From: Hoeflea algicola
Lineage (GTDB): Bacteria; Pseudomonadota; Alphaproteobacteria; Rhizobiales; Rhizobiaceae
Length of the DNA stretch: 64,000 bases
Direction of reading: 5' to 3'
NCBI RefSeq assembly: GCF_026619415.1
Contig: NZ_JAOVZR010000001.1
Coordinates: 1,798,001-1,862,000, forward strand
Shown: in pieces, positions 1-64,000 of the stretch
Layout of the letters: each line of letters begins with the position of its first letter
Numbering within the stretch: position 1 is the first letter of the stretch
Position numbers and translations under genes: made by a program
The notes under the pieces: generated by a model
Told to the model about the DNA's origin: nothing
Seen by the model: only the letters and a program-made list of their open reading frames with translations
The model's database searches: none

Positions 1-378
1 GAGTGTTTTGTCGCGCGCCATCAGGGCCAGATTGATGCCGCGGCTGTCATTGCCGTCGACCAGCACCTTGTGGCGGTAGCCGTCGCCGATCATCTTGAAC
101 AGATAACCATATTCGAACCGGTGCAGCGTATCGAGACTTTCGACTTCCTGCAGGCAGAGGATATCGGCATCGGCCTCGGCGATGGCCAGCGCGGTGAGTT
201 GCCGGGTGTCATCGGTCAGCGACACCGCGCGCGCGATCTCGGCCTGACGGTACTGTGCCTCGGAGCTGAAATCATAGAGCTGCGATACCCGGTCCTGCCT
301 CAACTCGTTGCGGTAGCCGGAAAAATCAAACCGGCTCATCAGGTTCTCGGCGTTGAAGGTGGCGATGCGAATGCTCAT
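1..378 (-). CDS. Endonuclease/exonuclease/phosphatase (EEP) family protein, N-terminal part
   Basis: The gene runs off the left window edge; 126 codons are visible, reading MSIRIATFNAENLMSRFDFSG at the start. The early Asn in the FNAEN block, the Glu in the LCLQEVE block (near residue 80) and the DGNDSRGINLALMAR strand are the first landmarks of the Mg-dependent EEP (exonuclease III/DNase I) fold. The catalytic Asp/His end lies outside the window. The family covers nucleases and phosphodiesterases acting on DNA, phospholipids or inositol phosphates, so the substrate cannot be told from this half. There is no signal peptide, so it is probably cytoplasmic. The start ATG (376-378 complement) is the first one that gives the conserved beta strand. 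Function beyond the superfamily is unknown. Confidence 0.8.
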   Translation of the reverse strand, partial: MSIRIATFNAENLMSRFDFSGYRNELRQDRVSQLYDFSSEAQYRQAEIARAVSLTDDTRQLTALAIAEADADILCLQEVESLDTLHRFEYGYLFKMIGDGYRHKVLVDGNDSRGINLALMARDKTL

Positions 379-514
379 GCGGCGTCCTGGCTTGGGGTCC
401 GGAGAATGCGGCCGGGCTGATTTGCGCCGGCGCCTGTGCTTCCGAACCTATTGCGCGGCCCGGGTCGATGCAATTGCCGCCAGGAATGAAACCACTGAGC
501 CGACGCTGTGCCGC

Positions 515-1123
515 TCAGCGATCATTGATCAGCCCCAGCACCAGCCTTTGCACGGCACCGCCCTCACCCATTTCGACCCGGTCGAAATCGCGGCCGCGCT
601 GCCGCTGCCAGTCCGACAATTGCTTGAGCCGGGCCTGCAACTGCGCCCGCACCTTGTTGCAATCGCCGTCATTGGCGGCGCTGAGCCCGATGCTTGCGGT
701 CTCGATCTCGCGCACCATCTCGATGATGTATTGCCCGTGCACTTTTTCATGGGCGGCGAGCCCGTCGTAGAAATCCTTCCAGCGCGAGGCCACGTCCGAT
801 GGCATCGTGCCGCGCGGCTTGGGCAGTGTGTAGGTGATGATCAGTTTCGGCCGCGCCGAGGCCAGCACGCAGCCGCCATCAGCCTGGTTCTGATAATCCC
901 GCCGCCAGGTGAGCTTGAAGGTGGTGTGGGCAATGGTGCGCCGGTCACCGGCAATTACCGGGCCGTTGGCCCCGATCGACTGGTAGAGTTCCCGCCCCGA
1001 CTGGCCGCTGATGGAATAGGTTTTGACCTGCTCGACGGCCTCCCAGGCGAACGCCGGTGCCGACAGCGTGGCAATCCCCAACAGGGCTGTGGCGCAAACA
1101 ACGAGGCGGTAGACAAGGCGCAT
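515..1123 (-). CDS. DUF922 secreted Zn-dependent protease-like protein
   Basis: A 202-residue exported protein. The hydrophobic N-terminus (MRLVYRLVVCATALLGIATLSAPAFA) is a signal peptide with a likely AFA cut site. The central motif AAHEKVHG contains an HExxH zinc-binding pair as found in DUF922, a family of predicted secreted zinc-dependent proteases. A single Cys pair (GGCVL and DGDCN) could form a disulfide in the periplasm. The chosen ATG has GGAG eight bases upstream; an in-frame start 14 codons earlier has no such site and would place charged residues ahead of the signal. The gene stands alone between the EEP gene and the acyltransferase, all on the minus strand. Proteolytic activity is predicted for the family, not shown here. 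Confidence 0.7.
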   Translation of the reverse strand: MRLVYRLVVCATALLGIATLSAPAFAWEAVEQVKTYSISGQSGRELYQSIGANGPVIAGDRRTIAHTTFKLTWRRDYQNQADGGCVLASARPKLIITYTLPKPRGTMPSDVASRWKDFYDGLAAHEKVHGQYIIEMVREIETASIGLSAANDGDCNKVRAQLQARLKQLSDWQRQRGRDFDRVEMGEGGAVQRLVLGLINDR

Positions 1124-1309
1124 TGAGAACTCCAGCTTTTTCGCTGCGGGCCTGGCCGCACTCAACCGACCGGTACCGCCTCCAAACGGGGCCGTCAGCG
1201 TTAAAACATCAACGCCACCGGCCCGGCGGTTGTTACGGCAAACTGCGACAAAACCATGTCGGATGCAAAGCGGGTGTACGCGTATCGGTAGCCACTTTCT
1301 GAAATGGCT

Positions 1310-2389
1310 TCAGGCTCGGGCCAAGCGGCCGCGTGCAGGCGGTTCAGCGAGAATCGCCCAGCCGGGCCTGCGGAACAGGAACCAGCCATGGCCGCTCTTG
1401 CTGATCATCCACAACAGGATCAGCGGCGACACCGTTGCCACCGCGGTGACCAGCACCGAGATCCAGCCGGCGCCGAGTTCCGGCATCAACCGGATCAACG
1501 CCATGCGGGTGACTGCCATCGGCAGGAAAAAGGCGAGATAGACGACGATCGAGTTTTCCCCGGCATGACGCAGAAAGCGGGTTACCGGGCCGGCGCTGGT
1601 GGCGAGCAGCGACGCTGAAAAAATGATCGCCAGCGCCCCGGCAAAGCCAAGCCCGAGACCGATAAGCGGCAGATCCGACAGCCGCTCGCCCCAGGGCGCA
1701 AGCGCCACGGGCACCGGCGCAAACACCAGCACGCCGTTGAGCACCGCCCAGCCCGCCAGCACGGCGAAACCGGCCAGCCGGTGGGCCTGGACCCAGCTTG
1801 CCGCGCGAAAGATCAGCGGGGCGGCGGCGAAGCCCGCGAAGAAGAACACGTAGCGCGCGGCGAACTCGTCGATCACCAGCCAGCCGGTCATCACCGGGGC
1901 AGCGTTGAGTACGGCCGCCGCCAGAAATACGATCCATTTCGGCACAGTGACGAGCAGCCGCGTGACGACAAAAAAGATCGGCAGCAGATAGATGAACCAC
2001 AGCGTGCCGAACGGTTCGACATAGGAAATCAGGTAGTGCCCAAGGGTTGGCCCTGGGCCTGCCTCGATCCACATTTCCGGCGCCTTGAAGGCAAACTGGA
2101 TGGTCAGCCACAGCGCGTAGAAATAGGCAAAATGGACGACCTTGCGGTCTAGATAGAGCCGCCACGGACGGTTGATCACCAGCCCCAGGAACAACCCCGA
2201 AATCAGGAAGAAATCCGGCATCCGGAAGGGTTTGGCGAACGCCACCACCAGCCCCATGAAGCCCTCGTCGCCGAGTGCCTTTTCCACCCCCAGCGTTGAA
2301 TGCATCATCACCACGAAGACGATGCAGACGCCCTTGGCGACATCGACCCAGCCGACCCGGCCGGTGGATTGGCTCTGAACTGCTGACAC
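1310..2389 (-). CDS. Acyltransferase 3 family membrane protein
   Basis: A 359-residue integral membrane protein of about ten predicted helices. The N-terminus RVGWVDVAKGVCIVFVVMMHS carries the D..KG....V...H pattern typical of acyltransferase family 3, whose first helix supplies a conserved His. The FRMPDFFLISGLFLG block (residues about 57-71) matches the second family signature. Members acylate or succinylate extracytoplasmic sugars such as exopolysaccharide, Nod factor or periplasmic glucans; the acceptor is not predictable here and no polysaccharide genes are adjacent. Translation starts at GTG: AGGAGG lies 7-8 bases upstream of 2389, a strong ribosome site that fixes the start. It appears to be transcribed alone. 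Confidence 0.82.
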   Translation of the reverse strand: MSAVQSQSTGRVGWVDVAKGVCIVFVVMMHSTLGVEKALGDEGFMGLVVAFAKPFRMPDFFLISGLFLGLVINRPWRLYLDRKVVHFAYFYALWLTIQFAFKAPEMWIEAGPGPTLGHYLISYVEPFGTLWFIYLLPIFFVVTRLLVTVPKWIVFLAAAVLNAAPVMTGWLVIDEFAARYVFFFAGFAAAPLIFRAASWVQAHRLAGFAVLAGWAVLNGVLVFAPVPVALAPWGERLSDLPLIGLGLGFAGALAIIFSASLLATSAGPVTRFLRHAGENSIVVYLAFFLPMAVTRMALIRLMPELGAGWISVLVTAVATVSPLILLWMISKSGHGWFLFRRPGWAILAEPPARGRLARA

Positions 2390-2641
2390 GGGACTTCCCT
2401 CCTTCGAGCAGGAGTTTAGCGCAGGTGTCGTGGCAATGGGTTAGCGCGGCGACAAACCGGCCAAGATCGTTAAGCACCGGTTAACATGACCGCTCGGCAT
2501 CGCGAGGCAACCGGATTGCCAAGCGTTGATCGGAGAACCTCGGGCCAAAAACTCACGAAATTTTACTGATTGTCACTTTCCGTGTAGGGTGCCCCTCTGT
2601 GCGCGCAATGCTGCGCGTTCGTTTTCAGATTGGACATCCCC

Positions 2642-3052
2642 ATGCAGATCCCCACATGGACGAAACCCGCCCTCCTCGGAGCGGCGGCAGGAGCCGTTGT
2701 GCTCGCCATCGTCGGCTTCTCAAGCTATGGCGGCTGGGTCACCGGCGGCACTGCGCAGGAAATGGCCGACAAGGCCGGCAATGATGTCGGCACGCAGATC
2801 GTTTCCGCGCTCTGCGTCAAGAAATTCGTCGCAGCCCCCGGCGCCAGCATGCAACTGGCCAAGCTCAAGGAAGCCAAATCCTGGGACCGCGACAACTTCA
2901 TCGAGGACGGCGGCTGGGCGACCATCGACGGCGTCGAGGACGGCATTGATGGCGTTGCCGATGCCTGCGCCGAACAACTGGCGGCGATGGACGAACTGCC
3001 CGCCGCGGTGATGGCACCGGCAGCGGATGAAGCGCCCGCCGTCAGCGGCTGA
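2642..3052 (+). CDS. Membrane-anchored hypothetical protein
   Basis: A 136-residue protein beginning MQIPTWTKPALLGAAAGAVV, with one N-terminal transmembrane helix (residues about 8-28) followed by a soluble domain. That domain contains a conserved-looking pair of cysteines (ALCVKKFV and DACAEQL) and an acidic centre (DGGWATIDGVEDGIDGVAD). The C-terminus is Ala/Pro rich. I recognise the type as a small conserved rhizobial protein but know no function. A TTG four codons upstream is in frame; the ATG at 2642 is preferred, with a weak GGA nine bases before it. A clear hairpin terminator follows 22 bases after the stop, so the gene is probably a single transcription unit. Confidence 0.7.
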   Translation: MQIPTWTKPALLGAAAGAVVLAIVGFSSYGGWVTGGTAQEMADKAGNDVGTQIVSALCVKKFVAAPGASMQLAKLKEAKSWDRDNFIEDGGWATIDGVEDGIDGVADACAEQLAAMDELPAAVMAPAADEAPAVSG

Positions 3053-3074
3053 ACCAGACCACGACACGCATCAA

Positions 3075-3108
3075 GGGCAGTCCGGCACAGCGCCGGGCTG
3101 CCCTTTTT
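3075..3108 (+). terminator. Rho-independent terminator
   Basis: GGGCAG (3075-3080) pairs with CTGCCC (3098-3103), with an inner CCGGC/GCCGG stem, and is followed directly by TTTTT. It ends the membrane-anchored hypothetical gene just upstream. Confidence 0.8.
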
Positions 3109-3309
3109 CGTGGCCCTGTGTCAGCGCTGTTGCGAAGCACGGCCCGCACATGGCGGGCGCCTGTATTCCCGATACGCGGCTTCAGTCGGACCGGCATCAT
3201 CATCGGCATCGTCAAATGCATAGTTACTTGATTAGCATCATTGCATGCCGGCGCCGCCCTTGTAGGATGAACTCTGACGTCCATCATCTTCAGCCGATTG
3301 GAGCACGCC

Positions 3310-3582
3310 TTGAAACCGACCATGATGATTTTCGCCGCCGGAATGTTGACCGGCATGACCGCACTTGTGCCCGCCGCATCCGCTGCCAGTTGCTGGGACC
3401 TGTGGTATGAGCGCAACGCGATTTACGCCGACAACGGCTACTGCTTTTCCACCAGCCTCGGCAAACGCACGTTTGGCAATGCCGACTGCTGGACCAAGGA
3501 CCCTGATCTGAGCGCGCGCGAAACCCGCCGGGTTGCCAAGATCAAGGCCGAGGAACGCCGCCGCGGCTGCAAGGTCAACTGA
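3310..3582 (+). CDS. YARHG domain small exported protein
   Basis: A 90-residue protein with a signal peptide (MKPTMMIFAAGMLTGMTALVPAASA) and a mature domain starting SCWDLWYERNAIYADNGYCF. Cys-x-x-Leu-Trp-Tyr-x-Arg-Asn and the aromatic GYCF block are the signature of the YARHG domain, an extracellular module of unknown function; here the eponymous motif is degenerate (YADNG). Four cysteines (SCW, GYCF, DCW, GCK) could make two disulfides. The start is taken as TTG at 3310 because GGAG lies six bases upstream; ATG at 3322 or a TTG at 3298 are alternatives. It stands alone between a terminator and a gene-free stretch. The domain call is fairly sure, the role unknown. Confidence 0.75.
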   Translation: MKPTMMIFAAGMLTGMTALVPAASAASCWDLWYERNAIYADNGYCFSTSLGKRTFGNADCWTKDPDLSARETRRVAKIKAEERRRGCKVN

Positions 3583-4537
3583 GCCGCATCGGGAATTGGT
3601 GAGCACCGGGCGCTGAAGCGCGGGGGCAATCAGCTTTCGGGTGGAGGATCATCCGGCGCGGACCTGTGTCCGGTTCCGGCGCGAAAACTGCCCGTTCCCT
3701 GCGGGCCTCTCGCCGCGCCGCCGCGTCTCCGTTTACGCTTCTATACAGGCCAGACAGCCGGAAACGCACCCGCGCGAAAAAGTTCACCGGGGTGTGGCCA
3801 TGACATCAGTCCGGAGGGCCGCACACGGGCAGTGCCTCAAAACAAGTGTAGTAGGGTGGCGCTGAGCGCGCGCGGCCCGAAACTCGCCGGCTGCTGTCCG
3901 GCATCCGACAGGCGCTGGCCTGCTTCCCGCGAGGCCCGGCTTCCTCACCGGCCTCCCGCCCGGGTTGCCCCGGCCGCGATCCGGACAGACCGCGGGAGAT
4001 GCTTTTGGCGCGTGTTCCGGCACGAACCCCGGTCAGGCTGTGAGTGATGCGTGTCCGCTTGGCCGAGTGAAATCACCCGCGCCTGGGCCCGCATCCAGCC
4101 CGGCCGTGTCCGCCACAGGCCCGGCCCGGTTCTCCGCTCCCCACCCGCCGTGCGGCAGGCAAAAGCGCAAATTCCGGCCCGGTGGCTGGCGCGCGCCGCG
4201 CCGTTTTCGGGCGCGGGCTGCCAGCGGAACCACGATGGCCACCGCCTCCCCTGACCCGACGCCCTACGCTGGGACGCCCTGCCAGAGGCATTCCCTCCCG
4301 CCTGGCTCGAAACGCTCGCGATCCATCCGGCAGCGGAAGTGCCGGGGAGTATGGCATGGGAGAAATGGGTGTGGAAAATGTTTGGTGGGAGGCAGATCGC
4401 AGTTGCTTGTTTGGCAATTAGAGAGCGCCGTATTTTTCAGTGGCGCAATTTTTACGTGTGCATTAAGATCGGCAAAATTATATCATTCGGATTTTGTATC
4501 CTGATCGATCCACCATTAAATACAGGTGCCATCGCAT
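3583..4537. other. GC-rich gene-free stretch left of the island
   Basis: About 950 bases without a believable gene. Several open frames cross it but all are Arg/Pro/Gly/Ala-rich and lack ribosome sites, as expected from chance frames in GC-rich DNA. I looked for tRNA, 4.5S RNA, tmRNA and RNase P consensus blocks on both strands and saw none. Composition changes sharply near 4370-4450 from very GC-rich to AT-rich, marking the left edge of the next two genes. At 4425-4446 GCGCC and GGCGC arms with a 12-base loop precede AATTTTTA, a possible weak terminator just before the AT-rich promoter region. Confidence 0.5.
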
Positions 4538-5101
4538 ATGATTCCAGAATGGAACATGGAGGGTAATCTTCCGCCAATTTGGCCTGAAGAAGACGGAACG
4601 AGCAACAACCGTTCACCTTACCCTGCACGCATAATTGAAATTGTCGATCAATTCGCAACGTCAATCGAGCGCAGAAACATCCTCGAAGGCCTATTGCGCT
4701 TTCGTCAAGAACTATATGGGGCCGGCGTCCTACATGGTTTCCAGTGGTTGGATGGAAGCTTTATGGAGGACGTTGAGACGCATCAATCTCGTTCCCCAAA
4801 TGACATTGACGTGATAACATACTTTCACCTCCCAGAGGGGGAAACTCAGGCCACGCTTTATGAAAAAATCCCACACATATTCAACAATGACGAGGTGAGG
4901 GCGAGGTTTAGAGTCGACTCATATTTTGAAATTCTAGGGGAGGCGTTAGTCGAGCGTCGGGTCAGGCAAGTTTCCTATTAGTATAGTATGTGGTCCCATA
5001 AGCGAAACCAACGTTGGAAAGGCTTCGTGCAGACAAAACTTGATCCTGCGGCCGACACAGCAGCACGATCGGCACTCGAAGATTTGATGGTCGAGGCATG
5101 A
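4538..5101 (+). pseudogene. DUF6932-like nucleotidyltransferase-fold protein, interrupted by amber codon
   Basis: The frame starting MIPEWNMEGNLPP matches the N-terminal signature of DUF6932 proteins. FQWLDGSFMEDVE followed by PNDIDVITYF gives the GS...DxD pattern of the nucleotidyltransferase fold. The frame stops at TAG (4979-4981) after VRQVSY, but the same frame continues with YSMWSHKRNQRWKGFVQ and on to a TGA at 5099-5101, which is the tail expected for the family. The amber therefore sits where a Trp (TGG) would fit. The extended frame ends in an ATGA overlap with the next gene, which also argues that this is the original length (187 codons plus stop). Codons are AT-richer than in neighbouring chromosomal genes. 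The ATG at 4538 is chosen over GTG at 4526 because MIPE is the family start. If the amber is real, a shortened protein of 147 residues is made. Confidence 0.75.
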
Positions 5102-6063
5102 AACATGATCAGCAACGCCTCCTTTCCGAAATCAAAGAACTAAACGAAATTCTTGAACTGATCCCGGAACATAACCTGATTGAACGCTCGGGGTTCGAAG
5201 CACGACTGAAGCGCGCCTATACAGCACTCGAAACAATTCACGACTATGTAGAGCCGGAGCGCACTCGACTTACTTTCAGAGGCTCCCCGGTCATTGAAAG
5301 TCGTAGCATATCAGCAGATTTTGGCACTAAAGCTTCAGCCCACTTCGCAGAAGCCTTTGCTGCCATCATCGCTGGAATGCGCGACAAATTGCGTTATATG
5401 GGGCCTATACCAGACAAAGCGCGAAACGAACTCGCCATTACAGGAATCGCAACCGGTTCTTTTGGCTTCGAGTTCGAGCTCCCCAACCTCGACCCCAATC
5501 TATTTTCAGAATCCGGCGGTGCCGAGGAAGCATTGAAGATGCTTCTCGATATTCTTGAAAAATCGGCACTGGGGACTGACGATGAAGTCACAGACATCGT
5601 GCATGCCGTGCACCCCCGCGCAATTAAAAAGGTCGTGGAGTTCTTAGATTTCATGTGGAAAAGAGACGCTTGGTGCGGCCTTGAATTCAAAAATCACTTT
5701 TTTCGTTACGCCGGTGCCGAACAGGTTCAAGCAGCAAAAGAACGTTTAAGTGAAGGCAACATAAAACACACTACTGAACACTTTAAAGGTGCTTTCGAAG
5801 GAAGCCTCCCAAAACCGCGTACTTTTCAGTTCCAGCCGATCGATGATGATCAACCGATAATCGGGAGGTTTGATGCAAGCATTGATCCACATGCATTAAA
5901 TAGGGACTGGCTTGAGCAGCCGGTCACCGTTCAGTTTGATGTAGTACAAGTTGGACAGGGACGTCCTCGCTTCACGCTACTTGATCTGACGCATATTAAA
6001 AAAATCAAGGTGATTGAAACTAAAGCTGCGTTGCGGGCCACCCACAATTCGCCCTTGATGTGA
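5098..6063 (+). CDS. Uncharacterised partner of the DUF6932-like protein
   Basis: A 321-residue soluble protein with no signal peptide or membrane segment. The N-terminus (residues 1-50) is a charged, Leu-rich likely coiled coil (QQRLLSEIKELNEILELIPEH). A central block ITGIATGSFGFEFELPN (about 118-134) looks like a conserved core strand-turn motif. The C-terminal about 80 residues (GRFDASIDPHALNRDWLEQPVTVQFDVVQVGQG) read as beta strands, perhaps a small barrel. No catalytic motif was recognised. It overlaps the upstream frame by four bases (ATGA), so the two are translationally coupled and probably act together. I have an impression that such pairs recur in other bacteria. A toxin-antitoxin or defence-type role is only an inference from the two-gene layout, nucleotidyltransferase fold and foreign base composition. 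Confidence 0.7.
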   Translation: MKHDQQRLLSEIKELNEILELIPEHNLIERSGFEARLKRAYTALETIHDYVEPERTRLTFRGSPVIESRSISADFGTKASAHFAEAFAAIIAGMRDKLRYMGPIPDKARNELAITGIATGSFGFEFELPNLDPNLFSESGGAEEALKMLLDILEKSALGTDDEVTDIVHAVHPRAIKKVVEFLDFMWKRDAWCGLEFKNHFFRYAGAEQVQAAKERLSEGNIKHTTEHFKGAFEGSLPKPRTFQFQPIDDDQPIIGRFDASIDPHALNRDWLEQPVTVQFDVVQVGQGRPRFTLLDLTHIKKIKVIETKAALRATHNSPLM

Positions 6064-6262
6064 GCTTGCAGAATGGTTCCTCGGAGGCAGCGACGTCCCT
6101 TCGCTTTTCTCGACCAAGTCCGGGATGGCGGGTCGTCCGGCAGCAGGCCGCATCCGGTTGCGATTACGGCGCGCGTATTAGACATACCATCAACCCCGAG
6201 TTGATATTGGGAGCAGCATGAGCGAGTGTGCCGCGAACGCATCAGGTGTTGGGGAGAGTGCC

Positions 6263-6409
6263 ATGAAACGATGTTTTGCGCTGCTGGCGATGGTATCGCT
6301 GTTTTCAACCAGTTGGGCCTACGCCCATGGCGGCGGTTGTCGCAAGAGTTCGCCGCCGGGACAATGCTGCCATATGGAGAAGAAAACCGGTCAGGTGCAT
6401 TGCCACTGA
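6263..6409 (+). CDS. Small exported Cys/His-rich protein
   Basis: A 48-residue protein: signal peptide MKRCFALLAMVSLFSTSWAYA, then HGGGCRKSSPPGQCCHMEKK and a short tail ending in GQVHCH. The mature part has four cysteines and three histidines in under 30 residues, suggesting a metal site or disulfide knot. The ATG at 6263 has GGGGAGAG about seven bases upstream; an in-frame ATG 15 codons earlier lacks a site and would bury the signal peptide. I recall similar short AHGGGC...GQVHCH proteins in rhizobia, with no known function. It stands alone just right of the AT-rich island. Confidence 0.6.
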   Translation: MKRCFALLAMVSLFSTSWAYAHGGGCRKSSPPGQCCHMEKKTGQVHCH

Positions 6410-6485
6410 GGGGTCGAAAGACCGCTTCCGTCGGACCGCGTTTTCCGAACAGTCTCCCGCGTCTGCCGACGCAGACGCTGCTGGA

Positions 6486-6504
6486 CCCCGGATCAAGTCC
6501 GGGG
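6486..6504. repeat. Short intergenic palindrome (CCCCGGA/TCCGGGG)
   Basis: Seven-base arms CCCCGGA and TCCGGGG around TCAAG, inside a ctggacc...gtgac context. This is a very common intergenic repeat unit in alphaproteobacterial genomes; only one copy is seen here. Confidence 0.6.
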
Positions 6505-6620
6505 TGACGGTGGAGGCTGCGGTGTCCACCTCTCCCCTTGTGGCAAAGGATACAAAACACGGGCTTGGACCGGCAGGGCCAAACCGTGGGTTTTGTTGGT
6601 GAGGGGATCGTGAGTCCAAT

Positions 6621-6747
6621 CTCCTCCCTTGCGGGGGAGATGTCACCGTAGGTGACAGAGGGGGGGGGGGGGGGAACTCGAGGCTGGCGCTGGGGGAGAG
6701 ATTACCCCCCTCTGCCCTGTCGGGCATCTCCCCCACAAGGGGGAGAT
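6621..6747. repeat. Inverted pair of intergenic repeat elements with 15-G run
   Basis: Two copies of one element face each other. The left copy (6621 to about 6674) reads CTCCC-TTGC-GGGGGAG, then TCACC-GTA-GGTGA, then AGAG and a run of 15 G. The right copy (about 6704-6747), read on the minus strand, gives CTCCCCC-TTGT-GGGGGAG, then GCCC-GACA-GGGC and AGAGGGGGG. The small inner hairpins differ in sequence but keep pairing, which suggests selection or recent shared origin. The type resembles dispersed intergenic repeats of rhizobia. Together with the palindrome at 6486 it fills the 360-base gap between the small Cys/His protein and the uvrB-linked ORF; I see no gene in that gap. Confidence 0.65.
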
Positions 6748-6772
6748 CGGGTGCCACAGACATCCCGGTCTC

Positions 6773-6985
6773 CTAATTTATCATGCCAAAATATCTGAAA
6801 GCGCTTTCTATCGGCTCCCGCTTTTCTGGCGGGCAAGGCACCTGCCTCACAGCTACGTCATAACGCCGCGCCGACACTCTCGGCTTCAATCCATTCATGT
6901 CTTTGCAATGCGCAATCCAGCAGCTTTTCGGCACAAATCCGTGGTTAGCTTTCACCCAGTTCTGAATTTCTCTGTATGTCGCCAT
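6773..6985 (-). CDS. Conserved small protein coupled to uvrB
   Basis: A 70-residue basic protein, MATYREIQNWVKANHGFVPK at the start, with the blocks KSCWIAHCKDMNGLKPR and PCPPEKR. I recognise this CWIAxxK...NGL...PCPPEKR pattern from short conserved proteins of alphaproteobacteria, usually annotated as hypothetical; the first half could form a small helix-turn-helix-like unit but that is a guess. The ATG begins one base after the uvrB stop codon, so it should be translated by ribosomes leaving uvrB. A longer in-frame start exists inside uvrB, but its extra residues ([17 protein letters not shown]) are just the other frame of the uvrB tail. Confidence 0.65.
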   Translation of the reverse strand: MATYREIQNWVKANHGFVPKSCWIAHCKDMNGLKPRVSARRYDVAVRQVPCPPEKREPIESAFRYFGMIN

Positions 6986-6986
6986 C

Positions 6987-9980
<2,994 letters not shown>

Positions 9981-10052
9981 GGCCACAATATGGGCAGAGT
10001 CGATGGCGAAAGAAAGAGGTGGCCGGGGCAAAACGGGAACGAAGGCGTGTGA

Positions 10053-10073
10053 TGCTGACAGCAGGTGTCAGCA
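10053..10073. promoter_or_regulatory. Perfect 8-5-8 dyad upstream of uvrB
   Basis: TGCTGACA (10053-10060) and TGTCAGCA (10066-10073) are exact inverted arms around GCAGG, about 75 bases upstream of the uvrB start and 175 upstream of the divergent kinase. Size and position suit an operator for a dimeric regulator. It is not the alphaproteobacterial LexA pattern (GTTC-N7-GTTC or its complement), so SOS control is not supported by it. Confidence 0.4.
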
Positions 10074-10249
10074 GGGGTGACGCTTCCGCCTGATCCCGCC
10101 GCGGTGAAATCCGGGCGCATCCGGCATGCAAGGTTAGGTCTAGGCATAGCCTGCGGATATGATACAGGATGACGACAAGCGACGCGACTATCTCGATCTT
10201 TTCCCTTCCCGCCGGCGGTATCGCCGGCCGAGCCGGTTAATGAGAGCCC

Positions 10250-13200
10250 ATGGACACGACATTTTCCGCCCCGCTGATCTTTCTCAATGCTGATGGCCTG
10301 ATTTCCGGCTGGAGCGAGGGCGCCGAGCGTCTGCTTGGCTGGAGTGCAGCCGAGGTGATCGGCCAACCCTATGCCAAGGTGTTCGACGATCTCGATTTCT
10401 TCATCGCCGTCGACGGCCCGATGGATCTGGAATGGCTCTCGGTTCCCGCCCCCGACGGCGGCCGGGTGATCGCCATAAGGACCATGAAGACCAAGCAGCT
10501 GCTGGAACGATTCGATCTGACCATGTCCAATTCCGAGATCATCGGAACCTGGAACTGGAACATCGCCGGCGACATGATCAGCGCCGACAGCCGTTTCGCA
10601 AAGGCGTTCGGGCTGGAAGTCGAGCGCGCCCGCGGCGGTGTTCCGCGGCAGGTACTGCTCGACATCATTCACCCGCAGGACCGCGACCGGGTTGCCGCCG
10701 ATCTCGCCCGCGCCGTCGAGGTCGGTGGCAGCTACAATGGCGAATTCCGGATTGTCCGGCCTGACGGGTCGGTTTCCGATGTGGCTGCCAAGGGGCGGCT
10801 GATCGACGGCAAGGGCCGCGCCGCGCCGCGGTTTCCCGGTGTGCTGTTCGACATCACCGCGCGCAAGGCGGCGGAACGCGAGGCGTTTCACCAGCGCGAA
10901 CGCTACCGTAACCTGTTCGAAATTCTCGAAACCGGCTTTTGCGTCATCCGCATGATCTGGAACGAGAGCGGCGAACCGGTCGATTACGAATTCCTCGAGG
11001 TCAACAAGGCCTTCACCAGACACACCGGCATCGAAGATCCCATCGGCAAGTGGATGCGTCGTGATATCGCCCCCGGGCATGAACAGCACTGGTTCGACAT
11101 CTACGGCAAGGTTGCCAAGACCGGCGAGGCCGTCAGTTTCGAGAACCCGGCGGCGGCAATCGGCGACCGCTGGTTCCAGGTTCAGGCGTTCCCGATAGAC
11201 GGTACCGGCTCCGACAATGTCGCCGTGCTGTTTTCCGACACCACCGCCAGCAAGCGCGCCGAGATCGCGCTCAAGACCAGCGAAGAGGAATTCCGGACCC
11301 TGTCGCAATCGATGCTCAACCATGTCTGGACGGCAACGCCGGACGGTCAGATCGACTGGCTCAACGACCGTGTTCTCGACTTCAGCGGCCTGAGCCAGGA
11401 AGATCTGACAGGCGACCGCTGGGGGTCAATTGTCCATCCAGAGGATTTGCCCGCGGCAGCCGCCTCCTGGGCCGACGCGCTGGAACGGCAGGAAACCTAC
11501 CAGGCCGAGTTCCGGGTCAGGCGCCATGACGGCAGCTATCGCTGGCACGTGGTCCGCGCCACGCCGGTCAGGAACGACAATGGCGAAGTTCGCCGCTGGG
11601 TCGGCACCAATACCGACATTGAGCACGCCAAGATGAACGAGTCCGCGCTGGCCGAACTCAACGAAACCCTGGAGCAGCGCATCGAGGACCGCACGCAGCA
11701 ATTGCTGCAGTCGCAGAAGGCGCTGCAGCAATCGCAGAAAATGGAAACCATCGGCAAGCTGACCGGCGGCGTCGCCCATGATTTCAACAATCTGCTGCAG
11801 GTGATCGCCGGCAATCTGCAATTGCTGGGCAAGGACGTGGCCGGCAATACCGGCGCCGAAACCCGCGTCAAGAACGCGCTGGCCGGGGTGCATCGCGGCG
11901 CCAAGCTGGCCAGCCAGCTGCTGGCCTTTGCCCGCCGGCAACCGCTGGAGCCGAAGGTGATCAATATCGGCCGCTTCATCCACGGCATGGACGATCTGCT
12001 GCACCGCTCGATCGGCGAGACCATCGAGATCGAAACGGTCATTGGCAACAGCCTGTGGAACACCCTGGCGGACCCTACCCAGGTCGAAAACGCCATCCTC
12101 AACCTCGCCATCAACGCCCGCGACGCGATGAACGGCGCCGGGCAATTGACCATCGAGGTCGGCAACGCCCGCCTCGATGACACCTACGCCGCCACCCACG
12201 ACGACGTCGACAGCGGCGACTACGTGCTGATCGCGGTTTCCGACACCGGCGCAGGCATGGACCGCGACACCCTGGAACAGGCGTTCGAGCCGTTCTTCTC
12301 GACCAAGGCGGAAGGCAAGGGCACCGGTCTCGGCCTTTCGATGGTCTACGGTTTCGTCAAGCAATCGGGCGGTCACGTCAAGATTTACAGCGAGATTGGC
12401 CATGGCACCACGGTCAAGCTCTATTTGCCGCGCGCGCTTGCAGAGGAAGAGCTGGAAACGCCGCACCAGACAGGCGCTGTGATCGGCGGCACCGAGACCA
12501 TTCTGGTGGTCGAGGACGACGACGAGGTCCGCGCCACCGTGGTGGCGACGCTCAGCGACCTTGGCTACAAGGTATTGACCGCGCGCGACGCCGAAGCCGG
12601 CCTGGCAGTGATCGAGAGCGGCGCCGGGATCGATCTGCTGTTTACCGATGTGGTGATGCCGGGCACGCTCAAGAGCCCGGAAATGGCCAAGCTTGCTACG
12701 ACCCGGCTTCCCGGTCTCGCGGTGCTGTTCACCTCCGGCTACACCGAGAACTCGATCGTTCACGGCGGCAAGCTCGATCCCGGGGTTGAACTGCTGTCCA
12801 AGCCCTACACGCGGGAAGCGCTGGATCACCGGATCCGGCGGGTGATCGACAGCCGAAAGCAGGACACTGCGCCGCAGGACGCAGCACCGCAACAGCCCCA
12901 ACCGGCGAGCGTTGCCGTTGCCCCTGCCCGCAGCGAGTCTTTGGCTGAAACCGGCAAGCTGACCGTACTGCTGGTCGAGGACGAGGCTCTGATTCGCATC
13001 AATACGTGCGACGTGCTGGAAGACATGGGCCACACCGTGATCGAGGCGGGAACCGCCGCCGAAGCACTGTCAGCCACCGCCAGCCAGCAGCAGATCGACA
13101 TTCTGGTGACCGATGTCGGCCTGCCCGACATGCGCGGCGGAGAGCTTGCCCGAAAGGTACGGCAGCTAAAACCCGATGTCGGCATCATCTTTGCCACCGG

Positions 13201-13324
13201 TGACAGCCAGTTGCCCGACGGCGCCGATTCCGACGCCGTGCTGTTGATGAAGCCCTATTCCGACGAAGCCCTGCAAAAGGCAATTGCGCAGGTGCGGCAA
13301 ACCACCGAGGCTGAAACCGGCTGA
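10250..13324 (+). CDS. PAS-containing hybrid sensor histidine kinase with two receiver domains
   Basis: A 1024-residue cytoplasmic hybrid kinase with no membrane segments. Order: about four PAS folds (residues about 5-85, 95-205, 220-340, 345-465), a Gln-rich coiled coil (465-500), a HisKA-type dimerisation helix with phospho-His 510 in [11 protein letters not shown], an HATPase domain with N box ([10 protein letters not shown]), G1 (DTGAGMD) and G2 ([11 protein letters not shown]), then REC1 with Asp 800 ([10 protein letters not shown]) and REC2 with Asp 955 (LVTDVGLPD). The AHDFNNLL type is common in alphaproteobacterial hybrids. Two receivers suggest a phosphorelay, but no phosphotransfer protein or DNA-binding partner lies next to it. 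The signal is unknown; no haem- or flavin-PAS signature was recognised. ATG 10250 follows GAGAG. Confidence 0.9.
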
Positions 13325-13479
13325 GCCATCATCATTGGTATGGGCGCATGCCCCCCGCATGAAGGCCGATGAACCGGGAATTAACGCGCTGTTAACCCTG
13401 CATTCATGAGTGGTGTGCTCGACAGGGGCCCAACAAGGCGGTGATTCCTCACCGTCGACAGCAAATCCGGGGGACCAAC

Positions 13480-14154
13480 ATGCTTGTCAAAATCCTGAGC
13501 GTCACAACACTGGCACTTTTCCTTGCGGCCTGTGGCGAAGACAACAGCGCCAACACCGAAACCGACCAGGCGCCAGCCGTCACGGAAGCCGACAAGCTGA
13601 GCGAGCAGGAAGCCGTCAAGGCGGCAGCCGAAGCGGCTGAAAAAGCCAAGGCCGAAGCCGCCGCCAAGGCCGATGAAGAGCTGCGTGCCAAGGCCGAAAA
13701 CGAGGCCCGCATCAAGCTCGAGGCCGAGGACAAGGTCCGCGCCGAAATGGAAGCCGAGAAAAAGGCCGCCGCCAAGGCAGCGGAAGAAAAGGCAGCCCAG
13801 GCCGCCAACGCCACCGAGGCCGCCAAGGCCAAGGCCGAGGAAGAAGCCCGGATCAAACTGGAAAATGCCGAATATGAAAAGCTGCAGGCCGAAGACGCGC
13901 TGCGCGTGAAGGCTGAAACCGAGGCCCGTATCAAGCTTGAGGCCGAGCAGAAGGTTCGCGCCGAGCTGGAAGCAGAGAAGATGGCCGACGAAGAAGCTGC
14001 GGCAAAAGCAGCGGCAGACGCAGCCGCTGCCGCAGAAGAAGCCGCCCGGCCCAAGACCGAAGCCGAACTGAAGGCCGAGAAGGTTCAGAAAACCATCGAG
14101 GGTGTCGGCAACGCCGTTAACGCCATCGGCGAACTTATGGAAAAATCCAACTGA
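13480..14154 (+). CDS. Ala/Lys/Glu-rich coiled-coil lipoprotein
   Basis: A 224-residue lipoprotein. The signal peptide MLVKILSVTTLALFLAAC has a lipobox LAAC with Cys 18 as the lipidated residue. Nearly all of the mature protein is Ala, Lys and Glu in heptad-like order and should form a long helix or coiled coil. A block of about 42 residues is duplicated: LRAKAENEARIKLEAEDKVR and onward recurs as LRVKAETEARIKLEAEQKVR. The last 25 residues (IEGVGNAVNAIGELMEKSN) are amphipathic rather than charged. ATG 13480 has GGGGGA just upstream. It may act as a periplasmic spacer or envelope tether, by analogy with other helical lipoproteins; no family was recognised. Confidence 0.75.
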   Translation: MLVKILSVTTLALFLAACGEDNSANTETDQAPAVTEADKLSEQEAVKAAAEAAEKAKAEAAAKADEELRAKAENEARIKLEAEDKVRAEMEAEKKAAAKAAEEKAAQAANATEAAKAKAEEEARIKLENAEYEKLQAEDALRVKAETEARIKLEAEQKVRAELEAEKMADEEAAAKAAADAAAAAEEAARPKTEAELKAEKVQKTIEGVGNAVNAIGELMEKSN

Positions 14155-14168
14155 TGTGATCCCGCCCT

Positions 14169-14192
14169 GCCGCCGCGGATTTGCGCGGCGGC
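14169..14192 (+). terminator. GC-rich hairpin after the lipoprotein gene
   Basis: GCCGCCGCG (14169-14177) pairs with CGCGGCGGC (14184-14192), 15 bases after the lipoprotein stop. There is no T run, so it may be a Rho-dependent end or only an mRNA-stabilising hairpin. Confidence 0.4.
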
Positions 14193-14367
14193 GGGGGATT
14201 GGACAGGGAGCGTTCTCACCGCCTGACCGGCGTGGGGACGCTTCTTTCATTCTGACCTGCCAGATCCTGCAGGCCCACGCAAACCGATTGTGCATTTCCG
14301 GCAGCCATCGATTGCCCTTGGCCGCCGCGAGCGATAGCGTCCCGCAAAATCTACTAAAGGATTCCCG

Positions 14368-15531
14368 ATGACCGTTTTGCCCCAGCTTTTCCAACCGCTT
14401 ACGCTTCGCGGAATCACCACCCGCAATCGGGTGGTGATCTCTCCCATGTGCCAGTATTCAGCCCATGATGGACATCTGGACGATTGGCACACGGTCCATC
14501 TCGGCCGCTTTGCCATCGGCGGCGCCGGAATTGTTTTCACCGAGGCCACGGCAGTGCAGAAGCGCGGCCGCATCACCCATGGCTGCCCCGGCCTGTGGAC
14601 CGACAGCCAGATTCCCGGTCATGCAAGGGTCGCCCAGTTTGCGCTGAGGCACGGCGCCATTCCAGCCATCCAGCTCGGTCACGCCGGCCGCAAGGGCGGC
14701 ATGCAGCGCCCCTGGTTCGGCAATGGCCCGCTCAACGATGCCGACATTGCCCGCGGTGACATGCCCTGGACACCGGTCGGCCCCTCGGCCGTGCCGGTGG
14801 CCGATGGCTGGCCGGTGCCGCACGCGCTGTCGCAGGCCGACATCAACGAGCTGATTGACGATTATGCCACCGCCGCCGGTCGCGCGCTGGCCGCCGGCTA
14901 CAAGATTGCCGAGATTCACGGCGCCCATGGCTACCTGGTGCACAGTTTCCTCTCGCCGCTTTCCAACAAGCGCACCGACCAATATGGCGGCAACCTGGCC
15001 GGTCGCATGCGGCTAGCGCTGGAGATTGCCGAGCGGGTGCGCGCGGTGTGGCCCGACGAGCTGCCGCTGTTCTTCCGAACCTCGGCTGTGGACGGCACAC
15101 CGGAAGGCTGGTCGCTCGATGACACCGTGGTGCTGGCGGGCGAGCTCAAGCGCATCGGCGTCGACGTGATGGATTGTTCATCAAGCGGCATCGCCGGCGC
15201 TGCAACCGCCAGCGGTGGCCAGAAGCGCCAGCCCGGATTTCAGGTCGGGTATGCCGAACGGGTCAGGAAGGATGTTCAGATGACCACCATGGCCGTGGGC
15301 CTGATTACCCACCCGGAGCAGGCCGAGGCGATTTTGGCCGATGGCCGCGCCGATCTGATTGCCATCGGCCGCGAGGCGCTGGTCGATCCGAACTGGGCGC
15401 AGCATGCGGCGCGCACACTGGGACACGACACCGCGTTCGAAATCTGGCCGCAACAGGCAGGCTGGTGGCTGGCAGGCCGGCAGAAAACCTCGGATTTCTA
15501 CGTGCCCAAGTGCGACGCTTCGGGGGCATAG
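14368..15531 (+). CDS. OYE-family NADH:flavin oxidoreductase (YqjM-like)
   Basis: A 387-residue FMN-dependent TIM-barrel enzyme of the Old Yellow Enzyme family, which reduces activated C=C bonds using NAD(P)H. The N-terminal SPMCQYSAHDG has the Cys of the YqjM/thermophilic-like class that tunes the flavin, in place of the Thr of classical OYEs. EIHGAHGYLVHSFLSPLSNKRTDQYGG contains the long signature loop of this family, and the C-terminal AIGREALVDPNW block binds the FMN phosphate. AAGGA sits eight bases before ATG 14368. It is monocistronic here, with the next gene convergent, so the physiological substrate (xenobiotic enone, maleimide or similar) cannot be inferred. Confidence 0.9.
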   Translation: MTVLPQLFQPLTLRGITTRNRVVISPMCQYSAHDGHLDDWHTVHLGRFAIGGAGIVFTEATAVQKRGRITHGCPGLWTDSQIPGHARVAQFALRHGAIPAIQLGHAGRKGGMQRPWFGNGPLNDADIARGDMPWTPVGPSAVPVADGWPVPHALSQADINELIDDYATAAGRALAAGYKIAEIHGAHGYLVHSFLSPLSNKRTDQYGGNLAGRMRLALEIAERVRAVWPDELPLFFRTSAVDGTPEGWSLDDTVVLAGELKRIGVDVMDCSSSGIAGAATASGGQKRQPGFQVGYAERVRKDVQMTTMAVGLITHPEQAEAILADGRADLIAIGREALVDPNWAQHAARTLGHDTAFEIWPQQAGWWLAGRQKTSDFYVPKCDASGA

Positions 15532-15597
15532 ACACCCGGTTCAAGAGGCGAATGCCAATGGAACCCGACAGGCGGCGGGTTCAGGCACGCTCCCGCG

Positions 15598-16776
15598 TCA
15601 CAGCCCGAGCAGGCCTTCGAGATAATGCTGCTCGATGCCGAACATCGATTTGATCTCGGTGATCTGCTTGAGCACCGCGTCGCGGTCACGGCCCATCCGG
15701 CCGTCCTTTTCGGCGACAATCAGGTTGTTCTTCGGCGTGTGCGCGTCGGAAACAAACTCGAACACCTTTGTCTTGTAGCCGTTGAGCTCCAAGAGCAGCG
15801 CCCTGAGCGTATCGGTAACCATCTCGGCCTGGCGTTCGACGAAGATGCCGTGCCTGAGCAGCGGCTCGAGCCGCGCGTCGGGCTGGCCTGCTTCCATCTG
15901 CCGGCGGGTCTGCTTGTGGCAGCATGGCGCCACCGCAATCAGCGAGGCGCCGGCGCTGATGCCCTTGAAGATGGCGTCATCGGTGGCCGTGTCGCAGGCA
16001 TGCAACGCGATCACCGCATCGGCGCCAGAGGCGTCAAAATCCATGATCGTGCCGGCTTGAAAGCTCAGCCCCTCAAAGCCTGATGCTTTTGCCGTGGCGT
16101 TGCCGTCGCTGACCAGTTGCGCGCGCATCTCGACGCCAATGATGCGGACCGGACGCTTGGCGATGGTGGTGAGATAATCATAGAGCGCGAAATCGAGATA
16201 GCCCTTGCCCGCGCCCATATCGACGATCAGCGGTCGTTCGGGTTTGATCGCGGCAATCAAGGGCGCAAAGATCTCGACCATCTTGTTGATCTGGCGGAAC
16301 TTGTCCTGCGCGTCGTGGCGCACCGCGCCGTTCTTGCCGGCAATCCCGAGCGCCTTGAGCCAGGGCTTGTCAGTTTCGGTGAGCGGCCGGTTCTTGGCCC
16401 GGTTGTGATCGGTCGACGGCGCCTCGCGACCCTGCACTTCGGTGCGCTTGAGCCGCTGCTTCTGCCCATTGCGCTCGAACAGCATGTCGAATTCGGTGGT
16501 CGCCAGTTGCGCACTGCGAAACTCATGCTTCAGACCCTCGCGCAACAGCGCCAGCGCTTCGGGTTCCACGTAATTCTTGATCGTGTCGCGGGTCTTGTAT
16601 TTGTAGGTGAAGGAGTACTTCTCCCCACCCTTGACCGCGATCTTCTTGACCTCGACCGACTTCAGTTCCGGCTCCGTGCCGTGATAGCCGCCAAGCTTGA
16701 GGCGGATCAGAGACCCGCTCTGGAACGCGTCTGTGGTGGCGGTCAACAACTCTTCGATACGGTCAGGGGCGTTCAA
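15598..16776 (-). CDS. SAM-dependent methyltransferase (GSTCD/METTL25-like fold)
   Basis: A 392-residue protein with a class I methyltransferase domain in its second half. Motif I is IVDMGAGKGYLDFALYDYL, an acidic loop IGVEMR follows, then DAVIALHACDTATDDAI and VAPCCHKQTRRQ. The HACDTATD and APCCHK blocks are typical of a methyltransferase group related to eukaryotic GSTCD/METTL25, often suspected of acting on tRNA or other RNA. The first 130 residues form a basic, strand-rich domain (KKIAVKGGEKYSFTYKYKTRDT) that could bind nucleic acid; this is inference. The substrate is unknown. It is convergent with the OYE gene and stands alone. Confidence 0.75.
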   Translation of the reverse strand: MNAPDRIEELLTATTDAFQSGSLIRLKLGGYHGTEPELKSVEVKKIAVKGGEKYSFTYKYKTRDTIKNYVEPEALALLREGLKHEFRSAQLATTEFDMLFERNGQKQRLKRTEVQGREAPSTDHNRAKNRPLTETDKPWLKALGIAGKNGAVRHDAQDKFRQINKMVEIFAPLIAAIKPERPLIVDMGAGKGYLDFALYDYLTTIAKRPVRIIGVEMRAQLVSDGNATAKASGFEGLSFQAGTIMDFDASGADAVIALHACDTATDDAIFKGISAGASLIAVAPCCHKQTRRQMEAGQPDARLEPLLRHGIFVERQAEMVTDTLRALLLELNGYKTKVFEFVSDAHTPKNNLIVAEKDGRMGRDRDAVLKQITEIKSMFGIEQHYLEGLLGL

Positions 16777-16981
16777 GGGCGTTCCTTCGGGGGCTATTAT
16801 CAGCTGACGGGAAACTCATGCCCCGACCGGCTTCCTTCTACCCGCCCACCGCGAAGAAACAAACCGGCATTGTGAAATTCGCGAGCCCCGGAATTCTGTA
16901 CCAAACAGACAATCCGGTCTAGGCTCACCGTATTGCCCTCGCATGACCTTGCCCAGCCGCCATTTTGAAAGGACCGCCCCG

Positions 16982-18715
16982 ATGATCCGCCCGCTAACAG
17001 CCCTCGCCTCCGCCGCCATGATCGCGCTTGCCCCTGTTGCAGCCGTTGCGCAGGAAGCGGCGATCTTTTCCAGCATGGATGCGGTGCACCCGGTCTGGGC
17101 GAAATCCGCGATGGTCTCGGTGCAGGAGGCGTTGGCCTCTGAAGTCGGGTTGCAGGTACTCAAGGATGGCGGCAATGCGGTGGATGCCGGTGTCGCCGTG
17201 GCGCTGGCGCTGGCGGTTACCCTGCCCCGCGCCGGCAATCTCGGCGGTGGTGGCTTCATGCTGGTGCATGATGCGGAGAGCGGCGAGACAAAAGCCATCG
17301 ACTACCGGGAGATGGCGCCCGCCAGCGCCACCCGCGACATGTATCTCGACGCCGACGGCAATGCCGACAGCAATCTGTCGCGGTTTCACGGTCTCGCCGT
17401 CGGCGTGCCCGGCACGGTGGCCGGCATGCAACTGGCGCTCGAAACCTATGGCAGCATGACGCTGGCCGAGGCCGCAGCCCCGGCGATCAGGCTGGCGGAG
17501 GACGGCATCACCGTTACCGCCGATTTGGCCGACAGTCTCAAGGGACTGGAAAAGCGGCTCAAGGCATGGCCGACTTCTGCTGCGATTTTCTACAAGGAGG
17601 ACGGCAGCTTCTATGAGCCCGGCGACGTGATCAAACAGCCGGATCTGGCGGCGACGCTGAAGACAATCGCAATGGAAGGTCCGGACGGGTTTTACAAAGG
17701 CGAAGTGGCGGAAGCGATCGCCGCGTCGGTGCAGGAAGCTGGCGGCTCGATGACCGTTGAGGATCTGGCGAATTACAAGGCAATCATCCGCGAGCCGGTC
17801 AGCGGAACCTATCGCGGCCACGAGATTGTCTCGATGCCGCCGCCAAGCTCCGGCGGCACCCACATTATCCAGATCCTCAATGTGATGGAGGGCTATCCGG
17901 TCGGCTATCTCGGGCACAATTCATCCGACACCATCCATCTGATGGCGGAAGCGATGAAGCGCGCCTATGCCGACCGTTCGGAATATCTCGGCGACCCGGA
18001 TTTTGCCGATGTGCCGGTCAAGGCCCTGACCTCGAAGGACTATGCGGCAAAGATCCGCGACGGCATCAGCCTCAACCGCGCCACGCCGTCCGCTTCGATC
18101 AAGCCCGGCAAGCTGGCGCCCTATGAGAGCGACCAGACCACGCATTTCTCCATCGTCGACAAGGATGGCAACGCGGTATCCAACACCTACACGCTGAATT
18201 TTTCCTATGGCTCGGGCATGACGGCGGCGGGCACCGGCGTGCTGCTCAACAACGAGATGGATGATTTTTCCGCCAAGCCGGGCGTGCCCAACGCCTATGG
18301 CCTGATCGGCGGCGACGCCAATGCGGTGGAGCCCGGCAAACGGCCGCTGTCCTCGATGAGCCCGACGATTGTGCTCAAGGATGGCAAGCCGTTCCTGGTC
18401 ACCGGCAGCCCCGGCGGCTCGCGCATCATCACCACCACGCTGCAGGTGATCTCCAACATGATCGACCACGGCATGAACGTCGCCGAAGCCACCCACGCCG
18501 CCCGCATCCACCACCAATGGCTGCCCGACGAAATCCGCGTCGAGGATGGCGGGTTGAGCCGCGACACGGTGGCAGCACTTGAAGCCAAAGGCCACAAGAT
18601 AGCGGTAAAGAGCGTGATGGGCTCGACCCAGTCGATCCATGTCGATGTAGAGAAGGGCCTGCTGCTGGGGGCATCGGACCCGCGCCGAACAGGCTCGGCG
18701 ACGGTGGGGTATTGA
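16982..18715 (+). CDS. ggt: Gamma-glutamyltransferase
   Basis: A 577-residue periplasmic enzyme that moves the gamma-glutamyl group of glutathione to water or amino acids and is made as a self-cleaving proenzyme. The signal peptide ends near AVAQ. NAVDAGVAVALALAVTLP and GGGGFMLVHD are large-subunit signatures. The cleavage/nucleophile Thr 386 begins TTHFSIVDKDGNAVSNTYTL, and the small subunit keeps PLSSMSPTIVLKDGKP and GSPGGSRIITT. ATG 16982 has AAAGGA about eight bases upstream; an in-frame ATG 13 codons earlier would spoil the signal peptide. It stands alone between divergent or unrelated genes. It probably recycles periplasmic glutathione. Confidence 0.95.
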   Translation: MIRPLTALASAAMIALAPVAAVAQEAAIFSSMDAVHPVWAKSAMVSVQEALASEVGLQVLKDGGNAVDAGVAVALALAVTLPRAGNLGGGGFMLVHDAESGETKAIDYREMAPASATRDMYLDADGNADSNLSRFHGLAVGVPGTVAGMQLALETYGSMTLAEAAAPAIRLAEDGITVTADLADSLKGLEKRLKAWPTSAAIFYKEDGSFYEPGDVIKQPDLAATLKTIAMEGPDGFYKGEVAEAIAASVQEAGGSMTVEDLANYKAIIREPVSGTYRGHEIVSMPPPSSGGTHIIQILNVMEGYPVGYLGHNSSDTIHLMAEAMKRAYADRSEYLGDPDFADVPVKALTSKDYAAKIRDGISLNRATPSASIKPGKLAPYESDQTTHFSIVDKDGNAVSNTYTLNFSYGSGMTAAGTGVLLNNEMDDFSAKPGVPNAYGLIGGDANAVEPGKRPLSSMSPTIVLKDGKPFLVTGSPGGSRIITTTLQVISNMIDHGMNVAEATHAARIHHQWLPDEIRVEDGGLSRDTVAALEAKGHKIAVKSVMGSTQSIHVDVEKGLLLGASDPRRTGSATVGY

Positions 18716-18854
18716 GGGCGGTCTCTGTTCGAGAAGCCGTCAGATCTGGCAATCGGGCGAAAGAAACGGCGGGCGCGGAAACACGCTATTGACGAACGGG
18801 CCAAAATATCTGCAGTGATTTTCCGCATCGCATCCTGCGGTGGAGATCACTGCC

Positions 18855-19208
18855 ATGAGTCTCTCGCCTTTCGCTGTCAAATGGCTACCAGTCCTGTTGC
18901 TGCTGGCTTCCAATGTCTTCATGACATTCGCCTGGTACGGTCACCTCAAATTCAAATCTTCACCGCTGTTGATCGTCATCGCCGCATCCTGGGGCATTGC
19001 ATTCTTCGAATACTGCCTCGCTGTGCCCGCCAACCGCATCGGCCATGCGGTCTGGTCCGCAGCCGAACTCAAGACCATGCAGGAAGTGATCACCCTGATC
19101 GTTTTCGCCGGCTTCTCCGTCGTCATTTTAAAGGAGCCGCTTGGCTGGAACCATCTGGCCGGGTTCACGCTGATCGCTATCGGCGCCGCAGTGATCTTCA
19201 AGGCTTAG
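18855..19208 (+). CDS. DMT family inner-membrane protein (DUF486)
   Basis: A 117-residue protein with four predicted membrane helices: WLPVLLLLASNVFMTFAWYG, LLIVIAASWGIAFFEYCLAV, a third around VITLIVFAGFSVVIL and a fourth HLAGFTLIAIGAAVIF. The layout and the FMTFAWYGHLK, FEYCLAVPANRIG and KEPLGWNHL blocks fit DUF486, a small multidrug-resistance-like member of the drug/metabolite transporter superfamily. No transport substrate is known. ATG 18855 follows GTGGAGAT at a good distance; a GTG upstream is the ribosome site itself. The next gene is convergent ten bases away. Confidence 0.85.
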   Translation: MSLSPFAVKWLPVLLLLASNVFMTFAWYGHLKFKSSPLLIVIAASWGIAFFEYCLAVPANRIGHAVWSAAELKTMQEVITLIVFAGFSVVILKEPLGWNHLAGFTLIAIGAAVIFKA

Positions 19209-19217
19209 GGACGCCCC

Positions 19218-19718
19218 TTACGGCTTGCCGTTTTCCCAGGTCACGTCCTGACCGTAGAGCGGCACGGTGGAGATGTTCATCTTGGCCGAGCCGTCCTGGA
19301 CCTGCTGCGAATTGACCAGGTAAATCAGCGTATCATTGGCCTTGTCGTAGATCCGGCGCACCACCAGCGATTTCCAGATCAGCGAGCGTGATTCCTTGAA
19401 CACCACGTCGCCGTCCTCGTCGAGATCAATGTCCTTGATGGTGATCGGACCGGTCTGGCGGCAGGAGATCGAGGCGTTGGACGGATCCTCGAACCAGTTG
19501 CCCTTCTGCAGCCGGTCGATGACGCCACGGTCGAAATAGGCCACATGGCAGGTGACGCCGGCAACTTCCGGGTCGGTCACCGCATCGATCAGGATGTCAT
19601 TGCCGAGCCAGTCGACGCCGACCTCGCCGACCTGTTCAGCCGCAGCGGGAGCCGCCAGCGACAGCGCGGCAAATAGACCCACCGACAGGGCAGTGAGGGG
19701 GCGTTGAATGAGGGTCAT
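19218..19718 (-). CDS. creA: CreA family periplasmic protein
   Basis: A 166-residue exported protein of the CreA family (function unknown; named for its place in the E. coli creABCD locus, absent here). The signal peptide is MTLIQRPLTALSVGLFAALSLAAPAAA. The mature part starts EQVGEVGVDWLGNDILIDAV and has the family blocks DPEVAGVTCHVAYFDRG, SISCRQTGPI and KSLVVRRIYDKANDTLIYLVNS. The two cysteines (TCH, SCR) are conserved in the family and may form a disulfide. AAGGAGA lies about seven bases before the chosen ATG; a start further upstream gives unrelated residues ahead of the signal peptide. Confidence 0.9.
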   Translation of the reverse strand: MTLIQRPLTALSVGLFAALSLAAPAAAEQVGEVGVDWLGNDILIDAVTDPEVAGVTCHVAYFDRGVIDRLQKGNWFEDPSNASISCRQTGPITIKDIDLDEDGDVVFKESRSLIWKSLVVRRIYDKANDTLIYLVNSQQVQDGSAKMNISTVPLYGQDVTWENGKP

Positions 19719-19869
19719 GGACAGTCTCCTTGCTCGGCAAACGCGCGGAAATGCTTCTGGTTCCGGTCCCGCGCAGGATGATTTCACTGGATCTGATATG
19801 GAGCCTGTCACGGACAATTGAAAGGGTTTGCTGCTTGGCATCAAGCGGGACGCGCGCTAGACAGGCGTC

Positions 19870-20046
19870 ATGAGCACTGCACCCGTACACCCGCACAGGA
19901 GCCTCGTGCCCCGCCGCTTGATTATCGGCGCGCTGGTGCTGTTGATTGCTGCCGTGCTGACCGGATTTGCCTTTGCCGGCTGGACTGCCAACGGGGCGGC
20001 GCTCTATCACGCGCTCAGCGCCAACGGACTGGCCTGGTGCCTCTGA
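19870..20046 (+). CDS. 58-residue single-pass membrane protein upstream of SCO
   Basis: A short frame: MSTAPVHPHRSLVPRRLIIG, a hydrophobic helix ALVLLIAAVLTGFAFAGW, then TANGAALYHALSANGLAWCL. The arginines before the helix predict a cytoplasmic N-terminus, and a C-terminal Cys lies close to the membrane surface. Its stop is 86 bases before the SCO gene on the same strand, so the two may share a transcript. The ALYHALSANGLAWCL tail looks like a type I have seen in rhizobia beside copper/cytochrome-oxidase assembly genes, though that recollection is weak. Codon third positions are GC-rich like real genes nearby. No obvious ribosome site was seen. Confidence 0.5.
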   Translation: MSTAPVHPHRSLVPRRLIIGALVLLIAAVLTGFAFAGWTANGAALYHALSANGLAWCL

Positions 20047-20132
20047 TCGACTGAAACTGACCGGACCTGCCGCCCGACACCGCACGGGATTGCAGCTGCC
20101 GGACCCCATAACCCAGGAATGAGAGCCGAGAC

Positions 20133-20726
20133 ATGAAGACCTTCCGCATCGTAATATGGGTTCTGGTTGCCGCTGTCGCGGTGGCGTTGGGGTGGCTCAC
20201 CTATGAATGGCAGGTAAGCCAGACAGAAACCGCCGCCAAACCCTATGGCGTGCCATTCGAGCTCGTCGACCAGAACGGCGCGCCGATCACCCAAGCCGCG
20301 TTTCAAGGCCGGCCCACGGCACTGTTCTTCGGCTTTACCCATTGCCCGGAAGTCTGCCCGACGACGCTGTTCGAACTCGATGGCTGGCTCAAGCAGGTCG
20401 ATCCCGATGGCGACAAGATCGGCGCCTATTTCATCACCGTCGACCCGGAACGCGACCCGCCGGAACTGCTTGGCGACTATGTGTCGAGCGTGACCGACCG
20501 GGTAATCGGCATTTCCGGCGCGCCCGAAAAGATCGCCGAGGTGATCAAGGGCTTCAACATCTATGCCAAGAAGGTGCCGGTGGATGCGGCCGATCCAGCA
20601 GGCGATTACACCATGGATCACACTGCCTCGGTGTTCCTGCTTGATGCCCAGGGCCGCTTCAAGAGCACCATTGCCTGGGGCGAAAATCCCGACAATGCTG
20701 TGGCCAAGCTCAAAAATCTTCTATAA
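20133..20726 (+). CDS. SCO1/SenC family copper/redox protein
   Basis: A 197-residue membrane-anchored thioredoxin-fold protein that helps load the CuA centre of cytochrome c oxidase or manages periplasmic thiols. An N-terminal helix (about 5-25) anchors it facing the periplasm. FFGFTHCPEVCPTTLFEL carries the CxxxC copper/redox pair, and the third ligand is His in TMDHTASVFLLD. ITVDPERDPPELLGDY is a further family block. GAGAGCCGAG precedes ATG 20133. No oxidase genes are in the window, so the client is inferred from the family. Confidence 0.93.
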   Translation: MKTFRIVIWVLVAAVAVALGWLTYEWQVSQTETAAKPYGVPFELVDQNGAPITQAAFQGRPTALFFGFTHCPEVCPTTLFELDGWLKQVDPDGDKIGAYFITVDPERDPPELLGDYVSSVTDRVIGISGAPEKIAEVIKGFNIYAKKVPVDAADPAGDYTMDHTASVFLLDAQGRFKSTIAWGENPDNAVAKLKNLL

Positions 20727-20917
20727 AGGCAACCGCCGCGGCAGATTTGCCGTAACAGACAACAGCGCAGTGCATCCGACTGGGTGCGCGGCGCTGTAGC
20801 TGTTTGATTGATGCATGTCGGTTGTCGTTTTAATGAAACCATTTGATCGCAACATGCATTAGAAGCATCATAACACCGTGCGGCCGGGCAACCCGGCACG
20901 CCACGACGGGAGCCGGC

Positions 20918-22792
20918 ATGGACGACATCGTTCTCAAACTCGCCGTGATCGGCGCCGCCGGCATCGTCGCGCAATGGTGCGCCTGGCGGCTGCAATTGCC
21001 GGCCATCGTGCTGCTGCTGGCCGCCGGATTCATCGCCGGCCCGGCCACCGGCTTTTTGGACCCGGCAGCCGATTTCGGCGACATCTACCGGCCGATGGTA
21101 TCGATTGCCGTGGCCATCATCCTGTTTGAAGGCGGACTGACCCTCAATGTCAGGGAAATCCGCGAAACCTCCACCGCAGTACGGCGCATCATCATGTATG
21201 CCGGACCGTTGACCTGGGTGATGGCCGCCTATGCCGCTCATCATATCGGCGGATTGAGCTGGCCAACGGCGATCGTGCTCGGCGCCATTCTGGTGGTCAC
21301 TGGACCTACGGTGATCATGCCGCTGTTGCGCCAGGCCCAGCTCGACGCCCGCCCTGCCTCGTTGTTGCGCTGGGAGGCGATCGTCAACGATCCGATCGGC
21401 GCACTGTTTGCCGTAGTTGCCTTTGAAGGCATCCTGGTTTTCATCGGGCTGCACGAAGCCGACAACCTGGTGATGCTGGTGGTGTTCGGCTTTTCGCTGT
21501 CGATTGGCGTCGGCTGGTTTGCGGCCAAGGCGGTGGTCTGGTCCTTCATCCGCGGCCATGTGCCCGAATATCTCAAGGCGCCAGTGCTGCTGGCCGTCAT
21601 CATCCTGTCCTATGCGCTGACCAACATGGTGCTCGAGGAAGCCGGGCTTCTGACCGTCACCATCATGGGCGTGGTGATGGCCAACAGCCGCATCGCCTCG
21701 CTCACCGATATGCGCCGCTTCAAGGAAACCATCACTACCTTGCTGGTGTCGGGCGTGTTCATCATCCTCACCGCTTCGCTGAGCATGGCCGACATCAAGT
21801 CGCTCGACTGGAGCGCGGCGCTGTTTGTGGCGACATTGCTGTTCATCATACGCCCGGTGGCGATCATGATCGCCACGATCCGCTCCGGCGCCACCATCCA
21901 GGAACGCATCCTGACCTCGTGGATTGCCCCGCGCGGTGTCGTCGCCGTGGCCGTGTCCGGCCTGTTCGGCACATTGCTGGCCGATGTCGGCGTCGAGGAT
22001 GCCGGCCGGATGGTGGCCTTCACCTTTGCTGTTGTCGTCACCACCATCGTGCTGCACGGCTTCACCCTGGCGCCGCTGGCGGCCTTCCTCAAGCTCAAGA
22101 AGACATCCCAGCCCGGCGTCCTGATCGTCGGCGGCTCACGCTGGTCGACGGCCCTTGCCGCCAAGCTCAACGAGGCGGAAGTGCCGGTGATGCTGGCGGA
22201 CCAGAACTGGAACCATTTGGCCGAAGCTCGGCTTGCCAACATTCCAGTTTATTTTGGCGAAGTACTGTCGGAAACGGCCCACCACGCGATCGACCCGAAA
22301 CGCTTTTCCACACTGATCGCGGCGGGCGACAACGATGCCTACAATGCACTGGTCTGCACCGATTTCGGCCCGGAACTCGGCCGCGACCGGGTGTTTCAGA
22401 TCGGCCGTATCGACGACAAGGCACGCCAGGCGCTGAGCTTCACCCTGGGTGGCCGCTCGTTGACCAAGGAAACCGTGAGCTTCCTCGATCTACGCGAAAA
22501 GCTGCTCAAGGGCTGGACCTTTCAGCTAACCCGCCTGACCGACGAGTTCGGCTGGGAAGCCTATCAGGCGGCCCGCACCGAAGGCGCCATGGTGCTGTTG
22601 TGGATCAAGCCCTCGGGCGCGCTGGTGTTTGCGTCAACGACGACGAACTCACCCGGCGCCAATGACCGGATCTTGAGTTTTGCCCTGCCGCGTGACGGCT
22701 CCAAGGCCGAGGCGGCAAGCAAGACCGCGCGCAAGGCAGAAATGACCGCCGCGGCCAAGACCTCCAGCGACGAAGGAAACAACCGTTCGTGA
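20918..22792 (+). CDS. Cation:proton antiporter with C-terminal Rossmann domain
   Basis: A 624-residue inner-membrane protein. Residues 1 to about 400 hold 11-13 membrane helices of the CPA (NhaP-type) antiporter fold; FEGGLTLNVREI, GAILVVTGPTVIMPLLRQ and the ion-site segment WEAIVNDPIGALFAVVAFE are family landmarks. Residues about 410-520 (QPGVLIVGGSRWSTALAAKL and the ADQNWNHLAEARL loop) form a Rossmann-like regulatory domain similar to TrkA-N. The acidic/Ala-rich tail is probably disordered. ATG 20918 has GGGAG six bases upstream; an in-frame ATG 25 codons earlier gives non-family residues. The stop overlaps the prmA start. Whether it moves Na+ or K+ is not clear from sequence. Confidence 0.9.
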   Translation: MDDIVLKLAVIGAAGIVAQWCAWRLQLPAIVLLLAAGFIAGPATGFLDPAADFGDIYRPMVSIAVAIILFEGGLTLNVREIRETSTAVRRIIMYAGPLTWVMAAYAAHHIGGLSWPTAIVLGAILVVTGPTVIMPLLRQAQLDARPASLLRWEAIVNDPIGALFAVVAFEGILVFIGLHEADNLVMLVVFGFSLSIGVGWFAAKAVVWSFIRGHVPEYLKAPVLLAVIILSYALTNMVLEEAGLLTVTIMGVVMANSRIASLTDMRRFKETITTLLVSGVFIILTASLSMADIKSLDWSAALFVATLLFIIRPVAIMIATIRSGATIQERILTSWIAPRGVVAVAVSGLFGTLLADVGVEDAGRMVAFTFAVVVTTIVLHGFTLAPLAAFLKLKKTSQPGVLIVGGSRWSTALAAKLNEAEVPVMLADQNWNHLAEARLANIPVYFGEVLSETAHHAIDPKRFSTLIAAGDNDAYNALVCTDFGPELGRDRVFQIGRIDDKARQALSFTLGGRSLTKETVSFLDLREKLLKGWTFQLTRLTDEFGWEAYQAARTEGAMVLLWIKPSGALVFASTTTNSPGANDRILSFALPRDGSKAEAASKTARKAEMTAAAKTSSDEGNNRS

Positions 22793-23676
22793 GCGACCAT
22801 CGTTTTTACATCGTCACCGACGAGGCCGGCGCCGCCCGCGCGCTTGATCTTCTGAGCGACCTGTTCGAGGACGGATTTGTGCCGATCGCCACCATGGAGG
22901 TCGACGAGGCAAACGGGATCTGGGAGGCTTCGGCCTACCAGACCGGCGACCCTGACGAAGCGCTCAAGGCGCAGATCGCCGCCTGTCTACAAGCAGATTT
23001 CCCCGGCGTTGAGATTCAGACCGAACTGTTTGGCGATGTCGACTGGATCGCCAAATCGCTTGAGGGGCTCAAGCCGGTGCGTGCCGGACGGTTCCTGGTT
23101 CATGGCGGCCATGACCGCGACATGGTCCGCCCGCACGATCTGGCGATCGAGCTGGAAGCAGGCCAGGCCTTCGGCACCGGCCACCACGGCACCACCGCGG
23201 GCTGCCTGGAAATGATTGAAAAGGTGATGCGCGCAGGCCCCGGTGGCCCCGCCTGGTTCAATCCGGTGCTGGATCTGGGCACCGGCTCCGGCGTGCTGGC
23301 CATTGCCGCTGCCCAGCTCGGTCCGGTGCGGGTGCTGGCCACCGATATCGACCCGGTGGCAACACGCGTGGCCCGCGCCAATGTGCGCCACAACCACCGC
23401 ACCGCGCAGATCGATTGCCTCACCGCGCCGGGCTTTCACGCCACCGCCTTTGCCGATGCCAGTCCGTTCCGGCTGATCATCGCCAACATCCTGGCCCGGC
23501 CGCTGATGCGCATGGCACCCGAGATCAAGCGGCACTTAGCGCCCGGCGGTTCGGTGATCCTGTCGGGGATTCTGGCCAGCCAGCGCTGGCAGGTGCTCGC
23601 CGCCTATAACGGCCAGGGCCTGCACCATGTCGAGACCCTGTGGCGCAATGGCTGGGTGACGATCCATCTGAAATAA
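22789..23676 (+). CDS. prmA: Ribosomal protein L11 methyltransferase
   Basis: PrmA methylates L11 of the large ribosomal subunit. The protein is 295 residues, the usual length. The N-terminal substrate-binding domain is followed by the class I methyltransferase core: GQAFGTGHHGTTAGCLEMI, LDLGTGSGVLAIAAAQ (SAM loop), ATDIDPVATRVARAN and the NIL segment FRLIIANILARPL, all PrmA signatures. It begins at GTG inside the antiporter stop (GTGA overlap), so it depends on translation of that gene; this pairing is unusual in function but clear in sequence. A convergent DUF1127 gene follows. Confidence 0.95.
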   Translation: MSDHRFYIVTDEAGAARALDLLSDLFEDGFVPIATMEVDEANGIWEASAYQTGDPDEALKAQIAACLQADFPGVEIQTELFGDVDWIAKSLEGLKPVRAGRFLVHGGHDRDMVRPHDLAIELEAGQAFGTGHHGTTAGCLEMIEKVMRAGPGGPAWFNPVLDLGTGSGVLAIAAAQLGPVRVLATDIDPVATRVARANVRHNHRTAQIDCLTAPGFHATAFADASPFRLIIANILARPLMRMAPEIKRHLAPGGSVILSGILASQRWQVLAAYNGQGLHHVETLWRNGWVTIHLK

Positions 23677-23728
23677 GCGTCGGTCACTGCCAACGCAGTG
23701 GACACACCAGTGCGCAAATACGAGCAAC

Positions 23729-23753
23729 AAAAAACGCCCCCCGAAGGAGCCGT
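23729..23753 (-). terminator. Rho-independent terminator with TTCG loop (minus strand)
   Basis: On the minus strand ACGGCTCC and GGGGGCGT pair (one mismatch, one G-T) around a TTCG loop and are followed by six T. It ends the DUF1127 gene and lies 53 bases beyond the prmA stop. Confidence 0.7.
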
Positions 23754-23794
23754 TGCTGTCTATTGCGACTGTACTGGTTCAGTCTGCATGAAGC

Positions 23795-23968
23795 CTAGAA
23801 CAGGTAGGCCTGCGAGCCTTCGCGACGAATTTCGTCGCGGGTGCGACCGAGCGCTGCAAGCTGATCGTCATCCATCGTCAACAGCGAACCATTGACGTAG
23901 CGGCGAACCTGAAGTTCGCGGGCGGCGACAAGGCGGTTGAAGGCATTCTGGAAGAATTTGCTGGACAT
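23795..23968 (-). CDS. DUF1127 domain small protein
   Basis: A 57-residue protein with the arginine-rich DUF1127 motif: FNRLVAARELQVRRYVNGSL followed by LTMDDDQLAALGRTRDEIRR. Members in alphaproteobacteria bind RNA or metabolic enzymes and affect phosphate, carbon or stress responses. Two ATGs are close together; the second (23968) has AGGA eight bases upstream, which fits better than the first at 23974. The 5' region to 24238 is shared with the divergent aminopeptidase gene. Function here is inferred from the family only. Confidence 0.85.
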   Translation of the reverse strand: MSSKFFQNAFNRLVAARELQVRRYVNGSLLTMDDDQLAALGRTRDEIRREGSQAYLF

Positions 23969-24238
23969 TTGCATGTTCCTTTTGGTCGAGTGAAACTTCA
24001 CTCCTCCTGTGTTTTGAAGATAAGGATTCCTGCGCGAATGTGCAGACCAGAGTTTGCACGGGAGCTATGCGGTGGTCGCATGAGTTGCGCGCGACCAATG
24101 CAACATGCGCATGAATTAGGCATTTTTGCTTGCCGCCCGAATATTTGGCTGGACGGTCGGGAGAAATTGCATTCGGGGATCTGCCAAATTCCCCGCGCCT
24201 TGCTATAACGGCGTCATCAACAGACCCTCGGGACCTCC

Positions 24239-26071
24239 ATGATGTTTCAAAATTTCGACGTGCTCTCCTCGCCCGATCAGGCGGCAAGCCGCATAGCCAG
24301 CCTGCGTGCCAACCTGAAGGCTTCCGGCATCGACGCCGTGGCGGTGCCGCGCTCGGACGAGTATCTGGGTGAATATGTGCCGGCTTGCGCCGAACGGCTG
24401 GCCTGGCTGACCGGCTTTACCGGTTCCGCCGGGCTGGTGCTGGTGCTCAAGGAGCAGGCGCACATCTTTGTCGATGGCCGTTACGCCGCCCAGGTACGGG
24501 CCCAGACCGACGCCGCGACTTTTACCTATCAGGACCTGATCGCCACGCCGCTGGCGCACCACCTCACCCACTCGGGCCTCAAGGGACTCAGGCTCGGCAT
24601 CGATCCCTGGACTTGGCCCACCGCCGATGTCGAGAAGCTCGAGGCAGCGCTCGACAGTCTCGGTGGCAAGCTGGTGCTGCTTGAGCGCAACCCGGTGGAC
24701 GCGATCTGGCAGGACCGGCCGCAGCCGCCGCTGGGCACGGTGACGATCCAGCCGCTCGATTATGCCGGCAGGCCCGCGCGCGACAAGCTGGCAATGATCG
24801 CCGAGGCCGCAAGCGACGGCGGCGCTGACGCGGTGATCCTGGCCGACCCGTCCTCGGTTGCCTGGAGCTTCAACATTCGCGGCGAAGACCTGCCCTCGAC
24901 ACCGCACCCGCTGTCGCGCGCCATCATCCCTGCCAATGGCCGGCCGCAATTGTTTATCGACAAGCGCAAGACCGGGATTGAGGCCGAAGCCTATCTGACG
25001 CAGCTCGCCGATCTCAATCCACCGTCACGCTTTGACGAGGCGTTGACGGCGCTGGGCCGTAGCGGTGGCAAGATCATGGTTGACCCGGCCGTGGCCTCGC
25101 ATGCCATCCCGATGCTGATCAAGGCTGCGGGCGGAACCGTGCTGACGGCGACCGACCCCGCCCGCCTGCCGCGCGCCACCAAGAATGCCGCCGAAATTGC
25201 CGGCAGCGCTGCCGTACACCGTCAGGACGGCGCCGCGATGGTCCGGTTTCTGGCCTGGCTCGACGATCAACAACCAGGCAGTCTCGATGAGATCGGCGCG
25301 GCTCGTCAGCTCGAACAGTTTCGCCGCGACACCGGCGAAGCCATGCAGATGCCGCTCAAGGCGCTGTCCTTCGACACCATTTCCGGCGCCGGGCCAAATG
25401 CGGCGATCATGCATTACCGGGTCAACACCCAGACCAACCGCCGGGTTGAATCCGGAGAAATGCTGCTGATTGATTCGGGCGGGCAATATGTCGGCGGCAC
25501 CACCGACATCACCCGCACCATTGCCGTGGGCGACGTGCCCGAGGAGCAGAAGCGGTTCTTCACGCTGGTGCTCAAGGGCATGATCGCCATCAGCCTGCTG
25601 CGCTTCCCGCAAGGCACCCGCGGCCTGGACATCGACGCCTTTGCCCGGATTGCGCTGTGGAAGGCCGGCGCCGATTTCGCCCATGGCACCGGCCATGGCG
25701 TCGGCAGCTATCTTTCGGTTCACGAAGGCCCGCAGACGATTTCACGGCGCGGCGTGCAGGAACTGCTGCCCGGCATGATCGTTTCCAACGAACCGGGCTA
25801 CTATCGTGACGGCGGGTTCGGCATTCGCATCGAGAACCTGGTCACCGTGCATCCGCCGCGCGACATTCCCGGCGGCGACAAGCCAATGCTCGGGTTTGAC
25901 ACGCTGACGCTGTGCCCGATCGACCAGCGGCTGATCCTCAAGGACTTGCTGGATCAGGTCGAGCGGGAGTGGCTCGATGCCTATCACGCCCGGGTGCGCG
26001 AAGAACTCTCGCCGCTGTTGTCGGGTGACACGGCATTGACGTGGTTGGGGGCAGCGACGGAGCCGCTGTAA
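24239..26071 (+). CDS. pepP: Aminopeptidase P family (Xaa-Pro aminopeptidase, M24B)
   Basis: A 610-residue cytoplasmic metallopeptidase that removes N-terminal residues before proline. It has the long eukaryote-like layout: two creatinase N-terminal domains (about 1-300), then the pita-bread M24 domain. Metal ligands are visible in order: Asp in LIDSGGQYVGGTTDITRT (two Asp, 11 apart), His in GTGHGVGSYLSVHEGPQ, Glu in SNEPGYYRDGGFGIRIEN (two Glu). The C-terminal extension KDLLDQVEREWLDAYHARVRE is the APP C-terminal helix block. Start ATGATG at 24239; a TATAA-like element (GCTATAA) near 24202-24208 could be its -10. The next gene is convergent. Confidence 0.92.
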   Translation: MMFQNFDVLSSPDQAASRIASLRANLKASGIDAVAVPRSDEYLGEYVPACAERLAWLTGFTGSAGLVLVLKEQAHIFVDGRYAAQVRAQTDAATFTYQDLIATPLAHHLTHSGLKGLRLGIDPWTWPTADVEKLEAALDSLGGKLVLLERNPVDAIWQDRPQPPLGTVTIQPLDYAGRPARDKLAMIAEAASDGGADAVILADPSSVAWSFNIRGEDLPSTPHPLSRAIIPANGRPQLFIDKRKTGIEAEAYLTQLADLNPPSRFDEALTALGRSGGKIMVDPAVASHAIPMLIKAAGGTVLTATDPARLPRATKNAAEIAGSAAVHRQDGAAMVRFLAWLDDQQPGSLDEIGAARQLEQFRRDTGEAMQMPLKALSFDTISGAGPNAAIMHYRVNTQTNRRVESGEMLLIDSGGQYVGGTTDITRTIAVGDVPEEQKRFFTLVLKGMIAISLLRFPQGTRGLDIDAFARIALWKAGADFAHGTGHGVGSYLSVHEGPQTISRRGVQELLPGMIVSNEPGYYRDGGFGIRIENLVTVHPPRDIPGGDKPMLGFDTLTLCPIDQRLILKDLLDQVEREWLDAYHARVREELSPLLSGDTALTWLGAATEPL

Positions 26072-26131
26072 ACTACGGGGGATCGCGGATACAAAGGGGA
26101 CTGGGAAAAAACAGCCGGTCGCCTTTGGCCT

Positions 26132-26449
26132 TTACAGCCCCGCAGCCCTGAGCGCCACGATCAGCGCCCAGCCGATGCCGAACATGGCCATCATCGGGAT
26201 ACGCAGGCCGATCACCAGGCAGATCCCCAGTGTCAGTGCTTCGGCCGGGCCGTTGAACACGGCTGCCGGCGCCACCAGGGTGGTCAGCACTGCGGCGGGA
26301 ACGGCGTTGAGCGCGGCCTCGACCCGCGGCGGAATCCGTTTGACCCGCGACAGTACCAGATGCCCGCCCACCCGCGTCGCATAGGTGACCAGCGCACCGG
26401 CGATGATGATCCAGATATTGACCGATACGCCGAGAAAATCATTGCTCAT
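26132..26449 (-). CDS. azlD: AzlD-type branched-chain amino acid transporter small subunit
   Basis: A 105-residue membrane protein with four predicted helices and the AzlD signature TYATRVGGHLVLSRVKRIPPRVEAALNAVPAAVL. AzlD pairs with AzlC to export branched-chain amino acids (and azaleucine) in bacteria. Its start overlaps the azlC stop by four bases (ATGA), so the two subunits are made together. Length is typical. Confidence 0.9.
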   Translation of the reverse strand: MSNDFLGVSVNIWIIIAGALVTYATRVGGHLVLSRVKRIPPRVEAALNAVPAAVLTTLVAPAAVFNGPAEALTLGICLVIGLRIPMMAMFGIGWALIVALRAAGL

Positions 26450-27168
26450 AATGGCGCCTCCGCCGCGTCAGCCACCGGATCGTCGGGCTTGAGCGGCAGC
26501 AGCACGGCAACGCAGACGCCGACCAGCGCACCGAGGCTGACATGCCAAGGCGAGCCGACCAGCCAGTAAGCCAGTATCGACCCGAGACCCGAGGCAATGA
26601 CCACCGGCAGCCAGTTGGCGCGCTTGCGAAATCCCAGCACCAGGCCGAGGAAATAGATCGACAGCACGAAATCCAGGCCAATGGCTTCGGGATGAGCGAT
26701 CAGATTGCCAAACAGTGCGCCGGCCCACGCCTCCAGCACCCAGAAGATGTAGATCGGCACAGCCAACCCCATATACCAGGCGAAGGTCAGCGGCTTGCCG
26801 ACCTCATAACGGGTCTCGGCGGCTGCAAACTGCGGATCAACCAGAAAGAAGAACGCGACAGCCTTGCGCCATCCCGGGATCAGATCCATCTTGCGCCCCA
26901 GCGCTGCCGAATAGAGTACATGGCGGAAATTGACAGCAAACACCGAAAAAACGACCAGCCAGGGGGCCACATGGGCGCCGAACAGCTCGATGCCGACCAT
27001 CTGGCTGGCGCCAGCATAGAGCATGGCGCTCATCAGCACCGCTTCGCCAATGCTCAGGCCGTTATCCACGGCGAGCGCGCCAAACAGCAGGCCGAAGGGC
27101 GCTGCGGAAGCAACGATCGGCAGGCTGTCACGCGCACCGTGCCAGAAATGTCGTCGGGAAGTGGTCAT
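26446..27168 (-). CDS. azlC: AzlC family branched-chain amino acid permease
   Basis: A 240-residue inner-membrane protein with about six helices. ARDSLPIVASAAPFGLLFGA at the N-terminus and YAGASQMVGIELFGAHVAPW are AzlC landmarks; NFRHVLYSAALGRKMDLIPGW and FLVDPQFAAAE follow in the usual order. It forms the large subunit of the AzlCD exporter with the overlapping azlD. Two perfect dyads sit in the 50 bases upstream and may bind the regulator; in Bacillus the locus is governed by an Lrp-type protein, but no regulator gene is adjacent here. Confidence 0.92.
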   Translation of the reverse strand: MTTSRRHFWHGARDSLPIVASAAPFGLLFGALAVDNGLSIGEAVLMSAMLYAGASQMVGIELFGAHVAPWLVVFSVFAVNFRHVLYSAALGRKMDLIPGWRKAVAFFFLVDPQFAAAETRYEVGKPLTFAWYMGLAVPIYIFWVLEAWAGALFGNLIAHPEAIGLDFVLSIYFLGLVLGFRKRANWLPVVIASGLGSILAYWLVGSPWHVSLGALVGVCVAVLLPLKPDDPVADAAEAPL

Positions 27169-27196
27169 CAGGGCTCCAAATGCAGGCCCGATCGGT

Positions 27197-27215
27197 AGGT
27201 CAGCATTACTGACCT
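27197..27215. promoter_or_regulatory. 7-5-7 dyad upstream of azlC
   Basis: AGGTCAG (27197-27203) and CTGACCT (27209-27215) are exact inverted arms around CATTA, 29 bases upstream of the azlC start. A second shorter dyad, TCAAT-AGC-ATTGA, follows 7-19 bases further on. Both sit where an operator or -10/-35 overlap would be expected for azlCD. Confidence 0.4.
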
Positions 27216-27287
27216 GTCAATTCAATAGCATTGATGTTGAGATGAAGCGCACTGATACGCCGGATTACGCATCAAGTGTGCACGCGC

Positions 27288-28013
27288 TCAGACAACCTCC
27301 GCCTTGCGCGCCAGATATACGGTCTGGGTGAACGGCTTGTCCTGCAGCGGATTGTGAAACGTCACCGGTTCGGCCCAGGCTTCGGCAAACACCTGCGCCA
27401 GCCGGTTGGTAAAACTGTCGTCGGTGCCTTCATCCGACCAGAGCCCGAACACCCCGCCCGGCTTGAGGTGGGCTGCCAGCGCCGCAAGGCCTTCCGGCTG
27501 GTAGAAACTCTCGCTGCGCGGATCGAGCAGCGCGTCAGGCGAATGGTCGATGTCGAGCAGGATCGCATCGAACAAGCGCCCCGGCGCGTCCGGATCGAAA
27601 CCGCCCTCGCCGCGGGCCATGGCGAAAAAATCGCCCTCCACCAATTGGCAGCGGGGGTCGCCGGTCAGTTCCGGGCCCAGCGGCAACAGGCCGGTGCCGT
27701 GCCAGTCGATGACTGCTTCGAGATACTCAACGACGATCAGCGAACCGGTACGTGGCTCATCAAGCGCGGCCTTTGCGGTAAATCCGAGCCCGAGCCCGCC
27801 GACCACCACGTCAAGCCCCTCGCCCGGCCTGGCCGCCAGCCCCAACGTGGCAAGGGCGATTTCCGATGCCGTGAACAGATCCGACATCAGGTGCTCTTCA
27901 CCGAGCTTGATCTCGAGAATATCCACCCCGAGCCGGGCCTCGCGCCGTCGTCTGAGCACCAGCGCACCGATCGGCGTCGGCCGGTAATCGAGTTCTTCGA
28001 ACAATCTGCTCAT
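27288..28013 (-). CDS. Spermidine synthase-like methyltransferase-fold protein
   Basis: A 241-residue protein starting MSRLFEELDYRPTPIGALVL. It has the spermidine-synthase type Rossmann fold: EEHLMSDLFTASEIALATLG, the nucleotide loop VVVGGLGLGFTAKAAL, VVEYLEAVIDWH (acidic residue after the second strand) and FDAILLDIDHSPDALL. It lacks an obvious full polyamine-site signature, so it may be one of the many spermidine-synthase-like proteins of unknown substrate. The chosen ATG matches the family start; a start 46 codons upstream adds unlikely low-complexity residues. Monocistronic, divergent from the phosphate transporter. Confidence 0.75.
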   Translation of the reverse strand: MSRLFEELDYRPTPIGALVLRRRREARLGVDILEIKLGEEHLMSDLFTASEIALATLGLAARPGEGLDVVVGGLGLGFTAKAALDEPRTGSLIVVEYLEAVIDWHGTGLLPLGPELTGDPRCQLVEGDFFAMARGEGGFDPDAPGRLFDAILLDIDHSPDALLDPRSESFYQPEGLAALAAHLKPGGVFGLWSDEGTDDSFTNRLAQVFAEAWAEPVTFHNPLQDKPFTQTVYLARKAEVV

Positions 28014-28332
28014 GGCGTATTTTGCTCCAGTCCGGTGCTCTGCCCTGACTGATCCGGCGGCAGGGCTGTCGTCTTTATCGACGCTTTGGTCTTTACTGAC
28101 AAGCGGCGCCGGTAGCCGGGGATTGGGCTTGACCTGCGCCTTTGACGTCACATTTACTTCAAAACCGCCTGGAACCGGGAAAATACGTTGATACAGCCGG
28201 GCTTCGGCTTGACGGAACCGCGGCAGGCGTTCATCGACACCACATCGGCGGCCTCAAGGCTGCCGGATCGGGCTTCAGCCGGTACGAACCGGCAAGCCGG
28301 ACTGGACCGGAACACGGGAAACACAACCTCCA
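28014..28332. other. Divergent intergenic region without a gene
   Basis: About 320 bases between the spermidine-synthase-like gene and the PiT transporter. No frame looks coding. A TGACGTCA palindrome (about 28143-28150) is present. I looked for a Pho box (tandem CTGTCAT-type repeats) and found only a poor single half-match, so phosphate control is not supported by sequence. Confidence 0.4.
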
Positions 28333-29838
28333 ATGCCCGATACCTACCGCAAGCCAACGCTCGACAAGGATCTCGACAAGATTGCTGTGATGGAGGAGGC
28401 CACCGGCCTGCTCAACCGCAGCTTTGTCACGCCCGGCCTGGCGCTGGTGTTCATCTTCCTGTGCGCCGTCATCTCCGCCGTTTTCGTGACCGGCCATCCC
28501 GGCGCGGTGGTGATCGTCGCCGCGGCCACGATCGGGGCCTATATGGCGCTCAATATCGGCGCCAATGATGTTGCCAATAATGTCGGCCCGGCGGTCGGCT
28601 CGCAGGCGATGACGCTGGGCGTGGCGCTGGCGATTGCCGCCGTGTTTGAAAGCGCCGGCGCACTGATTGCCGGCGGCGACGTGGTCTCCACCATTTCCAA
28701 GGGCATCATCGATCCGGTTGCCGTTTCCGATCCCAATGTCTTCATTGCGCTGATGATGGCGGCGCTGGTCTCAGCGGCTATGTGGATCCATCTCGCCACC
28801 TGGCTCGGCGCACCGGTATCAACCACCCATTCGATCGTCGGTGGCGTGATGGGCGCGGGCATAGCTGCTGCCGGCGTCGACGCGGTCAACTGGCCGACCA
28901 TGGGCTCGATTGCCGCAAGCTGGGTGATTTCGCCATTTCTCGGCGGGATTATCGCCGCAGCGTTTCTGGCCTTCATCAAGACCGCGATCATCTACCAGGA
29001 TGACAAGATCGCCGCTGCCCGGCGCTGGGTGCCGGTGCTGATCGCCATCATGACCGGCACCTTCGCCACCTATCTGGCGCTCAAGGGCTTCAAGGCCATC
29101 ATCAAGGTTCCCCTCGGCACGGCGCTGCTGATCGGCTTCGGCGTGGCCATCCTGAGCTGGATCGTCGCCCGGCCGGTGATCGCCCGACAATCGCGCGGGC
29201 TTGAAAACCGCAACCAGTCGCTGAGAAAACTGTTCGGCCTGCCGCTGATCTTCTCCGCGGCACTGCTGTCATTTGCCCATGGCGCCAATGACGTGGCCAA
29301 CGCGGTTGGCCCGCTTGCGGCCATCGTTCATACCGCCGAAGTCGGCGAAGTTGCCTCAAAGGTGGTAATTCCGCTGTGGGTGATGGCAGTCGGCGCGGCG
29401 GGTATTTCGCTCGGCCTGCTGTTGTTCGGCCCGAAACTGATCCGCATGGTCGGCAACCAGATCACCAAGCTCAACCCGATGCGCGCCTATTGCGTGGCGT
29501 TGTCGGCGGCGATCACCGTGATTCTCGCCTCCTGGCTGGGGCTGCCGGTGAGTTCCACCCATATTGCCGTGGGCGCTGTCTTCGGGGTCGGGTTCTTCCG
29601 TGAATGGTACACCGAGAATTCCACCCGCCGGGCCGAATATGTCGCCCGCCACAGCATCAACAAGGCAGATGACGAGACCACAGCCAGCAACACTGGCCGG
29701 CCCGACGAGCAGCGCCGCCGCAAGCTGGTTCGGCGCTCGCATTTCCTGTCGATCATCGCGGCCTGGGTGGTCACCGTCCCCGCCGCCGCGGTGCTGTCGG
29801 GTGTGCTGTTCGTGATCCTGCGCTTCGCGCTGGTGTAA
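28333..29838 (+). CDS. pit: PiT family inorganic phosphate transporter
   Basis: A 501-residue inner-membrane symporter for metal-phosphate complexes. The two PiT repeats are clear: GANDVANNVGPAVGSQAMTL near residue 76 and GANDVANAVGPLAAIVHTAE near residue 317, each followed by membrane helices. WLGAPVSTTHSIVGGVMGAG and WLGLPVSSTHIAVGAVFGVG are the paired transport loops. About 30 extra residues precede the first helix, and a hydrophilic stretch (ARHSINKADDETTASNTGRP) separates the last helix. No PhoU-like accessory gene precedes it. Low-affinity uptake is the family role. Confidence 0.93.
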   Translation: MPDTYRKPTLDKDLDKIAVMEEATGLLNRSFVTPGLALVFIFLCAVISAVFVTGHPGAVVIVAAATIGAYMALNIGANDVANNVGPAVGSQAMTLGVALAIAAVFESAGALIAGGDVVSTISKGIIDPVAVSDPNVFIALMMAALVSAAMWIHLATWLGAPVSTTHSIVGGVMGAGIAAAGVDAVNWPTMGSIAASWVISPFLGGIIAAAFLAFIKTAIIYQDDKIAAARRWVPVLIAIMTGTFATYLALKGFKAIIKVPLGTALLIGFGVAILSWIVARPVIARQSRGLENRNQSLRKLFGLPLIFSAALLSFAHGANDVANAVGPLAAIVHTAEVGEVASKVVIPLWVMAVGAAGISLGLLLFGPKLIRMVGNQITKLNPMRAYCVALSAAITVILASWLGLPVSSTHIAVGAVFGVGFFREWYTENSTRRAEYVARHSINKADDETTASNTGRPDEQRRRKLVRRSHFLSIIAAWVVTVPAAAVLSGVLFVILRFALV

Positions 29839-29924
29839 GCGGAACGGCTCAGAGAAGATTGGCCCGCCAAACCATCAGGCGGTCGTTCCTCTGGCCAGGG
29901 GCCAACCAGTCAAAAGGCTCATAT

Positions 29925-30611
29925 CTAGCCGCCGCGCCGCCACATGGTGACCGGGGTTCCATCTGCCAGGTTGCCGGAGAAATAGTTGATGCCGTCGCGC
30001 TTCAATTCGGCCACCGGCTGACCATTGCGGCTTTCAATCGCCAGAGTGGCATCGTAGCCGGTGAAACTGTAGCCAAGCGCAAATCGTCCGACATTGGCGA
30101 GGTGCGGGTTCGCGCAGGACAGATTGTTCATGTTGCCGCCCTTGGCATCCTTCAGCTTGTAGCCGCTGCGGCTGCCGAACCCTTGGGCGATGACACCTGC
30201 GCCGGTGCGGATCTGAATCTCGCAGCCGCAACCGGAGGATCCGTCGGTGGCCATCCACTTGCCACCCAGGTCCTGCTCGGTGCGGACAACCTGGCTTGCC
30301 ACGGTGGCGCCGATGATGCCGCCGCCGATCATGTTGCCGAGCACATTGCGCCCGACATTGCGCGCCAGGTTCTTGCCAACCGCATTTTTCGCAAAATCAG
30401 CCCCCTTTGCAGGCTTTGGCGGTGGCCCGCTTTGCAGGGCGATCGCACACATCGCCGGATTGGCAGGCGTCGCGGCAAAGGCGTTGGCAGTCGAGGCCGC
30501 CGTATCGAAGGTTTCCGGCTTGGCAGCTTCCGACTTGGCCGCGGGGGAAGGCGTTTGGCAGGCCGAAAGCAGAACGGCAAGGCCGATCAGGCCGGTGGTT
30601 TGAATTTTCAT
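29925..30611 (-). CDS. Lipoprotein with AprI/Inh-like C-terminal domain
   Basis: A 228-residue lipoprotein: MKIQTTGLIGLAVLLSAC with lipobox LSAC. Residues about 80-110 are Gly/Asn-rich (NLARNVGRNVLGNMIGGGIIG), a glycine-zipper-like stretch able to insert into or lie on membrane. The last 115 residues (GGKWMATDGSSGCGCEIQIR to the GNLADGTPVTMWRRGG end) resemble the eight-stranded beta barrel of AprI/Inh metalloprotease inhibitors, ending in the usual G..V.L/M.R pattern. No serralysin protease is in the window, and many such domains in rhizobia are outer-membrane proteins of other function. The second of two ATGs is taken, eight bases after GGGGA. Confidence 0.6.
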   Translation of the reverse strand: MKIQTTGLIGLAVLLSACQTPSPAAKSEAAKPETFDTAASTANAFAATPANPAMCAIALQSGPPPKPAKGADFAKNAVGKNLARNVGRNVLGNMIGGGIIGATVASQVVRTEQDLGGKWMATDGSSGCGCEIQIRTGAGVIAQGFGSRSGYKLKDAKGGNMNNLSCANPHLANVGRFALGYSFTGYDATLAIESRNGQPVAELKRDGINYFSGNLADGTPVTMWRRGG

Positions 30612-30749
30612 GTGCATTCCCCAATGTCTATTGCCATCCAGGGAGATGCATCGCTTCGCCGGATCTTGCCCGAGCCGAAAATTGCGCCCCATCCCTGGAA
30701 ATCATCCAATGTCTGATGATGGTCCCGGCATGAGTAAGCAGCCCGACAC

Positions 30750-30786
30750 CGCCGCATTCAATCACCTGAACGGGTGATTTGCGGCG
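30750..30786. repeat. Two-part inverted repeat between divergent genes
   Basis: CGCCGCA (30750-30756) pairs with TGCGGCG (30780-30786), and inside it ATCACC pairs with GGTGAT around a short loop. It lies in the 380-base gap between the Inh-like lipoprotein and the diguanylate cyclase; the rest of that gap shows no gene. It could be an mRNA leader hairpin or a dyad operator. Confidence 0.4.
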
Positions 30787-30992
30787 CTGTTTCTCGGTTG
30801 GATCTCGCAAGGCGAAACAATACCGCCAGGTGCACGCACGCGGACCGGCCAAAGCGTGTGTACGCTGGCAGTTGCTGCTGATCATCGCCACCTGGTCCTC
30901 GCCATCCCCGTCGCCGCGGCGTTTTATTGCTGCGGCAAAGCGCCATCGGCAAGAAAGCCATTCTTTACAACCGGATGCTACGTTCCGCGACA

Positions 30993-32306
30993 ATGAAGAA
31001 CACTAGGCAAACAGATCACCGGGCACTCAGCCAGCGCATCTATAATGATGCGCTTAAAACAGCGATGACTGATCGCGTCATGCTTCCTGACCGGGTGCTG
31101 ACGCAGGATAGCTCCTTGCCCGATGCATCGCCTGCGCTCAGCGCTCTCTACGACAGTTATTCCTGGGCGGCGCATTCGCTCAAGGCGCGCGCCTGGCTGC
31201 AGGCGGCTTTCGTCTTCAACTTTCTCCTGATGTCTTTCGACTACCTTGTCAGCCCCTCACTGTTGATGGCGACGCTGGCCATCCGCGGATTCATTGTCTC
31301 CACCATTCTGCTAGGTCTCTACTTGCTCTGGGGACGGCAGCGGGCAAGTTGGGTCCAGGGTGCGACATTGGTCGTGGTCTCGGCGACCATCATGATTGGG
31401 TCCGGTGCGCTGGGGGCGTTGGGCGGGGTCTCGCTGTTTGAACGCTATCTCACGGGGGCGCTGTTTACGGTGGCCACCGCAATCCTGTTCTTTCCTATCG
31501 AGTTTCGCTGGACGGTCGCCGGGGTTGTCGCGGCAATCATTCTCCATGCCGGCATGCTCATGACCGGTCCGGTCCCCGATCCTTGGCTGGCGCTGAGCAC
31601 CAGTCTTTTTTACAGCGGTGTGATCGTTGCTTTCGCCTCGACCCGAAAGGCAACACTGAGAAGCCAGTGGAAAAGCTTCAAATCGAAAATCCGGGAACTG
31701 CGCGACCAAGAGGCACTGGCGAGCCTCAATGCCGAATTGCAGGTGATCGCCAATCTCGACCCATTAACCGGAATTCAGAACCGGCGTTCAACCCAGGAAG
31801 ATATCGATCGGATCTGGAGCGACCCCTCCTATGCCAAACGGGCTATCGCCTTCCTAATGCTCGACATCGATAATTTCAAACAGCTCAATGATACTCTCGG
31901 CCACGCCGCCGGTGACGACTGCATTAAGGGGGTGGCCAACAAGATCAGCGTCGCCCTGCGCGACGGCGACATAGTCTCGCGCTACGGCGGCGAGGAATTC
32001 CTCGTGGTGCTGCCCCGCACCTCCGCAAGCGATGCTTTCGCGGTAGCCGAGCGGATTCGCAAATCCGTTGAATCGTTCCGGTTAAAGACCTCGGGAGACA
32101 CCCCGGCAAGCCGGGTGACCATCAGCATCGGTTTGGCCCTGTGGGAGGGTGACCAGACACCCGAAATGCTGATCAATCGTGCCGACGAGGCGCTCTACGA
32201 TGCCAAGCGCAACGGCAGGAACCAAACGGTGATCGCTCAGCATCCGCAGGATATCAGTGCCCACTCCACACAGATTCAGAGCCTCAAGACGCAGGATGTT
32301 GCCTAG
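30993..32306 (+). CDS. Membrane-bound GGDEF diguanylate cyclase
   Basis: A 437-residue protein that should make cyclic di-GMP from two GTP. Residues about 65-225 hold five or six membrane helices with short loops, a sensor of MASE-like type but not one I can name. A short coiled linker (KSKIRELRDQEALASLNAEL) leads to the GGDEF domain, with LDPLTGIQNRRS, the metal site FLMLDIDNFKQLND and the intact active loop YGGEEF (G332-F336). No RxxD product-inhibition motif was noted. The start is uncertain: ATG 30993 is used, but ATG 30975 or a TTG at 30927 are possible and no ribosome site decides. Monocistronic. Confidence 0.85.
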   Translation: MKNTRQTDHRALSQRIYNDALKTAMTDRVMLPDRVLTQDSSLPDASPALSALYDSYSWAAHSLKARAWLQAAFVFNFLLMSFDYLVSPSLLMATLAIRGFIVSTILLGLYLLWGRQRASWVQGATLVVVSATIMIGSGALGALGGVSLFERYLTGALFTVATAILFFPIEFRWTVAGVVAAIILHAGMLMTGPVPDPWLALSTSLFYSGVIVAFASTRKATLRSQWKSFKSKIRELRDQEALASLNAELQVIANLDPLTGIQNRRSTQEDIDRIWSDPSYAKRAIAFLMLDIDNFKQLNDTLGHAAGDDCIKGVANKISVALRDGDIVSRYGGEEFLVVLPRTSASDAFAVAERIRKSVESFRLKTSGDTPASRVTISIGLALWEGDQTPEMLINRADEALYDAKRNGRNQTVIAQHPQDISAHSTQIQSLKTQDVA

Positions 32307-32369
32307 GCTGAATGTCGATTATGCCTAAGGCAGGTCGCGTCACCCCGATCAGGTTTGATGTAACCTGTG

Positions 32370-34502
<2,133 letters not shown>

Positions 34503-34629
34503 TTAGAGAAATCCGGGCAAATGAAAAGGCCTCTATCGGGCGCGTGAACATCAATCAGCAATTAGGATTTGCAGTGTAGGCTGATGCGGCATGCGGGTCT
34601 TGGCGCCGCGATGAAGGAATGACGGACAG

Positions 34630-35265
34630 ATGATCGTCGGCACACAATTTTTCACCGCTCCCAGGGTGACCACGGAGCGGGCGATCCTCACCAACGCATC
34701 GGCAGCGGTGACGCCCGAATCCGTTGAAGCCGGTGATGAGGCTTTAGACTCGCTGGCGCTGCTCGACAATTTCGTCGAATCGGCAGCGCTCGGCCGCAAG
34801 GCTTTTGCAGAGGACCGGCTCAAGCACCTCAAGGAGCAGATGAACACGCTGTCGCTGTTCAATCTCGCCCCGGGTTTTCTTGCCGGCCACACAGCGCGGA
34901 TGGCCAAGGAGCTTGAATCCGCGGCCTCCGATTTTGCCTCCGCGTTCAAGACGCTGGCCGGGCTGGAGCAACCCGCCAATCCGGGCACAGCCACGGACGG
35001 TTCCGTGCCCACGGCCTATCTCGAGGTGATGGACGATGACGCTCCCCTCACCGCCAGAATGAGCCCCGAAGACGCGGAAACAGCCGCAAGCTTCATGAAC
35101 ACCGCCTATCAACTCCGGGGCGTGGTTGAATTGATCTCGGATGATGCCCGGGACAGCGCCAATATGCGGCGGAGCGCGGACAGCGCCCGCAATACCACCG
35201 ACCACGTCATGACCATCATGGCGCGGCTCGAAGGGCCATCGGTTTTCAACAAGACTTTCTGGTAG
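34630..35265 (+). CDS. Hypothetical protein between recN and ligA
   Basis: A 211-residue soluble protein, MIVGTQFFTAPRVTTERAIL at the start, with no signal peptide. It is mostly helical and acidic: a first helical half (VESAALGRKAFAEDRLKHLKEQ), an acidic Pro/Gly loop near residue 115-135, and a second helical half (EDAETAASFMNTAYQLRGVV). High GC at third codon positions and an intact frame argue that it is real, and the antisense frames here are less convincing. I do not recognise a family. ATG 34630 has GGACAG upstream. It sits alone on the plus strand amid minus-strand genes. Confidence 0.6.
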   Translation: MIVGTQFFTAPRVTTERAILTNASAAVTPESVEAGDEALDSLALLDNFVESAALGRKAFAEDRLKHLKEQMNTLSLFNLAPGFLAGHTARMAKELESAASDFASAFKTLAGLEQPANPGTATDGSVPTAYLEVMDDDAPLTARMSPEDAETAASFMNTAYQLRGVVELISDDARDSANMRRSADSARNTTDHVMTIMARLEGPSVFNKTFW

Positions 35266-35319
35266 GCAAATCAACAGCCACGCATGCCGGATCCCTGCCC
35301 CGTACCGGGCCAGACCTCC

Positions 35320-36993
35320 TCAGTCCGCCACATCCAGTAGCCGTGCGGCTGCGGCACGCGCTTCGGCGGTAACGTGCTCGCCGGCCAGCATCCGGGCGAT
35401 TTCCTCGCACCGGTCATCGAGCCCCATGCTGCGCACCCGGGTGGTCACGGTTGTCGAACCTTCCTCGGATGGCCCCTTGGCAATCAGCAAATGCGTCGCA
35501 GCCCGCGCCGCTACCTGCGGTGCATGGGTGACCGAAAGCACCTGAACGCCATCAGCCAGCCGCTTGAGCCGCTTGCCGATGGCATCGGCCACCGCTCCGC
35601 CCACGCCGGTGTCGATCTCGTCAAAAACCAACGTCGGTGCCGAACCGCGATCGGCCAGCGCCACTTTCAGCGCCAGCAGGAACCGCGAAAGTTCGCCGCC
35701 TGAGGCCACCTTCATGATCGGGCCGGGCCGCGAGCCGGGGTTGGTGCGCACATGGAAAGCCACGGAATCGATTCCCGTCGGTCCGGCATTGGCAGCATCA
35801 CTGCTGATCTCGACAATGAATTCGGCCCGCTCCAGCTTCAGCGCCGGCAACTCGGCCATCACCGCAGCAGTCAGCGCAGCACCCGCCGTGTGGCGGCGTT
35901 CCGACAAGACTTTGGCCGACTGCAGGAACGCGGCCTCGGTCTGCCCCACCCGGGCTTCAAGCGCCGACAGCCGTTCTTCACCGGCATCGAGATCAGCCAG
36001 ATCGGCCATCATCCGCGCCGCCAATTCGGCCAGCGAATCCACGGGCACATTGTATTTGCGCGCAGCCGCCCTCAATGCAAACAGCCGCTCCTCGGTCTCT
36101 TCCAACTCGCGCGGGTTGAAATCCGCCGCCCGCTGCGCCGCCTCGACGGCGGTCTGGGCTTCAGCCAGCGCATTGAGCGCGACATCCAGCGCCGCCACCG
36201 TGTCGTTGAGAAGTTCCGGCGCCTGTTCGGCCTTGCGCTCAAGCCGCCGGAGCAAGCCACTGATCACCGGGATCGGCGACGCCTGGCCGCTGAGCACCTC
36301 ATCAGCCTCGTTGATGTCACTGGCCATCTTCTCGGCCTTCATCATCCGCGAACGGCTTTCGGCGAGTTGTTCCTCTTCGCCTTCCACCGGCACCAGCTTT
36401 TCCAGCTCGTCGACCGATGAGCGCAGCCAGTCGGCCTCGCGCCGCGCCGCCTCGACCCGCGCCCGGTGGGCTTTAAGCGCCCGTTCCGCTTCGCGCCAGC
36501 TCTCATGCAGCGCACCGACTTCGGCCGCGCGCTCACTCAGGCCGCCAAAGGCATCAAGCAGCGCCCGGTGGGCATCCATGTCGATCAGGGCGCGGTCGTC
36601 ATGCTGGCCGTGAATTTCCACCAGCCGTTGCCCGGCTTCGCGCATCAGCGCCACGCTGGCTGGCTGATCGTTGATGAACACCCGCGTGCGGCCATCGCCC
36701 GATTGCACCCGGCGAAACACCAGATCACCGTCATCATCAATGCCGTTGTCGCGCAAAAGCAGCCGCGCCGGATGATCCGCGCCAACATCGAACACGGCGG
36801 TAACCTGGCCCTTGTCGGCGCCATGGCGCACAAGCGAACCATCGCCGCGGCCACCGAGCGCCAGTGACAGGCTGTCAAGCAATATGGATTTGCCGGCCCC
36901 GGTCTCACCGGTGAGGACCGAGAGCCCGGCGTCAAACTCGAGATCAAGCTTCTCGATCAGGACTATATCGCGGATCGACAGCTGTACCAGCAT
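35320..36993 (-). CDS. recN: DNA repair protein RecN
   Basis: RecN is an SMC-like ATPase that tethers DNA ends during double-strand break repair. The 557-residue protein has the N-terminal Walker A LTGETGAGKSILLDSLSLAL, a long central coiled coil (about 150-370, rich in Ala/Glu/Arg heptads), then the signature VASGGELSRFLLALKVALAD and Walker B TLVFDEIDTGVGG, ending with the QVLSVTHAPQVAARA loop. It follows bamD at 11 bases on the same strand and probably has no promoter of its own. No SOS box is visible just upstream. Confidence 0.96.
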   Translation of the reverse strand: MLVQLSIRDIVLIEKLDLEFDAGLSVLTGETGAGKSILLDSLSLALGGRGDGSLVRHGADKGQVTAVFDVGADHPARLLLRDNGIDDDGDLVFRRVQSGDGRTRVFINDQPASVALMREAGQRLVEIHGQHDDRALIDMDAHRALLDAFGGLSERAAEVGALHESWREAERALKAHRARVEAARREADWLRSSVDELEKLVPVEGEEEQLAESRSRMMKAEKMASDINEADEVLSGQASPIPVISGLLRRLERKAEQAPELLNDTVAALDVALNALAEAQTAVEAAQRAADFNPRELEETEERLFALRAAARKYNVPVDSLAELAARMMADLADLDAGEERLSALEARVGQTEAAFLQSAKVLSERRHTAGAALTAAVMAELPALKLERAEFIVEISSDAANAGPTGIDSVAFHVRTNPGSRPGPIMKVASGGELSRFLLALKVALADRGSAPTLVFDEIDTGVGGAVADAIGKRLKRLADGVQVLSVTHAPQVAARAATHLLIAKGPSEEGSTTVTTRVRSMGLDDRCEEIARMLAGEHVTAEARAAAARLLDVAD

Positions 36994-37004
36994 CGCGCCC
37001 TGCT

Positions 37005-37871
37005 TCAGGCGCCGACGAGGCGGGACCCGGCGCGCGAAATCCAGGAGCCCTTGTTCTCGCGCGGCTCAAGACCGCCCGTGCGCAGGAGCTTGTAGGAATC
37101 GGCATACCACTGGCTGTCGGGATAGTTGTGGCCAAGCACGGCCGCAGCTGTCTGCGCCTCGCTTTCGAGCCCCATCGCGTAATAGGTCTCGACCAGCCGC
37201 GCCAGCGCCTCCTCGATCTGTCTGGTGTTGGGATACTGCTCGACCACCAGCCGGAACCGGTTGGCGGCGGCAACATATTCCTTGCGCTCGAGATAGTAGC
37301 GACCGACCTGCATTTCCTTGCCGGCGAGCTGATCTCGCGCATAGCGCAGCTTGGCCTGGCTGTCCTCGACATATTCGGACTCTGGATAGCGCTCGATTAC
37401 CTCGGTAAAGGCTGCGATGGCGCGCGCCGAGGTGCGCTGGTCGCGTGTCACCTCAGGGATCTGCCGATAGTAAGCCAACCCGACGATGTACTGCGCGTAA
37501 GCCGCATCCTCGTCATTGGGGTACAAGCTGAGATAACGCGAGGCGGTATTGATCGCTTCGGAATATTGCCCCTGGCGGTAATTGGTGAAAGCGCTCATCA
37601 CCATCGCCTTGCGCGCATACTCGGAATAGGGATGCTGCTTGTCGACCGCCTCGAACTTGCGGCTCGCTTCGGTCAGCTCGCCGGCTTCCAGATTAGCAAG
37701 TCCCTGATTGTAGAGCACGTCGGCCGGTTCGATAGATTGTGCATAGGCGGTAATGTCGATGTCCGGATCGGACTGACACGCGCTGACAAACGACGAAACG
37801 CCGGCCAATCCGGCGACCATGAGCGCAACTCGAATTGCGCGCCCGCGCCTACCCTTGCCCGAAGTATCCAT
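37005..37871 (-). CDS. bamD: Outer-membrane assembly lipoprotein BamD
   Basis: A 288-residue lipoprotein of the BAM complex that inserts outer-membrane proteins. The start [20 protein letters not shown] leads to a lipobox (FVSAC), and the mature chain holds five TPR-like repeats: [60 protein letters not shown], and later [24 protein letters not shown] lies nine bases before the chosen ATG. A much longer open frame extends upstream into the lpxC-bamD gap but adds non-family sequence. It sits between lpxC and recN, an order usual in rhizobia. Confidence 0.95.
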
Positions 37872-37966
37872 TCTGCAAAACCTCTCAACAGCCGCGGATG
37901 CAATCCATCCGCAGAACCAGACCCGCGTTTCTATCCGGAAATGACCGAACTTCGCAACGTCATGAA

Positions 37967-37998
37967 GACGCTTTGCCGCATTTTTGTGGCAAAGCGTC
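37967..37998. repeat. Perfect 11-bp inverted repeat between lpxC and bamD
   Basis: GACGCTTTGCC (37967-37977) and GGCAAAGCGTC (37988-37998) pair exactly across a 10-base loop rich in T; GAAG/CTTC extends the stem with a bulge. It sits in the 184-base gap downstream of lpxC and upstream of bamD, both on the minus strand. No T run follows on the minus strand, so it may be an RNA-processing or attenuation hairpin as readily as a terminator. Confidence 0.5.
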
Positions 37999-38055
37999 CC
38001 TTCAAAAACAGCAGTATAGGCAAGAAAGCAGTGATATGCAGCAGCAATCGGCTGG

Positions 38056-39009
38056 TCAGAGCGCCCACGGCGCGAACGCCGCAGCGTTGACAGCCACCAG
38101 TTCGCCGTGACGAACGGTATCGCGACGTGCCGGCGCTTCGACGACTTCATAGGCCGTCTGGTCGGCCAGAAGTGCCCGCAGCGCCATCGCATTGAGCTTG
38201 TGACCACCGCGGTAGCTGCGATAGCAGCCGATGAATTGCGCACCGGCCAGAGCCAGGTCGCCCACGGCATCCAGCGTCTTGTGGCGGGCGAATTCATCAC
38301 GGAACCGAAGCCCCTCGACATTGATCACCTTGTCGTCGTCGCCGATCACCACCGAGTTTTCCAGCGACGACCCCAGCGCGTGGCCCGAAGCCCACAGCCG
38401 CTCGACATCGCGCATGAAGCCGAAAGTACGGGCACGGGCCAGCTCGCGGCGGAACGTGTCGGCGGTAACTTCGCCCTTCCAGGACTGGCGGCCGATCAGC
38501 GGCGATTCAAAATCTATGTCGATTTCGAACCGGGTGCCGTTGTGCTGCGAGAACTCGGCCCAGGAACCGCCCATCTCGATGCGAACCGGCTTGATGACAC
38601 GGATGTAGCGGCGCTTGACCGGATGGTTGATCAGGCCTGCATTGTCGAATGCCTCGATGAACACCGCGGCACTGCCATCCATGATCGGCACTTCGCTGCC
38701 GTCAATGTCGATGCTGATATTGTCGACGCTGAGCGCATAGAGAGCTGCCATCAGATGCTCGACTGTCGCAACCGAACGGTCGGGCGCCTTGCCGAGCAGG
38801 GTGCACAGATCGGTCGAGCCAACCTGCGAGGACACAGCGCGAACGCTGATCACATCACCACATGGCAAATGTCGATTGAAAACAATTCCGGTGTCAGGAT
38901 CGGCCGGGTGGAAGGTGATAGAGACATTCTCACCCGAGTGCACGCCAATGCCCGACAGGGAGATAGACCGCGAAATCGTGGTCTGAAAGCCTACTACATC
39001 GCTACCCAT
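38056..39009 (-). CDS. lpxC: UDP-3-O-acyl-N-acetylglucosamine deacetylase LpxC
   Basis: LpxC is the zinc enzyme that commits UDP-acyl-GlcNAc to lipid A synthesis. The 317-residue protein shows the first zinc His in [15 protein letters not shown], the second zinc ligands and catalytic His region in [15 protein letters not shown], and [15 protein letters not shown], plus the N-terminal [15 protein letters not shown]. Length is typical. It follows ftsZ, the common place in alpha- and gammaproteobacteria. A hairpin after ftsZ and a 290-base AT-richer gap upstream suggest its own promoter. Confidence 0.97.
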
Positions 39010-39247
39010 AAGGTCCGCCGTTTCCCGCTTGATTGGTCATGGCCTCCCAAAGGCCATGCCGTCCCCAGTCTGTTGAAGCGATTCCACACATCCCCCCGCG
39101 TGGTCGATCGCTCCATTCCCTAATTCATGGGCTGCAAGATAAGGCCGCGACTCCGAGTTTCCAAATCACGCTTTTTATCGTTCTGTTACGATACAGTAAC
39201 ATAACGCGGCTTGAAAAACCCATTCGTTAACAATGAGTTAACAAATG

Positions 39248-39275
39248 CGCATGGCAGCCTCACGACTGCCATGCG
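39248..39275 (-). terminator. Hairpin downstream of ftsZ
   Basis: CGCATGGCAG and CTGCCATGCG pair perfectly (10 bp) around an 8-base loop, 29 bases beyond the ftsZ stop. On the minus strand the stem is followed by CATTTGTTAAC, a weak T tract. It likely ends most dcw transcripts before lpxC. Confidence 0.6.
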
Positions 39276-39303
39276 ATTTATCTTACAGTTTGTTACAATC
39301 CCG

Positions 39304-40989
39304 TCACTTGGCCTGGCGGCGCAAGAAGGCGGGAATCTCCAGCTGCTCGTCATCGTGAGTCGCGCGCGCCTGCGGCGTCATGCGGCCCTGATCGTCGAGC
39401 TGGCCGCGGCGCGGCGCGTAAACACTAGCCTCCGGTGACAGCGGACGACGCGCCTGCGGTGCCGGGCTCGGAGCAGCGGCATGCGCTTCCTCGTCCTCAC
39501 GACGGCCCAGCGAGCTTGACAGCCGCTTGAGCAGGCCCATCGGGCCGCGCTCGTCGATCTGGCCTTGCGGCGCGTTGCGATGCTCCATCTCGGCCTTGAC
39601 CACTGGCGGGAAATCCTCAACCCGCGGCATCCGTGACGGTTCGGCTTCCATTCGAACCGGAGCGGGAGCCTGCTGAACCGGCGCCTGTGCTACCGGCGGC
39701 GCGGTCATGACCGGCCGTTGCGGTGCGGCCGGAGCCGTTGCTTCGGGCTGGCTGGCAAACAGCCGGTTGTGCGGCTGCGAACCGGACTGCACGGCCTCCG
39801 GTGCGGGCTTTGCCTGTGTCGGCAGGCCCATCATCTGGCTGGCAATGTCGAGTTCGCGCTCCAGTTCGGCCTCTGCCGACAGGATGGTGTCAGCCACCGG
39901 ATCCTTGCTGGCCTGCGCCGGCTGCGGCGCCGGCGTGGCTGTGGCGGGACGGCTGGCCTGCGGAGCCGGGCGCGGAGCAGGACGCGGTGCCGACAGCGTC
40001 GGACGCTGCTCGACCGCGCCTTCGACACGGTCGATGCCGGTGGCAACAACCGAAACGCGGATCAGGCCTTCAAGCGCTTCGTCAAATGTGGCGCCAAGGA
40101 TGATGTTGGCGTCGGCATCGACTTCCTCGCGGATGCGGGTGGCGGCTTCGTCAACTTCGAACAAGGTCATGTCGCGACCGCCGGTGATCGAGATCAGCAG
40201 GCCTTGCGCGCCCTTCATCGTGGTCTCGTCGAGCAACGGATTTGCGATCGCGGCTTCGGCAGCTGCCATTGCGCGGTTTTCGCCCGATGCTTCACCGGTC
40301 CCCATCATGGCGCGACCCATCTCGCGCATCACCGAACGGACGTCGGCGAAGTCGAGGTTGATCAGGCCTTCCTTGACCATCAGGTCGGTGATGCAGGCAA
40401 CGCCCGAGTAGAGCACCTGGTCGGCCATGCCGAAGGCATCGGCGAAGGTAGTCTTGTCATTGGCGATGCGGAACAGGTTCTGGTTGGGGATGACGATCAG
40501 GGTATCGACGCATTTCTGCAATTCCTCGATGCCCGCCTCGGCCAGACGCATGCGGCGCTGCCCCTCGAAATGGAACGGTTTGGTGACCACGCCAACGGTC
40601 AGGATGCCCTTGTCGCGAGCGGCCTGGGCAACAACGGGTGCTGCGCCGGTGCCGGTGCCGCCGCCCATGCCTGCGGTGACAAAGCACATATGAGTGCTGT
40701 TGAGATGATCGATGATCTCGTCGATGCATTCCTCGGCGGCCGCGCGGCCGACTTCCGGCTGCGAGCCGGCGCCAAGACCTTCGGTGACGGCCACGCCGAG
40801 CTGGATCAGCCGGTCGGCCTTGGACATCGTCAGCGCCTGGGCGTCAGTGTTGGCGACCACAAAGTCGACCCCCTGCAGCCCTGCGGTGATCATGTTGTTG
40901 ACTGCGTTGCCGCCGCCACCGCCGACACCGAATACGGTGATGCGGGGCTTCAGCTCGGTGATATCCGGCTTCTGCAAGTTAATGGTCAT
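39304..40989 (-). CDS. ftsZ: Cell division GTPase FtsZ
   Basis: FtsZ polymerises into the Z ring that recruits the divisome. The 561-residue protein has [14 protein letters not shown], the tubulin loop [35 protein letters not shown] and [11 protein letters not shown]. The GTPase core ends near residue 320; a long Pro/Ala/Gln-rich linker of some 200 residues follows, ending in a conserved-type tail ([12 protein letters not shown]), a likely FtsA/membrane-tether binding peptide. The long linker is usual for FtsZ1 of Rhizobiales. AAGGAAGGAA lies about nine bases upstream of the chosen ATG; an in-frame start eight codons earlier would overlap that ribosome site. Confidence 0.98.
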
Positions 40990-41046
40990 GACACCCGTTC
41001 CTTCCTTTGGCATGGCCGCACCGCCGCGTGGGCCAATTCGATAAAA

Positions 41047-42375
41047 TCAAAAACTCTCTTTGAGCCATTGTCCCATGCGGGACAGACGGCCACCCGCGCC
41101 GGAGATGGCTGCAAAGCCGCCCTCGCCTGCGCCGTGGGATTCGAAATGCGCGACCTGAGGATAGATCATCAGGCCAACCGCAGTAGAAAAAGCCGGGCCC
41201 TTGGCCGCCGCCGGCAGGCCGGAAATGCCCAACGGGCGACCGATCCGCACATTCCGCGCCAGAATCCGCCGTGCCGCTTCGGTCAGGCCGGTCATCTGGC
41301 TCGCGCCACCGGTGAGCACGATGCGCTTGCCGACGAGCGAGCCATATCCGGATTGCTGGATCCGGTCGCGAAGCATCTCGAGGGTTTCCTCGACCCGGGC
41401 GCGAACGATCCGCGAGACCAGTCCGCGCGGCACATGGGTGGGCTGGTCGCGCTCGTCCTCGCCAATCGGCGGAACCGAAATCACGTCGCGGTCTTCGCCC
41501 GCCTGCGGCAGCGCCGAACCGTGCACCACCTTGATGCGTTCGGCATCGTCAAGCCGGGTCGAAAGCCCGCGCGCCAGATCCATGGTGACGTGCTGGCCGC
41601 CGAGCGCGATCGCATCCGCATGCACCAGCTTGCCATCGGCAAAAACCGAAATCGTCGTCGTGCCGCCGCCCATATCGATGGCCGCGCAGCCCATTTCAGC
41701 CTCGTCGGAGACCAGCGCCGCGAGTCCGGAAGCATAAGGTGTGGCCACCATCGCCTCGACGGTGAGATGGGCGCGGTTAACCGCCAGTTCGAGATTTTTC
41801 AGCGGCGCCCGGTCAGCTGTAAGTACATGCATGTCGACGCCCAGCACATCACCATACATGCCAGCCGGATCGCGGATGCCGCGCTCGCCATCAAGCGTGT
41901 AGCTCGACGGCAGCGAATGCAGGATGGCGCGTTCGTTGAGCTGGCTCTGGCGGGTGGCGGCGTTGACCACCTTGGCAAGATCGCCATTGGCAATCTCGTG
42001 GCCACCCAGATTGACCGAGGCCGAGTGGGTTTCGCTGCCCAGCCGCCCGGCGGTAACATTGATGATCAGGCTTTCGGCGGTGACGCCGGCCATCCGTTCG
42101 GCGGCGTCAACTGCGAGCCGCACCGAACTTTCAACCGCGTCCATGTCGGAAATCACGCCAGCCTTGAGGCCGCGCGACTTCTGATGGCCGATCCCGAGAA
42201 TCTCTATCTTGTGAGTACGTCCCGCCAGCACTTCCGACGCTTCGACCGGGGTCAGCCGGCCGATCATGCAGACAACCTTGGAGGAACCGATATCGAGCAC
42301 CGTGACGATACTGACGCGCTTGCCCGACAGCGGCGAAAGCCGCGGCAGCATGGAGGAAGGACGGAAAAGGCTCAT
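41047..42375 (-). CDS. ftsA: Cell division protein FtsA
   Basis: FtsA is the actin-like ATPase that ties FtsZ filaments to the membrane. The 442-residue protein shows VLDIGSSKVVCMIGRL (phosphate 1), the SHS2/1C insertion around NVTAGRLGSETHSASV, AAIDMGGGTTTISVFADG (phosphate 2) and VLTGGASQMTGLTEAARRIL (adenosine). The C-terminal SRMGQWLKESF is the amphipathic membrane-binding helix. Its ATG overlaps the ftsQ stop by four bases, and ftsZ follows 57 bases downstream. Confidence 0.97.
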   Translation of the reverse strand: MSLFRPSSMLPRLSPLSGKRVSIVTVLDIGSSKVVCMIGRLTPVEASEVLAGRTHKIEILGIGHQKSRGLKAGVISDMDAVESSVRLAVDAAERMAGVTAESLIINVTAGRLGSETHSASVNLGGHEIANGDLAKVVNAATRQSQLNERAILHSLPSSYTLDGERGIRDPAGMYGDVLGVDMHVLTADRAPLKNLELAVNRAHLTVEAMVATPYASGLAALVSDEAEMGCAAIDMGGGTTTISVFADGKLVHADAIALGGQHVTMDLARGLSTRLDDAERIKVVHGSALPQAGEDRDVISVPPIGEDERDQPTHVPRGLVSRIVRARVEETLEMLRDRIQQSGYGSLVGKRIVLTGGASQMTGLTEAARRILARNVRIGRPLGISGLPAAAKGPAFSTAVGLMIYPQVAHFESHGAGEGGFAAISGAGGRLSRMGQWLKESF

Positions 42376-43304
42376 GTGTTCTTCTCCGCCGCCTTGATCG
42401 CCTTGGCGCGGGCCGCCAGGGCTTTCTTGCGGCGTTCGAACGAAGCTTCGCTCAACCGCAGCGTGACCCGGTCGGGAAGCCGCAGATCCACCACTGTGAT
42501 ATCGCGCGACAGCACGTCGCGACCGCCATCGAAATCGGCAAAACGCCTCAGCGCAGCGTCGACATCCTGTTCGGGAAGGCTCAGCGTCACACCATTGTCG
42601 AGCCGCAGATCCCAGCGCCGGTCGGCGATACGGATCGCGGCCTTGACCCGGGCGCGCAGCTGCGGATGCATCAACAGCCGGGCTTCCAGCTCGTCGGCAT
42701 GTTCGTCGGCGCCAAGACCGACATAAAGGGGCAGATCAGCATGGCGAGCGCCGGTAAGCGGAGCGATCACATCGCCGCGCGCATCAACCAGTGCCAACCG
42801 GTCGCCATGCTGCCAGATACCTACAGGCTGCCGCTCGGTAACATTCACCGACAGGCCGCGCGGGTAGATTTTCTGCACCTGCGCGTCGGTAACCCAAGGC
42901 AGCTGCATCAGCCGGGTGCGGGCCAGATGCGCGTCGATCGCCACCACCGAGGTGGAGCCATCGAGCCCAAGCTGGCCGAGAATATCAATGTCGGAGGTTT
43001 CGGCATTGCCGCTGATCTGCACGTCTTCCAGTGCAAATCCGGCGCTGGTGGTCACAGCCTGGGTCACCGCTTCGGTGTGACCACCAAGCTGCATCCCGTA
43101 GAGGCCGGTGGCAGAAAGAAAGGCAAGGGCGGCAACCGACCCGACATGCGGACGGATATCCACACGGCCGGTGGCCAGCGCCCTGTAGAAGCGCACGTGA
43201 CGGCGCAGAAAACGCGGCAGCACAAGAGCGCTGGCAAACGCATGGCGTCCGCCCGTCCTGTTGGCCTTAGCGGCCCTGCCTTTGTTTCCCGTCATCGACG
43301 ACAC
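42372..43304 (-). CDS. ftsQ: Cell division protein FtsQ
   Basis: A 310-residue bitopic protein of the FtsQLB complex. A basic cytoplasmic N-terminus ([20 protein letters not shown]) is followed by one helix (about 75-95, [20 protein letters not shown]), then a POTRA domain ([20 protein letters not shown]) and the FtsQ domain ([20 protein letters not shown]). The start is GTG at 43304 with GGAGG seven bases upstream, lying inside the end of ddl (13-base overlap). It overlaps ftsA at its other end, so translation of ddl-ftsQ-ftsA is coupled. Confidence 0.93.
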
Positions 43305-44236
43305 GAAGCGTCCTCCACCATCCAGCTGACAAATTCTTCAAACGAATGCCCCGCCTGCAGGGCCATTTCCGGCGCCAGTGATGTCGGTGTCATGCCGGGC
43401 TGGGTATTGACTTCGAGCCAGATGACCTCCCCGTTTTCGGAGAAACGATCATCATATCGAAAGTCAGACCTGCTCACGCCGCGACAACCGATCGCCTGAT
43501 GCGCCTTCAAACTCAACCTACGTATTTTTTGGTAAACAATTGGTGAAATTTCTGCCGGACAAACGTGTTTGGAGCCGCCGGCAACGTATTTTGAATCATA
43601 ATCATAGAAGGTGTGTCCCTGTGGCACGATCTCGGTGACCGCCAGCGCCACATTGCCCATCACCGTGCAGGTCAGTTCGCGGCCGCCGATGTAGCGCTCG
43701 ACCATTACCTCGTCGCCATATTTCCATTCTTGCGAGGTAATCACCTGCGGCGGGTGCGATTGCCCCTCGCCGACGATGACGACGCCAAAGCTCGACCCCT
43801 CGTTGACAGGCTTGACCACATAGGGCGGTGTCATCGGGTGCGCCGAGGTAAACTCGAAGCGGTTCATCACCTTCGATTCCGCCACCGGAATACCGACCGC
43901 CTTGGCGACGATCTTCGACAGCCGCTTGTCCATCGCCAGCGCCGAAGCGGTGACACCGGAATGGGTGTAGGGGATGGAAAGGTATTCCAGCACACCCTGA
44001 ATGGTGCCGTCTTCTCCGTAGGGTCCATGCAGAGCATTGAAACAGACATCAGGTTTCAGCTCTGTCAGCACAGAGGCAATATCAGGCCCGACATCGACGC
44101 GGGTGACCCGGTAACCGGCACGCTCCAGCGCATCGGCACAGGGCGCGCCCGAAGCCAGACTGACCGGACGCTCGGAGGAAAATCCGCCCATCAGAACGGC
44201 GACATGCTTGGTTTTTTTCAATGCCTCGGCGTTCAT
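43292..44236 (-). CDS. ddlB: D-alanine--D-alanine ligase
   Basis: Makes the D-Ala-D-Ala dipeptide used by MurF. The 314-residue ATP-grasp enzyme shows [39 protein letters not shown], the ATP lid [18 protein letters not shown], and the Mg site [26 protein letters not shown] lies six bases before the chosen ATG; the frame is open further upstream but the added residues are non-family. It is now the first gene of a ddl-ftsQ-ftsA-ftsZ unit, because the usual upstream neighbour murB is 6.3 kb away across inserted genes. Confidence 0.96.
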
Positions 44237-44872
44237 CCATTTCCCTCGTTCTGTTGCGCATCCCCTCCAGGCGGGGATCCACCCAATCCGCATCATGATG
44301 CCCATCAAGGCAGAATTCAGCCGATCAGGCAGACGCGTTGCTGCACAATCTAGCGGCTGAACATTGCGCCAACCCGTTCCAGCCACACGGTACCTGGCTC
44401 AAAACCGGCGTGGTCAGCAGCGCCCGACTCATGCGCATCTGATGGAAACCCTTAGGAATCAGAGCTTTCGGGCAAGCGCAAGAGGCGGCACAGGCATCTC
44501 GTGGCTTTGCCTGCGGGTACGCCGCTGCGCGCGCAGTTCCACTATGGCGTCCGAAGGCAATCGCATGTCGCCACGGCATGCAGTCGCCTCGGCCGCCGCC
44601 GGCACCATTTCCCGCAACGATGAGTATTGGTCTAACGGGTAACAGGCGCGGAACACCGCGTTAATGAATTTCGTTTATTAGCCAAGGTGGAAACAAGTGA
44701 GAAACAGCAATACGGGCTCGATTGATGCAAAAGCGGACAGATAAAGCATTCAACTATCGATCGACCGCCCGTTTTCAAGGAAATATTTACTTGCTCTTTC
44801 AATTCCAGCTCACGCAGCGCGCGTCCGCGTCGGCCATTGCGCAGCATTGAGTTGAAAGGGTCTCTCAGGAAA
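44237..44872. other. Gene-free gap at left edge of the dcw insertion
   Basis: About 640 bases between ddl and the divergent GGDEF-EAL gene. Several open frames exist on both strands but none has a ribosome site or recognisable content. It must hold the promoters for ddl-ftsQAZ (minus) and for the plus-strand gene. Base composition becomes AT-richer from about 44650. I see no repeat or integration signature at this edge. Confidence 0.4.
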
Positions 44873-46861
44873 ATGGCAAATCCGATCGCCACTTACAATT
44901 ACTGGATCAACCCTGCGCGACGGCAGGCGATGGCGACTGCCTATTCTCCGATCGTACGCGGGTTCCTGTTTCCCGGTATGGTCTATTATGCCTACATCAC
45001 CCTGACCCACTTTAGGGACGAGACCGGGCTGGAGTTGGCCATGCTCGCCTCGATCAGCTTCACGACGGTTGTAAGCTATTATGTGATGAGACAGCATGTG
45101 CTGGCCGGCGACAAACTGTCGTTGCCGCGGCTCGAACTGATCGGTCTGATCGCCAACCTGCTGATCTACCTGAATGTCGTCTGCTACCTGACCATTCATT
45201 TTGAGCAGAACAAGCTGATCTATTTCGCCCTGATGGCGGTGGTTTTCTCTACGACCGGCATCACCTTCCGGGGAACCCTGCTCAGCGTTGGCCTGTCGCT
45301 GGTGACGCTCTACCTTTTCGCAGCCAAACTCCCCCAGGAAATCCTGACCCAGTACGTCTCGATCAGCATCGCCACCACTTTCGCCTCATTCGGCATGGCC
45401 ATGCTGCTGCGCAAAGCCATATTCAGGCAGATTGATGCACGCTTGCTTGCCGACGAACTGGCGGCCAAGGCCCGGCGTCTTGCCGATACCGACATGCTCA
45501 CGGGCATTCCCAACCGGCGCGCGGTGTTTGAGAAGATCGATTATCTGATCGACCAGCGCAGGCCTTTCTGGGTAGGAATTTTCGATCTCGACGGTTTCAA
45601 GGCGATCAACGATATCTATGGCCATATCGTCGGCGACAAGCTGCTATGCGCAATCGTCGAACGGGCCAGCAAACTCGAGATTCCCGGCGTTACATTCGGC
45701 CGGGTCGGTGGTGACGAATTCGTCGCCCTGTTTCCGGGAAACTTGCCGGAGGAAGCTGCTGCGGAGCTGGGAAACAAGGTGATCGAGGCGATCAGCCGTC
45801 CCTACCCGTTCGCGCTCCTGAACCTTGTCGTCGGCGCTTCGGCGGGTTTTTCGCATTTCCCGAGCATGGGCGCGTCCAGCGCCAAACTTTACGAGAAAGC
45901 CGATTTCGCGCTCTATAAAGCCAAGGCCAAGCACCGCGGCCGATGCCTGATGTTCGACGCCACCGAAGACAAGGAAATGCAGCAGGCGACCGCCATTGAG
46001 CGCGAATTGCGCGAAGGCGACCTCGAAAGCGAGATCTACCTGCTGTTTCAGCCGCAATATTCGCCGCAGCTGCAGCGAACCGTCGGCTTTGAAGCACTTG
46101 CCCGCTGGCAGAACCCGAAACTTGGTCTCGTTCGGCCCGACCAGTTCATTCGCGCCGCAGAACGTTCGGGCCACATCAGCAAGCTTACGGAAATCATCTT
46201 CAGGAAAGGACTCGAGACCCTTGCCGAATGGCCTGAAGACATCTCCCTATCCTTCAACCTTTCGGGCCAGGATCTGTCAGACCAGGCCTTTATCATGTCG
46301 CTGCTCGGCCAGATCATGAAGTCGGGTATCTCGCCCCGCCGCATCGAGTTCGAAATCACCGAAACCGCTGTCATGACCACGCTCGATCTTTCCCGGTCGC
46401 TGCTGACAGAGCTGCGGGCGAGCGGATGCAAGATTGCCCTTGATGATTTCGGATCGGGCTATTCAAGCTACGAATATCTCGACCAGTTGCCGCTCGACAA
46501 GGTCAAGCTCGACAGGAGTTTTGTCTCCAAGGTCAGCCAGAGCGTGACCTCGCGGGAAATCGTCACCAGCGTCATGCGACTGTGCGCGAGACTCGAGCTG
46601 CGCTGCGTGCTGGAGGGCGTCGAAACCCCGGATGAAATGGCAGCCCTGAGCGAGCTGAGCCCCGACCTGATCCAGGGATACCTGTTCGGCCGGCCGATGA
46701 CGGCGGCGGCAGCGATGCAACTGATCAACGCCCAGGACAACCCTGTTTCCGTGCGTGAGCCCTTCGAAACAATTCGCCAAGGCAGCATGAAATCATGCAC
46801 GCCAGACGATGCATCTCGTGATCTGCCGGCAAGTTCCCGGCACTCAGCAAGCCGTCTATAG
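44873..46861 (+). CDS. Membrane GGDEF-EAL bifunctional c-di-GMP protein
   Basis: A 662-residue protein with about five to six N-terminal membrane helices (residues 25-190), a GGDEF domain (MLTGIPNRRAVFEKIDYL, FDLDGFKAINDIYGH, RVGGDEFVAL near residue 282) and a C-terminal EAL phosphodiesterase domain. EAL (407-409, in GFEALARWQNP), FNLSGQDL, EITETAVM, ALDDFGSGYSS, KLDRSFV and the LEGVET loop are all intact, so both domains look active. GGDEF-type synthesis may be regulated by the membrane sensor. ATG 44873 is preferred to a TTG 12 codons upstream. It is divergent from ddl and convergent with the MarR-like gene. Confidence 0.9.
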   Translation: MANPIATYNYWINPARRQAMATAYSPIVRGFLFPGMVYYAYITLTHFRDETGLELAMLASISFTTVVSYYVMRQHVLAGDKLSLPRLELIGLIANLLIYLNVVCYLTIHFEQNKLIYFALMAVVFSTTGITFRGTLLSVGLSLVTLYLFAAKLPQEILTQYVSISIATTFASFGMAMLLRKAIFRQIDARLLADELAAKARRLADTDMLTGIPNRRAVFEKIDYLIDQRRPFWVGIFDLDGFKAINDIYGHIVGDKLLCAIVERASKLEIPGVTFGRVGGDEFVALFPGNLPEEAAAELGNKVIEAISRPYPFALLNLVVGASAGFSHFPSMGASSAKLYEKADFALYKAKAKHRGRCLMFDATEDKEMQQATAIERELREGDLESEIYLLFQPQYSPQLQRTVGFEALARWQNPKLGLVRPDQFIRAAERSGHISKLTEIIFRKGLETLAEWPEDISLSFNLSGQDLSDQAFIMSLLGQIMKSGISPRRIEFEITETAVMTTLDLSRSLLTELRASGCKIALDDFGSGYSSYEYLDQLPLDKVKLDRSFVSKVSQSVTSREIVTSVMRLCARLELRCVLEGVETPDEMAALSELSPDLIQGYLFGRPMTAAAAMQLINAQDNPVSVREPFETIRQGSMKSCTPDDASRDLPASSRHSASRL

Positions 46862-46914
46862 CGACGGTGAAATGATGTATTGTCGCCTCGCGACCAGCCG
46901 ACGGCTCGTTGCAC

Positions 46915-47334
46915 TTACGGAACAGTCCTAGCGGGTCCCTTTTCGGATACCGCCGGCGTATTGCCGGACAGGATCGGCGGTCCACGATAGAGCCGCTGCA
47001 ATGTCGACACCATTTCCTCGAATTTCATATCAAGATCAACACACGCGCGGCTTGTCGGCTCGAGACGCAGCGAACGACCGCATTTCCTGCTTTCCACCAA
47101 ACCTGCAGCCTCCAGCTCCCTGACCTTTCTGTGCGTGGTTGAGATTGGCAGTCCCAGCGTCATCGACAAGGAGGACAGGTCGTAATAACGGCCCTGAACC
47201 TTTCCGGTAATGATGGTTCGCACCATCAATGCATCAAGTGGCCCGCCCCACATCCCGGTTTCGATTGCATAGAAGCGGTTCAGGCACTCGATGATCTGGG
47301 CCTGGACGATTTGGCGGATTTCAGCTTCTTGCAT
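46915..47334 (-). CDS. MarR-like winged-helix regulator with three cysteines
   Basis: A 139-residue DNA-binding protein with a winged helix: YYDLSSLSMTLGLPISTTHR (helix-turn-helix, about 50-69) then KVRELEAAGLVESRKCGRSL (recognition and wing). N-terminal and C-terminal helices would make the dimer. Cysteines 17, 85 and 98 are present; two flank the wing (RKCGRS and RACVDLD), a placement that could serve thiol or persulfide sensing, as known for other sulfide regulators (inference). It is divergent from the SQR-like operon with 134 bases between, and AAGGA precedes the chosen ATG. It probably controls that operon. Confidence 0.7.
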   Translation of the reverse strand: MQEAEIRQIVQAQIIECLNRFYAIETGMWGGPLDALMVRTIITGKVQGRYYDLSSLSMTLGLPISTTHRKVRELEAAGLVESRKCGRSLRLEPTSRACVDLDMKFEEMVSTLQRLYRGPPILSGNTPAVSEKGPARTVP

Positions 47335-47468
47335 CTCGGGTTTCCTTTTGTCGCCAACCAACCTTTCCAATCCGGAAACATCCGCAGGCAATGGGTTTGA
47401 CCGCCCATGCTAAGGCTCCGGAGTGAAGGATCAAGACTCCGCTCAGGCGGCAATTGAGGAGGCCAACA

Positions 47469-48659
47469 TTGACTAAACACATCCTTATCGTGGGCGGCGG
47501 CATCGGCGGAACGATGACTGCCAACAGCATCGTCACCAAAATGTATCCCGAAATTGCACGCGGGAAGGTCAAGGTGACACTGCTTTCCGATTCGCCATGG
47601 CATTATTACAAACCGGCGTTCATGTATGTGGCCTTTGACATGTTTTTTGAAGGCGAACTGCGACGCAAGCAGAGCAGTCTGCTGCGCCCCGAGATCGATT
47701 TCCAGGTGGACAAGGTCGTCAACTTCGATTTCGCCGGCTCAAAGGTCAAGACCGCGTCCGGCAAATCCATCGGCTATGATTATATCGTCGTGTCAACAGG
47801 CTGCATTCCCGCCCCGGAACGAATTCCCGGGCTCAAGGAAGGCGGCGACTATTTCTATCAATATGCTCCCGCGCGCCAGCTCGCAGAGAAGCTGCGCAAT
47901 TTTGAGAAGGGGCGGATCTTCATAACCGTCAACTTCCCCAAGACGCCAAACGTGCCCCATCAATGTGGCATCGCTCCGATGGAAACCACGCTGATGGTCG
48001 ACGAATACCTTCGTCGCAAGGGTGTCCGCGACCAGTGCGAGATCGTCTATACTTATCCGACCATCTCGCAACTGCTGCGCAATTGCCTGTTTTTGCAGCA
48101 GGAAGTCTGCGAAGTGCTTCCGCCGGTGTTCGAATCCAAGGGCATCCTGCATCAGCGTGGCTTCACACTGGAATCTGTAGACGCGGAGAAGAAGATCGCC
48201 CGCTCCGAGGAAGGTAAAGAGGAAGAGTTCGATCTTCTGATGTGTACGCCTCCGATCCGGGCGGTGGACGCAGTTCTCGATAGCGGCATTTCTCAGGCAC
48301 CAAACAATGAAGGCTGGCTGCCGACCGATCGCAAGACACTCCAGCTCGAGGGCCACCCCAACGCCTATATCATGGGCGACACCGTCGATCTGCCGATCTC
48401 GAAAGCCGGTGGCTCATGTCACAACCAAAGCCCGGTTATTGCCAACAACATCGCCGGCGATATCCGTCTCGGCCACACCGTCGCCGAGTATGACGGCAAG
48501 GTTCAGGCAGTGGCACAGATGGGTCTCGATGCAGGAATGCCGCTTTGGTACGACTATGATGAAGACGTCCATCCAACGCCTCCGACAAAAGTCGGCGGGC
48601 TGCTCCGCAAGGCCTTCAATCGCGGGATCTACTGGTCCGTCGCGCGCGGCATCATCTGA
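47469..48659 (+). CDS. Sulfide:quinone oxidoreductase-like FAD protein
   Basis: A 396-residue flavoprotein of the disulfide-reductase/SQR family, which oxidises sulfide and passes electrons to quinone. The N-terminal FAD loop is HILIVGGGIGGTMTANSIV; IVVSTGCIPAPERIPG marks the second strand, and NAYIMGDTVDLPISKAGGSC binds the flavin again. Cysteines 112, 166 (VPHQCGIAP) and 317 (GGSCHNQSP) stand where SQR redox cysteines occur, though spacing is not identical to well-studied types. The tail (VGGLLRKAFNRGIYWSVARG) is basic-amphipathic and may bind membrane. The TTG start is chosen because GGAGG lies six bases upstream. First of three operon genes. Other substrates cannot be excluded. Confidence 0.75.
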   Translation: MTKHILIVGGGIGGTMTANSIVTKMYPEIARGKVKVTLLSDSPWHYYKPAFMYVAFDMFFEGELRRKQSSLLRPEIDFQVDKVVNFDFAGSKVKTASGKSIGYDYIVVSTGCIPAPERIPGLKEGGDYFYQYAPARQLAEKLRNFEKGRIFITVNFPKTPNVPHQCGIAPMETTLMVDEYLRRKGVRDQCEIVYTYPTISQLLRNCLFLQQEVCEVLPPVFESKGILHQRGFTLESVDAEKKIARSEEGKEEEFDLLMCTPPIRAVDAVLDSGISQAPNNEGWLPTDRKTLQLEGHPNAYIMGDTVDLPISKAGGSCHNQSPVIANNIAGDIRLGHTVAEYDGKVQAVAQMGLDAGMPLWYDYDEDVHPTPPTKVGGLLRKAFNRGIYWSVARGII

Positions 48660-48683
48660 CATCGGCACCGGGAGAAAAACGAT

Positions 48684-49109
48684 ATGAGCGAATCCGTCAC
48701 GGACATGACCGAAAAAACCACCATCAAGGCCGCCAAGCCTCTTGCCGCCATGGATGAAGCCACCCAACGCGGCTTGATGGAACTGCTGGAAAAGGCGGCA
48801 CCACTGTTGCAGGGTCGACGCTTCCACAATCTGGTCGATCTGGCCTCGCTGGCATCGGACGGCGTCGACATGTTCGACGACGCCATGGTCCAGAAGCTGA
48901 TGAAGGCCTATGAGGAAGGAGTCGGCGCGGCCTGGTCGATGAGCAATGCGGCACGGTTTGCCGCCAACCAGACCGCGACCGCACAGGTGCCGTCGCTTCT
49001 CGGCCTACTGCGCGTGGCCCGCAACGAAGACGTCCGCCGCGGTCTGTATTTTGGCTTGACCTTCCTGTCGGTGCTGGGCCGGCAGATGAAGGATGACGGC
49101 GTCGAATGA
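48684..49109 (+). CDS. DUF1641 domain protein
   Basis: A 141-residue helical protein. Its core (LMELLEKAAPLLQGRRFHNL, LASLASDGVDMFDDAMVQKL and NEDVRRGLYFGLTFLSVLGR) matches DUF1641, a family often found beside SQR-type flavoproteins in bacteria and archaea and beside formate dehydrogenase in Bacillus. No catalytic residues or cysteines are seen, so an assembly or docking role with the flavoprotein is plausible but unproven. It starts 24 bases after the SQR-like stop, and its own stop overlaps the next ATG (ATGA). Confidence 0.8.
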   Translation: MSESVTDMTEKTTIKAAKPLAAMDEATQRGLMELLEKAAPLLQGRRFHNLVDLASLASDGVDMFDDAMVQKLMKAYEEGVGAAWSMSNAARFAANQTATAQVPSLLGLLRVARNEDVRRGLYFGLTFLSVLGRQMKDDGVE

Positions 49110-49579
49110 CCACAGACCCGGACCTTGCCGCACTTTACCAGCGCGGTTTGCGGGATCTCGCCGCAAAGGTTCGAAGCGACAAGCGGCTCGTCCCGGCGGA
49201 TATTTCCGTCACCCGGACGAGCCGCACTTGCGGCAGCCTCGTCACGCTGGACATACGCAGAAAGGCGGACGTGATCACTGCGCTCGGTTGGAGGACGCGC
49301 GCTTGCACGCTGGGCATGGCCGCGACCGCGGTCGTGGTACAACAGGCGATCGGTCGAAAATTCTCCGAATTAGTTGAAATCGGACACTTGATCCGTCGCC
49401 TTCTGAGCGGCGAGGATATCATCTTTCCCGAGCCCTGGCGCGAACTTGAGATGTTTGCTGCGGCACGCGGTTTTCCGACGCGTCACAGTTCGATCCTGCT
49501 GCCATTCGAAATTATTGCCGAGGCGGGCAATGAGGCGTCTGCTCAAGGAACTTCACCGTCGCGCGACCCAATCGCATAA
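49106..49579 (+). CDS. IscU/NifU-N-like scaffold protein
   Basis: A 157-residue protein with the IscU-type fold: SRTCGSLVTLDI (Cys 42), RACTLGMAATAVVVQQAIG (Cys 67) and the late block TRHSSILLPFEII. The third cluster-ligand Cys of IscU is Ser here; as I recall, related alphaproteobacterial scaffold-like proteins also lack it, so this is probably not a new loss. It likely binds or passes sulfur or an Fe-S cluster. Its ATG overlaps the DUF1641 stop (ATGA), tying it to the sulfide operon, which suggests a link between sulfide oxidation and sulfur or cluster handling (inference). Confidence 0.75.
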   Translation: MTTDPDLAALYQRGLRDLAAKVRSDKRLVPADISVTRTSRTCGSLVTLDIRRKADVITALGWRTRACTLGMAATAVVVQQAIGRKFSELVEIGHLIRRLLSGEDIIFPEPWRELEMFAAARGFPTRHSSILLPFEIIAEAGNEASAQGTSPSRDPIA

Positions 49580-49600
49580 CATGCCCGGCCGGCGCTCTCG

Positions 49601-50425
49601 TCAAGCCGCGGCGGCATTATTGGCCCGGTTGGCGCTGACCGGTTCCGTGCTGTAGGACAACACGATCCGGTTTCGACCGCCACTCTTGGCCGCATACAGC
49701 GCCTTGTCGGCACGTGAAAAGGTTTCATCAAAGGTCTGATGCGGAAGCGACCTGGCAGCCCCGCCCGACATGGTGACGGAGATTTCTCGTTCCCCCACAT
49801 TCATCTGCATCTCGGCCACATTTCTGCGAGCGGTCTCCCCCAACACTACAAACTCGGCAAAGGGCATGCTGCCAGTGAAAACGGCAAATTCCTCGCCGCC
49901 GATCCGGGCGCAGGCACAATCCTCTCCGAAAGCCGCCTTCAGCATCCGCGCCACCTCAACAATGACCGCATCGCCCATCTGGTGACCATAGGTGTCGTTG
50001 ATCTTCTTGAACCGGTCGACATCGAAAACCAACATCGACTTTTCCCGGTCGCACTGATCGAACATTTCCACAAATGCGCGGCGGTTCGCCAAGCCAGAAA
50101 GCGTGTCGGTGCGGCTCAACCGCTCGAACTCCGCCCGCGACACACCCAGATCATGAATCGAAAAGCCGACCGCCACATAAGCTGTGGTCGCCAGAATGAA
50201 GGTTATCGGTGGCGTCAGCACCGAGGCAACGATCAGCGCCGAAGACAGCGCATAGGGCAGCAGGTCGAACCAGGAGAGCAGGAGATGGGCGCAAATATTG
50301 AGGCCACAGGCCAACAGAGAGACTTTGATTCCGACCCAGACAGCCTTGCGGACAACGTCGTTGTATGACCGGAATTCCTCAAACAAAAGTTGCTTGATAA
50401 CCCAGTCACGGGTCAGTCGAAACAT
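49601..50425 (-). CDS. GGDEF diguanylate cyclase
   Basis: A 274-residue protein with two or three N-terminal membrane helices (residues about 28-90), a short linker (FERLSRTDTLSGLANRRAFV) and a GGDEF domain with LVFDVDRFKKINDTYGHQMG and the intact ARIGGEEFAVF active loop, so it should make c-di-GMP. It is convergent with the IscU-like gene (21-base gap) and lies 147 bases downstream of murCB on the same strand. Together with the GGDEF-EAL gene it brackets the sulfide operon. Confidence 0.88.
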   Translation of the reverse strand: MFRLTRDWVIKQLLFEEFRSYNDVVRKAVWVGIKVSLLACGLNICAHLLLSWFDLLPYALSSALIVASVLTPPITFILATTAYVAVGFSIHDLGVSRAEFERLSRTDTLSGLANRRAFVEMFDQCDREKSMLVFDVDRFKKINDTYGHQMGDAVIVEVARMLKAAFGEDCACARIGGEEFAVFTGSMPFAEFVVLGETARRNVAEMQMNVGEREISVTMSGGAARSLPHQTFDETFSRADKALYAAKSGGRNRIVLSYSTEPVSANRANNAAAA

Positions 50426-50572
50426 GGATACACCCCCGATTAGCGGATGACCTTAATCTTGACCCGTTAAATTTGTGCTTCCGGCACGCCCGCTGCGCGC
50501 TGCCCGAAATCGCCAGAATGTCATATTTCGACACAACCTACGCAAATTATCACAAAGATAATGCAACCACTT

Positions 50573-52975
50573 TTACACCATCACACCCAGAAACTCCTGA
50601 ACCAGTTGGTCAGGTTCAAAAAGGCCCAACCGCTTGATTTCCCATTCCAGCCGGATGCCGGAGGTTTCGAGCACGCGGGCGCGGATGGTTTCGCCGAGAT
50701 TTTCCAGCTCATAGGCCGAAGCCGAGCCAATGTTGATCATGAAATTGCAATGCATCGGCGACATTTGCGCACCGCCCACGGTCAGGCCGCGGCCACCGGC
50801 CTTGTCGATTTCCTTCCAGGCGGATGTGCCTTCGGGATTCTTGAAGGTCGAGCCGCCAGTCTTCTCACGGATCGGCTGAACCGTCTCGCGGTGGTGCTGG
50901 ACCGCATCCATGGCTTCGCGAATTTCGCCGCGCTCGCCAGGCGTTCCCTCAAACACTGCGCGGGTAAAAATCAGATCCTTCGGCGCCGAGGAATGTCGGT
51001 AGGCATAACCCATTTCCGCGTTTGCAAACACGTGACGTTGGCCCGCTCGGTCGACGGCATGCACCTCGACGACCCGGTCGCGGGTCTCCACGCCATTGGC
51101 GCCGGCATTCATTCGCAGCGCGCCACCGATCGCGCCGGGAATGCCGTGATAGAAATGAAACCCTGCGAGCCCTGTCTCAAGCGCCTTGGCGGCCAGATGC
51201 TTGTCCGGACAGGCAGCACCCGCCTCCAGCCGGGTCTCGGAGACCTGTTCGGCCTGGCCAAATCCCTTGGCCGACAGCCGGATCACCACGCCGGGAATAC
51301 CGCCGTCACGCACCAGCAGATTGGAGCCGATGCCCACCGGCAACACCGGGATCTCTACAGGCAGCGCCGCCAGAAACGTCGAAAGATCGTCCTCATCGGC
51401 GGGCTGGAACATGAGCTCCGCCGGACCGCCGGTGCGGAACCAGGTGATTTTCGACATCTCGGCATTTGGCGTCAGCCGTCCGCGAACAGCGCCCAGCTTG
51501 TCACCCAGCGACGTCAGAAGTTTTTCGCCATCGACTTGCTGTTGCTTCATGCGCTCCCCGGCCGCCGCATCCGGCGCCAGTGCCGCCAATTCGGCGGGCA
51601 ACTTGTTGGCCCAGTAGGTGATGGTGCCTGCGCCGAGGCAGACGACATAATCACCCGGCCTGGCGATCTCGGCGATCAGCGGCGCCAGCGCCTCGGGCCC
51701 ATCGATCAGCCGCGCATCGCGGTGGCCGCCGGCCTTCATGCTGGAAACGAGGCTTGCCGAATTGATGTCCTCGATCGGATCTTCGCCAGCGGCATAGACC
51801 GGCGCCAGGATCGCCGTATCAGCCTGGTTGAAACAGGCGGCAAAATCATCAAACAGGCTTTCAAGCCGTGTGTAACGGTGCGGCTGTGCAACCGCGATCA
51901 CACGCCCCGCACAGGCATCGCGTGCAGCGGCAAGCACCGCCTTGATTTCCACCGGATGGTGGCCGTAATCGTCAAAGATCTCGACCCCGTTCCAGCTGCC
52001 GGTATGGGTGAAGCGGCGCTTGACCCCGCCAAACTGCCCGAGCCCCTTGGCGATCTGTTCGGGCGTCATTCCCAGTTCGAACACCACAGCGATTGCCGCC
52101 ACCGCATTGGCGACATTGTGCCTGCCCGGCATCGGCAGCCGCAGATCGGAAAGCAGAACCGTCTCGCCAGTCTTGCGGCGCCGGATTTCCACGTCGAACA
52201 CCGAGGTGGCGCCGTCCATGCGGTGATTGAAATGCCGCACGTCAGACTGAGGGTTCTCGCCATAGGTAATCACCCGACGGTCCTCGATCCTCGAAACCAG
52301 CGACTGCACTTCTGGGTGGTCGAGACACATCACGCCGAAACCGTAAAACGGCACATTCTCGACAAACTGCTTGAATGCCGCGCGTACCGCGTCGAAACTG
52401 CCGTAATGGTCTAGATGCTCGGGGTCGATATTGGTGACGACAGCAATATCGGCGGGCAGCTTGAGGAAGGTGCCGTCGCTCTCGTCGGCTTCCACCACCA
52501 TCCATTCGCCTTCGCCCATCCGCGCATTGGTGCCATAGGCATTGATGATGCCGCCATTGATCACTGTGGGGTCAAGCCCACCTGCTTCCAGGAGCGTCGC
52601 CACCATCGATGTGGTGGTGGTCTTGCCATGGGTACCGCCAATCGCAATCGCATTGCGGAAGCGCATCAGTTCGGCCAGCATCTCGGCGCGGCGCACCACC
52701 GGCAGCAGCTTTTCGCGTGCGGCCATCAATTCCGGATTGGATTTCTTGATCGCGGTAGACACCACCACGACTTCCGCCTCACCGAGATTTTCCGCCGCAT
52801 GGCCGATGAACACCTCGATGCCCTTGTCGCGCAGCCGCTGCACATTGGCGCTTTCGCTCTGGTCGGAGCCCTGAACCTTGTAGCCCAGATTGTGCAGCAC
52901 CTCGGCGATGCCGCTCATGCCGATGCCGCCGATGCCGATGAAATGAACGAGGCCGATGGTTTGCGGCATTTTCAT
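50573..52975 (-). CDS. murC-murB: MurC-MurB fusion (UDP-MurNAc:L-Ala ligase and UDP-MurNAc reductase)
   Basis: One 800-codon frame holds two peptidoglycan enzymes. Residues 1-475 are MurC, adding L-Ala to UDP-MurNAc: [19 protein letters not shown] loop GGTHGKTT (113-120), [16 protein letters not shown] block ([13 protein letters not shown]) and DYGHHPVEI. From residue 476 ([17 protein letters not shown]) the chain is a complete MurB, the FAD enzyme making UDP-MurNAc: [60 protein letters not shown] and final EWEIKRLG. The codons at the join read through where murC should stop, and a GGGGAG just before ATG 51550 could also start MurB alone. MurC start overlaps the murG stop. MurB-MurC fusions exist elsewhere (Verrucomicrobia), not usually here. 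Confidence 0.92.
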
Positions 52976-54099
52976 GCGGGTGTGCTCCTGAATTGCTCTG
53001 CTGTAATCCCCTCCGCAATAGCCTCCGCCAGATTGGCAAGCAAGCGCGCGGCGTCGGGTTTTCCGGTCGCCTGTGCCGCAGCCGCAGTGGCCGCGAGGCC
53101 GGCGGGGTCCTGCATGCGGTCGCCGATCATGTCGGAAAGTAGCTGCGGCGAAAGCTCGGATTGCTTGATCACGCTGGCCCCACCCTTGGCCATCAGCGCC
53201 GCGGCGTTAGCGGCCTGGTCATGGTCGAGTGCGAACGGATAGGGCACCAGGATCGCCGAGCGGCCGATCACGGCAATTTCCGACACCGTCGATGCCCCGG
53301 ACCGCGAAATCACCAGATGCGCAGCCCCCAGACGCGCCGCCATGTCGTTGAAAAACGGCGATACCTCCGCCTTGATGCCGAGTTCTGCAAGCCGAGCACG
53401 GACATGCTCCTCGTCCTCGGGCCTCGCCTGCTGGGTCAACTCCAACCGTGCCCGCAGCGGGTCGGGAAGCAGCGCGATTGCAGCCGGCACCGCGTCGGAA
53501 AAGAACTGCGCGCCCTGGCTTCCGCCAAACGCCACCAGGCGGAAGGTTTCACCCTCCATCGACGGCACATACGGAATTGCCGCTGCAGCCAGCACTTCCG
53601 GACGTACCGGATTGCCTGTGATTACCGTCTTGTCGGCATATTTGCCCTTGCCCTGCGGCAGAAACCCGCCAGCGATTGCCTTGACCCTGCCAGCCAGCGC
53701 CTTGTTGGCTCGCCCCATCACCGCGTTCTGCTCATGAATCATCGTCGGCAGACCGGCGTTCGAGGCTGCGATCAGCGGCGGTATCGTCGGGTAACCGCCA
53801 AAGCCGATCACCGCATCTGGTCGAATCCGCCGGATCAGTACACCCGCCTCGCGCACGCCCTGAAACAACGTCCACAACGCCCGGGCCACCTTGATCGGGT
53901 TTTTTGAACCGATGGTGGCGGAGCGAACGATATGGATTTCCGAGGCCGGAAACTTGCCGGCAAACCGCTGCGCCCGGCTGTCAGTGACCAGATGAACTGT
54001 GTGGCCGCGGGCTGTCAGCTCATGCGCCAGCGCCTCGGCAGGAAACAGATGCCCGCCGGTGCCACCCGCCGACAGCAGGAACAGTTTGCCATTTGCCAT
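52972..54099 (-). CDS. murG: UDP-GlcNAc:lipid I transferase MurG
   Basis: MurG adds GlcNAc to lipid I to form lipid II on the inner face of the membrane. The 375-residue GT-B enzyme shows [67 protein letters not shown], and the donor site [20 protein letters not shown] with [17 protein letters not shown]. It follows ftsW with a four-base gap and overlaps murC by four bases. Confidence 0.97.
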
Positions 54100-54103
54100 G
54101 CCG

Positions 54104-55259
54104 TTACTCCGCCGCCACGGCGGTGGTGGGGCGGTAGATGGCGCGCGGTTGCGCCCGGCTCTCGGGCCGGCGACGGGTCAGCGCCAGCAGGAAGCCGGCG
54201 GTAATGGCAACCGCAATCATCGACGAGCCGCCATAGGAAATGAACGGCAACGTCATTCCCTTGGCCGGAAGCAATTCGAGATTGACGCCGATATTGATGA
54301 ACGACTGGAAGCCGATCAGCAGCGCCAGTCCAGCCACGGCGAGCCGGGTGAAGTCATCCTGCTCGCGGCCGGCGCGGATCAGGCCACGAATGACCACGAA
54401 ACCAAATAGCGCCACCAGCACCATGCAGAACACGATACCGAATTCCTCGGCCGCGACGGAAAACACGAAATCGGTGTGGCTGTCGGGCAAGATCTCGCTT
54501 GATTGTCCCCTCACCCGGCCCCTGGCCGAGCCAGTCGCCGCGGATGATTGCCTCGCGCGCGGTATCGACCTGAAAGCTGTCGCCCTCACCAAACAGGAAG
54601 CCGTTGATCCGGTCGGCGACATGCGGAAATACCAGATAGGCAGCAACGAAGCCCGAAACAGCCATGCCGCCCAACAGCATGATCCAGAACCACGACATGC
54701 CGGCCATGAAGAACATGCCGCCCCAGACCGCTGCCGTCAGCATGGTCTGGCCCAGATCCGGTTGCGCCACCAGCAACGCCGCAACAATGCCAAACAGGAT
54801 GATGGCAAACAGGTTGCCGGGAATTTCAGGATGACGCGAGCGTTCGGAAAACAGCCAGGCACAGATCACCACGAAGGCCGGCTTCATGAATTCCGACGGC
54901 TGCACCGAAAGGCCAAACACCGACACCCAGCGCCGCGATCCCTTGACCTCGACGCCGAAGAACAGCGCCAGCACCATCATCGCGATCGACATGGCCAAGA
55001 GCGCCAGCGCAGCGCGGCGCACCTGGCGCGGGCTCAGGAAGGAAACACCGATCATCACCACCAGCGCCGGGACCAGGAACACGCCGTGACGCTCGACAAA
55101 ATGAAAACTGTCGAGCCCGAGCCGCTCGGCCACCGCCGGGCTCGCCGCAAACGACAGCATCAGGCCTACGCCCATCAGCGCCACGAAGGCCGCCAGGAAA
55201 AGGCGGTCAATGGTCCAGAACCAATCGGCGACCGGTCCGCGTTCAACACGGCTAACCAT
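54104..55259 (-). pseudogene. ftsW: FtsW, reading frame split by one extra base
   Basis: FtsW is the SEDS-family polymerase working with FtsI at the septum. Read from 55259 ([20 protein letters not shown]) the frame is normal through FSLQ-equivalent PSEFMKPAFVVICAW, and GDWLGQGPGEGTIKR, then continues wrongly (DLARQPHRF). One base lower the expected ILPDSHTDFVFSVAAEEFGI begins at once and runs to the usual [10 protein letters not shown] tail and TGA at 54104. Removing one base near 54494 restores a 384-residue protein, the normal length. As ftsW is essential, a sequencing error is likeliest, though a real mutation or programmed shift cannot be ruled out from sequence. AAGGAG precedes the ATG, inside the murD end. 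Confidence 0.85.
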
Positions 55260-56673
55260 CAGTTTCTCCTTTGCGCCCGGCATCGACGAGCATCTCGATA
55301 TCATCCAGAGCCGCCACCAGGCTTACGTAGGCATCTCCGCGCACCTCGAAATTGCGATACTGGTCAAAACTGGCGCAGGCAGGCGACAACAGCACAGCGG
55401 GCATTTCCGCCCCGTCCGCCGCCGCATCCCGTGCTGCTGCCGCGACCGCATTGTCGAGCGTGCCGGAAATTTCAAACGGCGCCTGGGCGCCAATCGTCGC
55501 GGCAAAGCCCGCTGCTGCCTCGCCAATCAGATAGGCCTTGGCGATACGCGGGAAATATGGCTCGAGGGCGGCAATGCCGCCTTCCTTGGCCAATCCACCG
55601 GCAATCCAGTAGATCGGCTCGAAACTCTTGAGCGCCGGTGCCGCGGCTTCCGCATTGGTGGCCTTGGAATCGTTGACAAACACCACCCGCCCCCGCCGCG
55701 CCACCGGCTGCATCCGGTGCTTGAGCCCCGGGAAAGTGGCAAGGCCGGCGCGGATCTCGTCATCGCTGAGCCCGGCCGAGCGGCAGGCGGCAATGGCAGC
55801 CGCGGCGTTCTGGGCATTGTGCGCGCCGCGCAGGGTGGGAATGCCGGCCAGATCGACATAGAGGCTGACCGTTCCGCGGTCGGCGAGATGGATCCTGGTT
55901 CCATCGGCATAGAGGCCCCGCATCAGCGGCAGCGTCTTGGAGATCCGTTCCACCGCGCGGCCTTCCGCCTCAAGACGGGCGGCGATGTCGCGGCACCAGT
56001 CGTCATCCACACCGATGATCGCCAGATCGCTCTGCGCCACCAGCCGCGCCTTGATTTCGGCATAGTGCTGCATCGAGCCGTGGCGGTCGAGATGGTCTGG
56101 CGTCAGATTAAGCAACAGCCCGGCGCTGGGATCGAGCGATGGCGCCAGATCGATCTGGTAGGAGGAGCATTCAACCACATGAACCCGTCCGGCCGCCGGC
56201 GGATCCAGTGTTAGCACCGCTGTACCGATATTGCCGCCAAGCTGGGCGTCGCGACCGCTGTGGGAAATCAGATGCGCAATCAGCGCAGTGGTGGTGGATT
56301 TGCCGTTGGTGCCGGTAATCGCAATGAACGGACTCCCAGGCGCATGAGCACGGCGCTCGCGCACGAAGATCTCGATGTCGCCGATGATCTCGACCGCATG
56401 CATATTGGCCAGATCCACCGTCCAGTGCGGCTTCGGATGGGTCAGCGGCACCCCCGGGGAGAGCACCAGCGTATGTTGTTGCGACCAATTGATGTCGCGC
56501 AAGTCGCCGACCGGAATGCCGGCCGCGCGCGCCGCCTCGACCTGGGCCGGGTTATCGTCCCAGGCGGTCAGTTCGGCGCCGCCGGCAACCAGCGATTTTG
56601 CGGTTGCCAGGCCCGATCCGCCGAGGCCGAACAATGCGACCTTGCGACCGGAAAATGTGGACGCCGCAATCAT
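55252..56673 (-). CDS. murD: UDP-MurNAc-L-Ala:D-Glu ligase MurD
   Basis: MurD adds D-Glu to UDP-MurNAc-L-Ala. The 473-residue ligase has an N-terminal UDP-binding Rossmann fold ([18 protein letters not shown]), the ATP loop [52 protein letters not shown] and, in the C-terminal domain, [17 protein letters not shown] and [19 protein letters not shown]. All are typical of MurD. The stop is TAG and lies seven bases inside ftsW; mraY ends four bases upstream. Confidence 0.97.
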
Positions 56674-56676
56674 CGT

Positions 56677-57780
56677 CTATCTCAGCTTGAGGGTGGCGAG
56701 CCCGATCATCGCAAGGGCCACCGAGATGATCCAGAACCGCACCACAACCTGGCTTTCGGTCCATCCGAGCTTTTCGAAATGGTGATGGATCGGCGCCATC
56801 AGGAACACCCGTTTTCCGGTGAGCTTGAAGGACGCAACCTGGATGATCACCGACAGCGCTTCGATCACGAATAGGCCGCCGATGATCGCCATGACGATTT
56901 CGTGCTTGGTGGCTACGGCTACCGTGCCGATCAGTCCGCCCAGCGCCAGCGATCCGGTGTCACCCATGAAGATTGCCGCCGGCGGCGCATTGAACCATAA
57001 GAACCCGAGGCCGGCACCTATCACAGCCCCGAGGATCACCGCCAGTTCGCCGGTACCCGGCACGAAATTGATCTGCAGATAATTGGCAAACACCGCATTG
57101 CCTGCGAGATAGGCAATCGCCCCGAAGGACGCGGCTGCGATCATCACCGGCACGATGGCGAGCCCATCGAGGCCATCGGTCAGATTGACCGCGTTGCCCG
57201 CCGAGACGATGACGAAGGCGCCGAAGGCGATGAAGAACCAGCCAAGGTCAAGCAGCAAATCCTTGAAGAACGGAAATGCGATGGAGGAGCTGAATGTAGC
57301 GCCCTTGACCGTCGATGCGGCCATCGAGGCCTGCATGATGAAATACACCGCCAGGCCGGCAATCAGGAACTCAAGCGCCAGCCGCGCCTTGCCGGAAAAG
57401 CCCTTGTCTGTCTGCTTGGTGACCTTGAGATAATCATCGTAAAAACCGATGGCGCCGAAACCAAGCGTTACCAGCAATGTAGTCACCACATAGACGCTCG
57501 ACAGGTCGGCCCACAGAACTGAAGAGCCGATGATCCCCGCCAGGATCATCAATCCGCCCATGGTCGGCGTCCCGGCCTTGAGGAAATGGGTTTGCGGCCC
57601 ATCTGCCCGGATCGGTTGTCCACGTCCCTGGCGCACCCGCAGGGAAGCAATGATTCGGGGTCCAAACAGAAACACGATCAACGCCGAGGTGAACATCGCT
57701 GCCCCGGTTCTGAATGTGATATATCTGAAAAGATTGAAGAACTGGACTTGGTCCGCCAGATCCACCAGCCAGATGAGCAT
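56677..57780 (-). CDS. mraY: Phospho-MurNAc-pentapeptide transferase MraY
   Basis: MraY moves phospho-MurNAc-pentapeptide to undecaprenyl phosphate, forming lipid I. The 367-residue protein has about ten membrane helices with the active-site loops [40 protein letters not shown] (catalytic DD), [20 protein letters not shown] (third Asp) and [12 protein letters not shown], and the C-terminal [20 protein letters not shown]. Length is typical. It lies between murF (24-base gap) and murD. Confidence 0.98.
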
Positions 57781-57803
57781 AAGTTCCCGTCCCCCGAGTT
57801 GCT

Positions 57804-59237
57804 TTAGGTGTTGCCGCTGCTGTCTGTCAGCGGTGGATATTTGTCAAGCAACGCCTTGACAATACGTCCAAAGCCGATGCCGAGCGATGATTTGATCATC
57901 ACCACGTCACCGTCCCGGAGAACAGATTTCAGATGGGTGGTGAGCCCGTCCGCGTCGTCGCGATAGACGGTCTCGATGTCAGTTCCAAGTTCATCGCGCA
58001 AGGCCTTCATTTCCGGCCCGGCAAGACAGGCCATGTCGACGCTGGCTTCACGCATCGGGGTTGCCAGATCGCGGTGCACACGCTCGGAAAAACGGCCCAT
58101 TTCCAGCATGTCGCCGAGCACCGCAATACGGCGGCCACGCAACCGTACCGGCGTGTCGCGCAGCAGATCAATTGCAGCGCGCATCGAGGCCGGATTGGCG
58201 TTGTAACTTTCATCGATCAGCAGAAAAGATCCGCCATCGATGGCGAGTTCGTGGCGCGCGCCGCGGCCCTTCTCGGCCGAGAACCCGGCCAGTGCATGCA
58301 CTGCCCTCGCCAGATCTGCGCCAGCCAGTTGAACCATGCCCAGCACCGCAAGCGCATTTTGCACCAGATGCCGGCCGGGCGCGCCGATCTTGGCGGCAAC
58401 CTCGTCTGTGCCAATTTGGGCAGTGATGGTGGAACAATCAGGCAGCAGCTTGATCTTGAGTAACCGGTAATCGGCCTTGGCGTTTTCGCCGAAGGAGTGG
58501 GTGTGCGCCACGCCCAACGTAACTGCCCGCTTTTTTAGCCAGCCATATTTCTCGTTGTCGTGGTTGAGCAGGAGATGGCCATCCTCGGACAACCCCTCCA
58601 TGATCTCTGCCTTGGCGGCGGCGATTTCGCTCAGATTCTTGAAATTGCCCATATGCGCAGCAGCGACGGTGGTGATCACCGCCACATCCGGCTTGACCAT
58701 ATCGACCAGCGGTCGGATTTCGCCAGGATGGTTCATACCGATTTCGAAAATGCCGAAAGCAGCACTTTCGGGCATCCGCGCCAGCGTCAGCGGCACGCCC
58801 CAGTGATTGTTGTAGGAAGCCGCAGACGCGTGAACCTCGCCCGATGGCTCCAGCGCATGGCGCAGCATTTCCTTGCTCGACGTCTTGCCCACCGAACCGG
58901 TGATGGCGATGATTTTCGCCTGCGAACGTGCCCGCGACGCCCGACCGAGAGCTTCGAGCGCCGGCAGAACCTCGTTGACCACGATCATTGGCGCTGTGAC
59001 CCGGCCCAGCGCAGGCAATTTGTCTTCCGACACCACCAGCAGGCTGGCGCCGTTAGCAATCGCCACGCTGGCAAAGTCGTGCCCGTCGAAGCGGTCGCCC
59101 TTGATGGCGAAGAAGGCGTCGCCTTGACACGTCGTTCGGCTGTCGATCGAGATTCCGGTGACCCCTTCAGGCAGGGCGCCAACAGGACGCCCCTCCATGG
59201 CCTCGATCATCGCTGGTGCGGTCCACAACAGGCTCAT
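57804..59237 (-). CDS. murF: UDP-MurNAc-tripeptide:D-Ala-D-Ala ligase MurF
   Basis: MurF adds D-Ala-D-Ala (from Ddl) to finish the pentapeptide. The 477-residue protein shows [20 protein letters not shown] (UDP domain), ATP loop [54 protein letters not shown] and [19 protein letters not shown]. The ATG overlaps the murE stop by four bases. The end SDSSGNT-like tail is short, as usual. Confidence 0.97.
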
Positions 59238-60703
59238 GCTGACAGCGCCTCCAGGACTTTGCGAATTTCTGCGTGATCGGAAAACGGCAACACCTTGTCG
59301 CCGACAGTCTGGCCCTGCTCATGACCCTTGCCGGCAACGATAAGCGTGTCGCCTGCATTCAGCATGGCAATAGCGCTGCGAATTGCTTCGGCGCGATCGC
59401 CGATTTCGGTGGCGCCTGGAGCCGCGATCATGATTTCGGCGCGCACTTCTGCCGGATCTTCCGAGCGCGGATTGTCGTCTGTAACAATCACCACGTCTGC
59501 CAGCTTGGTGGCAATTCCACCCATGATCGGCCGCTTGCCGCGATCCCGGTCGCCGCCGCAGCCAAACACCACCACAACCCTTCCGGTGGTAAACGGACGC
59601 ACCGCGCCAAGCACGTTTTCCAGCGCTTCGGGCTTGTGGGCGTAATCGACATACACCGGCGCCCCGTCGGCGGTCGAGCCGACCAGTTCGAGCCTCCCGG
59701 CGGCCCCGGTAAGGTGCTCGAGCGCTGCCATTGCCAGATCGGCGGACGTTCCGGTGGCGATCGCCATTCCGGCCGCAACCAGCGCGTTGGAGAACTGGAA
59801 ATCGCCAGCCAGCGGCAGGTCGACTTCGAAGATACGGCCTTCGAGGTGAATTTCGCCCACCTGCTTGTGCCGCAGATGTTCCACCCGTTTGAGGCTCAGG
59901 AACCCACCCTTGCGGCCTACCGTGAGCACCCGTGCCCCGGCCCGCTCGGCAACCTCGACAGCCCGCTCCGACCAGGGATCGTCGGCAAAGATCACCGCCG
60001 GCGCCCCCTTGGGCAGAAGACAATCGAACAGCCGCATCTTGGCTGCCATGTAATTTTCCATGGTCGGATGATAATCCATGTGATCACGGCCCAGATTGGT
60101 AAAGCCCGCCACGCTCAGTGACACGCCGTCAAGCCGGCGCTGGTCAAGCCCATGGCTTGAGGCCTCCATCGCAGCATGGGTCACGCCGTCACTGGCAAGC
60201 TCGGCCAGCAGCCGGTGCAATGCCACCGGATCGGGGGTGGTCAGCGAGCCGTATTCGGTACGGCCCGGGGCGGTCACGCCGGTAGTGCCGAGCATCGCCG
60301 CCTTCTCGCCCGCATGGGCCCAGATCTGGCGCAGAAACGAGGCGACCGAAGTCTTGCCGGCGGTGCCGGTGACGGCTGCCATCACCCGCGGCTGCGGGCC
60401 GAAATAGGCCGCAGCCATCCGCGCCAGCGCCAGCCTGGGATCGGCGCTTCTGAGCACCAGCCCGACATCGGCGGGCAAATCGGCATCATCAGCCGCCACA
60501 ATCGCCACGGCGCCTTTCGAGGCAGCCTGGGCGGCAAAGCGGGCGCCGTCGGTTTTCACTCCCGCCATGGCAAAGAACAGGTTGCCCGGCTCAACCGTCC
60601 GGCTGTCAACGGTCAGACCGGTGACCGGCACGTCGAGTTCCGCCGCTTGCGAGACGGTGATGGATACTGACGGCAAGGCTGAAATCAAGGCAGACAGTTT
60701 CAT
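59234..60703 (-). CDS. murE: UDP-MurNAc-dipeptide:meso-DAP ligase MurE
   Basis: MurE adds meso-diaminopimelate to UDP-MurNAc-L-Ala-D-Glu. The 489-residue protein, [20 protein letters not shown] at the start, has [20 protein letters not shown], the ATP loop [19 protein letters not shown], the [15 protein letters not shown] block, and [16 protein letters not shown], whose DNPR tetrad is specific for meso-DAP (not L-Lys). The frame is open further upstream into ftsI, but the family start is at 60703. Overlaps murF at its end. Confidence 0.97.
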
Positions 60704-60764
60704 ATAGGGCTCGGATCTTTCGTTATGCATCTGGCGGACCATGCCCTGCCCGCCACTTATGGTA

Positions 60765-62501
60765 TCAATATGACAGCGACAGCATCTGACCGCCGTCACC
60801 GAATTTTGGTTCTACGCCAAGAAACGCCGCCGACCGGCGAATGATGGCGCTGACCATCGGCGCTGCGTTAAGACCTGCCGTCGCCGATCTCTTGCCTTCT
60901 TCGGGTTTCGGTTCATCGACAATCACCAGCACCACATAATCGGGATTATCAATCGGAAAGGCCGACAGGAAGGCATTGAATCGGACATCCGAATTGTAAC
61001 GGCCGTTGATCACCTTTTCCGCCGTGCCGGTCTTGCCGCCAACCCGGAAACCTTCGACTTCGGCGCGCCGGCCCGAGCCCTTGGCGACATTGAGCGCCAT
61101 CAGGTAGCGCATCTCGTCGCTGGTCGTCGAATTGACCACCTGGACTGCGACCTTGTCGGCCTCTTCACGGGTTCGCGGCAGGAAGGTCGGCTCGATCAGC
61201 TTGCCTCCATTCATCAGCGCCGCTGCCGCCACTGCCGTTTGCAGTGGCGTTGTGGCCACACCATGACCGAACGAAATGGTCACCGAATTGATTTTCTTCC
61301 AGACCGAGGGCTGGGTCGGAGTTGCCACTTCCGGCAATTCCGTCTGCATCCGCGACAGCAGTCCGAGCCGGGTGAGAAACTCCTGATGTCCTTCGATGCC
61401 GATCATGTCGGCAATCCGCGCCGAGCCGATATTGGAGGAGTAGATGAACACCTCCGGCACCGTCAGCATCCGGTTCTTGCCATGGAAATCCCGGATGGTG
61501 AAACCGCCGATACGGATCGAGCCGCGGGCATCAATCTGGTCGGTCAGTTTGACCTTGCCCGAATCCAGTCCCATCGCGGTGGTAAACACCTTGAAGGTCG
61601 AGCCCATCTCGAATGTGCCAGCCGACATCCGGTTGAGACGGTCTTTCTTCTGCGCATCGACCGGGTCGTTCGGGTCGTAATCAGGCAACGAAGCCATGCC
61701 GATAACTTCACCGGTGTGAATGTTGAGCACGACACCGCCGGCGGCAACCGCCTGGTAGCGTTCCATGGCGGCGGCGAGTTCATCGCGCAGCACATGCTGG
61801 ACCCGGAGATCAAGCGACAGGCGGACCGGCTTGAGATCCTCATCGACGGTCATGCCGGCGTCGGCAAGCGCGCCCAGCCCCTGTCCGTCGACATATTTCT
61901 CCATGCCGGAGATGCCCTTGTTGTCGATATTGGTAAGCCCGATCACATGCGAGGCGGTCGGCCCGCCAGGATAGAAGCGGCGCGTTTCCGGGCGAAAGCC
62001 GATGCCGGGAATGCCCAGCGACAGGATCTGGCTCTGCTGTTTCGGCGTTAGCTGCCGCCGGAGCCACTGAAATCGCGAATTCGATGACAGTTTCCGGTAG
62101 ATACCACGCTGGTCGAGATCGGGCAGCACAGTGGCCAGAAGTTCCACCGCCTCGTCCGGATCGACAATCTTGTTAGGTTCGGCAAACAACGACACGGTGC
62201 GGATGTCGGTGGCCAGAACCTCGCCGTTGCGATCCAGCAGGTCCGGTCGCGACGTCAGCAACTCGTTGGTACGGTTGATCGACGACACAGTTTCCGGCGA
62301 CCGCAAGCCATATTGAACCAGCCGCCCGCCGATCACCGCGTAGATGACGCCGAAACAGGCGATGGCAATGATGATGCGGTTCCGGGCCTGCGCCCCTTGC
62401 GCCTTGCGCACCCCTTCAAATTCCAGCATCGAGCGTCCCAATCCGCTGACCGGGTTGGCGCGTTTTACGGGTCTGGCAAACAGTGTTCTCAAGGATCTCA
62501 T
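60765..62501 (-). CDS. ftsI: Septal penicillin-binding protein FtsI (PBP3)
   Basis: FtsI is the septum-specific transpeptidase working with FtsW. The 578-residue protein has a basic N-terminus, one helix (about 40-60), a dimerisation/pedestal domain with [18 protein letters not shown] block ([13 protein letters not shown]), then the transpeptidase: SxxK as STFK (Ser 301, Lys 304), SxN as SSN in [14 protein letters not shown], and KTG in [11 protein letters not shown]. The start overlaps the ftsL stop by four bases. Length is typical of alphaproteobacteria. Confidence 0.97.
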
Positions 62502-62854
62502 TGCTGCACCGACCCTGTCGTCAGCGCCGCGTCGGCACCGTTTTCGGCCAGTTTCGGTTCAAAATCGCTGGCCCGGCCGGGCAATTCGTCGGGTTGAGCC
62601 ATTTGCTCGGCTTCGATCGGCCGAAGCCCCAGCTCAGCCTCGAACGCCGTTGACAACCGCTGCAGCCGCGAAGGCTGGTTGAGCAGGCTCCAGTCGGCCT
62701 CCAACAGGTCGATGGTTTCCTTCTGCAGCTTGATTTCGGCCTGCAACCCACGCACCTCTTCGAGCTTCACCTCGGCGTCGTGCTTGATCTGATAGGTAAT
62801 GGTTGCAGCCGCGATCATCGCGCCAACCAGCACCAGGTCGAGAGTTCGCAACAT
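62498..62854 (-). CDS. ftsL: Cell division protein FtsL
   Basis: FtsL forms the FtsQLB complex that activates FtsWI. The 118-residue protein has one N-terminal helix (MLRTLDLVLVGAMIAAATIT, about 5-22) followed by a periplasmic coiled coil (HDAEVKLEEVRGLQAEIKLQ and on) with the WSLLNQPSRLQRLS segment typical of alphaproteobacterial FtsL. The C-terminal about 40 residues are acidic and probably disordered. Gaps: three bases from rsmH, a four-base overlap with ftsI. Confidence 0.92.
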   Translation of the reverse strand: MLRTLDLVLVGAMIAAATITYQIKHDAEVKLEEVRGLQAEIKLQKETIDLLEADWSLLNQPSRLQRLSTAFEAELGLRPIEAEQMAQPDELPGRASDFEPKLAENGADAALTTGSVQQ

Positions 62855-62857
62855 GGC

Positions 62858-63883
62858 TCAGCCTCCGAGTGCCGCGAGCGCGGCGAGGTTGGGAACGGGA
62901 AGGATGTCAGTGTCGGTGTTTTCCGCCGGTGCACTGGTGCGCAATCCGGATCGCAATTTGGCCGAGCGGGCGCGCGGATTTTCCGCGCATTCGGCCTCGT
63001 TGGCAGTGACCGGCTGCTTGCCGATCGGCGTGAATGTCGCCTGGCGCACGGCTACCAGCGGCATGTGCCGCGAGCCTGACGCCTTGCCGGACCGGTCCTG
63101 GAAGAAACGCTTGACGATCCGGTCCTCGAGCGAGTGAAAGCTCACCACCACCAGCCGGCCGCCGGGCTTAAGCGCCTTTTCGGCGGCAAACAGTGTCTGC
63201 GCCAGCTCGCCAAGCTCGTCGTTGACATAGGTTCTGAGCGCCTGGAACACCCGGGTCGCTGGATGAATCTTGTCCTGCGGACGGCGTGGTGAAACCCGCT
63301 CGATCAATCCGGCCAGTTGCCGTGTCGTTGCAAAGGGCTGCTTGGCGCGTTCGGTTTCAATCGCCCGGGCGATACGGCCGGCATGGCGTTCTTCGCCGAG
63401 AATGCCGAAAATACGGGTCAGGTCGGAAACCTTGGCGCGGTTGACCACATCGGCGGCGCTGACACCGGCCTGGCCCATGCGCATGTCGAGCGGTCCGTCG
63501 CGCATGAACGAAAACCCGCGCTCGGCCTCGTCGATCTGCATCGAGGAAACGCCGATATCGAGAACCAGCCCGTCGAGACTGGCCTCTTCAACATGGTCAA
63601 GAAGATCGGAAAACTGGGCTCGAATGAGCTTGAGCTTGTCATCGGCAGCCTCAACCATTTTGGCCCCCGCGGCAATCGCATCCGGGTCGCGGTCAAAGGC
63701 AATGACATCGGCGCCTGCCTGCAGGATCGCGGCACTATAGCCACCGGCGCCGAAGGTTCCATCGACAATCAGTTCGCCCGGTGCAGGTGCCAATGCATCC
63801 AGAACCCCGCGGAGAAGAACCGGAATGTGACGGACAGGTCCGCCTTGGGCGTCAGCATCACCATCGCCCATATCCGCCGCCAT
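62858..63883 (-). CDS. rsmH: 16S rRNA (cytosine-1402-N4)-methyltransferase RsmH
   Basis: RsmH (MraW) methylates N4 of C1402 in 16S rRNA. The 341-residue protein starts [20 protein letters not shown], then [20 protein letters not shown], the SAM loop [42 protein letters not shown]-equivalent [20 protein letters not shown], and [13 protein letters not shown], all family landmarks. It begins 26 bases after mraZ and is followed within three bases by ftsL. Confidence 0.97.
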
Positions 63884-63909
63884 TCCGTTTCTCCATCCGT
63901 TGCGGACGG

Positions 63910-64000
63910 TCAGGATCTGGCCGTCCGTTCTTTCCGGGCTTGCGACTGCATTTCCTCGAATGCCGCCGGTTCCCAGAGCTGAAAGTGGTCCCCGCGCCCC
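63910..64000 (-). CDS. mraZ: Transcriptional regulator MraZ, C-terminal end
   Basis: Only the last 29 codons are in the window. They read [20 protein letters not shown] and end ARKERTARS before TGA. The [10 protein letters not shown] block is the second-half signature of MraZ, the AbrB-like DNA-binding protein that opens dcw clusters and represses their promoter. Position directly before rsmH confirms it. The dcw promoter and MraZ boxes lie outside the window. Confidence 0.9.

Follow-up and report, generated by a model that had tools for sequence, protein, structure and literature searches.

A stretch of 64,000 nt of the Hoeflea algicola genome, which we call the window, contains two adjacent genes in a segment of low GC content. 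Do they form a true unit, what kind of unit is it, and which of the two genes does the work? A sequence-only reading had seen in them a nucleotidyltransferase coupled to a larger partner, and had presented the pair as a candidate for an undescribed toxin-antitoxin or defence-like system. We have compared both genes with their relatives in chromosomes and viruses.

Features of the locus

Gene A (plus strand, 4538..4981) starts with ATG at 4538, with an alternative earlier start GTG at 4526, and ends with TAG at 4979–4981. It belongs to Pfam family DUF6932 (E = 1.5e-21) and has the nucleotidyltransferase motifs that had been pointed out before: G-S at 4754–4759 and D-x-D at 4802–4810, to which conservation adds a third Asp at 4916–4918 (all on the plus strand). 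The TAG is a single in-frame stop that shortens the gene. Beyond it the frame is open (4982..5101, plus strand) up to a TGA at 5099–5101 that overlaps the ATG of gene B, and this open rest encodes a conserved C-terminal block, YSMWSHxR...WKGF. As the stop falls between them, the truncated A keeps its three catalytic acids but is left without the block; it ends 116 nt before B. The decay of the first gene had thus been recognised correctly, and this copy is probably inactive because A is truncated. Intact relatives of A exist, for example in Acidocella (L018).

Gene B (plus strand, 5098..6063) is intact and codes for 321 aa, according to its open reading frame and its profile matches. Its start and the end of the open A frame form an ATGA overlap (5098..5101, plus strand), and such overlaps are found throughout the family. 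The search with Pfam profiles gave no family for B. The stretch GSFGFEF, apparent in the alignment of relatives, lies at 5455..5475 (plus strand; GSFGF corresponds to residues 120–124), and residues 2–19 give a sub-threshold leucine-zipper match, the one hint of the coiled N-terminus that had been suggested. The pair is a real unit and does not consist of chance reading frames, as confirmed by 713 relatives of B at E ≤ 1e-3 and 417 relatives of A, for which the query was read through the stop.

The foreign composition of the pair is also borne out. GC content is 48.2% for 4538–6063 versus 61.6% for the whole window; GC3 is 0.50 in A and 0.47 in B, versus 0.85 in the uvrB-like gene and 0.81 in the open reading frame at 10250–13324. 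The unit had been placed from position 4400 onwards: its start is instead near 4526, inside a foreign low-GC segment of about 4380..6240 (no strand), which is delimited by its GC content and by comparison with two sister genomes in which it is absent (G014, G011). A short repeat in two copies, 85% alike, is found beside the cassette (6112–6131 and 6491–6510); it is perhaps a dispersed intergenic repeat.

We have compared six sister loci, from ten genomes of the same genus that have the left marker; one of them is cut by the end of a contig. On the right side of the insertion site there is a gene that we take to be uvrB-like (minus strand, 6987..10031), from its reading frame and the sister comparison. 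The left flank (3850..4378, no strand) has about 70% GC; blocks of it are conserved across five sister species, with a mean column identity of 70%. No clear conserved open reading frame was found in this flank. A structured RNA was also considered for it and rejected: it has no Rfam family and the RNAalifold covariation term, +2.15, gives no support. A search for direct repeats around the insertion, or for a tRNA, gave nothing convincing. At the position of the pair G014 and G011 are empty, yet from there to uvrB they have 1.7–2.2 kb more than the window. Three other sisters have different cargo: PDC-M48A/B in G012 (L126 4475–6106), an OLD/GajA-like fragment among transposase-like reading frames in G003 (L124 2831–9089), and in G015 a DUF4747 gene with a second, hydrophobic-looking reading frame (L127 6587–8032), which has no PADLOC match. 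The site resembles a small hotspot for cargo, part of which is defence-like. The B protein of the window groups with copies from Acidocella and Mesorhizobium (tree support 100/96).

The chances are even that the window locus is a dead remnant without function. This would concern the window copy alone and is compatible with the explanation of the pair that we prefer. In its favour, A stops before its conserved C-terminal block and B is present in just 2 of 61 relatives, the window included. Against it, the frame of B is full and intact and its product is 68% identical to that of Acidocella, and the three catalytic acids of A all precede the stop.

Linkage and distribution of the pair

The two families adjoin almost always, so that the co-occurrence on which the sequence-only reading had staked its proposal is found. 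Among 66 contig loci detected through B, A or a remnant of A is directly upstream in 64; the other two (L055, L061) are cut by the end of the contig. B is present in 12 of the 398 genomes of the phylum, one of them (G129) with a short weak match; G129 (5e-4) and G642 (3e-5), both short matches, are left out of the count. In ten of the remaining 11 genomes a DUF6932 gene is directly upstream, and G196 has a C-terminal remnant of A. A further search, in a class of 48 genomes, found no loci beyond those already known. The coupling that had been proposed is also general: the reading frames of A and B overlap in 49 of the 53 chromosomal loci with an intact A, with start codons chosen mechanically.

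Viral loci anchored on A show the same arrangement. B immediately follows A in all 59 loci of one set and in 32 of 34 of the other, 91 of 93 in total; the two exceptions are short matches with 33% identity. These 91 loci correspond to 49 and 13 non-redundant B proteins. A search of 50,697 phage records gives no match for the B protein of the window and six for the B of L144 type. Of 5426 E. coli genomes, 113 have a match to the L144-type pair, and in 95 of these it covers more than 80% of the length of the pair. Two E. coli prophages (L179 3140–5803 and L271 2307–4970) have an element of the IS3 family between A and B, both of which are annotated as whole.

Partners of A may differ. There are 18 DUF6932 loci in 17 of the 398 genomes: ten have a close B, three a B that is divergent and belongs to the PDC-M63 core type (L129, L144, L145) and three an Xre-ImmA/IrrE protein, identified by family matches in L134 and L135 and by sequence likeness in L130. 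For two loci (L140, L142) there is no partner in the stretch read. The pairs with Xre-ImmA/IrrE, at L130 1450–3371, L134 130–2035 and L135 1459–3194, represent an alternative partner for the same nucleotidyltransferase family. The Xre-ImmA protein of L135 matches PD-lambda-2_B with E = 1e-75; this pair is found beside a reading frame that by eye resembles a phage integrase.

A catalogued pair

The description of the system as new has to be withdrawn. A matches PDC-M63A (1.3e-9) and B matches PDC-M63B (9.3e-7) in PADLOC-DB 2.0.0, in the same gene order (models PDLC04744/45 and PDLC04746–51), therefore the pair is not undescribed; a deletion of PDC-M63AB has even been published. At E ≤ 1 the PDC-M63A model is matched by all 84 relatives of A, and the two best PDC-M63B models by 33 and 27 of the 103 B proteins of the window subfamily. 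This subfamily is far from the core of the models: the B of the window gives 9e-7 versus 1.5e-154 for the B of L129. The database models come without a mechanism. In PHROGs, B belongs to phrog_18731 and A to phrog_9194 (matched by the relatives L018 and L013, the A proteins scanned), neither of which has an assigned function. We found no mention in the literature searched of DUF6932, nor of PDC-M02, a pair weakly related to both A and B. In E. coli NILS69 the deletion of a prophage-borne PDC-M63AB left infection by 10 infecting phages unchanged, according to the available text (PMC12409345); this is the sole knockout study found in the literature searched and, in that text, it reports no effect of PDC-M63. 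The pair is thus a catalogued but unexplained anti-phage candidate, real and widespread.

Which gene is the enzyme

The G, S, D and D residues of A are found in 16 of 16 diverse DUF6932 proteins and the third Asp in 15 of them. Five of these 16 proteins have no B partner and still keep the catalytic residues; the site is maintained while the partners change, either B or Xre-ImmA. The alignment of the B superfamily, in which divergent members have 11–16% identity to the B of the window, has a single invariant residue over 12 diverse members, G62, and no invariant polar residue. Since the catalytic residues of A are invariant and B has only one glycine, the enzyme is probably A alone, as judged from these alignments. 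The GSFGFEFEL core that had been called conserved-looking in B is conserved in part: GSFGF is invariant in 103 close relatives and is lost in divergent members.

A search for solved relatives by sequence found none for A, and none below E = 0.45 for B. The B proteins match SnoaL in 35 of 103 cases (best 3.3e-4) and VMAP-M14 in nine (best 0.013). One divergent B has a BPL_C match at its C-terminus (9.5e-5), which hints at a small barrel there. We have also considered B as a HEPN partner and found no support for it, in agreement with the sequence-only reading: RX4-6H strings are found in 78 of 103 proteins, but they are scattered, the best aligned column has 24 of 103 and no His column exceeds 74%. 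A itself matches DUF6932 and gives no match with DUF1814. By sequence its relatives do not group with the CD-NTases either, as only one of 84 A proteins has a weak DncV-like match (E = 0.21).

Decay of the two genes

A is broken beside an intact B in 14 loci and the reverse is found in two. Ten of the 63 contig loci that could be judged have a broken A: stops in L043 and L054, frameshifts in L052, L060 and L071, and a deletion or a lost end in L038, L041, L046, L049 and L070. The deletions in L041, L049 and L070 are internal; L046 is near the end of its contig, and L055, L061 and L075 were left out of the count because they are at contig ends. Four of 13 loci from the genome survey also have a broken A (the window, G196, G204 and G674); the two sets may overlap in genomes. 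The reverse cases are L140, with an intact A and no B found, and the viral locus L189, with an intact A and a frameshifted B. In the 91 viral loci A is always at full length; besides the frameshifted B of L189, one B is cut by the end of a contig (L016).

The proportion of 14 to two has a binomial probability of 4.6e-5 if weighted by gene length and of 0.002 at 1:1, for cases which are not independent: five of the 14 belong to the window's own branch. Chromosomal loci were mostly found via B and viral loci via A. Given this search bias and the five related cases, we take the decay as moderate evidence only that A is the costly part and that B is safe alone. This polarity argues against a toxic B that A would keep in check.

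Five A genes were found with a single in-frame stop, which in every case is TAG (the window, L043, L054, G204 and G674; the last two labelled L138 and L167), at different residues, and the chance that all are TAG is 0.015–0.021. We have considered amber recoding of A and rejected it: the stops are at different residues, and other copies are broken by frameshifts and deletions, for which reason plain decay is preferred.

Genomic surroundings

Two surroundings recur. The first one is found in lambdoid phages. In mEpX1, vB_EhrS_59, PhiR30_1 and a prophage of E. coli NGF1 the pair immediately follows cI, and N or kil-gam genes are found farther along. Of the 42 non-redundant viral loci that could be evaluated, 26 have a CI-like repressor on the same strand at 1.5 kb or less upstream, versus nine of 485 control reading frames; for loci of the E. 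coli type the figures are eight of 11 versus three of 83. Two choices favour these contrasts: the control reading frames are mechanical, and the CI profile derives from six repressors located beside the pair, which makes the comparison partly circular. These copies show what takes the place of rexAB in mEpX1 and phages like it. We have seen no Pfam or PDB sequence match that would relate A or B to RexA or RexB, in a library that may lack a RexA chain.

The second one is the type I restriction operon. Among 128 nearest neighbours of the pair, taken from 32 of the 44 loci that extend for 3.5 kb or more to its left and to its right, eight match Methylase_S and six HSDR_N in Pfam. The order hsdS or hsdM, A, B, hsdR on the same strand is found in nine of 40 evaluable chromosomal loci, a figure without a matched chromosomal control, obtained with hsd queries from such loci and with limits of 2.5 kb upstream for hsdS or hsdM and 6 kb downstream for hsdR. 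On one side or on both, 17 of 66 chromosomal loci have an hsd gene, versus none of 88 viral loci. A Pfam search of whole genomes, which covered these 17 loci and G674 with coordinates converted by hand, confirmed Methylase_S upstream and HSDR_N downstream in all nine flanked loci and found both also in L023, L024, L025, L038, L067 and G674; L031, L046 and L058 have HSDR_N downstream only and their contigs end close upstream. In L034 hsdS ends and A begins within one shared ATGA. The copies linked to hsd genes are not one clade on the tree of B, where well-supported branches force at least four changes of label, with a bootstrap that has not settled. The genome of the window has no HSDR_N match in Pfam and its copy is not located in an hsd operon. 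We found no earlier report of this placement, although our full-text searches are a thin basis for this statement.

Two of these loci have additional reading frames. In L057 there is one of 595 aa (7516–9303) between hsdS and A; it is not hsdS itself, as it has no Methylase_S match and hsdS is the preceding reading frame. The G674 locus (L174 4003–14148) contains hsdM, small reading frames, hsdS, A with its TAG, B, more small reading frames and hsdR; two of the small ones resemble PIN-type toxins by eye.

A possible mechanism and its alternatives

The linkage of A and B, their surroundings, the conserved nucleotidyltransferase site, the lack of an aligned HEPN motif and the one-sided decay are the observations to be explained. 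Linkage and surroundings support a unit of the toxin-antitoxin or defence-like kind, as had been anticipated. Our main reading, with a probability of about 0.55, is that the pair is a phage-exclusion unit of abortive-infection, toxin-antitoxin-like type, in which A would be a toxic nucleotidyltransferase effector and B its controller; the binding, the direction of toxicity, the trigger and the target are what we infer. A would be a minimal nucleotidyltransferase that, once set free, halts growth by nucleotide transfer to an essential molecule of the host. By analogy with the MenT toxins its most likely target would be tRNA. B would be a non-catalytic partner that binds A and keeps it silent, and that may sense infection either through a phage component or, in hsd operons, through the loss of the restriction complex. 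Infection would then free A, growth would stop and the phage would not spread. In the window, B may be left as a remnant or as a protection against related A toxins.

Some facts speak against this model. One is the E. coli NILS69 deletion without effect on 10 phages; a possible reason is that the right trigger may be missing from the phage panel. L189 and L140 keep an intact A with a frameshifted B or with no B found, therefore a free A is not always lethal. In PD-lambda-2, as far as the available text describes it, the Xre-peptidase is toxic and the first gene is its antidote (PMC9519451), a polarity opposite to that of a toxic A controlled by B.

A toxic B, with A as an antitoxin that nucleotidylates it in type VII style, is unlikely in our opinion. 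Such an arrangement is suggested by a nucleotidyltransferase adjoining a larger partner, by the action of the antitoxin MntA, described as nucleotidylating its toxin HepT in the available sources, by the toxic second gene of PD-lambda-2, and by the loci in which A is kept: L189, L140 and the viral set, where A is never broken. It does not agree with 14 chromosomal loci in which a broken A, three times with an internal deletion, stands beside an intact B, there being no broken B in those sets; nor with the scattered RX4-6H strings and the lack of any invariant polar residue in B, so that an MNT-HEPN assignment is not supported. If instead A made a nucleotide second messenger or a modified nucleotide on infection, with B as its effector or receptor, as in CBASS, the GS...DxD...D core would fit and the loss of A beside a silent B would be harmless, in line with the observed decay. 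We consider this improbable: A has only about 190 aa and a single weak DncV-like match among its relatives, B has no recognised effector domain, and a free cyclase would not select against the loss of B.

Little credit can be given as well to a regulator outside defence, a pair that modulates the lysis-lysogeny switch or restriction and for which exclusion is secondary or absent. RexA is described as biasing the lambda switch in the RexAB literature consulted (PMC11077077, PMC12894663), and a place beside cI is comparable to it; the position inside hsd operons and the negative knockout also fit. Copies are found, however, in many phyla with no hsd neighbour detected, some of which may be prophages, and the site of the window is shared with other defence-like cargo.

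Within the phage-exclusion reading, the hsd surroundings suggest a more specific idea. PrrC sits in the gap between hsdS and hsdR. It is described, in the available text, as linked to the type I enzyme, silenced by it and activated by a phage anti-restriction peptide (PMC2610378). The pair might likewise be a mobile guard module. In type I operons A would be bound to the restriction complex through B, and anti-restriction proteins of phages would free it to nucleotidylate tRNA or another component of translation; the module would be a counterpart of PrrC that transfers nucleotides where PrrC cleaves. In lambdoid prophages it is presumably co-expressed with cI and would act as a second system of exclusion, located in the rexAB slot. 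This is a doubtful extension. If the hsdS-A-B-hsdR loci were guards, they would represent a further kind of toxin set to watch over type I restriction. With the phage-exclusion reading, a catalogued candidate gains a testable mechanism: which gene would be toxic, which one would control it, and where the trigger might be sought.

Comparison with known systems

The pair shares with lambda RexAB its place, as two genes that immediately follow cI in lambdoid phages, and with PrrC the presence of effector genes between hsdS and hsdR. The available description of PrrC (PMC2610378) is of a single protein in which ABC ATPase motifs are combined with an anticodon nuclease site; here we find instead a nucleotidyltransferase and B. 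The likeness to MenAT lies in the nucleotidyltransferase core, in the organisation as a two-gene unit and in a partner family that changes while the nucleotidyltransferase stays: MenT toxins pair with diverse antitoxins, as stated in the text available (PMC10435456). The nucleotidyltransferase of MenAT is however DUF1814 and that of our pair DUF6932; in our pair its gene comes first and the partner has 300 aa. HEPN-MNT systems (type VII) also have a small nucleotidyltransferase beside a partner, but B lacks the aligned motif of HEPN proteins and the polarity of chromosomal decay is opposite. PD-lambda-2 has a toxin-like gene before an Xre-ImmA protein, a first place which DUF6932 holds in L134, L135 and, by likeness, L130; its first gene is described as HigB-like in the part of the source available (PMC9519451), and the partner in the window is B and not Xre-ImmA. 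The adjacent A and B match the PADLOC models of PDC-M63, and A has the GS, DxD and third acidic residue of the nucleotidyltransferase superfamily. The pair would be a new variant among the nucleotidyltransferase units of toxin-antitoxin or abortive-infection type.
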